Of a DNA stretch of 64,000 bases, positions 1-64,000 are shown piece by piece. Position 1 is the first letter of the stretch. Each line of letters begins with the position of its first letter. Source of the DNA: Lachnoclostridium sp. (GTDB taxonomy: Bacteria > Bacillota > Clostridia > Lachnospirales > Lachnospiraceae); assembly GCA_023665475.1 (NCBI GenBank), contig JAMPEB010000005.1:62001-126000 (forward strand). Reading direction: 5' to 3'. The notes below the pieces were generated by a model. The model worked only from the letters and a program-made list of their open reading frames with translations, had not been told where the DNA came from and did not search any database. The translations under genes and the position numbers were made by a program.

Positions 1-1
1 T

Positions 2-136
2 AAATCGGTACAGATTAACAATGGTGCGGTAATTGAAGGTATGTGTTCACAGTGTTATGCGGATGTCAGCCCCACAACATTCTTTGATGAGTATAAACCG
101 GAGACGACAGGTAAGAAAAAGTCTTCATCAAAATAG
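2..136 (+). CDS. C-terminal fragment, possibly bactofilin-like
   Basis: An open frame enters from the left edge and stops at 134-136, giving about 44 residues. The fragment has the short beta-helix-like phrase INNGAVIEG followed by a CSQC pair and a Lys/Ser-rich tail. The repeated small-residue and Gly pattern resembles the end of a polymer-forming (bactofilin) protein, but too little is visible to be sure. It is not the usual tsf or rpsB neighbour of pyrH. It ends 12 bp before pyrH, so the two are probably co-transcribed. Confidence 0.45.
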   Translation, partial: KSVQINNGAVIEGMCSQCYADVSPTTFFDEYKPETTGKKKSSSK

Positions 137-148
137 GGAGAATAATAT

Positions 149-844
149 ATGCGCAGGATTTTGCTGAAATTGAGCGGAGAAGCTCTTGCCGGCGATAAAA
201 AGACGGGTTTTGACGAAGCTACAGTGAGAAGAGTAGGAATTCAGGTAAAGGAGCTTGTAGATACCGGGATTCAGGTAGGAATCGTTATCGGCGGAGGTAA
301 TTTCTGGAGGGGGCGTTCCAGCGAAAATATTGACAGGACAAAGGCGGACCAGATCGGAATGCTTGCGACTGTCATGAACTGCATCTATGTATCAGAGATA
401 CTCCGTTCCATGGGAATGATGACGAATATACTGACTCCTTTTGAGTGCGGCTCTTTTACGAAATTATTTTCAAAGGACAGGGCAAACAAGTATTTCTCTA
501 AGGGAATGGTGGTATTTTTTGCGGGCGGCACCGGACACCCGTACTTTTCCACGGATACCGGAGTGGTGCTGAGAGCGGTTGAGGTGGATGCGGATGTTAT
601 TTTGCTGGCAAAGTCCATTGACGGCGTATATGATGATGATCCGGCGACAAATCCTGCTGCCAAAAAGTTTGACAAGATTTCCATTGGGGAAGTGATTGCC
701 AGAAATCTTCAGGTAGTGGATATGACGGCGTCTATTCTGGCCAGAGACAATAAAATGCCCATGCGGGTGTTCAGTCTGAATGAAGAGGGCAGCATTGTGA
801 ATGCGCTGAAAGACAATTTCAACGGAACAACGGTGACGGTTTGA
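149..844 (+). CDS. pyrH: UMP kinase
   Basis: Bacterial hexameric UMP kinase of the amino-acid-kinase fold, phosphorylating UMP to UDP in cytosolic pyrimidine synthesis. At 231 residues it has the family's length. Visible motifs are KLSGEAL at the N-terminus (phosphate-binding loop), GGGNFWRG, and HPYFSTDTG in the UMP-binding half. The ATG follows a GGGAG Shine-Dalgarno sequence. frr lies directly downstream, the usual bacterial order. Confidence 0.97.
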   Translation: MRRILLKLSGEALAGDKKTGFDEATVRRVGIQVKELVDTGIQVGIVIGGGNFWRGRSSENIDRTKADQIGMLATVMNCIYVSEILRSMGMMTNILTPFECGSFTKLFSKDRANKYFSKGMVVFFAGGTGHPYFSTDTGVVLRAVEVDADVILLAKSIDGVYDDDPATNPAAKKFDKISIGEVIARNLQVVDMTASILARDNKMPMRVFSLNEEGSIVNALKDNFNGTTVTV

Positions 845-892
845 GGTCGAAGACCGGAATGTTGTAGATTATGGAAAGGCATGGTTATCAGT

Positions 893-1441
893 ATGGATGC
901 GAGATTACAGCAGTATGAAGATAAAATGAAAAAGGCGTTGGAGTTTTTGGAGAGTGACTATGCGGCAATCAGGGCAGGGCGTGCAAATCCCCATGTTCTT
1001 GACAAGCTGCGAATCGATTATTACGGAACGCCTACTCCGATTCAGCAAGTAGGCAATATAACCGTGCCGGAGGCGAGAATCATCCAAATTGCGCCATGGG
1101 AGAAATCCATGATAAAGGAAATTGAAAAGGCAATCCAAATTTCCGATATCGGTATAAACCCTTCCAATGACGGTAATGTGATTCGTCTGGTGTTCCCGGA
1201 GCTTACGGAGGAACGCAGAAAGGATCTGGTAAAAGAAGTCAAGAAAAAGGCGGAGGAGGGAAAGGTTGCCATCCGCAATATCAGAAGAGACGGTAATGAT
1301 GCTTTAAAAAAGCAAGCGAAGGAAATCTCTGAGGACGAGGTGAAGCAGATGGAAGATCAATTGCAAAAGCTTACGGATAAATATGTCAAGGAAGTGGATG
1401 CTTTGATGGAAAGTAAGTCCAAGGAAATTATGACCGTTTAA
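893..1441 (+). CDS. frr: Ribosome recycling factor
   Basis: Works with EF-G to split post-termination ribosomes. The core RAGRANPHVLD followed by YYGTPTPIQQ is diagnostic. Two ATGs are possible. The one at 881 sits almost on top of the AAGG element. The one at 893 places 26 residues before the RAGRA motif, close to the 27 of the E. coli protein, so 893 is chosen (182 residues). The C-terminal helices are intact. It belongs to the pyrH-frr-uppS translation and envelope operon. Confidence 0.96.
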   Translation: MDARLQQYEDKMKKALEFLESDYAAIRAGRANPHVLDKLRIDYYGTPTPIQQVGNITVPEARIIQIAPWEKSMIKEIEKAIQISDIGINPSNDGNVIRLVFPELTEERRKDLVKEVKKKAEEGKVAIRNIRRDGNDALKKQAKEISEDEVKQMEDQLQKLTDKYVKEVDALMESKSKEIMTV

Positions 1442-1560
1442 AAGTTACTCTAAAGCAAACTGCGGGGGTGGAGATGCGAGAGCTTATCCGCCCTTTGTAA
1501 TTTTATGGGCAGCCTGTAATATAACCGTCGGCAGAGATGTTGGCAGAAAGGCCATGCAAT

Positions 1561-2280
1561 ATGGAAAAACAGTTAAATATACCTAATCATGTAGCTATTA
1601 TTTTAGACGGTAACGGGAGATGGGCAAAAGCAAAGGGAATGCCCCGCAACTATGGGCATGTGCAGGGAGCAAAGACAGTAGAGACCATCTGTGAGGAAGC
1701 TTACAAAATGGGAATCCGGTATTTGACGGTATATGCATTCTCCACAGAAAATTGGAGCCGGCCTCAGGATGAAGTGGATGCACTGATGAAACTGCTCCGC
1801 AGCTATATGAAAAACTGTCTGAAAACGGCAGAAAAAAATCGGATGTGTGTACGCGTTTTGGGAGAAAAATCAAGGCTGGATGAAGATATACGACTGCGGA
1901 TTGCCGAATTGGAAGAAGCTACGAAAAATAATGACGGACTGCATTTTCAGATTGCCATTAATTATGGCAGCAGGGATGAACTGCTCCGCTCCATGAGAAG
2001 TATTGCGGGGAAGGTACAAAAAGGGGAACTTGCTCCGGAGGACATTGGGGAGGATTCCATAGAAAAGGAATTGGACACGGCAGGTATACCGGATCCGGAC
2101 CTTTTAATCAGAACTTGTAATGAACAGAGGATTTCCAATTTTTTGCTGTGGCAGCTTGCCTACACGGAATTGTATTTTACACCGGTGGCATGGCCCGATT
2201 TTACGAAAGAAGAATTGATAAAAGCAGTAGAGGCATATAATGAGAGAGAGAGAAGATACGGCGGTTTGAAGGAGGGATAA
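1561..2280 (+). CDS. uppS: Undecaprenyl diphosphate synthase (isoprenyl transferase)
   Basis: Makes the C55 lipid carrier for peptidoglycan by cis-condensation of isopentenyl diphosphate. ILDGNGRWAK carries the catalytic Asp, and FSTENWSRP and the C-terminal EQRISNFLLWQ substrate loop are present. The usual RTSGE before that loop reads RTCNE here. Start 1561 (239 residues) is preferred because AGAAAGG lies 9 bp upstream; the in-frame ATG at 1537 has no comparable site. The stop is 2 bp from cdsA, so translation is probably coupled. Confidence 0.96.
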   Translation: MEKQLNIPNHVAIILDGNGRWAKAKGMPRNYGHVQGAKTVETICEEAYKMGIRYLTVYAFSTENWSRPQDEVDALMKLLRSYMKNCLKTAEKNRMCVRVLGEKSRLDEDIRLRIAELEEATKNNDGLHFQIAINYGSRDELLRSMRSIAGKVQKGELAPEDIGEDSIEKELDTAGIPDPDLLIRTCNEQRISNFLLWQLAYTELYFTPVAWPDFTKEELIKAVEAYNERERRYGGLKEG

Positions 2281-2282
2281 CT

Positions 2283-3116
2283 ATGTTTTTGACCAGATTA
2301 CTAAGCGGCATAGTGCTCCTTGCCGTAGCGATTCTGTCCATGAGTCTTGGAGGAATTTACTTAGCGCTCATTTTATGGTTTATTTCTTTGATTGCTTACA
2401 GAGAGCTGACGAATGCATTGTCATGCGCAACAGACAATAAAAAATGGAACGGTCTGGAAATCATAGGTCTGATAGGAGTGACCGCTTATTACGGGATGCT
2501 GTATTTTTGGCAGGATCCGCAGATGCTGCTATTGGGAATTGTGGGAGTATTTCTGGCAGAGATGTTCCTTTATGTAATTTCTTTTCCTAAATTTCAGGCA
2601 AATCAAGTGGTGGCGGCAATATTTGCCTTTCTTTACGCGCCGGTGATGTTGTCTTTCGTTTATTTGATCAGAAGCGCTGACCGCGGTATTTACATGGTCT
2701 GGATGATTCTTATCAGTTCATGGGGCTGCGATACCTGCGCCTACGCCGTAGGTAAGCTGATAGGGAAGAAGAAAATTTTTCCGAAGCTGAGTCCTCATAA
2801 ATCGTTGGAGGGCTGTATCGGCGGTGTTGCAGGGACAGCGGCTCTCGGTGCGTTGTACGGACATTTTCTGGTGCAGACGGCATTTCCGGATCGGACGGTA
2901 ACATGGGTGATTGCATTGATTTGCGGAGTCGGCGCGGTAATCAGTATGGTGGGGGATCTTGCGGCGTCCGCCATTAAGCGCAATTATAATATTAAGGATT
3001 ACGGTAAGCTGATTCCCGGACATGGGGGAATTATGGATCGTTTTGATTCCATGATAGTAACGGCGCCCATGACATACTTTTTAATGGTATTTCTGCTAAA
3101 GATCAGCAGTGTCTGA
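2283..3116 (+). CDS. cdsA: Phosphatidate cytidylyltransferase
   Basis: Integral membrane enzyme making CDP-diacylglycerol, the precursor of acidic phospholipids. Several hydrophobic segments precede the C-terminal CDP-alcohol signature, seen as SAIKRNYNIKDYG followed by IPGHGGIMDRFDS. The length of 277 residues is normal. Its place between uppS and dxr is the conserved envelope and isoprenoid arrangement. Confidence 0.95.
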   Translation: MFLTRLLSGIVLLAVAILSMSLGGIYLALILWFISLIAYRELTNALSCATDNKKWNGLEIIGLIGVTAYYGMLYFWQDPQMLLLGIVGVFLAEMFLYVISFPKFQANQVVAAIFAFLYAPVMLSFVYLIRSADRGIYMVWMILISSWGCDTCAYAVGKLIGKKKIFPKLSPHKSLEGCIGGVAGTAALGALYGHFLVQTAFPDRTVTWVIALICGVGAVISMVGDLAASAIKRNYNIKDYGKLIPGHGGIMDRFDSMIVTAPMTYFLMVFLLKISSV

Positions 3117-3179
3117 TGCAGTATGCAGAGCGCCAAAGTCAAGCATTTTTCATAAGCCGGTATTGGCTTTGGGTTTGAG

Positions 3180-3201
3180 ATTCCGCACAGCGGAATGGAG
3201 G
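3180..3201 (+). promoter_or_regulatory. Hairpin abutting the dxr ribosome binding site
   Basis: A perfect 7-bp stem (ATTCCGC, loop ACA, GCGGAAT, 3180-3196) runs directly into the GGAGG Shine-Dalgarno at 3197-3201. A second small stem (AAGCC/GGCTT) lies just upstream. The fold could tune dxr translation. This is read from the sequence only, and chance is not excluded. Confidence 0.3.
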
Positions 3202-3206
3202 ATATG

Positions 3207-4352
3207 ATGAAAAATATTGCAATATTGGGTTCTACGGGTTCCATCGGAACGCAAACCCTTGAGATTGTCCGTGCCAATCCCGATTTAAAGGTAGTGGCGC
3301 TGGCGGCGGGAAATAATGTAACAATGATGGAGGAACAGATCAGGGAATTTAAACCTCTGCTGGCAGGCATGTGGAGTGAAGAAGCAGCATCCGACTTGAG
3401 GAGCCGCATAGCGGATCTCCCCGTAAAGGTGGTGTCCGGCATGGATGGGTTGATAGAGCTGGCGGTCCTTCCGGAAGCAAGTGTATTAGTCACGGCTATT
3501 GTGGGAATGATCGGTATCAGACCTACGATAGCGGCTATTGAGGCAGGCAAGGATATTGCCCTTGCCAACAAGGAGACTCTGGTGACGGCGGGACATATTA
3601 TTATGCCGTTGGCACAAAAATGCGGAGTATCCATTCTGCCTGTGGACAGTGAACATAGTGCAATTTTTCAATCTTTAAACGGAGAGCCTGCAAATAGGAT
3701 TTCTAAAATTCTGCTTACGGCGTCGGGAGGTCCGTTCCGGGGTAAAACCCGGGAAGAGCTTGCGGGAATGCAGGTGGAGGATGCCTTAAAACATCCTAAT
3801 TGGTCCATGGGGCGCAAGATCACCATAGATTCTTCCACATTGGTAAATAAGGGATTGGAAGTCATGGAAGCCAAATGGCTTTTTGGCGTGGGGCTTGACC
3901 AAATACAGGTGGTGGTGCATCCCCAGAGTATTATTCATTCCGCAGTGGAGTATGTGGACGGAGCCATCATCGCCCAGATGGGGACTCCCGATATGAAACT
4001 TCCCATTCAATATGCCTTATTTTATCCTGACAGAAGACCCATGGAAGGCAAGAGAGTGGATTTTTTTGAATTGGGACAGATTACCTTTGAAAAGCCGGAT
4101 ATGGAGACTTTTGCGGGGCTACGGCTTGCTTATCAGGCTGCAAAGGCAGGGGGAAGCATGCCTACTGTATTCAACGCTGCCAACGAGAAAGCGGTAGAGC
4201 TTTTTTTGGACCGCCGAATCAAATATCCGGAGATAACGGAACTCATAGAGGAAGCCATGGAAAGACATAAAGTGTTGATAAATCCTGATGTAGAGCAGAT
4301 TTTAGAGACCGAGAAGGAAGCTTGGGAATATATTTTAGGAAAGGTAAAGTAA
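3207..4352 (+). CDS. dxr: 1-deoxy-D-xylulose 5-phosphate reductoisomerase
   Basis: Second enzyme of the MEP isoprenoid pathway, an NADPH-dependent conversion of DXP to MEP. ILGSTGSIGTQTLEI is the NADPH-binding loop, and NKETLV, LTASGGPFRG and SSTLVNKGLEVMEAKWLF form the active site. The start at 3207 (381 residues) is chosen because GGAGG sits 5 bp upstream; the ATG at 3195 overlaps that element. It supplies precursor to uppS in the same operon. Confidence 0.96.
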   Translation: MKNIAILGSTGSIGTQTLEIVRANPDLKVVALAAGNNVTMMEEQIREFKPLLAGMWSEEAASDLRSRIADLPVKVVSGMDGLIELAVLPEASVLVTAIVGMIGIRPTIAAIEAGKDIALANKETLVTAGHIIMPLAQKCGVSILPVDSEHSAIFQSLNGEPANRISKILLTASGGPFRGKTREELAGMQVEDALKHPNWSMGRKITIDSSTLVNKGLEVMEAKWLFGVGLDQIQVVVHPQSIIHSAVEYVDGAIIAQMGTPDMKLPIQYALFYPDRRPMEGKRVDFFELGQITFEKPDMETFAGLRLAYQAAKAGGSMPTVFNAANEKAVELFLDRRIKYPEITELIEEAMERHKVLINPDVEQILETEKEAWEYILGKVK

Positions 4353-4361
4353 TTAACGGTT

Positions 4362-5417
4362 ATGGCTACATTAATTTTCACGGTTGTTATTTTAGGGGTA
4401 GTGATAGTATCTCATGAATTTGGGCATTTTCTGCTGGCAAAAATGAACGGAATCCATGTGGTGGAATTTGCGGTGGGAATGGGTCCTATTCTCTTTTCTT
4501 TTCAGAAGGGGGATACCCGATATGCATTGAAACTGCTTCCTATTGGCGGCTCCTGCATGTTTGAAGGTGAGGACGGTCTGGAAATGAAAGAGGGGACGGG
4601 GAGCGAGGGGGCGTTTCCCAATGCCAATGTGTGGAGCAGGATTTCCACGGTAGTGGCGGGTCCGTTTTTTAATTTCATTTTAGCCTTCATTATTGCACTT
4701 ATCATGGTTAACATGATTATTATTAGGGAACCCGTTGCCACGGAAGTAATGGAAAACGGTGCAGCCGAGGAGGCAGGACTAAAGGATGGGGACAGAATTA
4801 TTTCCCTGAATGGGGAAAGAGTGTACCTGTATGAAGAAATTACTTTGTTTACCCAGCTTTATGACGGCGGTGAGGTTAAAGTAGGTTATGAGCGTAACGG
4901 AGAAAAAGGCGAGATGGTGCTGACTCCTAAATATGACGAGGAAGCCGGCAGATATATGCTGGGAATCTCCAATGCCGATTTTGTGAAACTAAATGGTCTG
5001 GACGGTTTAAAATATGCATGGTATGAGATGCGTTACAGCATGAAGATGACATACAAGAGTCTGGGAATGCTGCTGCAGGGGAAAGTAACCAGAAAAGATG
5101 TGGCGGGTCCCGTGGGTATTGCGGTCAATATGGTGGGAAAGACCTATGAGAGTACCAAGGAGTATGGATGGGAAAATGTTTTGGTGAATATGCTCAATAT
5201 TACATTGATGCTCTCCGTGAATTTGGGAATTTTGAATCTGCTGCCCATTCCGGCGCTGGATGGAGGGCGGCTGGTATTTTTGCTTTTGGAGGTTATCAGA
5301 GGAAAACCGGTTCCTCCCGAGAAAGAAGGTATGGTACATTTTATCGGACTGATGTTCTTTATGGGCTTGATGGTATTTTTACTCTTCAATGATATTTCTA
5401 ATATTTTTGCGGGCTGA
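4362..5417 (+). CDS. rseP: RIP (site-2) metalloprotease
   Basis: Intramembrane zinc metalloprotease of the RseP/RasP family, which cleaves anti-sigma factors and signal peptides in the membrane. The N-terminal helix has the HEFGH zinc motif, a PDZ-like domain spans about residues 120-200, and NLLPIPALDGG is the third ligand site near the C-terminus. Length (351 residues) is standard. It lies 9 bp after dxr, the common bacillota order. Confidence 0.95.
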   Translation: MATLIFTVVILGVVIVSHEFGHFLLAKMNGIHVVEFAVGMGPILFSFQKGDTRYALKLLPIGGSCMFEGEDGLEMKEGTGSEGAFPNANVWSRISTVVAGPFFNFILAFIIALIMVNMIIIREPVATEVMENGAAEEAGLKDGDRIISLNGERVYLYEEITLFTQLYDGGEVKVGYERNGEKGEMVLTPKYDEEAGRYMLGISNADFVKLNGLDGLKYAWYEMRYSMKMTYKSLGMLLQGKVTRKDVAGPVGIAVNMVGKTYESTKEYGWENVLVNMLNITLMLSVNLGILNLLPIPALDGGRLVFLLLEVIRGKPVPPEKEGMVHFIGLMFFMGLMVFLLFNDISNIFAG

Positions 5418-5483
5418 CTTTGGGGGGCGGATATATGATATATCTGCCCTTTAGGGTAAACATTTCTTTTGCTGCGGGTCGAA

Positions 5484-5570
5484 ATCGTCGCAAATTTCAT
5501 GTATTTGCTTACGCATTGCGCAAGTACAAATTTCTGATCGAAAAATCTTTGATTTTTGAATCTATGATTA
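5484..5570. repeat. Palindrome-rich intergenic element
   Basis: The 188-bp gap between rseP and the PP2C-like gene contains nested inverted repeats: GCAAAT/ATTTGC, an imperfect dyad around TTACGCATTGCGCAA, and AAAAATC-TTT-GATTTTT. The reverse complement of the middle dyad contains CGCAATGCGT, also seen in the hairpin at 53005-53035. It is therefore listed as a possible copy of a short genome-wide palindromic repeat. Confidence 0.4.
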
Positions 5571-5605
5571 CCAAGACATCATTAAAAAAGGAGATAAAGA
5601 AGCTC

Positions 5606-6253
5606 ATGAGATTTTTGACGGGCTATTATTGGCAGGAGCAGGAGCGGAACAGGACATCCCTGACCCTGCAGCAAATTCGCATGAAAAAGAATGAGGATAG
5701 CATTCTGCTTGCCTGTGTATGCGAAAGCAGGGATTTTTGCGCTTGGTTGACAGACTGGCTGCATGAGGATATTTTAGCGGTTTACAAAAGAAAAAATTGT
5801 GTGGACTGGGACAAGGTATCCGAAGATCTGCAAAGGATGAAAGCAGGCTTTTCCTGTGCCGGAATTTTGTGCATGGGGGAGGAATTCTTGCTGTTTGGAC
5901 AGGGAAAACAGAGAATCTATCTGTTAAACAGGGGATTTCAAAAGGCACATATCAGAAAATTGACGGGAACGGGCGCTTTTACGAATCAAAAACAAATGCC
6001 AAAGATGCACCGCGGCATGATGGAGCCGGGAGTGAGTCTTTTGCTGGCAACGGAGCCGTTTTATACAGCGCTTACGGAACAGATGCTGGGAGACTGTCTT
6101 GGAGGCGATATCCGGGAGGAAAGACAGGGCGCTGCCTGTTTGCGGGAATTAGGGCAATATGGAGAGGAGAGGGGAGGCAGGAATCTTGGGGCAATATGGG
6201 TACATTCCTATGAAAATACAAACCATGCAGATAGCAGAAGAAAAAAGCCTTGA
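5606..6253 (+). CDS. PP2C-fold protein lacking metal ligands (predicted pseudophosphatase)
   Basis: The 215-residue frame follows PP2C phosphatases in outline: MKKNEDSILLACVCE at the first strand pair, then GKQRIYLLNRG, EPGVSLLLATEP and RNLGAIWVHSYE. The metal-binding Asp positions are altered: the DGxGG element is absent, GDSR reads GQGKQR, TDG reads TEP and the late DN reads RN. Catalysis therefore looks unlikely. Start 5606 is preferred over upstream ATGs because AAAGGAG precedes it and the upstream stretch is palindromic repeat. It overlaps the downstream kinase gene by 44 bp, suggesting the two act together. Confidence 0.6.
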   Translation: MRFLTGYYWQEQERNRTSLTLQQIRMKKNEDSILLACVCESRDFCAWLTDWLHEDILAVYKRKNCVDWDKVSEDLQRMKAGFSCAGILCMGEEFLLFGQGKQRIYLLNRGFQKAHIRKLTGTGAFTNQKQMPKMHRGMMEPGVSLLLATEPFYTALTEQMLGDCLGGDIREERQGAACLRELGQYGEERGGRNLGAIWVHSYENTNHADSRRKKP

Positions 6254-7109
6254 GAAGCGGGGTTATCAAAACCCGCTTTTTATCGGCAGGGGAACTTATG
6301 CTGCGGTATATCGGGTGAAACATGCCGTTTCCGGAATGTTTTACGCCTGCAAAATAAGCAGCGCGGAAGGACTTTGGAAGAGGGAACAGGAAATTTTGAA
6401 ACAGCTTCGACATTCCTTGTTTCCTGCCTATAAGGGGAGCTGGCAGGAAAACGGAAGATATTTTTTGATTATGGAATATGTGCCGGGGCAGACTTTGGCG
6501 AGGCTGTTGCAAAGGAGAGGATGTCTGACGCAGCGGCAGGCGGTAAAACTGGGCGTGTCTTTAGCGGAGGGTCTTGTTTATCTGGAGGAGCTTCCGGATA
6601 CGATACTGTTTCGCGATTTAAAGGCGGAAAATGTGAGAATCCGAGAGGACGGACGGGTAAAGCTCTTAGATTTAGCCTGTGCCTGCCCGGCGAAAGTAAG
6701 CGGCCGCACTTTTGCGGGAACCAAAGGGTATGCCGCACCGGAACAGCTTATGCTTTCGGGAGAAATCGGAGTATACAGTGATGTATATGCTTTTGGGAAG
6801 CTGTTGCATTATATGCTGACAGGGGATAATCCGTGTCTTCCGCCAATGCAGAAGCCCAAGATTCGCGCATACAATAAAAATCTCAGTGTCAGATTGGAAA
6901 AGTTAGTGGAGCAGTGCATACAAAGGGAGCCGAAGGAGAGACTGCCCGATATGAGATGCGTGCTGCACAGACTATATGACGCTGCTTCCGAAAGACAAAA
7001 TGCGGGCGGTGTTTTTGATTTCTTTGTCCAAAGAGCACAGGGAGAAGAATTTCTTTATGAAAAGAATGTGTTTAAAAGCGGTTCGGAAAATGAAAAGGAA
7101 GAATCTTGA
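6210..7109 (+). CDS. Ser/Thr protein kinase without a sensor domain
   Basis: Hanks-type kinase, about 299 residues from the ATG at 6210 (6159 is an alternative). The Gly loop GRGTYAAVY, the Lys in YACKIS, an alpha-C Glu, RDLKAEN in the catalytic loop and APEQ are present. Two departures are clear: HRD reads FRD, and DFG reads DLA (KLLDLACA). The catalytic and Mg-binding Asp residues remain, so activity is plausible. It has no PASTA repeats and no transmembrane anchor, unlike typical PrkC. The overlapping PP2C-like protein is the likely partner. Confidence 0.8.
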   Translation: MKIQTMQIAEEKSLEKRGYQNPLFIGRGTYAAVYRVKHAVSGMFYACKISSAEGLWKREQEILKQLRHSLFPAYKGSWQENGRYFLIMEYVPGQTLARLLQRRGCLTQRQAVKLGVSLAEGLVYLEELPDTILFRDLKAENVRIREDGRVKLLDLACACPAKVSGRTFAGTKGYAAPEQLMLSGEIGVYSDVYAFGKLLHYMLTGDNPCLPPMQKPKIRAYNKNLSVRLEKLVEQCIQREPKERLPDMRCVLHRLYDAASERQNAGGVFDFFVQRAQGEEFLYEKNVFKSGSENEKEES

Positions 7110-7135
7110 AGAAAAGAGGAGCGACATGGTATAAT
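7106..7135 (+). promoter_or_regulatory. Sigma-A promoter for the transaldolase gene
   Basis: TTGAAG and TATAAT are separated by 18 bp, and TGG directly before the -10 makes it an extended -10 promoter. The -35 overlaps the end of the kinase gene. The start codon at 7166 is about 24 bp beyond the expected transcription start. Confidence 0.6.
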
Positions 7136-7165
7136 GAAATAAATACTTAAGGAGGAAAGTGTAGG

Positions 7166-7819
7166 ATGCGGTTTTTTATTGATACGGCAAAGGTAGAGGA
7201 CATCAAAAAAGCCAATGATATGGGAGTAATCTGCGGAGTTACCACAAATCCTTCCCTGATTGCGAAGGAAGGCAGAAAGTTTGAGGAAGTGATTGCGGAG
7301 ATTGCTTCCATTGTGGACGGTCCTATCAGCGGTGAAGTCAGGGCAACTACCGTGGATGCGGAAGGAATGATTGCGGAGGGGCGTGCCATTGCTGCCATTC
7401 ATCCCAATATGGTAGTGAAAATTCCCATGACCGTGGAGGGACTGAAAGCATGTAAAGCGCTTACCGGGGAAGGAATCAGGACCAATGTGACTTTGGTGTT
7501 TACTGCCAATCAGGCGCTTCTGGCGGCAAGGGCGGGCGCAGCCTATGTTTCACCTTTTTTGGGCAGATTGGATGACATCAGTCAGCGGGGTGTGGATTTA
7601 ATCCGTGAAATAGCGGAAATTTTTTCCGTAACGGATTTGGATACCCGGATTATTGCAGCAAGCGTCAGAAACCCTGTCCATGTGACGGACTGTGCGCTGG
7701 CGGGCGCAGATATCGCCACGGTTCCCTATAGCGTGATTGAACAGATGGTAAAGCATCCTCTGACAGATGCGGGAATCGCAAAATTTCAGGCGGATTACAG
7801 AGCTGTATTCGGGGAATAG
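7166..7819 (+). CDS. fsa: Transaldolase-like (TalC/fructose-6-phosphate aldolase family)
   Basis: Small (217-residue) Schiff-base aldolase of the TalC/Fsa subfamily in cytosolic sugar-phosphate metabolism. [11 protein letters not shown] near the N-terminus and VVKIPMT with the Schiff-base Lys identify the family, and the C-terminal [16 protein letters not shown] is typical of the short form. Substrate choice between transaldolase and F6P aldolase cannot be settled by eye. AAGGAGG lies upstream of the ATG, and the gene has its own promoter and terminator. Confidence 0.9.
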
Positions 7820-7835
7820 TGAGCAGTGGGAAAAA

Positions 7836-7873
7836 CGGGTCCGGCGCAAGATTTGCGCCGAACCCGCCTTTTT
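7836..7873. terminator. Bidirectional intrinsic terminator
   Basis: A strong stem with outer CGGGT/ACCCG arms and inner GGCGCAA/TTGCGCC arms is followed by five T on the plus strand and preceded by five A. It can end both fsa and the convergent SASP gene. Confidence 0.85.
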
Positions 7874-7894
7874 ATTAAATAACTGCAAATATTT

Positions 7895-8092
7895 TTATTT
7901 CATGGATTCTTCCTGCTTCTTGATCATACGGCGAACCATCTCACCGCCGATGCTTCCTGCTTCCTTAGAAGTAAGGTCACCATTGTAACCCTCCTTCAAG
8001 TTTACACCCAGCTCGGATGCAACCTCAGTCTTAAAACGGTCCATTGCAGCCTTAGCTTCGGGAACCTCAACTCTGTTAGACTTGTTTGCCAT
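7895..8092 (-). CDS. Alpha/beta-type small acid-soluble spore protein
   Basis: A 65-residue DNA-binding spore protein that coats DNA in the forespore. The EVASELGV stretch carries the GPR protease-type site, and GGEMVRRMIK is the second conserved block, after LTSKEAGSIG. The start at 8092 (MANKSNRVEV) follows AGGTG on the minus strand; the upstream ATG at 8107 would add only MEVKN. This gene is the direct sign of sporulation in the window. No clear forespore sigma-factor promoter was recognised upstream. Confidence 0.93.
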   Translation of the reverse strand: MANKSNRVEVPEAKAAMDRFKTEVASELGVNLKEGYNGDLTSKEAGSIGGEMVRRMIKKQEESMK

Positions 8093-8157
8093 GTTTTTCA
8101 CCTCCATATCTTTTCATATTCTCTATCTTCAAGATAAGTGCAACAATCACTTATCCT

Positions 8158-8193
8158 GAAGATTCCGGCGGAAGATTCCGGCGGAAGATTCCG
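8158..8193. repeat. 13-bp tandem repeat
   Basis: Nearly three head-to-tail copies of GAAGATTCCGGCG lie between the divergent SASP and ABC-transporter genes. Short ACTTATC motifs and a TATCTTCAAGATA palindrome (about 8124-8136) sit beside them. Confidence 0.7.
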
Positions 8194-8287
8194 TATGAAA
8201 CAGGATGCGTGTTTGCTACAACTTATCTTGGTAATAGTATGAGCGCCATGAAAAAAATTATAATGGAAAGTTTTTCATGTTTCCGGC

Positions 8288-8541
8288 TTGTTTGGTTTTT
8301 ATATTTATGATAAAATCTAAATAGTAGAATATATGATTGAGACCAAAAAGCGGCGGAGCTGATTGGAATCATACACAGGTGACTGACTTACGAAGATTCG
8401 TTCTGAGTAATAAGGCTTATTTTTTGTGCCCGGTTTCACCTGAGATATTAAAAAACCGGCTGTTTACAGTATGTGCATCATTTGACAGGATTATGCTAAA
8501 CTGTATGGCAGCCAAAGAAAAACGGAGGTTTTAACAAAGGC
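8288..8541 (+). promoter_or_regulatory. Promoter and structured leader of the ABC uptake operon
   Basis: TTGTTT-17-TAAAAT (8288-8316) would start transcription near 8323 and leave a leader of about 220 nt. The leader contains TGATT/AATCA, ACGAA/TTCGT, CCGGTT/AACCGG and a long-range AGGTGA/TCACCT pairing. It does not match a riboswitch class I can recognise. A second promoter-like TTGACA occurs at 8482 without a good -10. No gene is seen between 8093 and 8541. Confidence 0.35.
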
Positions 8542-9654
8542 ATGAAAAACAGAAATTTAAAATTTCGGACAGCGGGAGAAAGACTGGCGGCGCTTGGAAT
8601 GGCGTTTGCACTGGTCTGCGGCGTCCTGATAGGATGTAGCCATTCCGATGCAGGACAAAACGAAAAACAGAATATCGAACAAAGCAATACACAAAATAAT
8701 TTGCAAAATAATGCGCAAAACACTTCGGAAAGCAGCGGACAGGATAATCAAGCGGAAAAAACCGTGGTTCGCGTAGGTTCTTTAAAAGGGCCTACATCCA
8801 TGGGACTTTTGTTCCTGATGGAAGAAAATGAGCAGGGAGCCTCTCTCAATACCTATGAATTTCAGATGGCTACGGGGGCGGACGAGCTGCTTCCCCTCAT
8901 GGTAAAGGGGGAATTGGATATCGCTCTGGTGCCTGCCAATGTGGCAGGCGTGCTTTACAACAAAACGCAGGGCGGCGTTACGGTGCTCGATATTAATACG
9001 CTTGGCGTATTATATATGGTTTCGGGCGACACTTCCCTTACAACCATGTCCGATTTGAAGGGAAAGAGCATTTATCTCACTGGCAAGGGAACTACCCCCG
9101 ACTATGTATTACAGTATCTTTTATCCCAAAATGATATGGAAATAACCGATTGCACTTTGGAGTACAAGTCGGAAGCAACGGAGGTGGCAGCGGTATTGAC
9201 CAAAAATCCGGATGCAGTGGGATTACTGCCCCAGCCCTTTGTGACGGCGGCCTGCGCGCAAAATGCGGAATTGTCCGTTATCCTTGATATGAACGAGGAA
9301 TGGAATAAGGTGCAGGGTGAAGGCGGAAGCAGCATGGTGACAGGGGTGACCGTGGTGCGTAATGAGTTTTTGGAGGAAGAAAAAGAGGCTGTTGAGCTGT
9401 TTTTGCAAGAGCATGCAAAAAGTACACAGAGCATGAACGATGACCCGGAGACAGGCGCGGCTCTTGCCGTAAAAGCAGGAATCATTGCCAAGGAGCCAAT
9501 TGCGCAAAAGGCGATTCCCAAATGCAATATCGTCTGTGTCACCGGTGAGGAAATGAAACAGGCGCTTTCCGGTTATCTGCGAATCATATTTGAACAGTCA
9601 CCGGAAGCAGTAGGCGGCGCGATGCCGGAGGATGGATTTTATTATGTCCCTTAA
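8542..9654 (+). CDS. ABC transporter substrate-binding lipoprotein (SsuA/NMT1-like)
   Basis: Extracytoplasmic binding protein of 370 residues. A signal peptide ends in the lipobox LIGC at about residue 32, followed by a Gln/Asn/Ser-rich linker (about 35-70). The body resembles the SsuA/TauA/ThiY class: VVRVGSLKGPTSMG, then GELDIALVPANVAGVLYNK. The substrate cannot be named from sequence. It overlaps the permease-ATPase gene by 11 bp and is followed by TM1266, suggesting one operon. Confidence 0.88.
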   Translation: MKNRNLKFRTAGERLAALGMAFALVCGVLIGCSHSDAGQNEKQNIEQSNTQNNLQNNAQNTSESSGQDNQAEKTVVRVGSLKGPTSMGLLFLMEENEQGASLNTYEFQMATGADELLPLMVKGELDIALVPANVAGVLYNKTQGGVTVLDINTLGVLYMVSGDTSLTTMSDLKGKSIYLTGKGTTPDYVLQYLLSQNDMEITDCTLEYKSEATEVAAVLTKNPDAVGLLPQPFVTAACAQNAELSVILDMNEEWNKVQGEGGSSMVTGVTVVRNEFLEEEKEAVELFLQEHAKSTQSMNDDPETGAALAVKAGIIAKEPIAQKAIPKCNIVCVTGEEMKQALSGYLRIIFEQSPEAVGGAMPEDGFYYVP

Positions 9655-10936
9655 AAAATTTTTCATTATTTTGTTTTGGCTGTTTTTGTGGCATTTGCTG
9701 GCAAAATGGGTGGATAATGCCGTTTTGCTGGCAACGCCCTTAGAAACGCTGAGGGCGCTTTCGGTCATGCTTCCCAAGACACCGTTTTGGCAGAGCATAA
9801 CAGGTTCTTTGCTGCGTATCGGCGCGGGAATCTTTTTAGGGTTTGGGGCAGGGGTTCTTTTGGGCATTTTGAGCGGACGATTTTCCCTGTTGGAGGAGGT
9901 TTTCTCCCCTGTGATGAATCTTTTTAAGGCGGTTCCCGTGGCATCCTTTGTGGTCTTGTTTTTAATCTGGTGGGGCTCTTCTTTTCTGGCTGTGGCAATC
10001 TGCTTTCTGGTTGTCATGCCCAATATCTATATCAATACGCTGTCGGGAATCAAGAATACGGACCGGCAGCTTTTGGAGATGGCGGCGGTTTTCGGGATGC
10101 CGCGCAAGAATCTCTTTTTTTATATTTACCGGTCTGCTTTAAAACCTTTTTTGTTAAGCGGGTTAAAGATTTCCCTCGGAATGGGCTGGAAGTCCGGAGT
10201 GGCGGCGGAAGTTATCGGCACCCCGGATTTTTCCATAGGAGGACAGCTTTATCTGTCAAAAGTCTATCTGGATACGGCCGGATTGTTTGCGTGGACGGCA
10301 GTGGTGATTGTTCTCAGTTTTTTGTTTGAAAAAATCATTCTTTGGCTGGCGGAAGGTTTCTTTGCATGGGAGCCTGTCTGTAAAAAGCCGGAAAGAAGAC
10401 ATGGTACGCAGGCACAACAGCTTGGATGCCATGAGCTGACTAAGTCCTATGGGGACAAAACGGTGATTCGGGAATTTTCCGCAGTGTACCGATTTGGAGA
10501 AACCTATTATCTGACAAGTCCTTCGGGAAGCGGTAAGACGACTTTGCTCCGTCTGCTGTGCGGTCTGGAAAAGCCGGACAGCGGCGGGGTAGAAGGGAAA
10601 GAGGAAATTTCTTTCGGCATGGTTTTTCAGGAGGACAGACTTTGCATGAATTACAGCGCCCTGCGGAATGTGGAGATGGTAACGGGGGACAGAAAGAGGG
10701 CAAGGGAGGCGCTTAGCCTGCTTTTGGAGCAGGACGCCATAGACAAGCCCTGCAGCCTGTTAAGCGGCGGCATGAAACGCCGGGTGGCATTGGTGAGGGC
10801 GATGGAGTCGGAAAGCGGATGCGTGCTGCTGGACGAACCTTTTACCGGTATGGATGCCGGGACAAAGGACAGGGCGGAAGCTTATATCAGGGACAGACAG
10901 AGGGGAAGAATTTTAATCATTGCGACCCATATTTAA
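9644..10936 (+). CDS. Fused ABC transporter permease and ATPase
   Basis: A single polypeptide of about 430 residues joins an SsuC-type permease (about 1-245, six hydrophobic segments, EMAAVFGMPRKNLFFYIY coupling loop) to an SsuB-type ATPase (about 260-430). The ATPase has SPSGSGKTTLL (Walker A), VFQEDRL (Q loop), LSGGMKRR (signature), CVLLDEP (Walker B) and ends two residues after the H-loop His in ATHI. Normal SsuB proteins run further. ATG 9644 is preferred for its spacing from GGAGG. The fusion places one NBD per permease in a homodimer. Confidence 0.88.
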   Translation: MSLKKFFIILFWLFLWHLLAKWVDNAVLLATPLETLRALSVMLPKTPFWQSITGSLLRIGAGIFLGFGAGVLLGILSGRFSLLEEVFSPVMNLFKAVPVASFVVLFLIWWGSSFLAVAICFLVVMPNIYINTLSGIKNTDRQLLEMAAVFGMPRKNLFFYIYRSALKPFLLSGLKISLGMGWKSGVAAEVIGTPDFSIGGQLYLSKVYLDTAGLFAWTAVVIVLSFLFEKIILWLAEGFFAWEPVCKKPERRHGTQAQQLGCHELTKSYGDKTVIREFSAVYRFGETYYLTSPSGSGKTTLLRLLCGLEKPDSGGVEGKEEISFGMVFQEDRLCMNYSALRNVEMVTGDRKRAREALSLLLEQDAIDKPCSLLSGGMKRRVALVRAMESESGCVLLDEPFTGMDAGTKDRAEAYIRDRQRGRILIIATHI

Positions 10937-10956
10937 ATAGAGAAGTGAGGATATTT

Positions 10957-11232
10957 ATGAACAAGAGTGAAAATACAATAAATTTCGCAGAGAGCCGGGT
11001 AACTTTAGTGGGCATTATGGTGGAAAATACGGATTCGGTGGCGAGGGTCAACGGTCTGCTGCATGAGTATGGGAGCTATATTATCGGCAGAATGGGCATT
11101 CCTTATCCCGCGAAAAAGGTCAATGTCATCAGCGTGGTGATGGATGCGCCCCAGAGTGTAGTCAGCGCCCTCTCGGGCAAGCTGGGGATGCTGCCGGGAG
11201 TGACCGGCAAGTGCCTTTATGGAAAAAAATAA
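10957..11232 (+). CDS. TM1266-family (iron-only hydrogenase system) regulator
   Basis: A 91-residue ACT-like protein. The start at 10957 follows GTGAGG by 6 bp. The pattern RVTLVGIMVENTDSV, YIIGRMGIPYP and ISVVMDAP matches the small TM1266 family that usually sits near [FeFe]-hydrogenase maturation genes. No hydrogenase gene is in this window. Here it lies 20 bp after an ABC uptake system, so it may sense or modulate the transported ligand; that role is inference. Confidence 0.8.
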   Translation: MNKSENTINFAESRVTLVGIMVENTDSVARVNGLLHEYGSYIIGRMGIPYPAKKVNVISVVMDAPQSVVSALSGKLGMLPGVTGKCLYGKK

Positions 11233-11260
11233 CAGAGAATCTTATAAATCTATAAAATTG

Positions 11261-11289
11261 TTGTCAATCTCCTTTATTTATGCTATAAT
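11261..11289 (+). promoter_or_regulatory. Sigma-A promoter for tig
   Basis: TTGTCA-17-TATAAT, close to consensus, about 67 bp before the trigger factor start. Confidence 0.8.
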
Positions 11290-11355
11290 TTCAAAATGGC
11301 TGTGACTGTAAAAAAATTGGCATGAGACGGTCACTATGAAGGAGGAAATATAAGA

Positions 11356-12660
11356 ATGAGTTTACAGGTAGAAAAATTAGAGAACAATATGGCAAAACTG
11401 ACCATTGAAGTGCCGGCAGAGGAATTGGAAAAGGCTATTAATGTAGCTTATCAGAAGAACAAAAACAAAATCAGCATTCCCGGATTCCGCAAGGGCAAAG
11501 CTCCCCGCAAGATGATAGAGCAGATGTATGGCAGGGAAGTTTTTTATGAAGATGCGGCAAACGAACTGATTCCGGAGGCATATGAAAAGGCTCTGGACGA
11601 GTGCAGCGAGGATATCGTATCTTCTCCCAAGATTAATGTGACCCAGATTGAGTCGGGAAAGCCTTTTATCTTTACGGCGGAGGTTGCCTTAAAACCGGAA
11701 GTCACCCTTGGCAAATATAAGGGCGTAAAAGTGGATAAGATGGATGTAAGCGTTACCGATGAAGAGGTGGATGCAGAGATTGAGAAGGAAAGAGACCGCA
11801 ATGCGAGGATTATTTCCGTGGAAGACAGAGCCGTAAAGGACGGTGATATGACGGTAATAGATTTCGAGGGCTTTATGGACGGCGAGGCTTTTGAAGGCGG
11901 AAAAGGAGAGGGATATCCTCTGACCATCGGCTCCAATGCCTTTATCCCCGGATTCGAGGCAGGGTTAATCGGCGCGGAATTGGGAAAAGAGATAGATGTC
12001 AATGTCACCTTCCCGGAGGATTATCAGGAGAAGAGCCTTGCGGGAAAGGCAGCAGTCTTTAAGTGTACCGTAAAGGAGATTAAGGAGAAGGAGCTTCCCG
12101 AACTGGATGATGAGTTTGCCGGGGAAGTATCCGAGTTTGACACACTTTCGGAGTATAAGGAAGATGTAAAGAAGAAATTGGAAGAAAAGAAGGTTTCCGA
12201 GGCGAAGGATGCCAAGGAGGAAGCCGTTATCGACGCAATTATCGAGGATGCCCGGATGGAGATTCCCGATGCCATGCTGGAAACCCAGCAGAGACAGATG
12301 GTGGAGGAATTTGCCCAGAGAATCCAGTCCCAGGGTCTTTCTATGGAACAGTATATGCAGTTTACCGGACTGACTCCTACGGCGATGCTTGAACAGATAA
12401 AACCTCAGGCGCTTAAGAGAATTAAATCCCGTCTGGTACTTGAGGCAGTGGTGGCAGCGGAGAAAATGACCGCAAGCGAAGAGGAGTTTGAAGAGGAAGT
12501 CAAATCCATGGGTGAGACTTACCGCATGGAAGCGGACAAGGTAAAGGAAATTCTGGGAGAAAACGGTAAAAAACAGGTTATGGATGACATCTGCATCAAG
12601 AAAGCGGTGGAATTTGTAGTGGACAATGCCAAGGAAAGTAAGGCAAAGAAGAAAGATTAA
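11356..12660 (+). CDS. tig: Trigger factor
   Basis: Ribosome-associated chaperone with prolyl isomerase activity, 434 residues. The N-terminal ribosome-binding domain contains GFRKGKAPRKMIEQMYG, the FKBP-type PPIase domain is near 160-245 (VIDFEGFMDG, FIPGFEAGLIGA), and a long helical C-terminal arm follows. A GGAGG sequence precedes the ATG. tig-clpP-clpX is the conserved protein-quality-control order. Confidence 0.97.
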   Translation: MSLQVEKLENNMAKLTIEVPAEELEKAINVAYQKNKNKISIPGFRKGKAPRKMIEQMYGREVFYEDAANELIPEAYEKALDECSEDIVSSPKINVTQIESGKPFIFTAEVALKPEVTLGKYKGVKVDKMDVSVTDEEVDAEIEKERDRNARIISVEDRAVKDGDMTVIDFEGFMDGEAFEGGKGEGYPLTIGSNAFIPGFEAGLIGAELGKEIDVNVTFPEDYQEKSLAGKAAVFKCTVKEIKEKELPELDDEFAGEVSEFDTLSEYKEDVKKKLEEKKVSEAKDAKEEAVIDAIIEDARMEIPDAMLETQQRQMVEEFAQRIQSQGLSMEQYMQFTGLTPTAMLEQIKPQALKRIKSRLVLEAVVAAEKMTASEEEFEEEVKSMGETYRMEADKVKEILGENGKKQVMDDICIKKAVEFVVDNAKESKAKKKD

Positions 12661-12730
12661 GCAAAAGCGGACAAGAGAAAAGAGCGCTTAGGCGGAATGA
12701 ATCAGGAAAAGCAGGAATGGAGGAGATAAG

Positions 12731-13333
12731 ATGAGTTTAGTACCTTATGTCGTAGAACAGACCAGCAAGGGTGAGCGGTCTTATGATATTTATTCCAGAC
12801 TCTTAAAGGATAGGATTGTCTTTTTGGGGGAGGAAGTCAATGAAGTAACGGCAAGCCTTGTGGTAGCTCAGTTGTTGTTTCTTGAGGCGGAGGATCCGGA
12901 GAAGGATATCCACCTGTATATCAACAGCCCCGGAGGCAGTGTAACGGCGGGCATGGCAATTTATGACACCATGCGCTATATCAAATGCGATGTGTCCACG
13001 GTATGCATCGGCATGGCGGCAAGTATGGGAGCATTCCTTCTTGCCGGCGGCGAAAAGGGAAAGCGGTTTGCGCTTCCCAATGCGGAAATTATGATTCATC
13101 AGCCTCTGGGAGGCACGCAGGGACAGGCTACGGAGATTGAGATTGCGGCAAAGCATATTTTAAAGACAAAAGAGAAGCTAAACCGTATGCTGGCAGAAAA
13201 TACCGGCAGGGATTATGAAACCGTCTGTGCGGACACCGAGAGGGATAATTGGAAGAGCGCCGAGGAAGCTTGTGAATACGGCTTGATTGACAAGGTGATC
13301 ACATTCCATGATGCAGAGCGGGAGAATGCGTAA
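12731..13333 (+). CDS. clpP: ATP-dependent Clp protease proteolytic subunit
   Basis: Serine protease forming the 14-mer chamber that partners with ClpX. The catalytic Ser is in [11 protein letters not shown], the His in MIHQPLGG and the Asp in TERDNW. Length 200 is usual. The N-terminal [20 protein letters not shown] is the axial loop region. AGGAG precedes the ATG, and clpX follows by 49 bp. Confidence 0.97.
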
Positions 13334-13382
13334 ACCGCGCTTAGAATGATTGCCCACAAAACGGCAGGGGGTATAAGAAAGA

Positions 13383-14657
13383 ATGGCAGGCAGAAATTCA
13401 GACAATAGTATAAGATGTTCTTTTTGCAACAAGGGACAGAGTCAGGTGCGCAAGCTGATTGCAGGACCGTCAGGCGTATATATCTGTGATGAGTGCATTG
13501 ATATTTGTTCCGATATTTTGGAAGAGGAATTGGAGGATGAAGCAAGAGAAGATTCTCTTCATCCGGAGATTAATTTGTTAAAACCCAAGGAAATCAAGAG
13601 TTTTTTGGATGATTATGTCATTGGACAGGAGGAAGCAAAAAAAGTGCTGTCCGTGGCAGTTTACAATCATTACAAAAGAGTAACGGCGCCCAAGGATTTG
13701 GATGATGTGGAGCTCCAAAAGAGCAATATTATCATGGTGGGTCCCACCGGCTCCGGCAAAACCTATTTGGCGCAGACTCTGGCGAAGATTATCAATGTGC
13801 CCTTTGCCATTGCGGACGCTACCACATTGACCGAGGCGGGCTATGTAGGTGAGGATGTGGAAAACATTCTGCTAAAGCTGATACAGGCGGCGGATGATGA
13901 TGTGGAAAGAGCGCAGTATGGCATTATTTATATTGACGAGATTGATAAGATTACCAAGAAAGGCGAGAATGTATCCATCACCAGAGATGTATCCGGCGAA
14001 GGCGTTCAGCAGGCGCTGTTAAAGATTATAGAGGGCACTGTGGCAAGCGTTCCCCCGCAGGGCGGCAGAAAGCATCCCCATCAGGAACTGATTCAGATTG
14101 ACACCACTAATATTCTCTTTATCTGTGGCGGAGCTTTTGCGGGATTGGATAAGATTGTGGAAGCAAGGCTGGACCGCAAAGCCATCGGTTTTAACACGGA
14201 AGTGTCCCAGAAGACCACAAAAGAGTTTAATGATCTGCTGGAGGAGGTAACTCCTCAGGATTTGGTCAAATACGGACTGATCCCCGAGTTTGTGGGACGA
14301 GTTCCCATTTGCGTGTCCCTGCAGGGGCTGGATAAGGAAGCTTTGATCCGTATTTTGCAGGAGCCGAAGAATGCTCTGCTCAAGCAGTATCAGAAGCTTT
14401 TTGATATGGATGATGTGGAGCTGACCTTTGAAGAAGGAGCCGTAGAGGCTATTGCGGAGAAGGCGTTTGAGAGAAAGACCGGTGCGAGAGGTCTGCGTTC
14501 CATTATGGAAAGCATTATGATGGATACCATGTATGAAGTTCCTTCCGATGAAACGGTAGAGTCCTGTGTGGTGACAAAAGAAGCTGTAGAAGGCGAAAGC
14601 GCGCCCTTGACGGTTCACCGTGAGGATATTAAGAGAGCGGGTAATCATGGTTATTAA
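13383..14657 (+). CDS. clpX: ClpX ATPase subunit
   Basis: AAA+ unfoldase feeding ClpP, 424 residues. An N-terminal zinc domain (CSFCNKGQ then CDECIDIC), Walker A GPTGSGKT, Walker [10 protein letters not shown], a GYVG pore loop and the GARGLRSI sensor region are all visible. Its end overlaps ysxC by 11 bp. Confidence 0.97.
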
Positions 14658-15243
14658 GGAAGTCAGTCTGGAAACCGTATGCGGCGTTACCAGTAAGCTG
14701 CCGGACAATAGGTATCCGGAAGTGGCGTTTGCGGGCAAAAGTAATGTAGGGAAGTCTTCCCTGATTAATGCATTGATGAATCGTAAATCTTTAGCGCGTA
14801 CCAGCTCCCAGCCGGGAAAAACACAGACAATCAATTATTATAATGTCAACCATGAGATTTATCTCGTGGATTTGCCCGGATACGGCTATACCACAGCCAA
14901 TGAAGAGGTAAAGGCAAAATGGGGCAGGATGGTGGAGAATTATCTTCATGGCTCTAAAAAACTGCGTGCCGTGTTTTTGTTAGTTGACATCAGGCATGCC
15001 CCCTCTGACAATGACTGTACGATGTATGATTGGATATGCCGACAGGGATATCACCCTATAATCATAGCTACCAAATTGGATAAGATAAAGCGAAGCCAGA
15101 TACAAAAACAGACGGCTCTCATCCGCACCGCGTTAAAGGCAGGAGCGGAAACGCTGATCCTTCCCTTTTCTGCTCAGACAAAGCAGGGGCGGGAGGAAAT
15201 CTATGGTGTGATTGACGGGATTCTGGAAAAGGAAATGAAATAA
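14647..15243 (+). CDS. ysxC: Ribosome biogenesis GTPase YsxC/EngB
   Basis: Essential small GTPase for 50S assembly, 198 residues from the ATG at 14647. G1 is [11 protein letters not shown]3 is DLPGYG and G4 is TKLDK. The start lies inside the clpX end, which implies coupled translation. The in-frame upstream start at 14620 would add nine residues not expected in the family. Confidence 0.95.
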
Positions 15244-15253
15244 AAAGAAATCT

Positions 15254-16408
15254 ATGAGAAAATATGTCAAAGCTGTTGTGAATTTGGGCGTTGCGCTGGC
15301 GGTATTCTTGTTGGTTATTTTCCTTGCGCCAAGGCTGTTTTTCTTTTTTGCTCCCTTTGTAGCAGGATGGATTATCGCATGGATAGCGTCTCCTTTGGTA
15401 CAGTTTTTTGAGGAAAAGCTTAAGATCCGGCGTAAGGCGGGAAGCGCTTTTGTCATTATCGCAGTTATCGGCATGGTAGTGTTTGTGCTGTATCTGGTGG
15501 GGGCAAAGCTGTCGGAGGAGGCACTGGGACTGATAGAAGCCCTACCCGGTATGTGGGAGGGAACCCAGAAGGACTTTTCCGATATCGGGGAAAGACTGAA
15601 TGTGGTTTACAGCCGTCTGCCCATGGATATGCAGCGTAGTTTAAGCGATGCCGCAAGCAGGATAGGTTCCTATATGGGAGACATTGTAGGGAGTATCGGC
15701 ACTCCTGCCATCAATGTGGTGGGAAATTTTGCAATGCGGCTTCCTTCTATTCTGATAGGGATTATTATGGCGCTGTTGTCCGCGTATTTTTTTGTGTCGG
15801 ACAGAAGCGGTATCAACGGGTGGTTTAGGGAGCATATGCCTCCTGCTATCCAATCCCGTTACCGAATGGTCCGGCACAGTCTGGTAACTGCGGTTGGCGG
15901 ATATTTCAAGGCACAGCTTCGCATTGAAATATGGATGTATCTGCTTTTGGTGATTGGACTTACTGTTTTACAGGTGGATTATGCGGTGCTGATTGCGGTC
16001 GGAATCGCGTTTATGGATTTCCTGCCTTTTTTCGGAACAGGAACGATTATGGTGCCTTGGGCAATCGTGAAAGTATTGAGCGCCGATTATGAAATGGCGC
16101 TGGGACTTTTGATTATATGGGGTGTGGGACAGCTTGCAAGGCAGATTATCCAGCCTAAGATTGTGGGGGATTATGTGGGGCTTCCGGCGCTTCCTACTTT
16201 GATTTTGCTCTATATAGGCTATAAATTGGGAAGTGTCATCGGCATGATCATAGCGGTTCCCATCGGTCTGATTGCCGTGGAATTATATAGGGAAGGTGCA
16301 TTTGACACCACGAAGAACAGTATTCTCATTTTGACAAAGGGATTGAATGATTTTCGCAGATTTTCCGCGGAAGATTTGAATGATTTGGAGAAAAAGGACA
16401 AGAAATAA
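15254..16408 (+). CDS. AI-2E family (YtvI-like) permease
   Basis: A 384-residue membrane protein with the AI-2E/PerM pattern: paired N-terminal helices, a soluble stretch, and a C-terminal bundle with DFLPFFGTG and QPKIVGDYVGLPAL. YtvI of Bacillus is the closest named type. Substrate unknown; AI-2 export and Na+/H+ antiport are both reported for the wider family. It follows ysxC by 10 bp and ends at a terminator. Confidence 0.85.
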   Translation: MRKYVKAVVNLGVALAVFLLVIFLAPRLFFFFAPFVAGWIIAWIASPLVQFFEEKLKIRRKAGSAFVIIAVIGMVVFVLYLVGAKLSEEALGLIEALPGMWEGTQKDFSDIGERLNVVYSRLPMDMQRSLSDAASRIGSYMGDIVGSIGTPAINVVGNFAMRLPSILIGIIMALLSAYFFVSDRSGINGWFREHMPPAIQSRYRMVRHSLVTAVGGYFKAQLRIEIWMYLLLVIGLTVLQVDYAVLIAVGIAFMDFLPFFGTGTIMVPWAIVKVLSADYEMALGLLIIWGVGQLARQIIQPKIVGDYVGLPALPTLILLYIGYKLGSVIGMIIAVPIGLIAVELYREGAFDTTKNSILILTKGLNDFRRFSAEDLNDLEKKDKK

Positions 16409-16440
16409 AATTTATTAAAAAATGAAAAAATATGAAACAA

Positions 16441-16482
16441 AGTGCCCTTGAAATTCGTCTATATTTCAAAGGGCATTTTTTT
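16441..16482 (+). terminator. Intrinsic terminator of the clp operon
   Basis: The stem GTGCCCTT-GAAAT paired with ATTTC-AAAGGGCAT is followed by seven T. The remaining A/T-rich gap to 16690 shows no gene and no convincing promoter. Confidence 0.85.
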
Positions 16483-16690
16483 ATTCCGGGAATAGGGAAA
16501 ATGAACCGGATAATCCTGTAGGACAATATATAAATAAAAAACTGAAAAAAATTTAGAAAATTAAGAAAAAATGATGAAATATGATGCAAAAAGTTTGCAA
16601 TCATGGTTTATGATACAGTAGGCAGAATGAAATTTGTAATATTTTGCAATTGTTTCGGATTTATGATGTACAGAAAGGAAGATAGGTGGT

Positions 16691-17392
16691 ATGATGGAAA
16701 AGACGATTCTTGTTTATAACAATTGCACGGGCATTATGGAAATCATGGCTCCCCTTTTTAAAGGAGAGGGATTTCAGATGATAAAAGCGAATACGCAGGA
16801 GGAATTGTTTGATTTTGTGACAAATAGAATGATTCACCTGATGCTGATAGATGCGGAGCTGAGCAAAGAGGGATGGGGAACGGGCATTGAGCTGATAGCA
16901 AGGCTCAGGACCAAAACCAGCGTGCCGATTATCGTGGTATCCGAGCAGACCGCAGAAACTGCCAAGATTATGGCGCTTAATTCCGGGGCTGACGACTATG
17001 TAACCACGGGCTGTAATCCCTTGGAAATTCTTGCGAGAGTGAAGTCCCAGTTTCGCAGATATGTCCAACTGGCAAATATGTGTGATAATATAAACCGGAT
17101 TTACAGAGTGGACGGATTGGAGGTCAACGACTTACAGCGGACCGTGTATGTGGACGGCAGAGAAGTCAGGTTGACTCCCATTGAATATAAAATTCTGCGG
17201 TTGTTGGTGCAGGAGAGGGGCAAGGTGTTTTCCATCAGTCAGATATATGAATCCATCTGGCATATGAGCGCGGTGGGCGCGGACAATACCATTGCCGTAC
17301 ATATCCGTCATATTCGGGAGAAAATCGAAAATGACCCTAAAGAGCCAAGATACCTGAAAGTCGTGTGGGGCACCGGATACAAAGTGGGATAG
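16691..17392 (+). CDS. OmpR-family response regulator with atypical receiver
   Basis: 233 residues: receiver domain (1-120) and a winged-helix DNA-binding domain (about 135-233, LTPIEYKILRLLVQERGKVFS and VAVHIRHIREKIE-like helices). The receiver has lost parts of its phosphorylation pocket: the acidic pair after ILV reads YNN, and the conserved Lys near the end reads Gly (VTTGCNP). The central Asp (MLIDAE) remains. No histidine kinase is adjacent. It may act without phosphorylation. Confidence 0.82.
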   Translation: MMEKTILVYNNCTGIMEIMAPLFKGEGFQMIKANTQEELFDFVTNRMIHLMLIDAELSKEGWGTGIELIARLRTKTSVPIIVVSEQTAETAKIMALNSGADDYVTTGCNPLEILARVKSQFRRYVQLANMCDNINRIYRVDGLEVNDLQRTVYVDGREVRLTPIEYKILRLLVQERGKVFSISQIYESIWHMSAVGADNTIAVHIRHIREKIENDPKEPRYLKVVWGTGYKVG

Positions 17393-17426
17393 GCTGTAAG
17401 GGCAGGAAAGGCACGGCGTACAATAG

Positions 17427-18242
17427 ATGTTGGAGACGGTGAAAAGCACGGAAGAAACGGATGGAAGCTGGGGAATTGCAGGGAGTACATTAAAACTGAT
17501 TGCCATTGTAAGCATGTTCATTGATCATACGGGGGCAGTCATACTTCTTACCATGTTGAAAAAATATCAGTTTTTACAGAACCTGATTGTATGGGAAGGT
17601 TTTTGGAGGATTTTCCCATGGGTGGAAGACAGGGCGGCTCTTGTTGCCGTATACAGCGCTATGCGCGACATAGGAAGAATAGCCTTTCCCATCTTTTGTT
17701 TTCTGCTTGTGGAGGGATTTCAAAAAACCCGGAGTATCCCCAAATATGCGTTGAGACTGGGTTTGTTTGCCTTGATTTCCGAGATTCCCTTTGATTTGGC
17801 ATTTAACGGCAGTCTGTTGGAATTTTCTTCCCAAAATGTTTATTTTACGCTTTTTATGGGATTGATTACCATGGCGGCATGGGAGTTTATTTCACGGAAA
17901 AAATGGATTTCCAATATGGTGGCGGATAATTATGTCAAGGCATTTCTGGTGGCGGTGAGCGGTATGTCGGGCGCTTATCTGGCGGAGCTTCTCCACACGG
18001 ATTATGGAGCATTGGGGGTAATGAGCATTCTGGTGCTGTACCTGTTCCGCAAATATAAGATATTGCAGGCTGTTGCGGGAGCCGTTTCTTTTTGCTGGGA
18101 ACTGCCGGCGCCTTTGGCGTTTTTGCCTGTTTTATGTTACAACGGCGAGCGTGGGCTTCGTATGAAATATGTGTTTTATCTGTTTTATCCGCTGCATCTG
18201 CTTTTTCTTTTTGGGGTGTGCAGATGGCTCGGAATTAGGTAA
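17427..18242 (+). CDS. TraX family membrane protein
   Basis: 271 residues with about eight hydrophobic segments. The family hallmark FIDHTGAVI and the RIAFPIFCFLLVEGF block are present. TraX proteins are membrane acyltransferase-like proteins named from F-pilin acetylation; chromosomal clostridial copies have no assigned substrate. It follows the response regulator by 34 bp, so the two may be one transcript. Confidence 0.85.
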   Translation: MLETVKSTEETDGSWGIAGSTLKLIAIVSMFIDHTGAVILLTMLKKYQFLQNLIVWEGFWRIFPWVEDRAALVAVYSAMRDIGRIAFPIFCFLLVEGFQKTRSIPKYALRLGLFALISEIPFDLAFNGSLLEFSSQNVYFTLFMGLITMAAWEFISRKKWISNMVADNYVKAFLVAVSGMSGAYLAELLHTDYGALGVMSILVLYLFRKYKILQAVAGAVSFCWELPAPLAFLPVLCYNGERGLRMKYVFYLFYPLHLLFLFGVCRWLGIR

Positions 18243-18258
18243 TCTGTAAAAAAATGTA

Positions 18259-18287
18259 TTGACTCCTGCCCTATGGGGGGGTAAAAT
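18259..18287 (+). promoter_or_regulatory. Sigma-A promoter for GH105
   Basis: TTGACT-17-TAAAAT. A GC-rich CCCTATGGGGGGG stretch lies in the spacer and could be a regulator site. Confidence 0.75.
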
Positions 18288-18325
18288 AGAAATAAGCATT
18301 GTGCTTTAATGAAAGGAGTCTACAT

Positions 18326-19468
18326 ATGCAGCTGCCCATTTTTGAGAGATATATCGATGAACTGATTGAGAAAAGTACACTGGATGTTCCTGCGTGGAAT
18401 ATTGAAAAGGCGAGAGAGGGAAAAGCATCCGGCTGGAATTATATTGACGGCGCCATGATCAAGGCGCTTCTTGAGATGTATCAGGTTACGAACGATGAGA
18501 AATATTATAAATTTGCGGATGCCTATATTGACCATCGTGTGATGGAAGACGGCACTATCAACGGTTATTCTGTAGAAGAGTATAATATTGACAATATCAA
18601 TGCAGGCAAGACTCTTTTTGAACTGTATGAGTTAAACGGAAAAGAAAAATACCGAAAGGCATTGGATTTGCTGTATAGTCAGGTGCAGAATCAGCCTAGG
18701 ACAGAGAGGGGTAATTTCTGGCATAAGAAAATCTATCCCAATCAGGTATGGCTGGATGGCATGTATATGGGGCAGCCCTTTTACATGGAGTATGAGACCA
18801 AATTTAACAATAGAAAGAACTATAGTGATATTTTCAATCAGTTTTCCAATGTAGTGAAGTATATGAGAGACGAGGAGACGGGATTGTATTATCATGGCTA
18901 TGATGCTTCCAAAACGGCGTTCTGGTGTGATAAAACAACAGGTCTTTCCAAGAATTTCTGGCTGCGGGCAATCGGCTGGTATTCTATGGCTCTTTTGGAC
19001 ACTATGAGCAAATGTGAGCCGGGGGAAGAATATCAGGCGGAATATGATAATTTGAAGAAGGTTTTCCGCGATTTGATCGATTCCATGTTAAAGTTTCAGG
19101 ATGAGAGCGGTCTGTGGTATCAGCTTCCTGCTCTGGGCGGCAAGGAGCCCAATTATCTGGAGACCAGCGGAAGCGCTATTATGGCATACAGCCTTTTAAA
19201 GGGAGTGCGCCACGGTCTGCTTCCCGAGGAATATACAAAGTATGGCATAAAGGCATTTAACGGTATCTGCGATAAGTATCTGAAGGAAAAGGACGGACAT
19301 TTGAGTCTGGGCGGTATCTGTCTGGTAGCAGGTCTCGGCCCGGAGGATAATACAAGGCGTGACGGTACTTTTGAATATTACATGTCGGAGCCTATCGTGG
19401 AGGACGATGCAAAGGGTGTGGGTCCGTTACTGTTGGCCTATACCGAAATGCGTAGATTTGATGATTAA
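18326..19468 (+). CDS. GH88/GH105 unsaturated glucuronyl/rhamnogalacturonyl hydrolase
   Basis: Cytosolic (alpha/alpha)6-barrel enzyme of 380 residues that removes unsaturated uronic acid from pectin or glycosaminoglycan fragments after lyase action. VWLDGMYMGQPF carries the expected catalytic Asp; WLRAIGWYSMALLD and LETSGSAIMAYSLLKG are also typical of YteR/GH105. No signal peptide is seen, so it acts on imported oligosaccharides. Start 18326 follows AAAGGAG by a normal spacing. Confidence 0.9.
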   Translation: MQLPIFERYIDELIEKSTLDVPAWNIEKAREGKASGWNYIDGAMIKALLEMYQVTNDEKYYKFADAYIDHRVMEDGTINGYSVEEYNIDNINAGKTLFELYELNGKEKYRKALDLLYSQVQNQPRTERGNFWHKKIYPNQVWLDGMYMGQPFYMEYETKFNNRKNYSDIFNQFSNVVKYMRDEETGLYYHGYDASKTAFWCDKTTGLSKNFWLRAIGWYSMALLDTMSKCEPGEEYQAEYDNLKKVFRDLIDSMLKFQDESGLWYQLPALGGKEPNYLETSGSAIMAYSLLKGVRHGLLPEEYTKYGIKAFNGICDKYLKEKDGHLSLGGICLVAGLGPEDNTRRDGTFEYYMSEPIVEDDAKGVGPLLLAYTEMRRFDD

Positions 19469-19489
19469 AAAGAAAGAATGAAAAGCATG

Positions 19490-19519
19490 AAAAAACCGGC
19501 TCCGAGGAGCCGGTTTTTT
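19490..19519. terminator. Bidirectional terminator between GH105 and csp
   Basis: A perfect AAAAAACCGGCTCC/GGAGCCGGTTTTTT stem serves both converging genes. Confidence 0.92.
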
Positions 19520-19528
19520 GATTCGTCA

Positions 19529-19744
19529 TTAAGCTACAACAGTAACATTGACAGCACGAACCTTGCTGCTGTTCTGAGGATCTGTCTCGGTATCGAAAGA
19601 AACCTTCTGACCTTCCTCCAAAGACTTAAAGCCCTCAGCATTGATGGCAGAGAAATGTACGAATACCTCTTCTCCGTTAGCATCATTGGTGATGAAGCCA
19701 TAACCCTTCTGTGCGTTAAACCACTTAACTGTACCGTTATTCAT
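19529..19744 (-). CDS. Cold-shock protein (CspA family)
   Basis: 71-residue single-stranded nucleic-acid binder. [18 protein letters not shown] contains RNP1 (KGYGFI) and VFVHFSAI is RNP2. AAGGAGG precedes the start. Its 155-nt leader holds a large hairpin, as expected for post-transcriptional cold control. Confidence 0.95.
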
Positions 19745-19817
19745 TGTGGTACCTCCTTTTAAGAATGCGAGTAAACCCCGTATTGGTATGTGAATTCTAA
19801 AACATAAGGCAAAAAAA

Positions 19818-19873
19818 TCACATATTTTTGTAGACCATCATAAAAATCAATAATGACTTACAAAAATATGTGA
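19818..19873 (-). promoter_or_regulatory. Leader hairpin of the cold-shock mRNA
   Basis: Perfect 15-bp inverted repeat TCACATATTTTTGTA/TACAAAAATATGTGA. The pairing continues inward through GACCATCAT/ATAATGAC, making a stem of more than 20 bp in the 5' UTR. The A/U-rich stem is a plausible temperature-sensitive element. Confidence 0.6.
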
Positions 19874-19904
19874 GTTCAATGACTTTCATTTAGAATACGA
19901 TTAG

Positions 19905-19933
19905 AGTATATCATCGCAATATTATTATGTCAA
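19905..19933 (-). promoter_or_regulatory. Sigma-A promoter for csp
   Basis: On the minus strand TTGACA-17-TATACT, near consensus, about 155 bp before the start codon. Confidence 0.85.
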
Positions 19934-20068
19934 CTAATTTTTTACCATAAAACTAAATTTTTTTATATAAAATTAAATTTTGAAGCATATTTCTTTAAAA
20001 TTGGCAGAAAGTAAGAAGGAGAAGTAAAAGGAGTCTTCATTTTAGACACAGGGAAGGAAAGTGACAGT

Positions 20069-20947
20069 TTGACAATGAATGTATTTTGGTTATGTGCAAT
20101 CGGAATTATAGCGGCTGTGGCGGGATTTTGGTCAGGCAGGATGAGCCTGCTTTTGGGAAGCGCAGGAGAGGAAGGACTTTCGGAGATAAAACCGGAAAGT
20201 GCAGAAGTGGAAAATACTATGGCAGAAAGCATTGTTGACAGAGAAAGAATGCCGGATATGGATATGGCGTCATCGGGTTATGACATAAAGGAACATGGCA
20301 CAGAACAGGTGCAGGAGACAGAACTACAGGGGCAAGTGAAGAGCATGACTTTGGACCAAAAGATGCAAAATGGCAGAAGGATGCAGCAAACAGGCGCTTT
20401 GCGGAAAGAAAGCATATTGGGCAGACTTCGGCTGCGCCGCAGCCACTCAAATAATGAAAAGAGAATACCACTCGGCTGGGCAATCGGCAGCCCCGCAGAG
20501 GGAGCAGTTAAAACCTTTGATCATGGAGATGTCAGGGGGGCAATGGTGCGGACTACCAAAGGGTGTCTGTATGCACCGTCATCCGGCAAGATTGTGAGAT
20601 TATATCCCTCAGGCAGCCAAATGATGCTTCGGACGGACTTTGGGGTTGAGCTGCTGATTCGGGTGGGGAGCGGCATAAACGGTAGTTGTCAGGCGGCACA
20701 GCCGGATGAAATGCTGGGAGAATATTTTCGCCCGAGAGTTCTGCAGAATGAAATTGTAACGAAGGGCAAGCTTCTTTTGGAATATGACAGGGAAGCGCTT
20801 CTTGCGGCAGGAGCGGATACGGATATCTTTGTAGGAGTGGAGGAAGCCGGAGATTTCCGGGACATCACGGTTACGGAGAAAACACAGGTAAAGCAGGGAG
20901 AAGAAATCCTGTGGGTCATGGATCATTCAAGGATTGTGAAAAACTAA
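20069..20947 (+). CDS. Membrane-anchored EIIA-Glc-like domain without catalytic histidines
   Basis: 292 residues: an N-terminal transmembrane helix (about 5-22), a variable acidic and Gln-rich linker (about 30-135), and a C-terminal Crr/EIIA-Glc-like beta-barrel (about 140-285: SPAEGAVKTF, YAPSSGKIVRLYPSG, GVELLIRVG). In PTS EIIA the last motif reads LLIHVG with the phosphorylated His; here it is Arg, and the supporting His is also absent. Phosphotransfer looks impossible. A TTG start at 20069 fits GGGAAGG better than the ATG at 20075. Confidence 0.7.
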   Translation: MTMNVFWLCAIGIIAAVAGFWSGRMSLLLGSAGEEGLSEIKPESAEVENTMAESIVDRERMPDMDMASSGYDIKEHGTEQVQETELQGQVKSMTLDQKMQNGRRMQQTGALRKESILGRLRLRRSHSNNEKRIPLGWAIGSPAEGAVKTFDHGDVRGAMVRTTKGCLYAPSSGKIVRLYPSGSQMMLRTDFGVELLIRVGSGINGSCQAAQPDEMLGEYFRPRVLQNEIVTKGKLLLEYDREALLAAGADTDIFVGVEEAGDFRDITVTEKTQVKQGEEILWVMDHSRIVKN

Positions 20948-21083
20948 GCTCCGGACAGTCCTTGCCATGCGGGCGCGTCAGGGCTTTCCGAAAACAAAGC
21001 CTTAAAAAGCGGTAACGGAAAGATGGCGGAAAATCGGCAGCAGGGTTGACTTTAGGGGGAAATTATGGAAGAATAGAAGTATC

Positions 21084-21220
21084 AAGTGTGAACGGAATGA
21101 AGATTTTCTAAGGTCAGAAAGAACTTGACCATAGCGCTGAAGCGCATGGAAAATCTAAGTCATTCCGTGAAGAATCCGCAAGCGGATTCTTTCGAATTTG
21201 TGCAGATTCACGGATTATTT
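21084..21220 (+). repeat. 137-bp structured repeat, copy 1
   Basis: Nearly identical to 22811-22947; the first roughly 97 bases match exactly and about seven differences lie in the rest. Internal dyads are CGGAATGAAGATTTTC with a slightly offset partner, GGTCA/TGACC, GCGCT/AGCGC, GAATCCGC/GCGGATTC and an imperfect GAATTTG/CAGATTC. It fills most of the 20948-21267 gap. A short AGGGCTTT/AAAGCCTT stem near 20986 may end the upstream gene. Confidence 0.9.
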
Positions 21221-21267
21221 GTGCCGCTAAAGCGGCATGATGGGAAGTTTGAAAGAGAGGGAACGCC

Positions 21268-22818
21268 ATGGACAAGACAAGACTTAATAAAATGTGGGTC
21301 GCTGATCAGGGAGACGGCACTTACAAAAACCCGATTCTTTACACGGATTATTCGGACCCGGATGCCATCAGGGTAGGAGAGGACTATTTTATGATTGCCT
21401 CCAGCTTTTGCAATACTCCGGCAGTGCCTCTGCTGCACTCCAAGGATTTGGTAAATTGGAAGGTGATTAATTATATTATTGATAAGCTTCCCTTTCCCGA
21501 TTATGAAAAGCCCATGCACGGACGCGGCACATGGGCGCCCTCCATTCGTTTTCATGAGGGGATTTATTATGCGTTTATCCCGTTTCCGGATGAGGGCATT
21601 ATGATGTGCAAGACCGAGGACCCTTGGGGGAAGTGGAGTGAGCCTGCCTTTGTGCGTAAGGTTATCGGCTGGATTGACCCCTGCCCTTTCTGGGATGATG
21701 ACGGCAAGGCTTACATGGTATCGGCATTTGCCAGAAGCCGTATCGGCTTTAAGAGCATGCTCTATATGTCCCCCATAGAGCCGGATTGTTCCGGAGTGCT
21801 GGATGACGGACAGTTTATCTATGACGGACATGCCACCCAGCCCACCATTGAAGGACCAAAGCTGTATAAGAGAAACGGCTATTATTACATATTTGCCCCC
21901 GCAGGCGGCGTAAAACCCGGATGGCAGACGGTACTTCGTTCCAAGAATATCTATGGGCCTTTTGAGGAAAGGATTGTGCTGCATCAGGGAAATTCTCCCA
22001 TCAACGGACCTCATCAGGGCGCATGGGTGGATACGCCAAGCGGCGAGGATTGGTTTTTGCATTTTCAGGATGTGGGAAATGCGGGGCGTATTGTGCATCT
22101 GCAGCCTATGCGCTGGGAAGACGACTGGCCCATTATCGGCGTGAATGATGCGGACGGCTGCGGCGAGCCTGTTTTACAGTATCCAAAGCCTGATGTAGGC
22201 GGGACTTTCCCCATTGATGCTCCTGAGGACAGCGATTTGTTTGAAGGGGAGGAGCTTGGGCTTCAGTGGCAGTGGAATGCCAATTATAAAGAGGATTGGT
22301 ATGAGCTGGGAGGCGGACAGCTTACCCTGTATGCGCAGAATGTGGAGGAGAGTACGCAGCTTTGCGACATTCCCAATCTGTTGATTCAGAAATGGCCCGC
22401 GCCGGAATTTCAAGTGACGGCATGCCTGCATCTGGCAGGCCTTAAGGAAGGGGATGCCGCTGGCATGGTGAGCCAGTGCGGTCATTATACAGGATTGTTT
22501 GCGGTAAAGAGAAACGGAAAAGTTACCCTTCAGCAGCGTACTGGAAATTGGACCAAGGATAATGAAGTGCGCACGGATTTAGGGGAAGTGGAGCAGGATA
22601 CCATTTACATCCGCATGAAGGTAAAGGATTCCACCTATGTGTCCTTTGAAACAGGATATGATGAAGCAGCATACCAGCCCATAGGGGAAACGGTGGAAGC
22701 CGCTCCCGGCCGCTGGGTGGGCGTTAAAGTCGGGCTGGCTGCCATTAATGAGACGGGGAGCGCAGGCGGCAGCGTTTCGGCAGACTATTTTGTATTTGAG
22801 AAGTTAGGGGAAGTGTGA
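21268..22818 (+). CDS. Glycoside hydrolase family 43
   Basis: 516 residues. A five-bladed propeller (about 1-310) carries the GH43 acids: the base in YSDPDAIR, the pKa-setting Asp in WIDPCPFWDDDG and the acid Glu in IEGPKLY. A C-terminal concanavalin-like sandwich (about 320-516) follows, as in beta-xylosidase and arabinofuranosidase members. No signal peptide, so likely cytosolic. The gene lies exactly between two 137-bp direct repeats, and its stop codon is inside the start of copy 2. Confidence 0.9.
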   Translation: MDKTRLNKMWVADQGDGTYKNPILYTDYSDPDAIRVGEDYFMIASSFCNTPAVPLLHSKDLVNWKVINYIIDKLPFPDYEKPMHGRGTWAPSIRFHEGIYYAFIPFPDEGIMMCKTEDPWGKWSEPAFVRKVIGWIDPCPFWDDDGKAYMVSAFARSRIGFKSMLYMSPIEPDCSGVLDDGQFIYDGHATQPTIEGPKLYKRNGYYYIFAPAGGVKPGWQTVLRSKNIYGPFEERIVLHQGNSPINGPHQGAWVDTPSGEDWFLHFQDVGNAGRIVHLQPMRWEDDWPIIGVNDADGCGEPVLQYPKPDVGGTFPIDAPEDSDLFEGEELGLQWQWNANYKEDWYELGGGQLTLYAQNVEESTQLCDIPNLLIQKWPAPEFQVTACLHLAGLKEGDAAGMVSQCGHYTGLFAVKRNGKVTLQQRTGNWTKDNEVRTDLGEVEQDTIYIRMKVKDSTYVSFETGYDEAAYQPIGETVEAAPGRWVGVKVGLAAINETGSAGGSVSADYFVFEKLGEV

Positions 22819-22947
22819 ACGGAATGAAGATTTTCTAAGGTCAGAAAGAACTTGACCATAGCGCTGAAGCGCATGGAAAATCTAAGTCATTCCGTGAAGA
22901 ATCCGCAGGCGGATTCTTCCGAATCTGTGCAGATTCATTGATTGTTT
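22811..22947 (+). repeat. 137-bp structured repeat, copy 2
   Basis: Direct-orientation partner of 21084-21220. It begins with AAGTGTGAACGG, which supplies the stop codon of GH43, and runs up to a terminator. Here the last dyad is a perfect GAATCTG/CAGATTC. A shorter relative of the 3' end is at 42076-42104. Confidence 0.9.
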
Positions 22948-22978
22948 GGGCAGCCGTGAGGGGCTGCCCTTGTTTTTG
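22948..22978 (+). terminator. Terminator after GH43
   Basis: GGGCAGCC-GTGAG-GGGCTGCCC stem followed by a T-rich tail. Confidence 0.8.
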
Positions 22979-23122
22979 GGTTTATGTCAGCGAGCAGTGT
23001 CCTTATTGTTTCTTTTTATCATAAGGATTTAGGAAAGGCAATGAACGGTAAAAAATAATACTTGCAATGCTATACCGAATTTGTCATAATTATAATGTTG
23101 TAGATATTAGGCAGGGGAATAG

Positions 23123-23293
23123 GTTCTTACAGCCGGAACATTAAATATCCTGTTTTCAGAAGAAAATGTTTTATTAGTTTTTGAATGGGACTGCTTAAAT
23201 TTAACAGTTTATAATTTATCAGAAGGCATGAAAGAACTAGTTGAAAAGATAGCATTGTCAGAAGGCTTTTTTTGTTGGAGAGGGAGGGATTAA
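23123..23293 (+). pseudogene. Possible gene remnant
   Basis: A 56-codon stop-to-stop frame without a usable start reads like coding sequence (VLLVFEWDCLNLTVYNLSEG, then ELVEKIALSEGFFCW). A promoter-like TTGCAA-17-CATAAT sits at 23062-23090. I do not recognise the family. It may be the decayed end of a lost gene in the 22979-23386 gap. Confidence 0.3.
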
Positions 23294-23354
23294 ACTTGTG
23301 GAAATAAACTTCCAGAAAACGAATTTCCATGAAATAAGCTTCCTGATTCATGGC

Positions 23355-23385
23355 AATAGAATTCTTGCGAAGCGTGAATTTAATT
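23355..23385. repeat. Short palindromic repeat
   Basis: AATAGAATTCTTGCG pairs imperfectly with GCGTGAATTTAATT. The hairpin closely resembles the one at 53005-53035 and ends one base before the cysK -35 box. Confidence 0.5.
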
Positions 23386-23386
23386 G

Positions 23387-23447
23387 TTGACAAGGCGAGC
23401 CACAGCGTATATAATCAAAATCATATAAATCCTATCAGATAAATAGG
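23387..23447 (+). promoter_or_regulatory. cysK promoter with palindromic operator-like site
   Basis: Perfect consensus TTGACA-17-TATAAT (23387-23415). Just past the expected transcription start lies CCTAT-N7-ATAGG (23431-23447), a dyad placed where a repressor would block transcription. An Rrf2-type cysteine regulator such as CymR is a reasonable guess; this is not proven. Confidence 0.7.
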
Positions 23448-23515
23448 AAATAAGGCGTTGATATAGGAATGCACATTCCAAATGTGAAATCAAACAAATC
23501 AGGAGGTATAAAATC

Positions 23516-24454
23516 ATGAGTCAAATCAAAGAAAGCGCGCTGGAATTAATTGGGAAAACACCCTTACTAAAGCTGAATGGATATGCCAAGAAGGCAGGAA
23601 TTACAAACGCAGTGATACTTGCCAAATTGGAGTATCTGAATCCGGCGGGTTCCGTAAAAGACCGCGTTGCGCTGGCAATGATTGAGGATGCCGAGAAGAA
23701 GGGAATTATCAAAGAGGGGGCAACCCTTATCGAGCCAACCAGCGGCAATACGGGAATCGGCATTGCGGCAGTGGCGGCAGCCAAGGGATATCGGGCGATT
23801 CTTACCCTGCCGGAAACCATGAGCGTGGAACGCCGGAATCTTTTAAAGGCATATGGCGCGGAGCTTGTCCTGACAGACGGCGCAAAGGGAATGAAGGGGG
23901 CTATCGAAAAGGCGGAGGAGCTTTCCAAAGAGATTCCGGGAGCCGTTATTTTGGGACAGTTTGTGAATCCTGCTAACCCTGCCGTACATAAGAGAACCAC
24001 AGGACCGGAAATCTGGGAACAGACGGAAGGGAAAGTTGACATCTTTGTGTCAGGCGTGGGCACAGGCGGCACGATCACCGGCGTGGGAGAATATTTAAAA
24101 GAAAAGAATCCCGATGTGAAAATCGTAGCGGTGGAGCCTGCCACAAGCCCCGTGCTTTCCAAGGGAACTGCGGGAGCCCATAAGATACAGGGAATCGGTG
24201 CGGGCTTTGTGCCCGAAGTGTTAAATACAAAAATATATGATGAAATTATAACAATCGAGAACGATGATGCCTTTGCGGAAGGCAAGGCATTTGCGGTAAG
24301 CGAGGGCATTCTGGTGGGCATTTCATCGGGAGCCGCGTTAAAAGCGGCATCCATCCTTGCAGGCAGATCGGAAAATGCCGGAAAGACCATTGTGGTACTG
24401 CTGCCGGATTCCGGTGACAGATATTTGTCTACGCCGTTGTTTAATAATGACTGA
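23516..24454 (+). CDS. cysK: Cysteine synthase A (O-acetylserine sulfhydrylase)
   Basis: PLP enzyme of 312 residues joining O-acetylserine and sulfide into cysteine. The PLP Lys is in [23 protein letters not shown] binds substrate, [10 protein letters not shown] binds the PLP phosphate, and [12 protein letters not shown] is the C-terminal signature. AGGAGGT precedes the ATG. It is single-gene with its own strong promoter. Confidence 0.96.
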
Positions 24455-24542
24455 CAGAAGGGTTATTCATTATCATATTTTTAAAGGCATTTGACATAAT
24501 TATATTTTCAGTCAAATATAGGAAATAAAAAATTTGAAAAGG

Positions 24543-24676
24543 TTGACTCTTTTCTGAAATATGGTATTATACTATTAGTGGTGAGTCCTACCGTAAAGTG
24601 GACTGCTAAAAGCGTTAGCAACTCTAATGGAGTTACTACACAAATGGCTATGTGGAAACGCATAGCCATTTTTAAG
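24543..24676 (+). ncRNA. Candidate structured ncRNA with own promoter and terminator
   Basis: TTGACT-16-TATTAT (24543-24570) is followed by about 95 nt that fold as a four-way junction: closing GUGGUG/UACUAC, then AGTCC/GGACT, GCTAA/TTAGC and AACTC/GAGTT hairpins. A final 11-bp stem (ATGGCTATGTG, GAAA tetraloop) runs into TTTTT. No open reading frame is present. The order of arms is cloverleaf-like, but loop sizes are wrong for tRNA. I cannot assign it to a known family. It sits between cysK and the copper locus. Confidence 0.55.
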
Positions 24677-24709
24677 TGAGATCGGAAAAACATCAAATAT
24701 TATAAGCGA

Positions 24710-24895
24710 ATGTGCATCCAAGAATTAGAATGGTGTCAGACAAATAGTGAAGTGATTTGTAATAAAGCAAATGTCTTGTACAAAAAGTACATCTCCAATG
24801 AGTCATTTACAGGCAGGAAGCGCTGTCTGAATTTTCCAAAATTAGAGGCAGAATGCGAGAAATATAATTCAAAAATAAAGAGAGGCACAAACTGA
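24710..24895 (+). CDS. Small hypothetical protein, uncertain
   Basis: 61 codons, hydrophilic, Lys/Glu-rich, with no recognised domain and only a weak ribosome site. Its end overlaps a perfect 10-bp dyad TAAAGAGAGG/CCTCTCTTTA (24876-24906). It could be a genuine small protein, a remnant, or chance; nothing else is seen up to the promoter at 25019. Confidence 0.25.
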   Translation: MCIQELEWCQTNSEVICNKANVLYKKYISNESFTGRKRCLNFPKLEAECEKYNSKIKRGTN

Positions 24896-25018
24896 ACCTC
24901 TCTTTATAGGCATTACCACAATTCTAAAGAATCCTCCGCATCAACCCACATCTGAAAATTTCCGTCAATGCAAATTTTTTTGAGGAAAACTTCTTGTGAA
25001 TAAAGTGTTCATTTGCTC

Positions 25019-25079
25019 TTGACAACATACCCTGTGGGGGTATATATTTATTTGTGACTGATATACCCCATGGGGGTAT
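25019..25079 (+). promoter_or_regulatory. Copper-locus promoter with two CsoR-type operators
   Basis: TTGACA is followed by TATATA or TATATT (25041-25048). Two 17-bp dyads of identical design overlap and follow the promoter: ATACCCTGTGGGGGTAT (25027-25043) and the perfect ATACCCCATGGGGGTAT (25063-25079), centres 36 bp apart. They match the known CsoR box pattern of G/C runs flanked by AT. They should repress GNAT-csoR-copA without copper. Confidence 0.85.
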
Positions 25080-25173
25080 GCCTGATAAAAACAACTCCCT
25101 TTTCGGAATTGGGTATCCATTAAAAACAGGTTATAATGATGCCAAAAATCGGGAGTTGCGGAGGATTATAAAT

Positions 25174-25578
25174 ATGATTCGATATGCAGATGAACAAGAT
25201 TTTGATGTATTGAAAAAATATGATAAACATATTGCGGCAGCCGAATTGCAAAAAAGCATGGCTGATAAAAAAGTATTAATCATGTTCAATAATGATACAT
25301 TTAATGGGTGGCTTCGGTACAATTTATTTTGGGATAGTATACCGTTTATGAATATGTTGTATTTGCTGGAAGATTTCAGGGGAAAGGGATATGGCAAACA
25401 ATTAGTAGGTTTTTGGGAAAGGGAAATGCAAAGCAGGCAATACAAAATTGTAATGACTTCAACTCAATCAGATGAACAGGCACAATTCTTTTATCGGAGA
25501 ATGGGATATGTTGATTGTGGTGCCCTGCTGCTGCCCAATGAGCCATTGGAAATAATTTTGTCAAAGAGTTTGGCTTAA
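25174..25578 (+). CDS. GNAT-family acetyltransferase in the copper operon
   Basis: 134 residues. LLEDFRGKGYGKQLVGFWE is the acetyl-CoA loop, and TSTQSDEQAQFFYRRMGYVD is the typical late motif. The start at 25174 is set by CGGAGG 11 bp upstream; longer frames run through the operators. Substrate unknown. Being first behind the CsoR boxes suggests a role in metal stress, which is inference. Confidence 0.8.
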   Translation: MIRYADEQDFDVLKKYDKHIAAAELQKSMADKKVLIMFNNDTFNGWLRYNLFWDSIPFMNMLYLLEDFRGKGYGKQLVGFWEREMQSRQYKIVMTSTQSDEQAQFFYRRMGYVDCGALLLPNEPLEIILSKSLA

Positions 25579-25642
25579 TGGCAATCAGGAACACAATTCC
25601 CATTGATTAAAATGCCGCTTGCTCGGCAGAATGAGAGGAAAA

Positions 25643-25990
25643 ATGGAAAATATAAAAAATATAGAAAGTGCAGAAAATATAGAAAATACAGCGGCGGACT
25701 GTTGCTGCAGTCTGCGGCATAAAGAACGGAGCGACGAGGAATATAAGGATTTAATTCACCGCCTGAACCGTATTGAGGGACAGATCCGAGGAGTTAAGGG
25801 CATGGTGGAAAAGGGCGTGTACTGTACGGATATCTTAACTCAGGTAGCTGCGGTAAACTCCGCCCTGAACAGCTTCAGCAGAGTTTTGCTCTCAGACCAC
25901 ATTAAAACCTGCGTTACGAGGGATATTAAAGAGGGAAAAGAAGAAACTGTGGAGGAGCTGCTTGCTATTTTGCAGAAGCTGATGAGGTAG
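25643..25990 (+). CDS. csoR: CsoR-family copper-sensing repressor
   Basis: About 115 residues. The helical core HRLNRIEGQIRGVKGMVEKG and the Cu(I) ligands Cys (GVYC), His and Cys (DHIKTC) follow the CsoR X-Y-Z pattern. The N-terminal extension has a CCC cluster (DCCCSLRH). AGAGGAAAA precedes ATG 25643; an upstream ATG at 25619 is possible. It should bind the two dyads at 25027-25079. Confidence 0.9.
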   Translation: MENIKNIESAENIENTAADCCCSLRHKERSDEEYKDLIHRLNRIEGQIRGVKGMVEKGVYCTDILTQVAAVNSALNSFSRVLLSDHIKTCVTRDIKEGKEETVEELLAILQKLMR

Positions 25991-26053
25991 GTTTACGAAA
26001 GCCTGAGTTTCGCAAATGACTAAAGTGAGATGATAATGAGGAGGTAATCAGAG

Positions 26054-28669
26054 ATGGAGCAGTATGCAGTGACAGGCATGAGTTGTGCTGCCTGCAGCGC
26101 ACGGGTGGAAAAAGCAGTGTCAAAGGTGCCGGGAGTGACATCCTGCTCGGTAAGCCTGCTGACCAACTCCATGGGAGTGGAAGGCACGGCATCGGAGGCA
26201 GAGATTATAAAAGCTGTGACGGATGCAGGATATGGCGCATCTAAGAAACGGAAAAAGAGCACAGGCGGAGAGACAGGCGCAGGAGTCTCCGCAAATACAG
26301 GCGCGCCGGTGGGCGCTTCCGCCCCAATGGATGCTTCAGCTTCCATGGATGAGAGCGAAGAACTTCTGGCGGATAAGGAAACGCCTGCCTTAAAGAAGAG
26401 ATTGGCGGCATCCTTAGTTTTCTGGCTCCTGCTGATGTATTTATCCATGGGGCATATGATGTGGGATTTTCCTGTGCCTGCGCAGCTTGCCGATAATCAT
26501 ATAGCGATGGGGCTTTTGCAGCTTTTGCTGACCATAGCGGTTATGGTTGTCAATCAAAAGTTTTTTGTAAGCGGCGCAAAAAGCCTTTTACACCGCGCGC
26601 CCAACATGGATGCCCTTGTGGCGCTTGGGGCAGGTGCGGCTTTTGTCTATAGCACCTATGCGCTCTTTGCCATGACGGATGCCCAGTTAAGGGGAGATTC
26701 GGCTGCGGTTATGGCATATATGCATGAATTTTACTTTGAGTCGGCGGCTACGATTCTTACTCTGATAACAGTGGGAAAAATGCTGGAAGCCCGCTCCAAA
26801 GGGAAAACCACAGATGCCTTAAAGGGCTTGATGAAGCTTGCCCCAAAGACGGCAACGGTTATACGGGAAGGGGAAGAAACGCAAGTGCCTGCGTGGCAGG
26901 TAAAAATAGGAGACATTTTCGTAGTACGACCCGGGGAAAATATTCCTGTGGACGGCGTGGTGGTAGAAGGAAGCAGCGCCGTAAATGAAGCGGCGCTTAC
27001 GGGGGAGAGCATTCCTGTGGATAAAGAAGCAGGAGACAGGGTATCTGCCGCCACCGTGAATCAGTCCGGATTTTTAAAATGCGAGGCAGTCCGGGTGGGG
27101 GAAGATACCACTTTATCCCAGATTATCCGCATGGTCAGCGATGCGGCTGCCACCAAGGCGCCCATTGCCAAGGTTGCGGATAAGGTGTCGGGGGTGTTTG
27201 TGCCTGCGGTCATTACCATTGCTGTGGTAACCATTCTGGTCTGGCTTGCCGCCGGTGAGAGTGTGGGATTTGCTCTGGCAAGGGGAATTTCTGTGCTGGT
27301 TATCAGTTGTCCCTGTGCGCTGGGGTTAGCTACCCCGGTAGCGATTATGGTGGGAAACGGCGTTGGAGCCAGAAACGGAATCCTCTTTAAGACGGCAGCA
27401 TCCTTGGAGCAGGCAGGCAAAGTGGAAATTGTGGCTTTGGATAAAACAGGAACCATCACAAAGGGCGAGCCGAAGGTGACGGATATTCTGCCGGAAGCAG
27501 GCATGAGTGAGGAGAAGCTGCTCTATTACGCAGGCGCGCTGGAACAAAAGAGCGAGCATCCCCTTGCAAAGGCGGTTCTTTCCCATGCAGCCGAAAGGGG
27601 AATTGCCAGCGCAGAGGTAACAGATTTTACCGCCCTTCCCGGAAACGGTCTGACCGCTGTTTTGGACGGAGAAAAGCTGGCAGGCGGAAATTTTCGCTTT
27701 ATCAATGACATCATTAAGCTGCCAAAGGAAACGGAGCTTTCCGCAGAAAAATTTGCCGAAGAGGGCAAAACTCCCCTGTTTTTTGCAAAGGGAAATGCAT
27801 TCTTAGGAATCATTGCAGTGGCGGATGTGATGAAGGAGGAAAGCCCGCAGGCGGTTCAGGAGTTGAAGGACATGGGCATCCATGTGGTGATGCTCACAGG
27901 CGACAATGAGCGCACCGCCAGAGCTATCGGCAGTCAGGCGGGGGTGGATGAAGTCATTGCAGGCGTGCTGCCGGACGGCAAGGAGAGCGTTATCCGCTCC
28001 TTACAGGAAAAAGGAAAGGTTGCCATGGTAGGAGACGGCATCAATGATGCCCCGGCACTGACCCGGGCGGATATCGGCATTGCCATCGGCGCGGGCACGG
28101 ATATTGCCATTGATGCGGCGGATGTGGTGTTAATGAAGAGCCGCTTAAGTGATGTGCCTGCGGCAATCCGTTTAAGCAAGGCTGCCCTTCGGAATATCCA
28201 TGAGAATCTGTTCTGGGCATTTTTCTATAATGCCATAGGGATTCCCTTGGCAGCAGGCGTGTGGATTCCCCTGTTTCATTGGCAGCTAAATCCCATGTTT
28301 GCAGCCGCGGCCATGAGTTTGTCCAGCTTTTGCGTAGTCACCAATGCCCTGCGCTTAAATCTGGTAAAGCTTCATAAGGATTCAAGCACGCTGCATAAGC
28401 AGAGCGAATCAAATAAAAAAGAGATGCAAAAAAAGGAAAGAAAAATGGAGGAAAAGAAAATGACAAAGACATTAAAAATTGAAGGAATGATGTGCGGACA
28501 CTGTGAGGCAAGAGTAAAGAAGGCGCTGGAAGCCATGGAGCAGGTTGCGGAAGCTGTGGTAAGCCATGAAGCGGGCACTGCTATAGTGACCCTGAAGGAA
28601 GAGGTGTCCGATGATGTGCTGAAAAAGGCAGTGGAGGAGCAGGATTATAAGGTTGTGGGAATTGCGTAA
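26054..28669 (+). CDS. copA: Cu+-exporting P-type ATPase with C-terminal CopZ domain
   Basis: 871 residues. N-terminal HMA domain with [13 protein letters not shown], an Ala/Gly-rich linker (about 75-100), transmembrane helices with the [12 protein letters not shown] copper site, TGES actuator loop, DKTGT phosphorylation site, SEHPLAKAV and [10 protein letters not shown]. After the last helix a Lys/Glu/Gln-rich linker (about 770-800) leads to a second HMA domain with [13 protein letters not shown], an unusual position for CopA. This tail has its own ribosome site. GAGGTAATC precedes the main start. Confidence 0.95.
28460..28669 (+). CDS. copZ: Internal CopZ-like copper chaperone start inside copA
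   Basis: Within the copA frame, a perfect GGAGG (28447-28451) lies 8 bp before an in-frame ATG at 28460. Initiation there would yield a free 69-residue HMA protein with the MMCGHC copper site, the size of CopZ. This looks like either a copA-copZ fusion that kept the copZ start or a dual-product gene. Translation from this start is inferred. Confidence 0.6.
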
Positions 28670-28711
28670 GTTTTACATTCAAAGTATTATAGAATTTTTA
28701 TACTTTTTTTA

Positions 28712-28883
28712 TTGATTTCTGCCTGTCTGATGTTATAGTGGTAATAGAACAGAGGAACATAAAAAGGAATGGATGTTCCAAAGGACATGAGTTATAATAT
28801 AGGCGATTGAGAAACTCTGGTTTTGCGAGAGTGTCGTTGTGCAAAGGCTTGAGTTTCGCAATCGCCTAGAGTTATACTATAAC
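28712..28883 (+). promoter_or_regulatory. clpB promoter and long dyad leader
   Basis: TTGATT-16-TATAGT (28712-28739) is followed by GGAACAT/ATGTTCC (28754-28779). A large imperfect dyad then has arms at 28791-28817 and 28851-28883 containing AGGCGATTG/CAATCGCCT and GAGAAACTC/GAGTTTCGC. The dyad ends just before the clpB Shine-Dalgarno. No CIRCE or CtsR box is recognised. A related fragment (GAGTTTCGCAAATGACTA) precedes copA near 26003. Confidence 0.55.
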
Positions 28884-28899
28884 ATGAGGAGGTATCAAT

Positions 28900-31476
28900 A
28901 TGAATATTCGGAAATTTACGCAAAAGTCCATGCAGGCAGTGGAAGACTGCGAGAGTCTTGCCTATGAGTACGGCAATCAGGAAATTGAGCAGGAACACTT
29001 GCTCTATAGCTTGCTGACTCTGGACGAGAGCCTGATTTTAAAACTCATAGAAAAAATGGAAATCCAGAAGGAGCATTTTTTAAACCGCGTCAGACAGGCA
29101 GTAGAAAAGCGGGTGAAGGTGCAGGGCGGACAGGTTTATGTAGGTCAAAGCCTGAATCAGGTGTTGACCGGAGCGGAGGATGAAGCAAAGCAGCTTGGGG
29201 ACGAGTATGTGTCCGTAGAGCATTTGTTTCTTGCCATGTTAAGGCATCCCAATAAAGAAATTGCCCGAATCTGGGAAGAATACGGCATTACAAGGGAGAG
29301 ATTCTTGCAGGCGCTGTCTACGGTGCGGGGCAATCAGCGTGTCACCAGCGACAATCCGGAAGCGACCTATGACACCTTGGAGAAGTATGGGCAGGATTTG
29401 GTGGAGAAGGCAGGAAAGCAAAAGCTTGACCCTGTCATCGGCAGGGATAATGAGATACGCAATATTATCCGCATTCTCTCCCGCAAGACCAAAAACAATC
29501 CGGTGCTCATCGGAGAACCCGGTGTGGGCAAGACTGCCGTGGTGGAAGGTCTGGCACAGAGGATTGTCAGGGGGGATGTCCCTCAGGGACTGAAGGATAA
29601 AAAGATTTTTGCTCTGGATATGGGTGCTCTGGTTGCAGGAGCAAAATACCGCGGCGAGTTTGAGGAGCGTTTGAAGGCTGTTTTGGATGATGTAAAGAAC
29701 AGCGACGGACAGATTATCCTGTTTATTGACGAGCTTCACACCATTGTAGGCGCAGGAAAGACAGACGGCGCTCTGGATGCGGGCAATATGTTAAAGCCCA
29801 TGCTTGCAAGGGGAGAACTGCACTGTATCGGCGCTACCACCTTGGATGAATACAGGCAGTATATCGAAAAAGACGCGGCTTTGGAACGGCGTTTCCAGCC
29901 GGTTATGGTGGAAGAGCCTACGGTGGAGGACACCATTTCCATTCTGAGGGGTCTTAAGGAGCGTTATGAGGTATATCATGGCGTGAAAATCATGGATAAC
30001 GCGCTGGTCAGCGCAGCCGTGCTGTCCCACCGTTACATCTCTGACAGATTTCTTCCGGACAAAGCCATTGATTTGGTGGATGAAGCCTGCGCCATGATTA
30101 AGACGGAGCTTGACAGCATGCCCACGGAGCTGGATGAACTGCAGCGCAGATGTATGCAGATGGAAATAGAGGAGGCTGCGCTGAAGAAAGAGGACGACCA
30201 CTTAAGCAGGGAGCGGCTGGAAAATATTCAGAAAGAACTGGCGGAGTTAAAAGAGGAATTCGCGTCAAAAAAAGCTCAGTGGGACAATGAAAAGGCGTCT
30301 GTTGACAAGCTGTCCAAGCTGAGGGAAGAAATCGATCAGGTGAATAATGAAATTCAGATTGCCCAGAGAGAAGGGGATCTGGAAAAAATGGCGGAACTGA
30401 GTTATGGCAGGCTGCCCGCATTAAAAAAGCAGTTGGAACAGGAAGAGGGGCAGTTAAATACCAAGGATTTGTCTCTGGTCCATGAGAAGGTATCCGATGA
30501 AGAAATTGCCAAAATTATTTCCAGATGGACGGGGATTCCCATTACGAAGCTGACGGAGAGTGAACGGAACAAGATTCTGCATTTGGACGAAGAACTGCAC
30601 AAAAGGGTGGTAGGGCAGGATGAGAGTGTCACCAAAGTGACGGAGGCAATCATCCGTTCCAAAGCGGGCATCAAAGATCCCGGCAAGCCCATCGGTTCCT
30701 TCCTGTTCTTAGGTCCCACCGGCGTGGGTAAAACGGAGCTGGCAAAGTCTCTGGCGGCGACGCTTTTTGATGATGAAAATAATATGGTGCGCATCGACAT
30801 GAGTGAATATATGGAGAAATACTCCGTATCCCGGCTGATCGGGGCGCCTCCCGGATATGTGGGATACGAGGAGGGCGGACAGCTTACGGAAGCGGTGCGC
30901 AGAAAACCTTACAGCGTGGTGCTTTTTGACGAAATCGAAAAAGCTCATCCCGATGTGTTCAATGTACTTTTACAGGTATTGGATGACGGACGGATTACGG
31001 ATTCCCAAGGCAGGACGGTGGATTTTAAAAATACCATTTTAATCATGACTTCCAATATCGGAGCAGGATATCTGCTGGAGGGCATCGAAGCGGACGGCAC
31101 CGTGAAACCGGAGGCGGAAGAACTGGTGATGAATGACCTGAGGGCGCATTTCAGACCGGAGTTTCTGAACCGTCTGGATGAGACTATTTTATTTAAACCG
31201 CTCACAAAAGAGAATATCAGCAGTATTGTGCATCTGATGGTGGCGGATGTCAATAAACGCTTGGAGGACAGGAACCTCACCGTGGAACTGTCACCGGAGG
31301 CGCTCTCCTTCATTGTGGAAAACGCCTATGATCCGGTGTACGGAGCGCGCCCGTTGCGGCGTTATCTTCAGAAGCATGTGGAGACTTTATCCGCTAAGCT
31401 GATTCTGGAGGATAAGGTGCTGCCGGGGGATACCATTTTGATTACGGTGAAGGACGGCGTCCTGCGAACGGAATGA
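28900..31476 (+). CDS. clpB: ClpB disaggregase
   Basis: Hexameric AAA+ chaperone that rescues aggregated proteins with DnaK. 858 residues: N domain (1-145), first AAA with GEPGVGKT and [10 protein letters not shown], coiled-coil middle domain (about 405-520), second AAA with [12 protein letters not shown] and [15 protein letters not shown]. No ClpP-binding loop is obvious, consistent with ClpB rather than ClpC. GAGGAGG precedes the ATG. Confidence 0.96.
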
Positions 31477-31506
31477 AGAATAACATATATTTTGAGGAGG
31501 AAGCCT

Positions 31507-31680
31507 ATGATGCCACAGGATCCGGTAATGCTCTTGAGCTTTGTAAATTTAAAGCTGAGGGATTACTACAGCAGTTTTGATCTGTTGTGTGAAGACTTGG
31601 ATGTAGAAAAGGAAGAAATTTTGCAAAAGCTGGGGGCCATTGGTTATCACTATGATAAAGAGAGAAATCAGTTCGGATAG
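31507..31680 (+). CDS. DUF4250 protein
   Basis: A 57-residue protein; PQDPVMLLSFVNLKLRDYYS, CEDL and EKEEILQKL match the small DUF4250 family common in Clostridia, function unknown. GAGGAGG lies 6 bp upstream of ATG 31507 (a second ATG follows directly). The end overlaps the ASKHA gene. Confidence 0.8.
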   Translation: MMPQDPVMLLSFVNLKLRDYYSSFDLLCEDLDVEKEEILQKLGAIGYHYDKERNQFG

Positions 31681-32893
31681 CGGAAATATCGGGAATCGTT
31701 GTGATATATGCATCGGATGCGGAAGATGCCGGACAAAAAATCCTTTTTCCGTGACTGTAGATAGCGGACTGACAGAGGAGGTTTTTCCGCTTTCCAATCA
31801 CGACGGCAGACGGTTAGTGACGGTGGATATCGGGACTACCACCATTGCCATGCAGCTTTATGGCAGGGACGGAAAAGTGGATGCCGTGCATGCCGTCGTC
31901 AATCCCCAGACAGAGTATGGAGCGGATGTCCTGTCCCGCATTCAGGCGGCGGAGGATGCAGGAACGGCGGCAAAGCTGCAGGACATGGTGCAGGATGTGC
32001 TGGAACAGGGATTTTCGGATTTTAAAGGACGGCTTTCGGAAAACGAAAGCCTGTTTGGCGTGATAGCCGCCAATACGCCCATGGTCTATCTACTTATGGG
32101 TTATGATGCGGGAGAACTCGGGCGGGCGCCCTTTTCGGTAAGTCATCCATCGGGTATCAATGCAGATATCAGGGGAGTTTCCTGCGTGATATTTCCCTGC
32201 CTGTCCGCCTTTGTGGGAGGAGATATCGTGGCGGGCATTTACGCGTCAGGGATGACGGAGGCGGAGAAGCCGGTGCTTTTGATTGATTTGGGCACCAACG
32301 GGGAAATCGTGCTGGGAAGTAAGGACAAAATTCTGGCATGTGCAACAGCGGCGGGTCCCGCTTTTGAGGGCGGCGCAAACAGGGGAATCTGGGGAGCCGA
32401 TATGGTGAGCCTGATTGCAAGGATTAAGCGGGAGCATATCGTGGATGAGACGGGGCTGCTTTCGGATGCTTACTTTGAGTCGGGTGTAAATATCGGGGAT
32501 GTTTCCGTGAGCCAGAAGAGTATCAGGCAGATACAGCTTGCCAAGGGAGCCATAGCGGCGGGAATACGGATACTGGCAAAAGAATATGGAATCGGATATT
32601 CCGAAATTTCCAAAGTGGTGCTGGCAGGCGGTTTCGGCTATTATTTGAACCCGCAGGATGCGGCTGAAATCGGACTTTTGCCTGAAGAATTGGTGAAAAA
32701 GAGCGTAGCGGGAGGGAATACCGCTCTGGCGGGCGCCCTTTTGCTGGGCAGGGAAATTTTAGCAGAGACATGGGGAGAAGCTGTTACAAAAGCAGCCACG
32801 GGAGAAGCGTTTTTGAAATGCAGAACAAAAATAATCAATTTGGCGGAGCATCCCGATTTTCAGGAAAATTATTTGGAAGAAATGAACTTATAA
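31652..32893 (+). CDS. ASKHA (DUF4445/RACo-like) ATPase with short Cys-rich head
   Basis: About 413 residues. TVDIGTTTIAMQLYG, PVLLIDLGTNGEIVLG and VVLAGGFGYYLNP are the nucleotide-binding motifs of the ASKHA fold in corrinoid-protein reductive activators. Full-length RACo proteins start with a 2Fe-2S ferredoxin domain. Here only CDICIGCGRC remains at the N-terminus, which could bind a cluster or zinc. ATG 31652 overlaps DUF4250; TTG 31640 is an alternative. No corrinoid methyltransferase is nearby. Confidence 0.75.
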   Translation: MIKREISSDSGNIGNRCDICIGCGRCRTKNPFSVTVDSGLTEEVFPLSNHDGRRLVTVDIGTTTIAMQLYGRDGKVDAVHAVVNPQTEYGADVLSRIQAAEDAGTAAKLQDMVQDVLEQGFSDFKGRLSENESLFGVIAANTPMVYLLMGYDAGELGRAPFSVSHPSGINADIRGVSCVIFPCLSAFVGGDIVAGIYASGMTEAEKPVLLIDLGTNGEIVLGSKDKILACATAAGPAFEGGANRGIWGADMVSLIARIKREHIVDETGLLSDAYFESGVNIGDVSVSQKSIRQIQLAKGAIAAGIRILAKEYGIGYSEISKVVLAGGFGYYLNPQDAAEIGLLPEELVKKSVAGGNTALAGALLLGREILAETWGEAVTKAATGEAFLKCRTKIINLAEHPDFQENYLEEMNL

Positions 32894-33034
32894 AGGTTTA
32901 GAATATTTTGGCAAAAGAAAAAATTTTCAGAATCCTATTTCAAAATCCCAAAAGATAAGGTATAATAAATATATACTATATGCAAGGTGAAGACAGTCAA
33001 GCGGCTGTTTGTCATCGGAAAGGGGGTTCTGAGA

Positions 33035-35104
33035 ATGCAGAAGGATAAGTCCAAAGCTCATGTATTCAGTATACGCAATAAAATTATTCTATGTTTTCTT
33101 GTACCCGTTGTATTTATGATTATTATTGGTGTTGCCGCATACCGTAAGGCTGCGGAGGGCATGAGCGACAAGTTTCAGTCCTCCACCATGCAGACGCTCA
33201 GGATGGCCACGGAGTATGTGGATGCAAGCTGTTCCTTTATCAAGGCGGAAGGCATGAAATATGCGATAAGCGGCGATGTAAATAAATATTGCGGCGGAAT
33301 GATCGGCAATGATGTGACGGAGAAGGTATCGTTAGCCGGTTCTATCCGCACGAATATTTTGTCTTCCCAGATGTCCAATCCGTTTATAGCCAATATACAT
33401 ATTATCCCCAGAACCGGCACCAATGTGCTTTCCACAAAAGCTGCGGAGGCAAAGGACGGTATTTTGGATGAATATAAGGAATCGGTGACAGGTGGAACGG
33501 GGCAGTTGGAGGCGTGGATAGACAATCACGAAGTCTTGGATGAATATCTGGTTTTAAATGTGGCTTCGGATGAATATATTCTGGCATATGAGATGATGTC
33601 CCAGACCAATAATGCCTGCATTGTTGTGGATGTAAAGGCGTCCGCATTGAGGGATTTTCTGCAGGAGCTTGATCTTGGGGAGGGAAGTATTGTCGGATAT
33701 GTAACGGGGAACGGCAGAGAGATTATCTGTGAGAATCTTCCGGAAGGACAAACCGGTGTACTGAACGAAGGTGAAAGCGTATTTTACGGGCAGGAGTTTT
33801 TTCAGTCTCTGAATGCGGAAGAGGCTTTGCAGGGTTCGGATACCATTAAATATCAGGGGCAGGATTATCTGTTCCTTTACAGCATCAGCGATACGATAGG
33901 CGCTTGCGTCTGCGCCCTTGTTCCCACAAAGGTGGTGACGGGACAGGCACAGGATATCGGAAATCTTACCGTGGGGCTGGTGATTTTAGCCTGTGCGATC
34001 GTGCTGGTAATAGGCATGGTGACGGTGACGGGCATCCAGAGCAATATGAAGCTGATTTCCAAGAAATTCGGCGAGGTTGCAAAGGGTGACCTTACGGTTC
34101 AGGTAATAGCAAAAGGGCATGATGAGTTTAAGGATTTGGCGGCTTCCGCATCCAATATGATTGCCAATACCAAGAAGCTGGTACACCGGGTGAGCGACGC
34201 TACGGGACAGTTAGAGGCGTCTTCCAAGGAAGTGGAACAGGCTTCCGGCATTATCAACAGCTATTCCCATGACATTACGCAGGCGATTATGGATATTAAC
34301 GAGGGAATGTCGGTACAGTCTCAGAATGCATTGGAATGCGTAACCAAGACGGATATTTTGTCCACGGAGATACAGAATGTCAGCCGTATTGTGGAAAAAG
34401 TAGAAAAGTTGGTGAACGAGACAGAGGATATGATTAATCAGGGAATGGAAATTGTCCGGGTTTTGGGAGAAAGAGCCGGAGAAACCACGCAGATGACAGT
34501 AACGGTGGTAAAGAGCATTGATTCCCTGCGCAAGGAGTCCGAGACGATTAATTCCTTTGTGGATATGATCACTGATATTTCCGAGCAGACAAATCTGCTT
34601 TCCTTAAACGCTTCCATAGAAGCGGCAAGAGCCGGAGAGGCCGGAAGAGGATTTGCGGTGGTTGCGGAAGAAATCCGTAAGCTGGCGGATGACTCCGCCA
34701 AGGCGGCAGGAGAAATCAGCAATAATGTGGGGCATATCACTACACAGACTATGAATAGTGTGGAAAATGCCAACAAAGCAAGTGAAATGGTGGGTATGCA
34801 GACCCACGCCGTGGAACAGGCTGTCAGCTTATTTAGGCAGATGCAGCAAAGAATGAACCAGTTGGTAGAAGGCTTGAAGGAAATTGCCGTGGGAACGGAG
34901 AGAGCGGATAATGAACGCAGCGCAGCCATGGCTGCCGTAGAAAACATTTCCGAGATTATAGAAACGACCGCAGGCAATGCGGAAACGGTTCGGGATGTAG
35001 CCGAAAAGCTGTTGGAGAATGTAGAAAACCTCAACAGGACGGCGGACGCTCTGGGAGAAAATATGGATGGCTTAAAGAACGAGATTTCCGTATTTAAGAT
35101 TTAA
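33035..35104 (+). CDS. Methyl-accepting chemotaxis protein (dCache-like sensor)
   Basis: 689 residues from the ATG at 33035, 8 bp after GGGGG. One transmembrane helix near residue 20, a large extracellular domain of Cache type (about 45-305), a second helix (about 315-340), HAMP, and a signalling domain whose tip reads [25 protein letters not shown] at 32961 with a weak -35 probably starts it. The ABC exporter genes follow after 13 bp, so transporter and receptor may share a signal. Confidence 0.92.
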
Positions 35105-35117
35105 GGAAAATATTACC

Positions 35118-36869
35118 ATGAAACAAATTATCGTACATTATTTGAAACCCTACTTCCCTCGGATGGGAGTAGGGTTCCTTATTAAATTTGTCGGAACGAT
35201 TATGGATTTGTGCATCCCGTATATTCTGGCATATATCATTGATTCCGTGATTCCTCTAAAGCAGAAGAAGCTGATTTTTGCATGGGGCATACTGATGATA
35301 GTATGTTCCGTTCTGGCATTGGTCTTTAATATTATCGCAAACCGCATGGCGTCCAAAGTGGCGGGGGATGCCACGGAACAGATAAGAAACGACCTGTTCC
35401 AAAAAATGATGCATCTCTCAAATCGTCAGACTGACAGCTTTACAAAACCATCCCTGATTTCCAGAATGACCACGGATACTTACAACATTCATCAGATGAT
35501 AGGACGCATACAGAGATTGGGAGTGCGCGCGCCGATTTTGCTGGCGGGGGGCATATGTGTGACATTTGCATTGGACGCCCCCATGGCATCCGTATTGCTG
35601 GCAACGGTGCCGGCGCTGACGGTTATTACCGTGATTGTATACAAAAAGAGCATTTCCATGTATGCGGACCTACAGAATGCCATAGACCGTTTTGTGCGCA
35701 TGGTCAGAGAAGACATTGCGGGAATCCGTGTGATTAAAGCTTTGTCCAAGACGGAGTACGAAAGTGAAAAGTTCAACGGCATTAACCGGGAAGTAGTGGG
35801 GAGAGAGCGTAAAAACGGTATGGTTATGGCTGTTATCAATCCGTCCATGAATATGCTGCTGAATCTGGGAATGGTGGCGGTCATTCTGGTAGGCGCTTTC
35901 CGAGTTCAGGCGGGTAATACGGAAGTGGGTAAAATTCTGGCGTTTACCACTTATTTTACGATAATCTTAAACGCAGTGATGTCCATTTCCAAAATGTTTA
36001 CCGTCCTTTCCAAGTCTATTGCATCGGGAGACCGTATCTGGCAGGTGTTGTGCTGCGAAGCGGATATGGAAATATGGGAAGAGAGATACGGGGACGCAAA
36101 TGAAGGAACGCCGTATGAGATAGAATTTGACCATGTAACTTTTTCCTATGGCAAAAATAATGAATTGACTAGAAAAGTCAATATAAGGGATTTAAGCTTT
36201 CGCATTAAAAAAGGTGAAACCTTGGGCATCATCGGGGAAATCGGCTCCGGTAAGTCCACGGTCCTCAATCTTTTAATGCGGATTTATGATGCGGATAAAG
36301 GTAAGGTGCTGATAGGGGGCAGGGATGTGCGCAGCTATGACAGACACAGCCTGCGGGAAAAATTCGGGGTGGTTTTTCAAAATGACACTTTATTTGAAGA
36401 TTCCATTTCCGAAAATGTGTCTCTGGGCAGAAATCTTACGGAGGAAGATATTCAAAATGCCTTATTCTATGCCAGAGCCGGCGAATTTGTGGAAAAGCGT
36501 GACGGCAAAGAGAAAGAGGGACTGAATATCAAAGGCGCAAATCTAAGCGGAGGGCAGAAGCAGAGGGTTTTGATTGCCAGAGCCCTTGCCGGCCGGCCTG
36601 ATATTCTGGTTTTGGATGATTCTTCCAGTGCATTGGATTATAGAACGGATGCGCAGATGCGGCGGGGAATCAAAGAATATCTGAAAATGACTACTATGGT
36701 CATAGTGGCGCAGCGTATCAGCTCCGTCAAAGATGCGGATCATATTCTGGTGCTGGAGGAAGGACGGGCTATCGGCTACGGAACTCATGAAGAGCTTCTT
36801 GCCGGTTGTCAGGTTTACCGGGAAATCAGCAAATCTCAGATGGGGGAGGGAACAGGCAATGAACAGTGA
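35118..36869 (+). CDS. ABC exporter half with degenerate catalytic site
   Basis: 583 residues: six transmembrane helices (1-310) and an NBD. Walker A GEIGSGKST and the signature LSGGQ are normal. The catalytic Glu after Walker B is Asp (LVLDDSSSALD) and the switch His is Gln (VAQRIS). This is the typical impaired half of heterodimeric exporters such as BmrC or TM287. It overlaps its partner by 11 bp. Confidence 0.92.
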   Translation: MKQIIVHYLKPYFPRMGVGFLIKFVGTIMDLCIPYILAYIIDSVIPLKQKKLIFAWGILMIVCSVLALVFNIIANRMASKVAGDATEQIRNDLFQKMMHLSNRQTDSFTKPSLISRMTTDTYNIHQMIGRIQRLGVRAPILLAGGICVTFALDAPMASVLLATVPALTVITVIVYKKSISMYADLQNAIDRFVRMVREDIAGIRVIKALSKTEYESEKFNGINREVVGRERKNGMVMAVINPSMNMLLNLGMVAVILVGAFRVQAGNTEVGKILAFTTYFTIILNAVMSISKMFTVLSKSIASGDRIWQVLCCEADMEIWEERYGDANEGTPYEIEFDHVTFSYGKNNELTRKVNIRDLSFRIKKGETLGIIGEIGSGKSTVLNLLMRIYDADKGKVLIGGRDVRSYDRHSLREKFGVVFQNDTLFEDSISENVSLGRNLTEEDIQNALFYARAGEFVEKRDGKEKEGLNIKGANLSGGQKQRVLIARALAGRPDILVLDDSSSALDYRTDAQMRRGIKEYLKMTTMVIVAQRISSVKDADHILVLEEGRAIGYGTHEELLAGCQVYREISKSQMGEGTGNEQ

Positions 36870-38607
36870 CAGGGTGTTATTGGCAAAATATCTGTTGCGT
36901 GATAGGGGATTGTTGTTTCTGGCGTTTTTGTGTACCCTCGGGAGTAATCTTTTTGCCCTGATGGGACCGAGACTTACGGGATATGCCATTGGCGCCATTG
37001 AGCCGGGAAGGGGCAGGGTAGATTTCGGGACTGTCTGGTATTACGCGGCATGGATGGCTGCCCTTTATGCAGCGTCCGCGGTTATGGCATATCTGCTGCA
37101 GGTACTGATGCTCACCGTCAGCAGACGGGTGGTGTACCGGATGCGTCAGGATGTGTTCGAGAAACTGCTGACCCTGCCTGTGGGGTATTTTGACACCCAT
37201 CAGACCGGAGACATCATCAGCAGGATTTCTTATGATATCGACACGATCAATGCCTCTTTATCCAATGATCTGGTACAGTTGTTAACCACTGTCATTACGG
37301 TGGGAGGAGCGTTGATTATGATGCTGACCATATCTCCGGCGTTGTCTCTGGTATTTGCGTTTACCGTGCCCCTTTCCCTGCTTATGACCAAGATGATCAC
37401 CAAAAGGACAAGACCGCTGTTTCGGAAGCGTTCCGCCAAATTGGGGGAGATGAACGGTTTTGTGGAGGAGATGATTTCCGGACAAAAGACATTAAAGGCT
37501 TACGGAAGGGAAGAATATACCATGGGGCGTTTTGCCGGGAAAAATAAAGAAGCGGTGGACGCCTATTATCGGGCGGAATATTATGGCAGCATTGTGGGTC
37601 CCTGCGTAAATTTCGTAAATAATCTGTCTTTGTCGCTTATCAGCGTTCTGGGTGCGCTGCTTTATCTTGCGGGCAGCATGACTATAGGAAATATTTCTTC
37701 CTTTGTACTGTATTCCCGCAAATTTTCCGGACCCATAAATGAAGCGGCAAATATTATCAGTGAGCTGCAATCCGCAATGGCTGCGGCAGAAAGAGTATTC
37801 CGCCTGTTGAGGGAGGAGCCGGAGAAGGAAGATGCGCCGGACGCCGGAGAATTGGAAGAGGTATCAAACGGAGCATTTCAAGGATTTTCGGTGGAATTTT
37901 GCCATGTAAAGTTCGGATACCGACCGGCGCAGCCGATTATCCATGATTTCAGTTTCCGGGTGAAGCCCGGACAGTTGGTGGCTATCGTAGGACCTACAGG
38001 TGCGGGCAAAACCACTTTGATCAATCTGCTGATGCGTTTTTATGACCCGGAATCGGGCTATATTACCGTGGGAGAAAAGGAAATCCGCACACTGAAAAGA
38101 AAGAGCCTCAGAAAGGCATATGCCATGGTACTGCAGGATACATGGCTGTTTTACGGAACGGTCTATGAAAACATTGCCTATGGCAGAGAGGGTGTTACCG
38201 AAGAGGAAGTGGAGCGGGCAGCAAAGGCAGCCCATATACATTCTTTTATTGAGCGTCTGCCTGACGGATATAATACGCTGCTTACCGATGAGGGAACCAA
38301 CATTTCAAAAGGGCAGAAACAGCTTCTCACCATTGCAAGGGCTATGCTTTTAGATGCTAAGATGCTGATTCTTGACGAAGCCACCTCCAATGTGGATACC
38401 CGCACGGAACAGCAGATTCAGAAGGCAATGCGCAGCCTCATGCAGCACAAGACCTGTTTTGTGATTGCCCACAGGCTTTCCACAATACAAAATGCGGATA
38501 TTATCCTTGTGGTAAATGAGGGAGAGATTGTAGAGCAGGGCACTCATAGAACATTAATGGAGCAGGGCGGCGTATACCGCCAGCTATACAATGCCCAATT
38601 TCAATAA
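36859..38607 (+). CDS. ABC exporter half with intact catalytic site
   Basis: 582 residues from ATG 36859. Walker A GPTGAGKTT, Walker B LILDEATSNVD with the Glu, and AHRLS with the switch His are intact, while the signature is degenerate (ISKGQ). The two halves thus complement each other: one consensus and one degenerate ATP site, as in BmrCD and TM287/288. Drug or peptide export is likely; the substrate is unknown. A terminator follows. Confidence 0.92.
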   Translation: MNSDRVLLAKYLLRDRGLLFLAFLCTLGSNLFALMGPRLTGYAIGAIEPGRGRVDFGTVWYYAAWMAALYAASAVMAYLLQVLMLTVSRRVVYRMRQDVFEKLLTLPVGYFDTHQTGDIISRISYDIDTINASLSNDLVQLLTTVITVGGALIMMLTISPALSLVFAFTVPLSLLMTKMITKRTRPLFRKRSAKLGEMNGFVEEMISGQKTLKAYGREEYTMGRFAGKNKEAVDAYYRAEYYGSIVGPCVNFVNNLSLSLISVLGALLYLAGSMTIGNISSFVLYSRKFSGPINEAANIISELQSAMAAAERVFRLLREEPEKEDAPDAGELEEVSNGAFQGFSVEFCHVKFGYRPAQPIIHDFSFRVKPGQLVAIVGPTGAGKTTLINLLMRFYDPESGYITVGEKEIRTLKRKSLRKAYAMVLQDTWLFYGTVYENIAYGREGVTEEEVERAAKAAHIHSFIERLPDGYNTLLTDEGTNISKGQKQLLTIARAMLLDAKMLILDEATSNVDTRTEQQIQKAMRSLMQHKTCFVIAHRLSTIQNADIILVVNEGEIVEQGTHRTLMEQGGVYRQLYNAQFQ

Positions 38608-38651
38608 GTGGGGGAAATCAAGGCAATTAGAGGAATATCATAAATTTAACC

Positions 38652-38682
38652 AAAAGCCAGCCGTATCCGGGCTGGCTTTTTT
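38652..38682 (+). terminator. Terminator of the ABC exporter operon
   Basis: AAAAGCCAGCC/GGCTGGCTTTT stem with a six-T tail. Confidence 0.9.
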
Positions 38683-38727
38683 GTATCATTAGGAAATTGC
38701 GACAGTGTAAGCCATTTAGGGAGAATG

Positions 38728-38752
38728 CGTCGCTGCCTAGCGACGATTTTTT
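38728..38752 (+). terminator. Second hairpin with T tail
   Basis: CGTCGCT-GCCT-AGCGACG followed by ATTTTTT, only 45 bp after the previous terminator. It may be a backup terminator or the end of a short RNA. A CCGGAT/ATCCGG stem lies just beyond. Confidence 0.6.
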
Positions 38753-38850
38753 GTCCCGGATTAGTGGCGTTTTATCCGGATTGATTGCAGGGGAGGCTTG
38801 CTTTTTTTATAGTAAAAACATCCGTTAGGAAATGCAAATACAAAAGATGA

Positions 38851-39558
38851 ATGGGGAATATAGGGGAAATGGGGGAAAGAAAGGGCAATTTTATAAAAAT
38901 AGCACAACAGGTTGTGGAATGTATTTATCAGGGAAAGCGTCTGCCGCTTTATGAGGGCGATATGGTATGCATTTGTCCCCTTCCGTACAGGAACAGTAAG
39001 GCAGGCAGGAGAAGTTCCCGCCCCATGAATCCGCAAAAAGGCGTCTGGAGCATTTTACATGGGGACTATAGGATGATGTACAGAAATGAAAGAGTAGCTG
39101 TAGTCACAGGAAGATATTGCGCCATGAGGAGAGAGGACGCGTTATCTAAAGAATGGTTTTATATTACCGTGATTCTTGAAGTTCTGCCAACGGGAATTAA
39201 GATTCCCCACATACATATTTCCAACGGGGAAGAAGAAAGAATTTATCAGCTCAGAGATTCTTTGGAACGCCGCTTCAGTGTTCATGAATCGGAAATTTTA
39301 TATCTGGAAGCGGGACATAATTATGTGTTATGGCATTGTGCGGACAGTGTCATAGAGATAAGAGGAAGCTTGAAGGAATCGGAGCGGGAGGTATCGGGGG
39401 AATTTGTGAGGATACACAGAAGCTTTCTGGTAAACAGGAACCATATTCAAAAAATAGCCAGATGTTATGTACTGCTGGACAATGGAGAGACACTTCAGAT
39501 TCCGGTGAAAAAGTACAGTGAAGTCAAGAAAAAACTGATGCCGCTGCATGGACAGTGA
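38851..39558 (+). CDS. LytTR-family regulator with SnoaL/NTF2-like N-terminus
   Basis: About 235 residues. The C-terminal LytTR DNA-binding domain (about 140-232) has SEILYLEAGHNYVLWHC, FVRIHRSFLVNRNHI and the final VPV-like IPVKKYSEVKK. The N-terminal half (WSILHGDYRMMYRN, VAVVTGRYCAM, WFYITVILEVL) resembles a SnoaL/NTF2 fold rather than a receiver. So it is a one-component regulator. The start is uncertain (38851 or 38869). It lies 79 bp before the endolysin gene and probably controls it. Confidence 0.8.
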   Translation: MGNIGEMGERKGNFIKIAQQVVECIYQGKRLPLYEGDMVCICPLPYRNSKAGRRSSRPMNPQKGVWSILHGDYRMMYRNERVAVVTGRYCAMRREDALSKEWFYITVILEVLPTGIKIPHIHISNGEEERIYQLRDSLERRFSVHESEILYLEAGHNYVLWHCADSVIEIRGSLKESEREVSGEFVRIHRSFLVNRNHIQKIARCYVLLDNGETLQIPVKKYSEVKKKLMPLHGQ

Positions 39559-39637
39559 ATATGGCCGGCATAGATTGCTGCCATGGTGCGGTTTACATAA
39601 ATAAGAATAAAATATGCGGAAAGGAAGGAAGAAAAGA

Positions 39638-40756
39638 ATGGAATTAAGGGAAAGTATATTGACCAATAATCCCTGCTTTAAGGCGGGAAGAAAAATTAAG
39701 GTGGCGGGGCTGATGCTTCACAGTGTAGGATGTCCCCAGCCTAACGCGGAAGTGTTTGTGAGAAATTGGAATAAGGCTGAGAGTTCCAGAGCCTGTGTCC
39801 ATGCCTTTATTGACGGAAATACGGGGGTGGTATACCAGACACTGCCGTGGGATCACAGAGGATGGCATTGTGGAGGGGACGGAAACGGCACCCATATCGG
39901 CGTGGAGATGTGTGAGCCGTCCTGCATTAAGTACACGGGCGGCGCATCCTTTCAATGCTTGGACCGGGCGGCGGCAATGGCTGTGGTAAAGCGTACTTAT
40001 GACGCAGCGGTGGAGCTGTTTGCCTTTCTCTGCAGGCAGTATCAGTTAAATCCTCTCGGGGACGGGGTCATCATCAGTCACAAGGAAGGGCATGGACGGG
40101 GGATTGCCTCGGGGCATAGTGACCCGGAGCATCTCTGGAAAGGCTTGGGAGCGGAATATACCATGGATACCTTCAGACAGGCGGTGGCGGCAGCCATGGG
40201 CAAAGCTGTCATTGGCGGAGTGGCGGCAGACAATGGCAAAGCTACGGGAACGCAGGCAGCAGATATAGCACAGGCAGTTAAAACAGTACAGGCGGACAAT
40301 ATAGCACAGATGCCTCAAAACGGAGAAATGACCGTATCAGTCAATGGGGTTGAACTGATAGCCGGATATGAGGGATGCCGTCTGGAAGCATACAAATGTC
40401 CCGCAGGAGTGTGGACAATCGGTTATGGACATACGGAAGGAGTCAAAGAAGGTGACAGGCTGGCTTCTAAAGAGGAGGCAAAGGAACTTCTGAAGAAAGA
40501 TGTGCAAAAATATGCAAACTATGTCAATGACTGCGTAAAGAAGGGGCAGATTACTTTTCCGTTGAACCAGAATCAATTTGATGCCCTTACCAGTTTTTGC
40601 TATAACTGCGGAAACGGAAATCTGCAGAAGCTGGTGACGGGCAGGGACGCCCCCACGGTGGCGGACAAGTTGCTTTTATATAATAAGGGCGGCGGCAAGG
40701 AACTGCCGGGGCTTGTCAGAAGAAGACAGGAAGAAAGAGCATTATTTTTAAAATAG
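39638..40756 (+). CDS. Amidase-lysozyme fusion (endolysin-like)
   Basis: 372 residues with two cell-wall hydrolase domains. Amidase_2/PGRP (about 1-180): LMLHSVGCPQP, HAFIDG, GWHCGGDGNGTHIGVEMCE and HKEGHGRG supply zinc ligands. GH24 lysozyme (about 230-372): LIAGYEGCRLEAYKCPAG with the catalytic Glu, and TIGYGHT. An Ala/Gln-rich linker joins them. No signal peptide, so release would need lysis or a holin, neither of which is visible. Start 39638 follows AAGGAAGG. It resembles a phage endolysin, but no phage structural gene is present. Confidence 0.88.
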   Translation: MELRESILTNNPCFKAGRKIKVAGLMLHSVGCPQPNAEVFVRNWNKAESSRACVHAFIDGNTGVVYQTLPWDHRGWHCGGDGNGTHIGVEMCEPSCIKYTGGASFQCLDRAAAMAVVKRTYDAAVELFAFLCRQYQLNPLGDGVIISHKEGHGRGIASGHSDPEHLWKGLGAEYTMDTFRQAVAAAMGKAVIGGVAADNGKATGTQAADIAQAVKTVQADNIAQMPQNGEMTVSVNGVELIAGYEGCRLEAYKCPAGVWTIGYGHTEGVKEGDRLASKEEAKELLKKDVQKYANYVNDCVKKGQITFPLNQNQFDALTSFCYNCGNGNLQKLVTGRDAPTVADKLLLYNKGGGKELPGLVRRRQEERALFLK

Positions 40757-40794
40757 TGTGAGCAGAGGCTATGTTGGGCGAGGAGGAAGCAGGG

Positions 40795-41664
40795 ATGCCT
40801 TATAGGACAGGAAATTTGAAAGAAGAGGCTGACAGGGAGGAGAAAAAGGGTGCGGCGCAAATTGTGGATAACGAGTTTATACTGTTGGATGATCTGGTTT
40901 ATGCACCCTTGCACGCATTGGCGAAATCCAATCATCAGCTACGGGCGCAGATTATAGATGCCATCAAAAGTATGGGGACCTCAAAACAGAACGGGCAGGA
41001 AGAAACCATTCACCTGAACAATATCAATGTTGCTTATGATCAGGTCAGGGCTGAGGGGGAAGAGGGTTACAGTGTGGACACCCTGCAGGTACAGGTGCCG
41101 CTTCTGTCCATTGTTCCCATAGCCAATTTGAATGTGGAAAAGGCGGAAATCGATTTTTCCACAGAAGTAAAGGCGGTATGTGACAAAGAGACAGGCGAAA
41201 CAAAAATCAATGCCCGGATTTGTTCTCCCCTGCAGAGGGACAGTGACTTTTTGCCCAAGGTATCTTATAAGCTGCAGATATCCACCCTTCCTGCCACGGA
41301 AGGCATCCTGCGTCTGACTGACGCCTTGAGCACCAATCAGGTGGCGAAGAAGCTGGATACCACGCCCTTGGCGGTCAGCGGAGATTTAGGCTCGGAAACC
41401 CAGAAGAATATGGTACAGGAAATCAAGAAGCTTAAGGCAAAAATCAGCAAACTGAAACAGCTCCATCAGAAGATATCGGATATGACGGCGGAACAGGAGA
41501 GACTGCATCAGATTAGTAAGGATGCCTTTGAGGAGGAAACTTATGAATTTGATAAAGATAAATACTCCATGGCACAGTCCAATATCGTCAACCGCATCAT
41601 GGAATATCAGGAAAAAATCATGAATATGGAGATTCGGTATGGTCTGGAAAAGGATTATGAGTAA
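40795..41664 (+). CDS. DUF2589 protein, paralogue A
   Basis: 289 residues from ATG 40795 (GAGGAGG 8 bp upstream). It shares a DDLVYAPLHALAKSN segment and the core VQVPLLSIVPIANLNVEKAE with the protein at 42138. The family is DUF2589, function unknown. The C-terminal third is a predicted coiled coil (EIKKLKAKISKLKQLHQKI). Cytosolic, with no signal peptide or membrane helix. Confidence 0.75.
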   Translation: MPYRTGNLKEEADREEKKGAAQIVDNEFILLDDLVYAPLHALAKSNHQLRAQIIDAIKSMGTSKQNGQEETIHLNNINVAYDQVRAEGEEGYSVDTLQVQVPLLSIVPIANLNVEKAEIDFSTEVKAVCDKETGETKINARICSPLQRDSDFLPKVSYKLQISTLPATEGILRLTDALSTNQVAKKLDTTPLAVSGDLGSETQKNMVQEIKKLKAKISKLKQLHQKISDMTAEQERLHQISKDAFEEETYEFDKDKYSMAQSNIVNRIMEYQEKIMNMEIRYGLEKDYE

Positions 41665-41947
41665 ACATAACCAATCCGAAGCGGGAGAGGAAAAGCCTTT
41701 AAACCGTGAGCTGTTGGAGCAATATCTGGAGGAACTGATACCGGACTGTAATCTGAAGCTGCTATGTGAGGGGGAGACGGTTCCGGGGAGACTGTTATGG
41801 GTGGAGCGTATTACCGTTACGGCATATGAAGCTGCTCCGTATAGCGGGAATCCGGATTTTTACAAAAGGCGTGGCAGGCGGATTCTGCAAAGGATATGGG
41901 ATTTTTTAAAAATATTGTGGCAGATAGGACAATGTCCCTATCCCTAA
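41657..41947 (+). CDS. Small protein of unknown function
   Basis: 96 residues from ATG 41657, overlapping the DUF2589-A end by 8 bp, so coupled. Acidic N-terminal half (NRELLEQYLEELIPDC), basic C-terminal end (FYKRRGRRILQRIWDF) that could form an amphipathic helix. I do not recognise the family. Its fixed place between the two DUF2589 genes suggests a shared task. Confidence 0.6.
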   Translation: MSKHNQSEAGEEKPLNRELLEQYLEELIPDCNLKLLCEGETVPGRLLWVERITVTAYEAAPYSGNPDFYKRRGRRILQRIWDFLKILWQIGQCPYP

Positions 41948-41965
41948 ATACTGACACCTGTGATG

Positions 41966-42003
41966 TTATGACATGAGTGACATGAATGACATATCTGTCA
42001 TAA
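41966..42003. promoter_or_regulatory. TGACAT repeat cluster before DUF2589-B
   Basis: TTATGACA (41966) and TGTCATAA (41996) form an 8-bp inverted repeat enclosing two direct TGACAT hexamers spaced 9 bp apart. This looks like a multi-site operator. The 41948-42137 gap also holds a 29-bp fragment of the 137-bp repeat, but no clear promoter. Confidence 0.5.
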
Positions 42004-42075
42004 TATCGGAAAATGCGCTTGGTTACAAGAAATTTGAAAAACAAATTATCTGTGTCATTAAAAAATTCAAGACAT

Positions 42076-42104
42076 CGAATCTGTACGGATTCATTTATTG
42101 TTGG
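42076..42104 (+). repeat. Partial copy of the 137-bp repeat
   Basis: CGAATCTGTACGGATTCATT and the following TATTGTT match the 3' end of the repeat at 22811-22947 with about four changes, keeping the GAATC/GATTC dyad. Confidence 0.6.
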
Positions 42105-42137
42105 AGAATAAACTGATAGAAAAGGAAGGTGAAATTT

Positions 42138-43250
42138 ATGGCAATAGGACAGGAATTTTCGGGATTAAACATGGAACAGCTTATCGGAGGACCTTTATCG
42201 GCGGCGGCAAATGCCAATACCCTGATGGCGGGGACTACCGCAAACTTTATTGACCGGGTGGGTTTTACCAATGACGGGAAACTGCGCACGGCGGCATTCG
42301 GATATCAGAAACGCAGTCAGAATGATGACGGCACTACCAATTTAGAGGATATGAGGGTGGAAGTGCCTCTTTTATCCATTGTACCCATTCCCAATTTACA
42401 GGTGGACGAGGTCAACATTACTTTTGATATGGAAGTGAAGCAAAGTCAGAAATCCGAGAGCTCTGCGGATGAAAGCGCAACGGTGACGGCTTCCACCAGA
42501 TTTTTCTGTACAAAGGTGGATATCAGCGGAAGCGTTAGCGCACATCAAAGCAATACCAGAAGCACCGATAATTCCGCTAAGTATCATGTGGATGTGAGAG
42601 CAACCAACCATGGCACTCCCGAAGGTCTGGCAAGAGTGCTGGATATGATGGCGGCAAATGTTGCGCCTGCTTTGATCGGCTCAACATTAAGAGACGCCAA
42701 CGGACAGGCGCTGCCGGACGCATCCAAAGCAAAGGCGGAAAGGTTAAAGCAGCTTCGGCAGGAGATTTCACAGATAGAAAACCGTCTGTCTGCGGCAAGG
42801 GAGAAACTGGATCAAAATATCGTGCAGTTAAAGCGTACCGCGAGCGCCCAGCAAAATGTTTATAGAGCAGAAATGACCAGCTACTTAAACGGTGTAAATA
42901 TAGAAACCGATGAGGGGGCGCAGGATGCGGAAAATTATGAAAAGAAAGCGCAGCCTGCTATCCAAAGCTGGGATAACATGCAGAGTCAGGCGGCGGGAAT
43001 CATTCAAATGATTGCTGACAGCGGACAGGCAAATGCGGCGGAAGTATCGGCACTGTTTTCCTTAAAGGCATGGAAAGACAAAGAGGTAAAGGACTATGCG
43101 GCGGGTGAACAGCATTACGAAGCGCTGGCACAGGCACAGAACGGTGCGGTAACGGCACAGACAAGAGTAAATGAAATTGAGAAAGAGTTGTTTGACAAGA
43201 AGGAAGAATACAGCGACGCCGCTTCAGGAAAGGCGCCGGCACAGCAGTAA
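42138..43250 (+). CDS. DUF2589 protein, paralogue B
   Basis: 370 residues from ATG 42138 (GGAAGG 8 bp upstream; GTG 42129 is less likely). MEQLIGGPLSAAANANTLMA and VEVPLLSIVPIPNLQVDEV align with paralogue A. The middle shows Ser/Thr-rich beta-strand-like segments, then a coiled coil (EIENRLSAAREKL-like, about 200-240) and a second helical region. The pair could form a hetero-oligomer. Function unknown. Confidence 0.75.
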   Translation: MAIGQEFSGLNMEQLIGGPLSAAANANTLMAGTTANFIDRVGFTNDGKLRTAAFGYQKRSQNDDGTTNLEDMRVEVPLLSIVPIPNLQVDEVNITFDMEVKQSQKSESSADESATVTASTRFFCTKVDISGSVSAHQSNTRSTDNSAKYHVDVRATNHGTPEGLARVLDMMAANVAPALIGSTLRDANGQALPDASKAKAERLKQLRQEISQIENRLSAAREKLDQNIVQLKRTASAQQNVYRAEMTSYLNGVNIETDEGAQDAENYEKKAQPAIQSWDNMQSQAAGIIQMIADSGQANAAEVSALFSLKAWKDKEVKDYAAGEQHYEALAQAQNGAVTAQTRVNEIEKELFDKKEEYSDAASGKAPAQQ

Positions 43251-43273
43251 AACGGTAGATTAGGGGGGCATGC

Positions 43274-43546
43274 ATGGATAAGAGGGAAAAAGTTACTTTA
43301 GCGGATATCCGTTATATTAAAATGGTTCCCATCGGAAGCATCAACCCCAACAACCCCCTTTCGGATCAGGGCAGGGAAGAACAGGCTGCGCTTTTGAACA
43401 GATGCCTTACCGACTATCCGAAAGGGGTTATCTTGGGAAAGGATATTTCGATTGGGCGTTATATGCTGGGGGAACATGAACTGACAATGGAAAAAGTGAC
43501 CTATCATATAGGCTTTGAGCGGAAACCCGCATGGGATAATTCCTGA
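43274..43546 (+). CDS. Small protein of unknown function
   Basis: 90 residues, with GGGGGG upstream of ATG 43274. A mixed alpha/beta pattern with IGSINPNNPLSDQGREEQ and LGEHELTMEKVTYHIGF. No family recognised. It lies 23 bp after DUF2589-B and 34 bp before the STAS gene, linking the two halves of the cluster. Confidence 0.6.
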   Translation: MDKREKVTLADIRYIKMVPIGSINPNNPLSDQGREEQAALLNRCLTDYPKGVILGKDISIGRYMLGEHELTMEKVTYHIGFERKPAWDNS

Positions 43547-43580
43547 AAAATAATACAGAAAGGAACGGACGGAAGGAAAT

Positions 43581-43880
43581 ATGAAAATAGAATCACAAAA
43601 AGACGGGGGGAACCTTATCATAAAGCTGGAGGGCAGATTGGAGACATCCACGGCGCCGCAGCTTCAGGAAATAGCGGAAAAAGAACTTCAGGATGTCACG
43701 GATTTGCAGATTGACATGGAGCAGTTGGAATATGTGTCATCCGCCGGATTAAGAGTGCTGCTTTTTATTTCCAAAAAGATGAAAGCAAAACAGGGAAACA
43801 TGAGTATCTGTCATGTGGGGGAGGATATTATGGAAGTATTTGAAATTACGGGCTTTAATAATATCCTGACCATCCGATGA
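43581..43880 (+). CDS. STAS-domain anti-sigma factor antagonist
   Basis: 99-residue SpoIIAA/RsbV-type protein. The loop YVSSAGLRVLL holds the Ser that is phosphorylated in this family, and the start LIIKLEGRLETSTAPQL is typical. Its stop overlaps the next start (ATGA). The likely phosphatase and kinase are both domains of the protein at 44983. Confidence 0.9.
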   Translation: MKIESQKDGGNLIIKLEGRLETSTAPQLQEIAEKELQDVTDLQIDMEQLEYVSSAGLRVLLFISKKMKAKQGNMSICHVGEDIMEVFEITGFNNILTIR

Positions 43881-44974
43881 GCGGTAATGCGGAGGGGAAC
43901 GGTTTTTCCCTTCATAAAAAGCGGGATTGGGGAAAGAAAATATCCCTTGAGAATAGGGAAGGCAGAATACTGACCGTGATGCTCAGACAGTATCTTCCGG
44001 GAGATGAGGAAGGGATGGTTGCCTGCATCAGGGATGAGTATGGGGATACTTATTTTAAAAGTGAGCTATATCATCCCGGGTACATACAAAAGGAAGCGGA
44101 AAGCGGGCACATTACCTTTCTGGTGGCGGAAACCAAATCGGGAGAAATCGCGGGAATGCTGATGCTGAAAGAGTTTTATCCGAAGGAAACCATGTGCGAG
44201 GTGGCTTCCGAGATTTTTAGGAAGAAATACCGGGGATATGGTCTGGCAATGCCCTTTTTTGAATATGGCATGAAGATTTTGTTGTCCCGTCCCTATTCTG
44301 CGGGTTTTTGTCTCCCGGTATTGTTCCATGATGTGACCCAGCGGCTTTTGGGGCGTCTGGAATTTCATGCCTGCGGCTTTGTATTGAATGTGTTTGACAT
44401 GGAGAAAATCGTACATTCTTATCATAACGGCAAAAATACAAAACACTCTCAGGGCGTTCAGATTCGGATGACGGGAAAGCAGAATGCGGGCATTGTTTAT
44501 GCGCCGCAGGAGCACAGGGCATACTGTTACCGCATTTATGACAGGCTGGGAGCGGGCTGCCAACTGGCGACGGGGAGGCGGATGAAGGGGGAAAGCCTGC
44601 CCTCTTCCAGCGATATCGGATACTGCAATGATAGTGTACAGAGCAGTCTGGAAATCTATGTTTACGGAATCGGCGCTGATTTGCCGGCAGTCATATGTGG
44701 ATTACATAAAAAATATCCGCTGTCGGGCAGGCAGACCGCCAATATCTTTTTAAACTGCAGCGATACCTATGCGCCATGGGCGTATGAAGAGCTGACGAAG
44801 CTGGGATACTTTTTTACCGGATTAAAGCCACTGTGCAGCGAAAAGGAATACTTGATTCTGCATCATCCGGGGGAAGTGAGGATTTATTTTGAAGATTATG
44901 CGGTTGACGAGGAATTTGCGCCTTTGCTTGCCTATGTGCGCAGATGTTATATGAAATCAGGAAAAGGAGGTTAA
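43877..44974 (+). CDS. GNAT-family N-acetyltransferase, two-part
   Basis: 365 residues. The N-terminal GNAT domain (about 35-170) has VAETKSGEIAGMLML and FRKKYRGYGLAMPFFE as the acetyl-CoA loop. The C-terminal half (about 190-365) is unfamiliar but contains WAYEELTKLGYFFTG, echoing a second GNAT-like fold. It sits between the STAS and SpoIIE-type genes, overlapping the STAS stop by ATGA, so it is probably part of this signalling unit. Confidence 0.75.
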   Translation: MSGNAEGNGFSLHKKRDWGKKISLENREGRILTVMLRQYLPGDEEGMVACIRDEYGDTYFKSELYHPGYIQKEAESGHITFLVAETKSGEIAGMLMLKEFYPKETMCEVASEIFRKKYRGYGLAMPFFEYGMKILLSRPYSAGFCLPVLFHDVTQRLLGRLEFHACGFVLNVFDMEKIVHSYHNGKNTKHSQGVQIRMTGKQNAGIVYAPQEHRAYCYRIYDRLGAGCQLATGRRMKGESLPSSSDIGYCNDSVQSSLEIYVYGIGADLPAVICGLHKKYPLSGRQTANIFLNCSDTYAPWAYEELTKLGYFFTGLKPLCSEKEYLILHHPGEVRIYFEDYAVDEEFAPLLAYVRRCYMKSGKGG

Positions 44975-44982
44975 GATTGCAT

Positions 44983-47535
44983 ATGAAAAAGAAGAGAAGC
45001 ATCCGGCGCAAGATTACCACCGTCTTTCTTATTGTACTTATGGCAGAAATGATTTTGACCGGAGCAGTCAGTATGTGGAGTCTGTATTCCATGAAAAATG
45101 TTTCTACGGAGTCGAACAACAGTCTGGGAAAGACGGCTGCGGAAGATGCGGAGACGGCGCTGGAAGATATGGCGGGCAAGCATTTGCAGGCGCTGGCAGT
45201 GGAAAAAGCTACCTATATCGAACAGAAATTTGAAGAGGTAGCGGCGTATCTGCATGGAATAGCAGCCGCCGCCGAAGAAATTTATGCACATCCGGAAAAT
45301 TATCCGGACAGGACGGTTGCCCTGCCGCAGATGGGAAGCACGACACTTGCCGCGCAGCTTATGTGGTCGGAAAGTCTCGGGGAGCCTGTGCCGGAAAATT
45401 GGACGGAGCTCTACAAATTGGGAAATCTACAGGATATGCTGGTGCAATATAATAACCATAATGACATGGTTTCTTCTACTTATGTGGCGACACAGAGCGG
45501 ATGGATGATTCAGGCGGATTATATTGCGTTCAGTAAATATGAGGGAGGAGCACAACATCCTGATTTTTATGAGGCTGCTTCCAGACAATGGTATCAGCGT
45601 GCGCTTCTGGCGGAGCGGGGAACGGTTGTATATTCCGATGTGATTGCCGACATTCACTCGGGAAGTAACTGCATTGTCTGCGCCCAGCCTATTTATTATG
45701 AGGAAGAAATTGTGGCGGTGGCAGGCGTGGGTTCTTATCTGGACACCGTGAATGAGGCGGTATTAAACACTACAATCGGAGAAAAGGGTTATGCCTTTTT
45801 GGTCAATGAAAAGGGACAGGTTATGGTTTCGGGAAAGGACGATGGGGAAACGGCAGCAAATGCCGAAACCAATGTCGATTTGCGGGAAAGCGGAAACGCA
45901 CAGCTTGCAAAGGCTGCAGAATCCATGGTATCCGGAAATAGCGGACTTTGTAAGCTGTCCGTGGACGGAAAAGAAGTTTATCTTGCTTATGCCCCGTTAA
46001 AGGGATTGCATTGGAGTTTTGTCACGGTGATAGATGTGGCGGAAGTGATAGCCCCTGCCATGAAAAGCAGGCAGGAAATACTTACACTGACGGAAAGCAT
46101 GGCGGAAAAACAGGAAGCATCCATCAGGAATACGCAAATTATCTATCTGGCAATTCTGGTGCTCTCCGTAGGCATCATCAGCTTGGTCAGCGTTTTGTTT
46201 ACCGGAAGGCTGACCGCGCCCATACACAGATTGACGACGGAGGTTGCGGATTTTAACGGAGGAAATTTGGACCATCAGATACAAATTGCCACGGGGGATG
46301 AGGTGGAAGAATTGGGAAATGCGTTTAACGGCATGACGGCTCAACTGAAAAGTTATATCGGAAATCTTGCCGCCGCTACGGCGGAAAAGGAACGGATACA
46401 GACGGAGCTGGGGCTGGCGGCTCAGATACAGGCGGACATGCTGCCCGATTCCGAAAAAATATTGACTGACAGAATTGAGTTTGCCATCCATGCAGGAATG
46501 ACTCCCGCAAAAGAAGTAGGAGGAGACTTTTATGATTTCTTTTTGACGGATGAAAACCATCTTGCCTTTTTGATTGCCGATGTATCGGGGAAAGGTGTGC
46601 CGGCGTCCCTGTTTATGGTGGTGGCAAAGACGCTCCTTAGAAGCCATATTACGGATGCGGAGTCTCTGGCGGAAAAAATGGAGGAAGTCAACGCCAGCCT
46701 TTGTGCCAATAACCAAAATGATATGTTTGTCACGGCATGGGCAGGGATTCTGGATTTATCCACGGGAGTTTTAACTTATGTAAATGCGGGGCATAATCCG
46801 CCTTTGCTCAAGCAGAAAAAGGATAGCTATGATTATCTCAAATCCCACAACGGCTTTGTCCTTGCGGGAATGGAAAACGCCAGATATACCCGGAGCAGAG
46901 TACGGCTCAGACCGGGAGACACCATCTTTTTGTATACGGACGGCGTAGTGGAAGCAAATAATGAAGAAGGAAAGCTTTACGGCGAAGTGCGGTTGAGGCA
47001 GCTTTTAGGCAAAAATGCCGCTTTGGAGCCGGAACAGCTTGCGGAAGAAGTTTGGAAAAGCGTCAGGGATTTTCAGGGAGCCGCAGAGCAGTTTGATGAT
47101 ATTACAATGTTGATTATCCGCTATAACGGGGACGGATATGAGACAAAAACCGATGTTCCCAATATGGGACGGATGGAAGAAATCAATCAATGGGTTGAGG
47201 AACAGCTCAAAAGAAACGGGATTTCCCAAAAAACCATCACCAAAATCAGAATGGCTGTGGATGAAATATATTCTAATATCTGTTATTACAGCAAAGCGGA
47301 GGAAGTGACCATAGGATGTAAAGTAACGGAACAGAGAGAAGCGGTACTGTATTTTGAGGATGACGGTATTCCGTATAATCCTTTGAAGCGTCCCGACCCG
47401 GATGTGACACTGCTTATGGAAGAGCGGGGAGAAGGAGGTCTCGGTATCTATCTGGTGAAAAAGCGCATGGATAAGGTGGAGTACAAATTTGTGGAAGGCA
47501 GAAACTGCCTGATACTTATGAAAAGGGAAGATTGA
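44983..47535 (+). CDS. Membrane sensor with SpoIIE/RsbU phosphatase and RsbW-like ATPase
   Basis: 850 residues: transmembrane helix (10-30), extracellular dCache-like sensor (about 60-380), second helix (about 390-410), HAMP, PP2C domain (about 470-690, PAKEVGGDFYDFF, ADVSGKGVPASLFM, LYTDGVVEANN) and a C-terminal HATPase domain (VDEIYSNICYYS, FEDDGIPYNP, GEGGLGIYLVKKRMD). A single protein could both dephosphorylate and phosphorylate the STAS partner. ATG 44983 is used; TTG 44977 is better spaced from AGGAGG. No sigma factor gene is adjacent. Confidence 0.9.
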   Translation: MKKKRSIRRKITTVFLIVLMAEMILTGAVSMWSLYSMKNVSTESNNSLGKTAAEDAETALEDMAGKHLQALAVEKATYIEQKFEEVAAYLHGIAAAAEEIYAHPENYPDRTVALPQMGSTTLAAQLMWSESLGEPVPENWTELYKLGNLQDMLVQYNNHNDMVSSTYVATQSGWMIQADYIAFSKYEGGAQHPDFYEAASRQWYQRALLAERGTVVYSDVIADIHSGSNCIVCAQPIYYEEEIVAVAGVGSYLDTVNEAVLNTTIGEKGYAFLVNEKGQVMVSGKDDGETAANAETNVDLRESGNAQLAKAAESMVSGNSGLCKLSVDGKEVYLAYAPLKGLHWSFVTVIDVAEVIAPAMKSRQEILTLTESMAEKQEASIRNTQIIYLAILVLSVGIISLVSVLFTGRLTAPIHRLTTEVADFNGGNLDHQIQIATGDEVEELGNAFNGMTAQLKSYIGNLAAATAEKERIQTELGLAAQIQADMLPDSEKILTDRIEFAIHAGMTPAKEVGGDFYDFFLTDENHLAFLIADVSGKGVPASLFMVVAKTLLRSHITDAESLAEKMEEVNASLCANNQNDMFVTAWAGILDLSTGVLTYVNAGHNPPLLKQKKDSYDYLKSHNGFVLAGMENARYTRSRVRLRPGDTIFLYTDGVVEANNEEGKLYGEVRLRQLLGKNAALEPEQLAEEVWKSVRDFQGAAEQFDDITMLIIRYNGDGYETKTDVPNMGRMEEINQWVEEQLKRNGISQKTITKIRMAVDEIYSNICYYSKAEEVTIGCKVTEQREAVLYFEDDGIPYNPLKRPDPDVTLLMEERGEGGLGIYLVKKRMDKVEYKFVEGRNCLILMKRED

Positions 47536-47542
47536 AAGGGTG

Positions 47543-47571
47543 AAGGGGCTGACGAAAGGTCGGCTCCTTTA
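47543..47571 (+). terminator. Terminator after the phosphatase-ATPase gene
   Basis: AGGGGCTGAC-GAAA-GGTCGGCTCCT stem with a short T run, between converging genes. Confidence 0.6.
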
Positions 47572-47577
47572 TCAATG

Positions 47578-47889
47578 CTATGCTAATTTTGCCTTTAGGT
47601 CTCTTACATCCGATTCCAGCATTCCGACTCTGATTGCCAATGTTTCGACTTCAGCGCCGGGTTTTATTGCATGGTGCAGATTTCTGGATAAATCCAGATG
47701 CCCTTCGGCTACCCGCTGAATATTCACGCGGATTTCATTTTCCAATATCAATTTAGTTTCTGTGACCGTGCTTTCTACATTGGACATTCTGTCTTCCATA
47801 TTGGACATTTTCTCGTCCATGGTTGTTGCGTGCTGCTTTAAGTCTTGCACTTCCGAAAGCAGGAGATCAAGCTTTTCACTGTCTGTCAT
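47578..47889 (-). CDS. Coiled-coil protein of unknown function
   Basis: 103 residues, almost entirely heptad-like (KLDLLLSEVQDLKQHATTMD and MEDRMSNVESTV). Small coiled-coil proteins of this look recur in Lachnospiraceae genomes without a known role. GAAAGGAGACG precedes the start on the minus strand. It lies outside the left recombination site, so inversion would place it next to a different end of the switch. Confidence 0.7.
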   Translation of the reverse strand: MTDSEKLDLLLSEVQDLKQHATTMDEKMSNMEDRMSNVESTVTETKLILENEIRVNIQRVAEGHLDLSRNLHHAIKPGAEVETLAIRVGMLESDVRDLKAKLA

Positions 47890-47995
47890 ATTATCGTCTC
47901 CTTTCTTTGTAATTTATGTATGGTTGAATGGTTGTAAGGATAGTATACCATAGCTTAGGTGCAAAGTCTATTGTGAAAAATGTATAATAAAATAA

Positions 47996-48028
47996 GAATG
48001 CAACATAATGATACATTGTGTTGCATTC
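47996..48028 (-). repeat. Left recombinase site
   Basis: GAATGCAACA and TGTTGCATTC arms around a 13-bp core. The reverse complement matches the site at 48836-48868 at 30 of 33 positions. The hairpin extends by one AT pair on each side. Confidence 0.75.
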
Positions 48029-48095
48029 TTGCTTACACCATATATATCGACAGCTCTAAAAAATACTTTAGGGCAATTTCGGATTTTTTTTTGAA

Positions 48096-48126
48096 AAATT
48101 TGAAAAAGCCCTGATTCCGGTGGGGG
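48096..48126 (-). terminator. Terminator of the recombinase gene
   Basis: On the minus strand AAAGCCC, a 12-nt loop, then GGGCTTTTT. It ends recombinase transcription before the left site. A CTAAA/TTTAG stem follows. Confidence 0.6.
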
Positions 48127-48142
48127 CTTTCCGACCGCATAT

Positions 48143-48727
48143 CTATAGTGCAATATTCATAAATACATTATCTTTGTCATCCTGCTCGATTCCCAAATAT
48201 CGTTTTGTAATCTGATAAGAAGAATGATTGTAAATATTCATTAATAATGCGGGCGGAATTCCCTGCTGCCATGCATAATAGCCAAAGGTCTTGCGCAGGG
48301 AGTGGCAGCTAATATGCTCGTTTAATCCTATATCCCGGGCGGCTTCTTTTATAATGCGGAAAGCCTGATATCTGCTCAGGGGCTGATTCTGTCCTTTTCT
48401 GCTGGGAAACAGATAGGTCTGAAACGAGGGAACGGAGGAAAGGGACGCCATGTAAAAACCGAAACTCTCCTTGACCGTTCTGTTTAAGGCAATCATATTC
48501 CTTTTTCCCGTCTTTTTTTCCGTTACCATAATATGGGAATGAAAGGTTCCTTTTGAGAAGTCATAAATATCTCCCCATTTCAAATGTAATACATCCGTAA
48601 TCCGCAGAGCGGTATTTAAACACAAAATGCATAAGGCATAATTCCGCTTATTGGGGTGAAGTTTACCATAATACTCTTTGAATTCCAGAAGTTTTTCGGG
48701 GTCTCTGATAGGTTGTGTCGTACTCAT
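48143..48727 (-). CDS. Tyrosine recombinase (XerC/FimB-like, core domain only)
   Basis: 194 residues from ATG 48727 (AGAGGAG upstream on the minus strand). The catalytic set is visible: Arg in NTALRITDVL, Lys in the TEKKTGK hairpin, HSLR in CHSLRKTFGYYA, NHSS in place of the later His/Trp, and Tyr in KRYLGI. There is no N-terminal SAM-like arm-binding domain, as in FimB/FimE-type inverting recombinases. It lies inside inverted 33-bp repeats. Confidence 0.9.
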   Translation of the reverse strand: MSTTQPIRDPEKLLEFKEYYGKLHPNKRNYALCILCLNTALRITDVLHLKWGDIYDFSKGTFHSHIMVTEKKTGKRNMIALNRTVKESFGFYMASLSSVPSFQTYLFPSRKGQNQPLSRYQAFRIIKEAARDIGLNEHISCHSLRKTFGYYAWQQGIPPALLMNIYNHSSYQITKRYLGIEQDDKDNVFMNIAL

Positions 48728-48835
48728 GCTAATCTCCTCTTTTCTGTTGTTGTGTGCAATTCGTTTTTGAAAAGCCATAATACATCAAAAAAATTTCCTT
48801 GTAAATATAATGCGCTTTTCTTAAGGCCTGACCGC

Positions 48836-48868
48836 AAATGCAACACAATGTATCAAAATGTTGCATTC
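48836..48868 (+). repeat. Right recombinase site
   Basis: AATGCAACA and TGTTGCATT arms around CAATGTATCAAAA. It sits about 110 bp upstream of the recombinase start and 40 bp before the csrA start. Confidence 0.75.
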
Positions 48869-48907
48869 AAAAAAGCAGGGATCGCTTAGGGCGACAAGGA
48901 GGTTAAC

Positions 48908-49273
48908 ATGTTAAGACTGACAGTGAGCACGGAAGAGTACCTGATGATTGGGGATGATATCAAGCTGGTGTTTCTGGGAGGCACGGGAAAACACCTGAGG
49001 ATCATGGTGGACGCCCCCAAAGAGACAAATATTTTGAGAAGCTCGGTGCTGGAAAAGGACATCAAGGACCCAGAGAGGCGGGCAAATCTGCCCAAGTATT
49101 ACGCTCAGGTCGAGCATCCGGAAAAATATGTGAAGAAAACGCAGCAGACCCGGAACAAGGCAGACAAGGCAGAATCGGAAGCAATCATGGAACAGGCTGC
49201 CCGGCAGACATCAAGTCAGACGGCAAAGCCCCACATCATCATAGCCCGCGGGAACGCAGGAAGCAACAGGTAA
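48908..49273 (+). CDS. csrA: CsrA with long C-terminal extension
   Basis: 121 residues. The first 50 match CsrA (MLRLTVSTEEYLMIGDDIKL, LRIMVDAPKE, SSVLEKD), the RNA-binding translational regulator that controls flagellin with FliW. The usual protein ends near residue 60-75. Here a hydrophilic tail of about 60 residues (YAQVEHPEKYVKKTQQTRNK onward, Gln/Ser/Lys-rich) follows. AAGGAGG precedes the ATG. It lies 133 bp before flagellin, whose leader carries GGA sites. No fliW is in the window. Confidence 0.85.
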   Translation: MLRLTVSTEEYLMIGDDIKLVFLGGTGKHLRIMVDAPKETNILRSSVLEKDIKDPERRANLPKYYAQVEHPEKYVKKTQQTRNKADKAESEAIMEQAARQTSSQTAKPHIIIARGNAGSNR

Positions 49274-49338
49274 TTATCGGACGGCACGGCATCAAGGTCA
49301 GGGCCCGGCAGTGAAGTCGGCCGCCCGGTCATTATAAA

Positions 49339-49406
49339 GGAAACCAATAACAATCATTCACCGGCGTAAAAGGATTTGCGTCAGGTAAAACCAAGGAGGT
49401 AATTTT
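49339..49406 (+). promoter_or_regulatory. Flagellin leader with GGA (CsrA-type) sites
   Basis: GGA occurs at 49339, 49372 and within the Shine-Dalgarno AAGGAGGT (49393-49400). A CsrA site over the ribosome site plus one upstream is the layout known for Bacillus hag. No sigma-28 promoter (TAAA-N15-CGATAA) is recognised, so csrA and flagellin may be co-transcribed; a TATAAA near 49333 lacks a -35. Confidence 0.5.
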
Positions 49407-50816
49407 ATGGTAGTACAACACAATTTAACAGCAATGAATTCCAACAGAATGTTGGGTCTGACCACAAAGTCACAGGCTAAGTCCACAGAGAAACTGTCAT
49501 CCGGTTACAAGATCAACCGTGCGGCTGACGATGCTGCAGGATTAGCAATCAGCGAAAAGATGAGAAGACAGGTTAGAGGTCTGACTCAGGCTTCCGCAAA
49601 CGCTCAGGACGGCATTTCCGCAGTGCAGACCGCAGAAGGCGCATTGACAGAAGTGCACGATATGCTCCAGAGAATGAACGAGCTGGCAACCAAGTCCGCA
49701 AACGGAACCAACTCTCAGGAAGAGCGCGACTACATCCAGAGTGAAGTTGACGCTTTGATCAATGAGATTGACCGTGTATCCGAGACTACCAAGTTCAATG
49801 AGATTTATCTGCTGAAGGGCGATGGTACAGAAATGCAGAAAGTTACCACAGCAGCAGAAGCGGAAGTTCCCGTTGCGGCAGAGTATGCTACAGGCAAAGG
49901 TGGCAGCGGTGCAATTACATTAGCAGCTAGCTATGCGGCTAACAAAATGGGTGCTGGCAAGGATGAGTCATGGTATGCAAAGGGTGGTACTACAGCACTT
50001 ACTGAAGCAGAAATCCTTGACAGTCTGGAAGTAGGTACAGATGGAAAAGTAAAATTTAAAGATAATGTAGAAATCTACACTGTAGCGGCAAATACAGGAA
50101 CGAATTATGGCGCCCAGACCGTGGATAAGAAAGCGACGATAACAGATGCAAACTTTACCATTGCTTCCACAAAGATTTCCACAGCAGCTGATGGAACTGC
50201 TTTAGTTGAGGAAAAGGATTTGGCTGATTTGTTTAATTTGGACGGCACACTGAAAGCGGATGTTTATGCACAGGATGGAACCGATTGGGAAAAAGTTGGT
50301 GCAGAGCAGTTATCGAAGTTTGTTGAGGTAACGCCTGGTAAGGAAGCAGTTGAAGAAGGAGAAAAGGAAGTAGAAGTTTCCAAGGCTTTGGAATTCAACC
50401 TCCATGTAGGTGCAGAAGGCGGTGCAAAAGATGATCCCAAGGCTATCGCTAATAAGATTACCGTTAAGATTGAAGCCATGAGCGCAAAAGGGATCGGCGT
50501 TGACGGATTAAAAACTTCCGGCGTAAAAACAGAAGAGGCTGCTACCGCAAGCATCGAAACCATCAAGTCTGCAATCAAGAAGGTTTCCCAGCAGCGTTCC
50601 GACCTCGGTGCAGTCCAGAACCGTCTGGAGCACACCATCAACAACCTTGACAATATCGTTGAGAATACACAGTCCGCTGAGTCTGCAATCCGCGATACTG
50701 ACATGGCTACCGAGATGGTGAAGTATGCCAACAACAACATCCTTGCTCAGGCAGGTCAGGCAATGCTTGCACAGGCAAATCAGGCAAATCAGGGCGTTCT
50801 GTCCTTACTTAGCTAA
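49407..50816 (+). CDS. hag: Flagellin
   Basis: 469 residues. Conserved D0/D1 ends: NLTAMNSNRMLGLTTKSQAK and LSSGYKINRAADDAAGLAIS at the start; LGAVQNRLEHTINNLDN and ANNNILAQAGQAMLAQANQA at the end. The central 150-380 region is variable and Ala/Thr/Lys-rich, the surface-exposed D2/D3 part. A strong terminator follows. Confidence 0.97.
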   Translation: MVVQHNLTAMNSNRMLGLTTKSQAKSTEKLSSGYKINRAADDAAGLAISEKMRRQVRGLTQASANAQDGISAVQTAEGALTEVHDMLQRMNELATKSANGTNSQEERDYIQSEVDALINEIDRVSETTKFNEIYLLKGDGTEMQKVTTAAEAEVPVAAEYATGKGGSGAITLAASYAANKMGAGKDESWYAKGGTTALTEAEILDSLEVGTDGKVKFKDNVEIYTVAANTGTNYGAQTVDKKATITDANFTIASTKISTAADGTALVEEKDLADLFNLDGTLKADVYAQDGTDWEKVGAEQLSKFVEVTPGKEAVEEGEKEVEVSKALEFNLHVGAEGGAKDDPKAIANKITVKIEAMSAKGIGVDGLKTSGVKTEEAATASIETIKSAIKKVSQQRSDLGAVQNRLEHTINNLDNIVENTQSAESAIRDTDMATEMVKYANNNILAQAGQAMLAQANQANQGVLSLLS

Positions 50817-50870
50817 TTGATTTGATGCTGTTAAAAAGTAATGGAAAACCACGGAAGAAGTAAAAAACAG

Positions 50871-50899
50871 GGCAGCACACCAATTTTCGGTGTGCTGCC
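50871..50899. terminator. Terminator between flagellin and the Rpn-like gene
   Basis: Perfect 11-bp stem GGCAGCACACC/GGTGTGCTGCC; a T run follows after 9 bp on the plus strand, and A-rich sequence precedes it for the minus strand. Confidence 0.75.
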
Positions 50900-50945
50900 T
50901 CATTGCTGTTTTTTGGAAAAATAGGTTTTATGTAGTCTGCATCCA

Positions 50946-51992
50946 TCACAGGCCTTCAATTCGTTCTTCAAACTCCTGCAGGCTCTGCGCTCTGGCGGCA
51001 GACTTGCACCAGAGGCGGAGGATTTTCGGATTTTTCTGATTCTTGATCCGATTCTCGAGCTCCGCAGGAATTTCTCCCAATTCCCCCAGAAAATCTAAAA
51101 TTATCTCGGTTTTTTCCTGTTCTATTCCTTGAGATATTCCCTGTTCTATTCCCTGTTCTATTCCTCGTCTGAGTATCGTCTTTGCTTCATATTCAAGAAC
51201 CCTTCCTACCATAACCTCTTTCACTCCTTCCCTGACAATGCCGTATTTTGCGGTGATATGTTCCAACACCTTGTTTGACATATCCATGATGGTGCATTTT
51301 GTGTACTCCGTGATGGAGCCGTTGTGTAACAATTCTTCCAGTTTGCTGCTGATTTGTTTGTATTCTTCCTGTAATTCCCGGAGCTTCGCCTTGTCATGCT
51401 CATATTCTCTAAACCTTTTCTCATGGACAAAAATGTAAAACGGAAGCAGAAACAGCAGATTTTTCTCAAAAATTTCGGTCAGCATGTATTCCTGCAGTTT
51501 CATTACCGGAATATCATATTCCGATGTCATATCAGGCATGACCATCCTGATTTTCAATTTATCAGGCGTGGATGCGGTGCTGCGCAGGAAAAACACGGCA
51601 GAATAAGGAAACTTTACCGTCAGGACATTCTCCTTTATCCCTCTGTCCTCAAGCGCTATCTGGGTATCATATTCAAAAAAACGCACCAGCATGCTGCTGT
51701 CTGTGCCGCTCTGGCATTCCAAATGGTATTTTTTTGTTTCGGTCCCCACAATCCGGAAACTTGTGTCCGTTATCCGCTCATATTGACTGCCCCCCTGACG
51801 GTTCAGGAAATGTTCGTTCGGTGAAAATAAGATTTTTTCCTTCCCGGTATATTTTTCCCCGAATACTTCGTTTATCACAGGGATGATTAGGGGGCTGCAG
51901 TCGTTGAGCAATGTGCGAAATACATCATCATAGGGGGTGCTTGTTGACTGTACGCTTTTTCCTTCCTGTGTTTTTTTCTCTTGTTGGTTCAA
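50946..51992 (-). CDS. Rpn/PD-(D/E)XK family nuclease-like protein
   Basis: 348 residues. The PD-(D/E)XK core is suggested by ITDTSFRIVG and KKYHLECQSG near residues 75-95; the N-terminal TPYDDVFRTLLND is typical of Rpn-type proteins annotated as recombination-promoting nucleases or putative transposases. The Gly-Ile-Glu-Gln repeat near 285-300 is a known hypervariable feature of this family. Such genes are multicopy in Lachnospiraceae. Confidence 0.8.
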   Translation of the reverse strand: MNQQEKKTQEGKSVQSTSTPYDDVFRTLLNDCSPLIIPVINEVFGEKYTGKEKILFSPNEHFLNRQGGSQYERITDTSFRIVGTETKKYHLECQSGTDSSMLVRFFEYDTQIALEDRGIKENVLTVKFPYSAVFFLRSTASTPDKLKIRMVMPDMTSEYDIPVMKLQEYMLTEIFEKNLLFLLPFYIFVHEKRFREYEHDKAKLRELQEEYKQISSKLEELLHNGSITEYTKCTIMDMSNKVLEHITAKYGIVREGVKEVMVGRVLEYEAKTILRRGIEQGIEQGISQGIEQEKTEIILDFLGELGEIPAELENRIKNQKNPKILRLWCKSAARAQSLQEFEERIEGL

Positions 51993-52408
51993 TATTCCTC
52001 CTTCTCATGGAAACCGGAAGGAAAACATTGTCCTGTGCTTCTGCGGAATCCATGCATTGTAAAATGTTTTGGGGTAAAAGCATGGATTTCATTGAAGCTT
52101 TATGGGAGAGTTCCCTGTTTGAAACGGCTTATGCCGTCTGAGATTCAAAGAATATATGCTTTTGATTTATTGTATCAGAAAATATGATTATATGCAAGGA
52201 TTTTAATTTTTATGTTTTTGTTGTAATTGAGAGCAGGATAAGATAAAATTAAAAAAATGAAAGGATATTTGAAATTTGCCATTAATAAAGACCAAGAAGA
52301 GGTGGAAGCTATTATTGAGGGTAAAAAGCCGGCGTTTCTGCCGCAGTGATTTCACTTGAAGGGCGGAAATCCTCTGTGAAGCGGCCGGGGGTCGGAAAGG
52401 GGTAATCC
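51993..52408. other. Gene-poor gap
   Basis: No convincing gene. A 30-codon frame at 52257-52349 (MKGYLKFAINKDQEEVEAII...) has a start but no clear ribosome site and may be a fragment. The rest is A/T-rich with scattered stops. Confidence 0.5.
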
Positions 52409-52924
52409 ATGAACCCAAACAGTAATCCAAACGAAGAAAAAGTCAGGGAAATAGAAAACTTGCTGGAAAGTCCCCGCGCCGTGAAGGCTATGGAGCTTTT
52501 TAAGGAGGGCTATAACTGTTCTCAGGCGGTGGTGCTGGCGTTTGCGGATTTATATGATGAAGATGTGCATACCCTCCTGAAGCTCAGTTCTTCCTTCGGG
52601 GGAGGCATGGGCAGACTTCGCGAGGTCTGCGGTTCGGTTTCGGGGATGTTCCTTGTGGCGGGACTTTTGTGCGGCTATGATTCGCCAAAGGATTTTGAGG
52701 GCAAAACCAGACATTATGAGCGAATCCAGCAGCTTGCCCATGAGTTTCGGAAGCTTAACGGTTCCATTGTGTGCAGGGAACTTTTGGGGCTTAATAAAAA
52801 GGAGGATGATTTTGTCCCGGAAAAGAGGACGGAGGAGTATTACAAAAAGCGTCCCTGCATGCAGTTAATCGGGATGTCCACAGCCATTTTGGAGAGGTAT
52901 CTCAAAGAAAATCAATTTTCTTAG
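52409..52924 (+). CDS. C_GCAxxG_C_C family redox-type protein
   Basis: 171 residues. The four spaced Cys blocks of the family are visible: NCSQAVVLAF, VCGSVSGMFLVAGLL, IVCRELLG and RPCMQLIG. Members are thought to bind metal or carry redox cysteines; function is not established. GAAAGGGG precedes the start. It lies alone between the Rpn-like gene and the chemosensory cluster. Confidence 0.85.
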   Translation: MNPNSNPNEEKVREIENLLESPRAVKAMELFKEGYNCSQAVVLAFADLYDEDVHTLLKLSSSFGGGMGRLREVCGSVSGMFLVAGLLCGYDSPKDFEGKTRHYERIQQLAHEFRKLNGSIVCRELLGLNKKEDDFVPEKRTEEYYKKRPCMQLIGMSTAILERYLKENQFS

Positions 52925-52965
52925 AAAATAAAATTTCTTTGGAAATATTTTTTGTACGGATATTA

Positions 52966-53035
52966 TTGACAACAATACTTAAATAGTGGTATCTTATTCA
53001 TGATAATAGAATTTTCGCAATGCGTGAATTTTATT
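52966..53035 (+). promoter_or_regulatory. Promoter and hairpin leader of the REC-HD-GYP gene
   Basis: TTGACA-18-TATCTT (52966-52995), then an imperfect hairpin AATAGAATTTTCGC/GCGTGAATTTTATT (53005-53035) that resembles the one before cysK at 23355. It probably starts the chemosensory cluster. Confidence 0.6.
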
Positions 53036-53081
53036 ATTGATAGAATTGTTACAAAGGCAGTAGTAGTAGGGAGAGTTAGTT

Positions 53082-54173
53082 ATGGATAAGCAACAGATAT
53101 TAATTGTTGATGATGAAGTAGTAAACAGAGCGGTGCTTTGTGAAATGTTCCGTAAAGATTCGGAAAGTTATGAGCTGTTGGAGGCAGCCGACGGGCAGGA
53201 GGCAATCAACCTGATACAGAACAGAAAGAATCTGGTACTGATTTTGCTGGATGTGGTGATGCCTGTTATGGACGGTTTCAAGGTGCTGGATTATATGAAG
53301 GAGAATGACCTGATAGAGAAGATTCCGGTCATACTGATTACCAGCGAATCCGCTTTGGACAGTGAAGATCAGGCATATGCATACGGTATTGCGGATGTAA
53401 TGCACAAGCCTTTTTATCCGCACATTGTCAAGAGAAGAAGTAAGAATATTATCGAACTGTATCAGAACAAGCACAATATGGAGGTGCGCTTAAAGGAGCA
53501 GGAGGAGAAAATAAAGGCTCAGGTAAAAGAAATTCGTGAGAACAACGAATTCATGGTTGAGACTTTAAGCTCCGTGGTGGAAGCCAGAAGCGCCGAGACA
53601 GGGGAACATACCCGGCGTATCAAGTATTTTACAAGGATTCTGCTGAAAAGCCTGATGGCTCTTTATCCCAAATACGGACTGACGCCGGAACAGATAGATC
53701 AGATTGCAAGGGCATCCGCACTGCATGATATAGGGAAAATCGGAATTCCCGATGCAATTTTGTTAAAGCCGGGCCGCCTGACGCCGGAGGAGTTTGAAGT
53801 AATTAAGACACATACCACAATAGGATGTGACATATTGGATAAGACCTATAGAAACAAGGAAAGCAGCTTTTACCGTTATGCTTACGATATCTGCCGCCAC
53901 CATCATGAGAGGTGGGACGGAAACGGATATCCCGATCACCTGGCGGGAGATCAGATTCCACTCAGCGCACAGATAGTTGCCATTGCGGATGTATATGATG
54001 CATTGGTAAGCCCCAGAGTTTATAAGAGTCCATATGCCAACAACACGGCGTTTGACATGATTATGAATGGGGAGTGCGGACAGTTTTCTCCGGAGATGCT
54101 GGAATGTTTCGAGTTTGCAAAGGCGGATTTCTTTAATGTTGTAGAAGTAATCAAGATGTTTAGCTTTACATAG
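53082..54173 (+). CDS. Response regulator with HD-GYP c-di-GMP phosphodiesterase
   Basis: 363 residues. Receiver (1-125) with ILIVDDE, LLDVVMPVMDG and the Lys in VMHKPF; a coiled linker; HD-GYP domain (about 160-355) with ALHDIGKIGIPD, HHERWDGNGYPDHL and AQIVAIADVYDAL. The metal-binding HD and GYP residues are intact, so it should degrade c-di-GMP. First gene of the signalling cluster. Confidence 0.93.
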   Translation: MDKQQILIVDDEVVNRAVLCEMFRKDSESYELLEAADGQEAINLIQNRKNLVLILLDVVMPVMDGFKVLDYMKENDLIEKIPVILITSESALDSEDQAYAYGIADVMHKPFYPHIVKRRSKNIIELYQNKHNMEVRLKEQEEKIKAQVKEIRENNEFMVETLSSVVEARSAETGEHTRRIKYFTRILLKSLMALYPKYGLTPEQIDQIARASALHDIGKIGIPDAILLKPGRLTPEEFEVIKTHTTIGCDILDKTYRNKESSFYRYAYDICRHHHERWDGNGYPDHLAGDQIPLSAQIVAIADVYDALVSPRVYKSPYANNTAFDMIMNGECGQFSPEMLECFEFAKADFFNVVEVIKMFSFT

Positions 54174-54198
54174 TTTTGTAACAGAAACAGAGCATGGG

Positions 54199-54312
54199 GC
54201 TGTCGCATTATGGTAAATCGGCCATTCCAAGCACAATATTTTGTCTGCGGCAATGGCTGTTTACAAAATAACATGCAGGGAGTCGTATTTACTCATAATG
54301 CGGCAGCTTTTT
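54199..54312 (+). ncRNA. Structured intergenic element with pseudoknot
   Basis: Closing stem GCTGTCGCATTATG (54199-54212) with CATAATGCGGCAGC (54294-54307), followed by TTTTT. Inside, GGCCATT (54220) pairs with AATGGCT (54252), and TATTTTGT (54237) pairs with ACAAAATA (54263), giving interleaved stems, i.e. an H-type pseudoknot. It could be an attenuator or a palindromic repeat between the HD-GYP and kinase genes. Confidence 0.5.
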
Positions 54313-54338
54313 AACATCTTGGGAAGGAAGAGAAGATC

Positions 54339-55781
54339 GTGGAACAGAACATAATGAGCATGTTTTCCATGGAAGATGCGTTGGAAATGATTTTTATGTT
54401 TGACGGGACGGGGAAAATCTCTTATGCCAATACATCTGCAAGGGAAAAACTGCAATATGGAAAGGAATTGTGCGGGAAACATATAAGCGCAGTGTTTCCG
54501 GGCACATTCAAAGAAACAGAAGATGGATTTGATACAGATTATGTTTTCGGACGGGAACAGAAGAACCTTGTGGCATACCGCAGGAATCTTACCTGTTTTC
54601 CGGTAGAGGCAAGGATTGTTCAAAGTGAGGGCAGCCCTCTGGCCTATATCTGCATGGCGAATGATATTTTGGAAAAAGAGTTCCTGAGCCGTGAAGTGGA
54701 ACAGGTGCGGCAGGAAGCAAAGCAGGCAATGAAGGTGAAGTCGGAATTTGTGGCAAATGTGACGCATGAACTGCGGACTCCCGTAAACGGCGTGCTTGGC
54801 AATGTCCGTGAACTGATGGACACGGTGACGGATGAGAAGACCATGAAATCGCTGCAGTTGATAGAGCGCTGCTGTGGCGATATGAATAAGATTATCAACA
54901 ATATTCTGGATTTTTCAAAATTGGAAGCCGGAAAATTTACGCTGGAGCCCCGGAAATTTAATTTCAGGGATATGTTGAATTATGTAAAAGCCCAGCATAT
55001 CAATAAGATTACCGAGAAGGGACTGGGATTTTTTCTGACGGTATCGCCCCAGATACCGGAGTATGTGGTAGGGGACGAATTGCGTATTGTGCAGATTCTC
55101 AACAATCTTTTGTCCAATGCCCAGAAGTTTACCACTGTGGGAAAAATCACTGTGGAAGTGCTTAAGACGGCACAGGCTAACGGTAAGGTGGAGCTGTTCT
55201 TTATCGTGAAGGATACGGGAATCGGCATCGGCGATGAGGACAGGGATAAGCTGTTTCAAAGCTTTTCTCAGGTAGATGCTTCCATTTCCCGTAAATACGG
55301 CGGCACCGGTCTGGGATTGAATATCACCAAACAGTTAGTGGAGCTTATGGGCGGCAGAATAGAGCTGGAAAGTGAAAAGAATAAGGGCAGCACCTTTACC
55401 TTTTCCCTCTGGCTGGGGGCATGTGAAGGAGATGAAGGAGTGCCCGCAGGTCCGGAACAGATGACCACCACTTTTGAAATGGCTCCTCCCGAGGATGACG
55501 AGGGAGAATTAGAGGATATCCGTAAGTACGGGACTCCGGAAAACTTTGACACATTGAGACGGAATCTGTCCAAGCTGATTCTTTGTGTGGAAATGGAGAA
55601 CTGGGAAAAGGCAGAAATGTTTATGGAGACCATCAGGCAATTGACGGACGGCGCTCCCCATGAAGTGAGCAGAGGGGTGCTCAAACTGAAAATGGCAATC
55701 CAGAAGGAAAATTATGAGAAAGCACTGGCGGAGTATGAAGCGTTAAATCATTTCGTTACAGCCCCGGACGAGAATAAATAA
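54339..55781 (+). CDS. PAS-type sensor histidine kinase
   Basis: 480 residues from a GTG start 8 bp after AAGGAAG. A PAS-like N-terminus (about 10-115), H box NVTHELRTPVNG, N box NNLLSNAQKF, G1 DTGIGIGDED, G2 GTGLGLNITK. A C-terminal helical tail (about 385-480) has an HPt-like length but no His phospho-site. No transmembrane segment, so cytosolic. It likely phosphorylates the receiver proteins encoded on either side. Confidence 0.9.
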   Translation: MEQNIMSMFSMEDALEMIFMFDGTGKISYANTSAREKLQYGKELCGKHISAVFPGTFKETEDGFDTDYVFGREQKNLVAYRRNLTCFPVEARIVQSEGSPLAYICMANDILEKEFLSREVEQVRQEAKQAMKVKSEFVANVTHELRTPVNGVLGNVRELMDTVTDEKTMKSLQLIERCCGDMNKIINNILDFSKLEAGKFTLEPRKFNFRDMLNYVKAQHINKITEKGLGFFLTVSPQIPEYVVGDELRIVQILNNLLSNAQKFTTVGKITVEVLKTAQANGKVELFFIVKDTGIGIGDEDRDKLFQSFSQVDASISRKYGGTGLGLNITKQLVELMGGRIELESEKNKGSTFTFSLWLGACEGDEGVPAGPEQMTTTFEMAPPEDDEGELEDIRKYGTPENFDTLRRNLSKLILCVEMENWEKAEMFMETIRQLTDGAPHEVSRGVLKLKMAIQKENYEKALAEYEALNHFVTAPDENK

Positions 55782-55824
55782 TTTTAGGTGTGCCATTTTA
55801 GGCATTGCAGAAATGGAGCAGCAT

Positions 55825-56886
55825 ATGATTTATGGAAGTGAAACCATTGCAGGCAAAAAAATTCTGATTGCGGATGATGTGGAAGCCAACAGATTGGTTT
55901 TGGAAGCAATTATTCAGGAAATGGGCTGCGTGCCCATTTTGGCGGAAAACGGGCAGCAGGCGCTGGAGTTTGCCAGAAAATGCAAACCTCACTTGATTTT
56001 GACGGATATTTCCATGCCGGGAATGAACGGCTATGAACTGTGCCGGGCATTAAAGGGAAAAGAAGAAACCAGAAATATTCCGGTTATTTTTATCTCTGCT
56101 TTTGATGAGGCGGAAAATATCGTGGAAGGATTTTCCATCGGAGGGGCGGATTATATTACAAAGCCCTTTATCCCTGCGGAAGTACAGGTGAGGGTAGGCG
56201 TTCATCTGCGTCTTCATGTGGCAAACCACGAACTTAAGGAGATGAACAGAAAACTTCAGGTTTCGGTTACGGAGCAGTTGAAACAGATGGAGGAGGAGAA
56301 AAAGAATATCTTATATGCTCTGGCAAACATTGCTTCACAAAATGCCAATTATGAGAAGGAACATATGGAGCGTCTGAGAAAGAATTGCAGGATTCTGGCG
56401 CAGGGAATGCAGCTTTCGCCTCTGTTTGAAGGAGAAATCTCGGATACTTATATCGATACCATAGAATTGTCCGCGCCCTTGTGCGATGTTGGCAATCTCG
56501 GAATCCCCATGGAGCTTCTGCGAAAGAAAGAGGAGCTGACGGAGGAAGAGGAGCAGGTTGTAAGGAACCATACCGTAATAGGTGCAAAGCTGTTGAACGA
56601 TCTTCATGTCAACAATGATTATAATGACTTTATCAGCACATCCAAGGATATTGCGCATTACCATCATGAAAATTATGACGGAAGCGGATATCCGGAAGGG
56701 CTGAAAGAGGGGCAGATTCCCCTTGCGGCGCAGATTGTGGCTCTGATGGACCGGTATTGCGGGTTGACGGAAAAGAATCAGTGCAGCAGGGAAGAGGCAT
56801 TGGAAGTATTGGGCAGGGAAGCCGGCACCAAATACAATCCGAAAATTTATGAGATCTGCCGCAAAATCGCCCGTCAGCTTTGCTGA
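55825..56886 (+). CDS. Response regulator with degenerate HD-GYP domain
   Basis: About 353 residues from ATG 55825 (GGAG upstream; 55813 alternative). Receiver (1-125) is normal: ILIADDVEANR, LTDISMPGMNG, YITKPF. In the HD-GYP part the key HD reads CD (LSAPLCDVGNLGIP), while HHENYDGSGYPEGL keeps GYP. Loss of the metal-binding His suggests weak or no hydrolysis, perhaps a c-di-GMP-responsive or scaffold role beside the intact copy at 53082. Confidence 0.88.
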   Translation: MIYGSETIAGKKILIADDVEANRLVLEAIIQEMGCVPILAENGQQALEFARKCKPHLILTDISMPGMNGYELCRALKGKEETRNIPVIFISAFDEAENIVEGFSIGGADYITKPFIPAEVQVRVGVHLRLHVANHELKEMNRKLQVSVTEQLKQMEEEKKNILYALANIASQNANYEKEHMERLRKNCRILAQGMQLSPLFEGEISDTYIDTIELSAPLCDVGNLGIPMELLRKKEELTEEEEQVVRNHTVIGAKLLNDLHVNNDYNDFISTSKDIAHYHHENYDGSGYPEGLKEGQIPLAAQIVALMDRYCGLTEKNQCSREEALEVLGREAGTKYNPKIYEICRKIARQLC

Positions 56887-56936
56887 AGCAATATCATTTT
56901 TAAAAGTAACAAAAGTAATACAGGAGGAACAAAAAG

Positions 56937-57743
56937 GTGCTTTCAGATGAGGAGTTTTTAAGAATTTCAACCTACATGAAACAGCGTTACGGCATTGATT
57001 TGAGCCAGAAAAAGATTATTATTAACGGGAGGCTGGAAAATTATATCCGCAAGGGCGGATGGAAAAGCTTTAATGAGTTTATGAATGCCGTGGAGAATGA
57101 TGCCACCGGTAATCAGGAAAAAATGCTGGTCAATTTTTTGACGACGAATCATACATATTTTATGAGGGAGTTTGAACATTTTGATTATTTCAGGAAAGTA
57201 GTGCTGCCATGGCTTAAGACCAAGGAAAGCCGTACAAAGGATCTGCGTATCTGGTGCGGTGCGGCTTCCTCCGGGGAAGAACCCTATATGATAGCCATGG
57301 TTTTGTCGGATTTCTTCGGTTTGGAGCGTGAACAATGGGATACCAAAATTTTGGCAACGGATATCTCCACGAAAGTATTGCAAAAGGCAATAGCGGGGGT
57401 TTATAATGAAGAGCAGTTGGATAAACTTCCGGATCAATGGAAGAGGCACTTTTTCAGGCATACGAAAGGAACCGATCAATATGTTGTGACGGACGAGTTA
57501 AAGCGGGAGGTGATTTTCAGGCAGTTTAACCTGATGGACCCGCTGCCTTTCAGAAAGAAGCTGCACACCGTATTTTTGCGCAATGTAATGATATATTTTG
57601 ATGATGCCACCAAAAAGGATCTGGTGCAGAGGGTGTATGATGTCATGGAACCGGGAGGATATCTCTTTATCGGAACTACGGAAACCCTTGACAGAAGCAG
57701 TACGCCGTTCCAGATTATCCAGCCGTCCATATTCAGAAAATAG
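56937..57743 (+). CDS. cheR: Chemotaxis protein methyltransferase CheR
   Basis: 268 residues, GTG start 9 bp after AGGAGG. It methylates receptor glutamates using SAM. N-terminal helical domain, then LRIWCGAASSGEEPYMIAM (SAM site), KILATDISTKVLQKA and the late FLRNVMIYFD. Standard length. Followed by cheB after 15 bp. Confidence 0.95.
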   Translation: MLSDEEFLRISTYMKQRYGIDLSQKKIIINGRLENYIRKGGWKSFNEFMNAVENDATGNQEKMLVNFLTTNHTYFMREFEHFDYFRKVVLPWLKTKESRTKDLRIWCGAASSGEEPYMIAMVLSDFFGLEREQWDTKILATDISTKVLQKAIAGVYNEEQLDKLPDQWKRHFFRHTKGTDQYVVTDELKREVIFRQFNLMDPLPFRKKLHTVFLRNVMIYFDDATKKDLVQRVYDVMEPGGYLFIGTTETLDRSSTPFQIIQPSIFRK

Positions 57744-57758
57744 AAAGAGAGGAAATAC

Positions 57759-58793
57759 ATGGAACCGATTAAAGTCCTGATAGTGGAAGATTCCATTGTT
57801 TTTAGAGAATTGTTAGTGCAAAATCTGGGCAAAGACCCGGCGATTAAGATTGTGGCAACGGCAAAGGATCCTTTTGAGGCAAGGGACTTAATTTTGGAAC
57901 ATCATCCGAATGTCATGACGCTGGATGTAGAATTGCCGAGAATGAACGGAATTGATTTTTTGAGGAAGCTGATTCCCCAATACCCGCTGCCTGTAGTGGT
58001 CATCAGTTCCCTGAGCGATAAGGTGTTTGACGCCATGAATGCGGGGGCTGTGGATTTTGTGGCAAAACCCACGGTATCCAACCGTACTCAGTTGGAGGAT
58101 TTTATAAAAAATGAGCTTTTGGTAAAGATTAAAATTGCATCCACGGCTAAAATCAGCAATATCAAAAAGACGGTTATGATGCAGCAGGGCAGCCAGCAGC
58201 ATCTTTCCAATCAGAGAAGCAATCTGATTGTTGCAATCGGCGCTTCTACGGGTGGTACGGAAGCCATTTTTTCCGTGGTAAAGGATTATGCTACGGATAT
58301 TCCGGGTATTGTATGTGTACAGCATATGCCGCCGGGCTTTACGGCGATGTATGCCAAGAGGCTGAACGACCAATGCCGGATTCAGGTAAAAGAGGCGGAA
58401 ACCGGTGACAGGGTTCTGCCGGGACATATGCTCCTTGCGCCGGGAGGAGACAGGCAGATGCGGTTGGTGAAGGTAGGGGATTCCTATCAGGTGGAGGTCA
58501 AGCCGGGACCACGGGTGAATGGGCATTGTCCTTCCGTGGATGTGCTTTTTGATTCGGTGGCAAAGGTTGCCGGCAGGGATGCATTGGGAATTATTCTCAC
58601 CGGTATGGGTGGTGACGGTGCAAAAGGGCTTTTGAACATGAGAAGGGCGGGAGCCAGAACCATAGGACAGGACGAATCGACCTGCGTGGTTTACGGAATG
58701 CCCAAGGTTGCTTATGATCTGGGGGCGGTGGAATATCAGGAGAAATTGTCTGATGTCGCCAAAAGAACATATGCTTTATTAAATAAAATGTAA
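57759..58793 (+). CDS. cheB: Chemotaxis methylesterase CheB
   Basis: 344 residues. Receiver (VLIVEDS, TLDVELPRMNG) and a C-terminal methylesterase with Ser in AIGASTGGTEA, His in CVQHMPPGFT and Asp in LTGMGGDGAKG. It removes methyl groups or deamidates receptor Gln. Typical partner of CheR. Confidence 0.96.
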   Translation: MEPIKVLIVEDSIVFRELLVQNLGKDPAIKIVATAKDPFEARDLILEHHPNVMTLDVELPRMNGIDFLRKLIPQYPLPVVVISSLSDKVFDAMNAGAVDFVAKPTVSNRTQLEDFIKNELLVKIKIASTAKISNIKKTVMMQQGSQQHLSNQRSNLIVAIGASTGGTEAIFSVVKDYATDIPGIVCVQHMPPGFTAMYAKRLNDQCRIQVKEAETGDRVLPGHMLLAPGGDRQMRLVKVGDSYQVEVKPGPRVNGHCPSVDVLFDSVAKVAGRDALGIILTGMGGDGAKGLLNMRRAGARTIGQDESTCVVYGMPKVAYDLGAVEYQEKLSDVAKRTYALLNKM

Positions 58794-58820
58794 GGAAATC
58801 AAAGGTAAAGGAGAAGAGAT

Positions 58821-59213
58821 ATGAAGATTCTATTGGCAGAAGACGATTTTGCAACAAGAAAATTTATGATGGGTTTTTTGTCAAAGTATGGCGAGTGCGA
58901 TGTGACTGTGGACGGAATGGAAGCAGTGGACGCCTTTAACATGGCTTTGGAGGACGATGAGCCATACGATTTGATATGCCTTGACATCATGATGCCGGTT
59001 ATGGACGGTTATCAGGCTCTGATGGGTATCCGCAATCTGGAAAAGCAGCGGAATATTCCGGAAGACAGGGCAGTGAAGGTGATTATGACCACTGCCTTGA
59101 ACGAGGAGAGAAATGTGAAAATGGCATTTGAATTAGGCTGTACCATTTACTCCGGAAAACCCATTGATCAGGACAGGTTTGAGCAGGCTTTGAAAAAACT
59201 TAACTTGATTTAA
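58821..59213 (+). CDS. cheY: CheY-like single-domain response regulator
   Basis: 130 residues: LLAEDD acidic pair, CLDIMMPVMDGYQAL with the phospho-Asp, Thr in IMTTALNE and Lys in YSGKPID. Either the motor-binding CheY or a phosphate sink for CheA. The cheA promoter begins within its last codons. Confidence 0.88.
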   Translation: MKILLAEDDFATRKFMMGFLSKYGECDVTVDGMEAVDAFNMALEDDEPYDLICLDIMMPVMDGYQALMGIRNLEKQRNIPEDRAVKVIMTTALNEERNVKMAFELGCTIYSGKPIDQDRFEQALKKLNLI

Positions 59214-59232
59214 AGCGGGGATATGATATAAT
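59205..59232 (+). promoter_or_regulatory. Sigma-A promoter for cheA
   Basis: TTGATT-16-TATAAT, giving a leader of about 190 nt before cheA. Confidence 0.65.
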
Positions 59233-59293
59233 AAAACCGTATGGCAAAATGTTGGAAAGGTTATCCGCTTGGCGGGTGATAGGTACCATAACT

Positions 59294-59395
59294 TATACTC
59301 GTTAATGAAAACATGTGCCGTTCAAAATGTATAGCGAATGAACGCACTGAGAAATGCGACATGAGAAACGGCAAAGAAATGCGTTCATGAGTATA
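59294..59395 (+). ncRNA. Structured cheA leader element with pseudoknot
   Basis: Closing stem TATACTC (59294) with GAGTATA (59389). Inside, GCCGTT (59317) pairs with AACGGC (59367) and TGAACGCA (59339) with TGCGTTCA (59380), which interleave. A competing hairpin pairs GTGCCGTTCA (59315) with TGAACGCAC (59339). This topology repeats that of 54199-54312, though the sequence differs. Confidence 0.5.
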
Positions 59396-59425
59396 GATCT
59401 ATAATACACAGGGAAGGAGAAGGAT

Positions 59426-61603
59426 ATGGCTGAAGGATTTAATACAGAAGATATGCTGGATATGTATCTGTTTGAGAACGGACAGCTTTTGGAACAGCTT
59501 CAGGAAACGGTTCTTGAACAAAAAGATGCAGACTGCTTTGACGAAGACAGCATAAATGAAATCTTTAGAACCATGCATACCATTAAAGGTTCTTCCGGTA
59601 TCATGATGTTTGACGAGATAACGGCTGTATCACACAAGCTGGAAGATATCTTCTATTTTCTGAGGGAGTCCCATCCCGAGAATGTGCCGCATCTGGAATT
59701 GGTGGAGCATGTATTGGAAGTGGAGGATTTCATTTCCAACGAGATGGAAAAGATTAGAAATGGCGATCCGGTGGATGGCAAATCAGGCAAAATTGTAGCT
59801 GACCTTGATAAATTTTTAAAGAAAATCAAGGATGGCGCTGCCGGGGAAGGTGCGGAACCTATTCCCGAAAATGTGCATGAGGAACCCAAACAGTTCTATA
59901 TAGCGCCGGTAGCCACAAAGGACAGCCGTTTCTACAAGATTTACATTACCTTTTTTCAGGAAACGGAGATGGCAAATGTCCATGCATACAAGACAGTGTA
60001 TGCCTTAAAAGAGATTGCGGAAGATATTTTGTATTCGCCCGAGGACATCATTGCAGATGAATCCAGCGCGGAGACCATTTTGAAGGAAGGATTTAAAATC
60101 CTCCTTCAGGCGCAGTGTTCGGAGGCGGAAATCAGGGAATATATCGGTGAGGGATATGACATCGAAAAGGTGGATATCTACGAATGCAAACCGGAAGAAT
60201 TTCATCAGGGCTTTGACTTTGGTGACGATCATCCGATTGCGCCGGCAATCGATTTGGATTCCAGTGTAGAAGATATTGAGGCGAGAGTCCACGAGGCGGA
60301 AGAGGCAAAAGAGGCGGAGGAAAAGGCGCCGGAGAAGAAGCCTGCAAAGGACGCTATTGCTCCCGGTGATTTCGTTATTCAGTCCAAAGAGCCGGGCAAA
60401 AAGAAAAAGCTGGCAAAGGATAAGCCTAAAGTGGAAAAAGCGGCCTTTATCAGCGTAAATATCAGTAAGATGGACCAGTTGATGGAATTGATCGGCGAAT
60501 TGGTCATTCAGGAGTCGGTGGTGCTGCAGAACTCCGATTTGAGGGTTCCCGGGCTTAATCTGGATAACTTTAATAAAGCGGCAGCGCAGTTGTCAAAGAT
60601 TTCCACGGATCTGCAGAATGTGATCATGTCCATGAGGATGGTGCCTCTGGCGAACACCTTCCAGAAGATGAACCGAATTGTCTTTGATGTATCCAGAAAG
60701 CTGGGGAAAGATATCGAGTTTGTGATGGTAGGCGAAAACACTGAGGTGGATAAGAATATCATCGAGCATATTTCCGACCCGTTGATGCACATTGTCAGAA
60801 ATTCCGTAGACCACGGAATTGAGTCAAAAGAGGAGCGCAAGGAGCACGGAAAATCCGAGAGAGGTAAAGTTACCTTGTCGGCAAAGACGGAAGCGGGAAA
60901 AGTATGGATTTCCGTGGAGGACGACGGTGCGGGACTTGACAGGGAGAAGATACTTGCCAAGGCAAGAAAGCAGGGGCTTCTGGATGATAATAAGCCGGAC
61001 AGCTCATACAGTGACAAGGAAGTTTATCAGTTGATTACCCTGCCGGGCTTCTCTACCAACGAACAGGTCACGGAGTATTCGGGACGAGGCGTTGGAATGG
61101 ATGTGGTAGTCCAGAATATTCAGGCAATCGGCGGCGCTCTGGAAATCGAGAGCACACCGGGCATGGGAAGTATCATGAGTCTTAAGATTCCCCTGACACT
61201 TGCCATTATAGACGGCATAGTTATGGAAATCGGAGATTCTTCCTTTGTCATGGAAACCGGTGCGATTAAGGAATTTGTTCGTGTAAGGGAAGACATGATG
61301 ATTCAGGAGCCTAACGGCGATGAGTATGTCATGATACGAGGCGACTGTTTCCCGGTGCTCAAGTTGGGCAAATGGTATGGTCTGGAGCATTATCAGGAAT
61401 CCGTAGAGAATGGCGTAATGTTAATTCTTGAGGTAGAGGATAAAAGAGTTTGTCTTTTAGTTGACAGGCTGATTGGGGAACAGGAAATCGTTGTGAAACC
61501 GATTCCCTCTTATATCAAGAAGGTTAAAGGGCTGTCAGGCTGTACGCAGCTTGGAGATGGTAGCATTGCCCTGATTTTAGATGCACCCGGATTGATAGAA
61601 TAA
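59426..61603 (+). CDS. cheA: Chemotaxis histidine kinase CheA
   Basis: 725 residues: P1 HPt domain with phospho-His 51 (FRTMHTIKGSSG), a P2-like region with an acidic-Lys linker (about 285-340), P3 dimerisation, P4 kinase (HIVRNSVDHGIE, VEDDGAGLD, GRGVGMDVV) and P5 CheW-like end. It couples receptors to CheY and CheB. AAGGAGAAGG precedes the ATG. Confidence 0.96.
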   Translation: MAEGFNTEDMLDMYLFENGQLLEQLQETVLEQKDADCFDEDSINEIFRTMHTIKGSSGIMMFDEITAVSHKLEDIFYFLRESHPENVPHLELVEHVLEVEDFISNEMEKIRNGDPVDGKSGKIVADLDKFLKKIKDGAAGEGAEPIPENVHEEPKQFYIAPVATKDSRFYKIYITFFQETEMANVHAYKTVYALKEIAEDILYSPEDIIADESSAETILKEGFKILLQAQCSEAEIREYIGEGYDIEKVDIYECKPEEFHQGFDFGDDHPIAPAIDLDSSVEDIEARVHEAEEAKEAEEKAPEKKPAKDAIAPGDFVIQSKEPGKKKKLAKDKPKVEKAAFISVNISKMDQLMELIGELVIQESVVLQNSDLRVPGLNLDNFNKAAAQLSKISTDLQNVIMSMRMVPLANTFQKMNRIVFDVSRKLGKDIEFVMVGENTEVDKNIIEHISDPLMHIVRNSVDHGIESKEERKEHGKSERGKVTLSAKTEAGKVWISVEDDGAGLDREKILAKARKQGLLDDNKPDSSYSDKEVYQLITLPGFSTNEQVTEYSGRGVGMDVVVQNIQAIGGALEIESTPGMGSIMSLKIPLTLAIIDGIVMEIGDSSFVMETGAIKEFVRVREDMMIQEPNGDEYVMIRGDCFPVLKLGKWYGLEHYQESVENGVMLILEVEDKRVCLLVDRLIGEQEIVVKPIPSYIKKVKGLSGCTQLGDGSIALILDAPGLIE

Positions 61604-61631
61604 AAAATTATAGAAAGGAACGGTATATCAC

Positions 61632-62174
61632 ATGGATGAAGAAATCGAACTGAGGAGACAGATGGAAGATTATGTCGATCCATATGAGCGAGATACGCAA
61701 AAAGGAAAGTATATGACCTTCAAATCCGGAAAAGAGTTCTTCGGGCTGGAAATCCAATATGTAAATGAGATTATTCAGCTCCAGACGATTACGGCAATTC
61801 CGGAAACGGAGGATTATATCAAAGGTCTTATCAACTTGCGCGGAAAAGTCATTCCCGTGGTTGATGTTCGGCTGAGATTCAAACAGCCCCCTTTTGAGTA
61901 TAACGACAGAACCTGCATCATTGTCATCAGCGTGAAGTCTATGATGGTTGGACTGATTGTAGAGCAGATTGCAGAAGTGGTTGAAATCAGGGAAGAGAAC
62001 ATACTGCCGCCGCCTACATTCGGACGCGTTGATAAGATACAGAACAAATATGTATATGGCATCGGCAAAGTAGGCGATTCAGTAAAGCTTTTGTTAGATC
62101 CCGACAAATTGTTGAACGACGAAGACTTATCAGTTGTGGAACAAGCAAGTGAAATGAATATTGAAGAGGAATGA
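61632..62174 (+). CDS. cheW: CheW coupling protein
   Basis: 180 residues. [39 protein letters not shown] and a late [15 protein letters not shown] are CheW hallmarks. It bridges CheA and receptors. AAAGGAAC precedes the ATG, and the receptor gene starts 13 bp past its stop. Confidence 0.95.
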
Positions 62175-62187
62175 GAGGTATGAAACA

Positions 62188-63663
62188 ATGAAAAACATGA
62201 AGATGAAAACAAAAATGATTATTGGTTTTGCAATTCCGATTATACTTACCATTATTAATGTGATAGTCGGAATGTCTTCCGTAAACAGGGTTACAAGCTC
62301 TATTCAGGATATGCAGACAGTGGAGTATGAAAAAATCCAGACCGAATTAACCGAGCTTCAGGTAGATCCTACGAAAGCAGCACAGCTTTTGGAAGACCTT
62401 GCTACACTGAAAACAAATGAGATGACAGATATCAAAGATGTTGCCATGATATCTAATATTGTTAGCTTTGCAATGATTGTATTTTCTGTTGTAATAACCT
62501 TGATTATTGCATTCGCTTTGATAAAGATCATCAACAAGTCTGTTGCGCAGTTGTCCAATGCAGCCAGCGATATCGCTATGGGTCGTGTGAATATTAAGCT
62601 GGTGAAGTACAATGACGATGAGTTTGGCGAATTGGTAGATAAGTATACGCAAGTAATTGAAAACATTAAGTATCAGGCACAGATTGCAGAGGAAGTGTCA
62701 AACGGAAACCTGACCATCAGCGTTAACCCCAAGTCTTCCGAAGATTTGCTGGGTAACTCTTTAAAGAAGCTGGTAGACGACAACCTTCGTACCCTGTCCA
62801 ATATCAGCGAGGCAGGTTCTCAGGTTACCGTAAGCTCTTCACAGGTGGCAAGCGCCAGTCAGGCATTGGCACAGGGCTCCACAGAGCAGGCAAGCGCTAT
62901 TGAAGAGATTACTGCTTCCATCGATGAAATTGCAGAGAAGACCAAGCAGAATGCAGAGCAGGCAAACGATGCTGCAACTCTGGTTGCGAAGGCAATCGAG
63001 GATGTTAAACAGGGTAATCAGCAGATGCAGGATATGATGGTTGCTATGCAGGATATCAACAAGTCATCCGAAAGCATTTCCAAGATTATCAAGACCATTG
63101 ATGATATTGCATTCCAGACCAACATCCTTGCACTGAACGCAGCAGTTGAGGCGGCAAGAGCAGGCGAAGCAGGAAAAGGCTTTGCAGTGGTTGCCGAGGA
63201 AGTTAGAAGCCTTGCGGCAAAGAGTGCTGCGGCGTCCGCTGAAACGGCTGAACTGATTGAAGGTTCCATCGAGAATGTAAACTCCGGTTCCAGAATTGCA
63301 GAGAATACGGCAAAGGCAATGGAAGAGATTACCAAGGTGGTACAGGAAAGCGAACTTATTATCAACAATATTGCAGAGTCTTCCAATTATCAGGCAACTG
63401 CAGTTGCACAGATCGAACAGGCAATCACACAGGTTTCTCAGGTAGTACAGACCAACTCCGCTACCAGCGAGGAGTGTGCGGCAGCCAGCGAAGAACTGTC
63501 CAATCAGGCATCCAGAATGAGAGAAATGCTCTCCATCTACAATCTGGGTTCCGGCTCTGCAAGCGGATCTGCTTCTTTTAGAGGCGGTTCCTCCTCATAC
63601 TCTTCTCAGGTAAGCTCCAATGAGCAGGTAATTTCTCTTGGAGATGATTTTGGAAAATATTAA
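62188..63663 (+). CDS. Methyl-accepting chemotaxis protein with minimal sensor
   Basis: 491 residues from ATG 62188. Two transmembrane helices (about 8-25 and 88-112) enclose only about 60 residues, so external ligand sensing is limited. A HAMP-like region, then a signalling domain with [18 protein letters not shown] at the tip. The Ser/Gly-rich tail has no CheR-binding pentapeptide. It probably senses an internal or membrane cue or works through a partner. Confidence 0.93.
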
Positions 63664-63701
63664 TTTCAAACCGACTGATAAGTAAACAGTTTTGTTTAAA
63701 A

Positions 63702-63745
63702 GCTGCCGCATTAGCTTAATTACCGTAATGCGGCAGCAAAATTTT
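63702..63745 (+). terminator. Perfect dyad after the chemoreceptor
   Basis: 12-bp GCTGCCGCATTA/TAATGCGGCAGC stem followed by AAAATTTT. The arms repeat the closing stem of 54199-54312, suggesting a shared repeat. Terminator strength is moderate. Confidence 0.55.
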
Positions 63746-63765
63746 AGAAAAAGGAGGGATTTTCA

Positions 63766-64000
63766 ATGAGCTTATTGGATGAATTGAGGGGGTTAGGTGT
63801 AAATGTCGACGAAGGGCTGAAGCGCATTATGGGAAATGAAGCTCTTTATAAGAGGCTCTTGGGTTCTTTTGTCAAAACGCTCAGGGAGAATTCTCTGGCT
63901 CCGGATTTTGATGCGGCAGACTGCACGGAGGCCATTGAGAAAACCCATGCCATTAAGGGAACTTCGGGAAACTTGTCCATAACCCCGTTGTATGAAGCAT
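63766..64000 (+). CDS. HPt phosphotransfer protein, cut by window end
   Basis: 78 codons are visible after AAGGAGGG. LDELRGLGVNVDEGLKRIMG and the phospho-His motif KTHAIKGTSGNLS show an HPt domain. It continues beyond 64000. It may relay phosphate among the receivers of this cluster. Confidence 0.85.
   Translation, partial: MSLLDELRGLGVNVDEGLKRIMGNEALYKRLLGSFVKTLRENSLAPDFDAADCTEAIEKTHAIKGTSGNLSITPLYEA

Follow-up and report, generated by a model that had tools for sequence, protein, structure and literature searches.

What does a small recombinase gene do when it is set between inverted repeats directly in front of a csrA gene and a flagellin gene? The locus lies in a 64,000-nucleotide stretch of Lachnospiraceae DNA (the window) from a genome of 3.1 Mb in 48 contigs, and an initial annotation had read it as a self-contained DNA inversion switch, with a tyrosine recombinase between two inverted 33-bp palindromes, each ~110 bp from the recombinase gene, and with csrA 40 bp beyond the right palindrome and a flagellin following. 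This architecture was confirmed throughout: the two arms form an inverted pair that matches at 30 of 33 positions with 809 nt between them, both arms are imperfect palindromes, the enclosed open reading frame (ORF) matches Phage_integrase, the ~110-bp spacing holds for the likely coding sequence, 40 bp separate the end of the right site from the csrA start (48908), and Pfam matches identify both downstream genes. The 873-bp segment (47996-48868) encodes a conserved sigma-28 promoter in addition to the recombinase, and is therefore not the "recombinase-only cassette" that had been described. The features of the locus are as follows.

47983-47988, plus strand: TATAAT, immediately outside the left site and directed into the segment
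47996-48028, no strand: left recombination site, 33 bp, with the central 7 bp TGATACA at 48009-48015
48045-48070, minus strand: sigma-28 (SigD/FliA type) promoter, TAAA-N15-GTCGATA, within the segment and 18 bp from the left site
48071-48145, minus strand: stable fold between the recombinase stop and the sigma-28 promoter, z-score -3.1
48143-48727, minus strand: tyrosine recombinase (DNA invertase) of 194 aa, counted from a conserved Met, Pfam PF00589 at 88 bits
48777-48805, minus strand: sigma-70-like promoter, 10/12 match
48836-48868, no strand: right recombination site, 33 bp, with the core complement TGTATCA at 48849-48855
48908-49273, plus strand: csrA2, an auxiliary, divergent CsrA of 121 aa with a C-terminal extension, PF02599 at 59.7 bits
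49363-49382, plus strand: hairpin GGCGTAAA(AGGA)TTTGCGTC in the flagellin leader, with the form of a CsrA-binding site
49407-50816, plus strand: predicted phase-variable flagellin, 469 aa, the second flagellin of the genome, PF00669 and PF00700

The longest recombinase ORF comprises 211 aa and begins at 48778; its residue 18 is a Met that is conserved across relatives, and 48727 is therefore the likely start. The R-K-H-R-H/W-Y catalytic residues of tyrosine recombinases are present (R59, K89/K92, H159, R162, H185 and Y194 in the numbering of the 211-aa ORF) and are 99-100% conserved in 84 relatives, and the match to PF00589 places the protein outside the Hin family of serine recombinases. We gathered relatives of this recombinase from the genus and the family and retrieved the surrounding DNA, obtaining 91 recombinase loci. 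Paired sites 0.6-1.4 kb apart are present at 68 of them; about 20 loci have no recognisable pair, some owing to contig ends. Sixty-three modules in 50 Lachnospiraceae genomes combine paired sites, a recombinase and an outward sigma-28 promoter with csrA and/or flagellin adjoining a site; the same device is found in about 50 related species. Two layouts recur: in type A (n = 52) the recombinase gene is followed by the promoter, which has the same direction, and the arms are TGCAACA or similar, and in type B (n = 11) the promoter precedes the recombinase and diverges from it, and the arms are mostly GTAACAC.

The sigma-28 promoter (48070-48045) is the sole perfect match in the 64-kb window, where 0.04 were expected. 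As assembled, it reads leftward and leaves the segment on the side opposite to csrA and flagellin, and the csrA2-flagellin unit is without an evident sigma-28 promoter of its own (the OFF orientation); in the predicted inverted state (ON) the promoter would face csrA2 from about 100 bp upstream, with its -10 about 90 bp before the csrA2 start. Among the 68 paired-site segments, 37 contain a perfect sigma-28 motif (0.13 expected from shuffles) and 65 contain one with at most one mismatch (5.8 expected from shuffles), and in most cases the promoter points outward and its -10 end is 15-27 bp away from a site. No sigma-28 motif was found between the csrA-side site and the flagellin in 59 regions. 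On the other side, a conserved gene that might be the target of the OFF-facing promoter was sought in the related loci and not found; the genes there are unrelated between loci and lie on either strand (33 vs 23). These comparisons make it most likely that the promoter has been conserved in order to transcribe csrA and flagellin after inversion.

These data are consistent with a model in which the 873 bp act as an invertible promoter element, switching csrA2 and the second flagellin by means of a recombinase encoded within them, and we consider this model very probably correct. The recombinase would exchange strands within a ~7-bp core of both sites and so flip the segment. In the OFF state the internal promoter would fire away from csrA2 and flagellin, and after inversion it would cotranscribe both genes whenever SigD is active. 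The other flagellin of the genome would stay under its fixed sigma-28 promoter, such that the switch would add or swap in a second flagellin, as in hin-fljBA. We infer that inversion takes place within this species, that it alters expression and that the recombinase suffices for it.

Inverted repeats should bound the segment that holds an invertible promoter, as they do here, and both of its orientations should occur, which is seen here between related species. Segment positions 1-725 of locus L133 (ON) match 775-1 of L129 (OFF) at 77.8% identity, and positions 3-740 of L113 (ON) match 752-3 of L110 (OFF) at 74.8%; both pairs are inverted end to end with the csrA flank in the same sense, which is the flipped configuration that the initial annotation had proposed looking for in related genomes. 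As judged from these alignments, both orientations occur in nature, among related species. The sites themselves point in the same direction. In 39 of 42 loci both sites of the locus have the same central 7 bp, whereas between loci a mean of 4.2 of these 7 positions differ; the 16 arm positions show 1.7 differences within loci vs 2.8 between loci; within-locus identity limited to a freely drifting core is as expected for the overlap region of strand exchange. The sites had been likened to loxP with a 13-bp core, and their palindromic form agrees with that description, but the cross-locus comparison reduces the core to ~7 bp. In each of 12 genomes with several modules, every module has its own core, an arrangement that would insulate the switches within a genome from one another.

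Alternatively, the palindromes could be regulator sites or hairpins that have nothing to do with the recombinase, which would then be the remnant of a mobile element. Their location 18 bp downstream of the promoter could suit operators, and the initial annotation had named widespread palindromes among the findings that would undo its proposal. TGCAACA-N13-TGTTGCA with 0 or 1 mismatch occurs at exactly two places genome-wide, the left and right switch sites, both flanking the recombinase, and the palindromes are therefore not dispersed regulator sites. The arrangement is moreover shared by 68 loci, the otherwise variable core is identical within a locus, and whole segments are found inverted, all of which make this explanation extremely improbable. 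Together, the presence of both orientations in relatives and the recombination-type core strongly support a self-contained switch upstream of csrA and flagellin.

Several related loci depart from the common layout. In L108 (4122-5187) and L121 (4498-5256) the segment is located between two divergent flagellin genes, and a single promoter should therein serve either flagellin, as a toggle. The two L108 flagellins (597 and 459 aa) share alignable sequence only at their ends, and a flip would therefore exchange the surface domain. Locus L110 (G002:C2:257000-276900) contains three tandem recombinase-csrA-flagellin cassettes in 15 kb, two of which have recognisable site pairs, with different cores. 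In L165 (4471-6243) the segment measures 1.77 kb and the sigma-28 promoter is 1 kb from the recombinase. In the window, the OFF-facing promoter is followed by a 103-aa coiled-coil-like ORF (47578-47889, minus strand), which has a 60% relative at the same position in L025/L153 and was not found at other loci. Farther left (43581-47535) are genes for a STAS-domain protein and for a large phosphatase with Cache, HAMP, SpoIIE and HATPase domains, together a predicted partner-switching regulator set.

The switched unit contains a regulator as well as a flagellin. A late flagellar locus elsewhere in the genome includes flgK, flgL, fliW, a canonical csrA, fliD and fliS (named from their sequences), and its contig ends with another flagellin, preceded at 229 bp by a perfect sigma-28 promoter in fixed orientation. 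The switched flagellin is thus an extra one, just as fljB is relative to fliC. CsrA2 passes the Pfam cut-off for the CsrA domain and falls below the TIGR00202 cut-off for canonical CsrA (33.5 vs 70.1 bits). Arg6 and Arg44 (E. coli numbering) are the RNA-contact residues of CsrA; among the module CsrA proteins Arg44 is present in 69 of 69 and Arg6 in 0 of 69, being replaced by Val in csrA2. Hairpins with GGA in the loop, the form of CsrA-binding sites, are present in the leaders of 51 of 63 switch flagellins (1.4 expected), their stems differing in sequence, and the leader of the fixed flagellin likewise has a GGA-type hairpin, GCCGCAAGGAAGCGG. Possible roles of csrA2 are regulation of flagellin translation, competition with the canonical CsrA and binding of FliW.

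The hairpins, together with the position of csrA2 as the first downstream gene, could also be taken to mean that the switch is mainly post-transcriptional, as had been suggested from the sequence upstream of csrA: the flip would alter the csrA leader, and the level of CsrA would set flagellin translation. That reading is unlikely, however, because the conserved sigma-28 promoter in the segment and the presence of flagellin in the same unit as csrA2 make transcription the primary output; because the modules of L108 and L121 have a flagellin beside the site without csrA; and because csrA2 lacks Arg6 in every copy. What survives of the suggestion is a possible second layer of control, for which the divergent CsrA and the leader hairpin are the candidates.

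The assembled orientations are heavily biased. Among the 63 modules, 59 are OFF, 2 are ON and 2 lie between divergent flagellins. A second strain of the species with the segment flipped was sought in a collection of one genome per species and not found; of three relatives from a contig scan, the nearest, L153, has a recombinase 97% identical and the same orientation as the window. Since the loci are related, we claim no exact probability for 59 of 61 single-target modules being OFF. A freely flipping switch would not look like this unless flipping or selection were strongly biased. The segment could therefore be fixed, having inverted in the past of the lineage and become locked OFF, with its flagellin silent or expressed from a weak, unrecognised promoter. 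Both the excess of OFF modules and the shared orientation of the nearest relative fit such a history, but a locked switch would be expected to decay, and here the recombinase ORF is open with its catalytic residues conserved, the two sites are intact with identical cores, the csrA and flagellin frames are open, and relatives include ON copies. We therefore regard a locked segment as quite improbable.

Under the favoured model of an active invertible promoter, the bias may have either of two causes. In type A modules, a TATAAT-like element in the left flank (32 of 48 flanks vs 16.7 expected; 47983-47988 in the window) would transcribe the recombinase in the ON orientation only, and could in this way drive a return to OFF. 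Alternatively, cells with flagellin ON may be selected against in the gut. The sigma-70-like sequence at 48777-48805 may drive the recombinase, as a weak candidate: when a conserved recombinase promoter was sought across 53 type A relatives, a comparable match was found in 17 alone. The fold at 48071-48145 is a possible terminator. Contig breaks within 400 bp of sites number 6 on the non-flagellin side, where 1.0 were expected, and 0 on the flagellin side, which is suggestive of mixed orientations and nothing firmer.

Our data suggest that the module works like the Salmonella hin-fljBA system without being a member of it. In both, an invertase gene and a sigma-28 promoter for flagellin share one invertible segment and the other flagellin (fliC in Salmonella) is located elsewhere, and the unit switched in Salmonella also encodes a post-transcriptional flagellin regulator, FljA (PMC2652032). 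Hin, however, is a serine recombinase that acts at hix sites (PMC11868660) and its system includes a Fis-bound enhancer (PMC3798978), whereas the module uses a tyrosine recombinase and 33-bp sites, and FljA is encoded downstream of its flagellin whereas the CsrA paralogue is encoded upstream. The module seems to be a convergent solution, with CsrA in place of FljA and a recombinase of another class. More speculatively, and by analogy with the action of FljA on FliC, csrA2 might tune the translation of one or both flagellins.

Clostridioides difficile also switches flagella with a tyrosine recombinase, RecV, whose gene is elsewhere in the genome, apart from the flagellar switch. The target there is the early flgB operon rather than csrA2 and flagellin, and both the recombinase and the sigma-28 promoter lie inside the segment only in the module described here. 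E. coli FimB and FimE are likewise small tyrosine recombinases of ~200 aa that invert a promoter, but the switch recombinase scores far below the cut-offs of their NCBIfam models (PRK09870/PRK09871; 42-45 bits vs 221-222). In Bacillus subtilis, flagellin is under CsrA-FliW-Hag control; the CsrA-type hairpin before the ribosome-binding site and the canonical csrA beside fliW are shared features, and the extra, divergent CsrA without Arg6 is a difference. A recombinase ORF is likewise enclosed by an invertible segment of ~0.8 kb in Providencia stuartii (PMC5903667), which differs in its fimbrial target, its 14-bp repeats and its host, a gammaproteobacterium.

Relatives of the recombinase found at class level outside the Lachnospiraceae are without csrA, flagellin or the promoter, and those found in a viral collection are without the module context. 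Phage relatives among the matches listed have at most about 42% identity, except for two unverified human-faecal records labelled "Bacteriophage sp.", L249 (MT837916.1) and L248 (MT837633.1), which contain parts of the module. Both look like bacterial DNA, and for L249, which holds recombinase, csrA and flagellin, bacterial flagellin DNA is the probable identity. A prophage-type family may be the source from which the switch recombinase was recruited. Many Streptococcus Javan prophages encode small tyrosine recombinases ("site-specific recombinase") that are ~40% identical, and these may likewise invert DNA.

No published description of flagellin inversion in Lachnospiraceae was found in a search of open-access journal papers. 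Neville et al. (2013) tabulated sigma-28 flagellin promoters, with none for some flagellins, in a text from which the words recombinase, integrase and inversion are absent (PMC3720852). We tentatively raise the possibility that such self-contained flagellin switches are widespread in gut Lachnospiraceae, with one genome holding as many as three copies that have paired sites and mutually incompatible 7-bp cores, and with a mostly OFF state in the gut. The ON state would then yield both a second flagellin and a divergent CsrA, the latter silencing or retuning the flagellin already present, a two-layer antigenic replacement (DNA inversion plus RNA binding) that would have arisen independently of hin-fljBA. 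The system also provides compact recombination sites with predictable cores. In Crohn's disease and chronic fatigue syndrome, the flagellins of Lachnospiraceae are a major target of antibodies (PMC11285207). If invertible promoters control many of these flagellins, a single commensal strain would vary at the level of DNA in its flagellin content, its motility and its exposure to the immune system, and since ordinary metagenomic reads reveal the orientation, host selection for flagellin-OFF commensals becomes directly testable.
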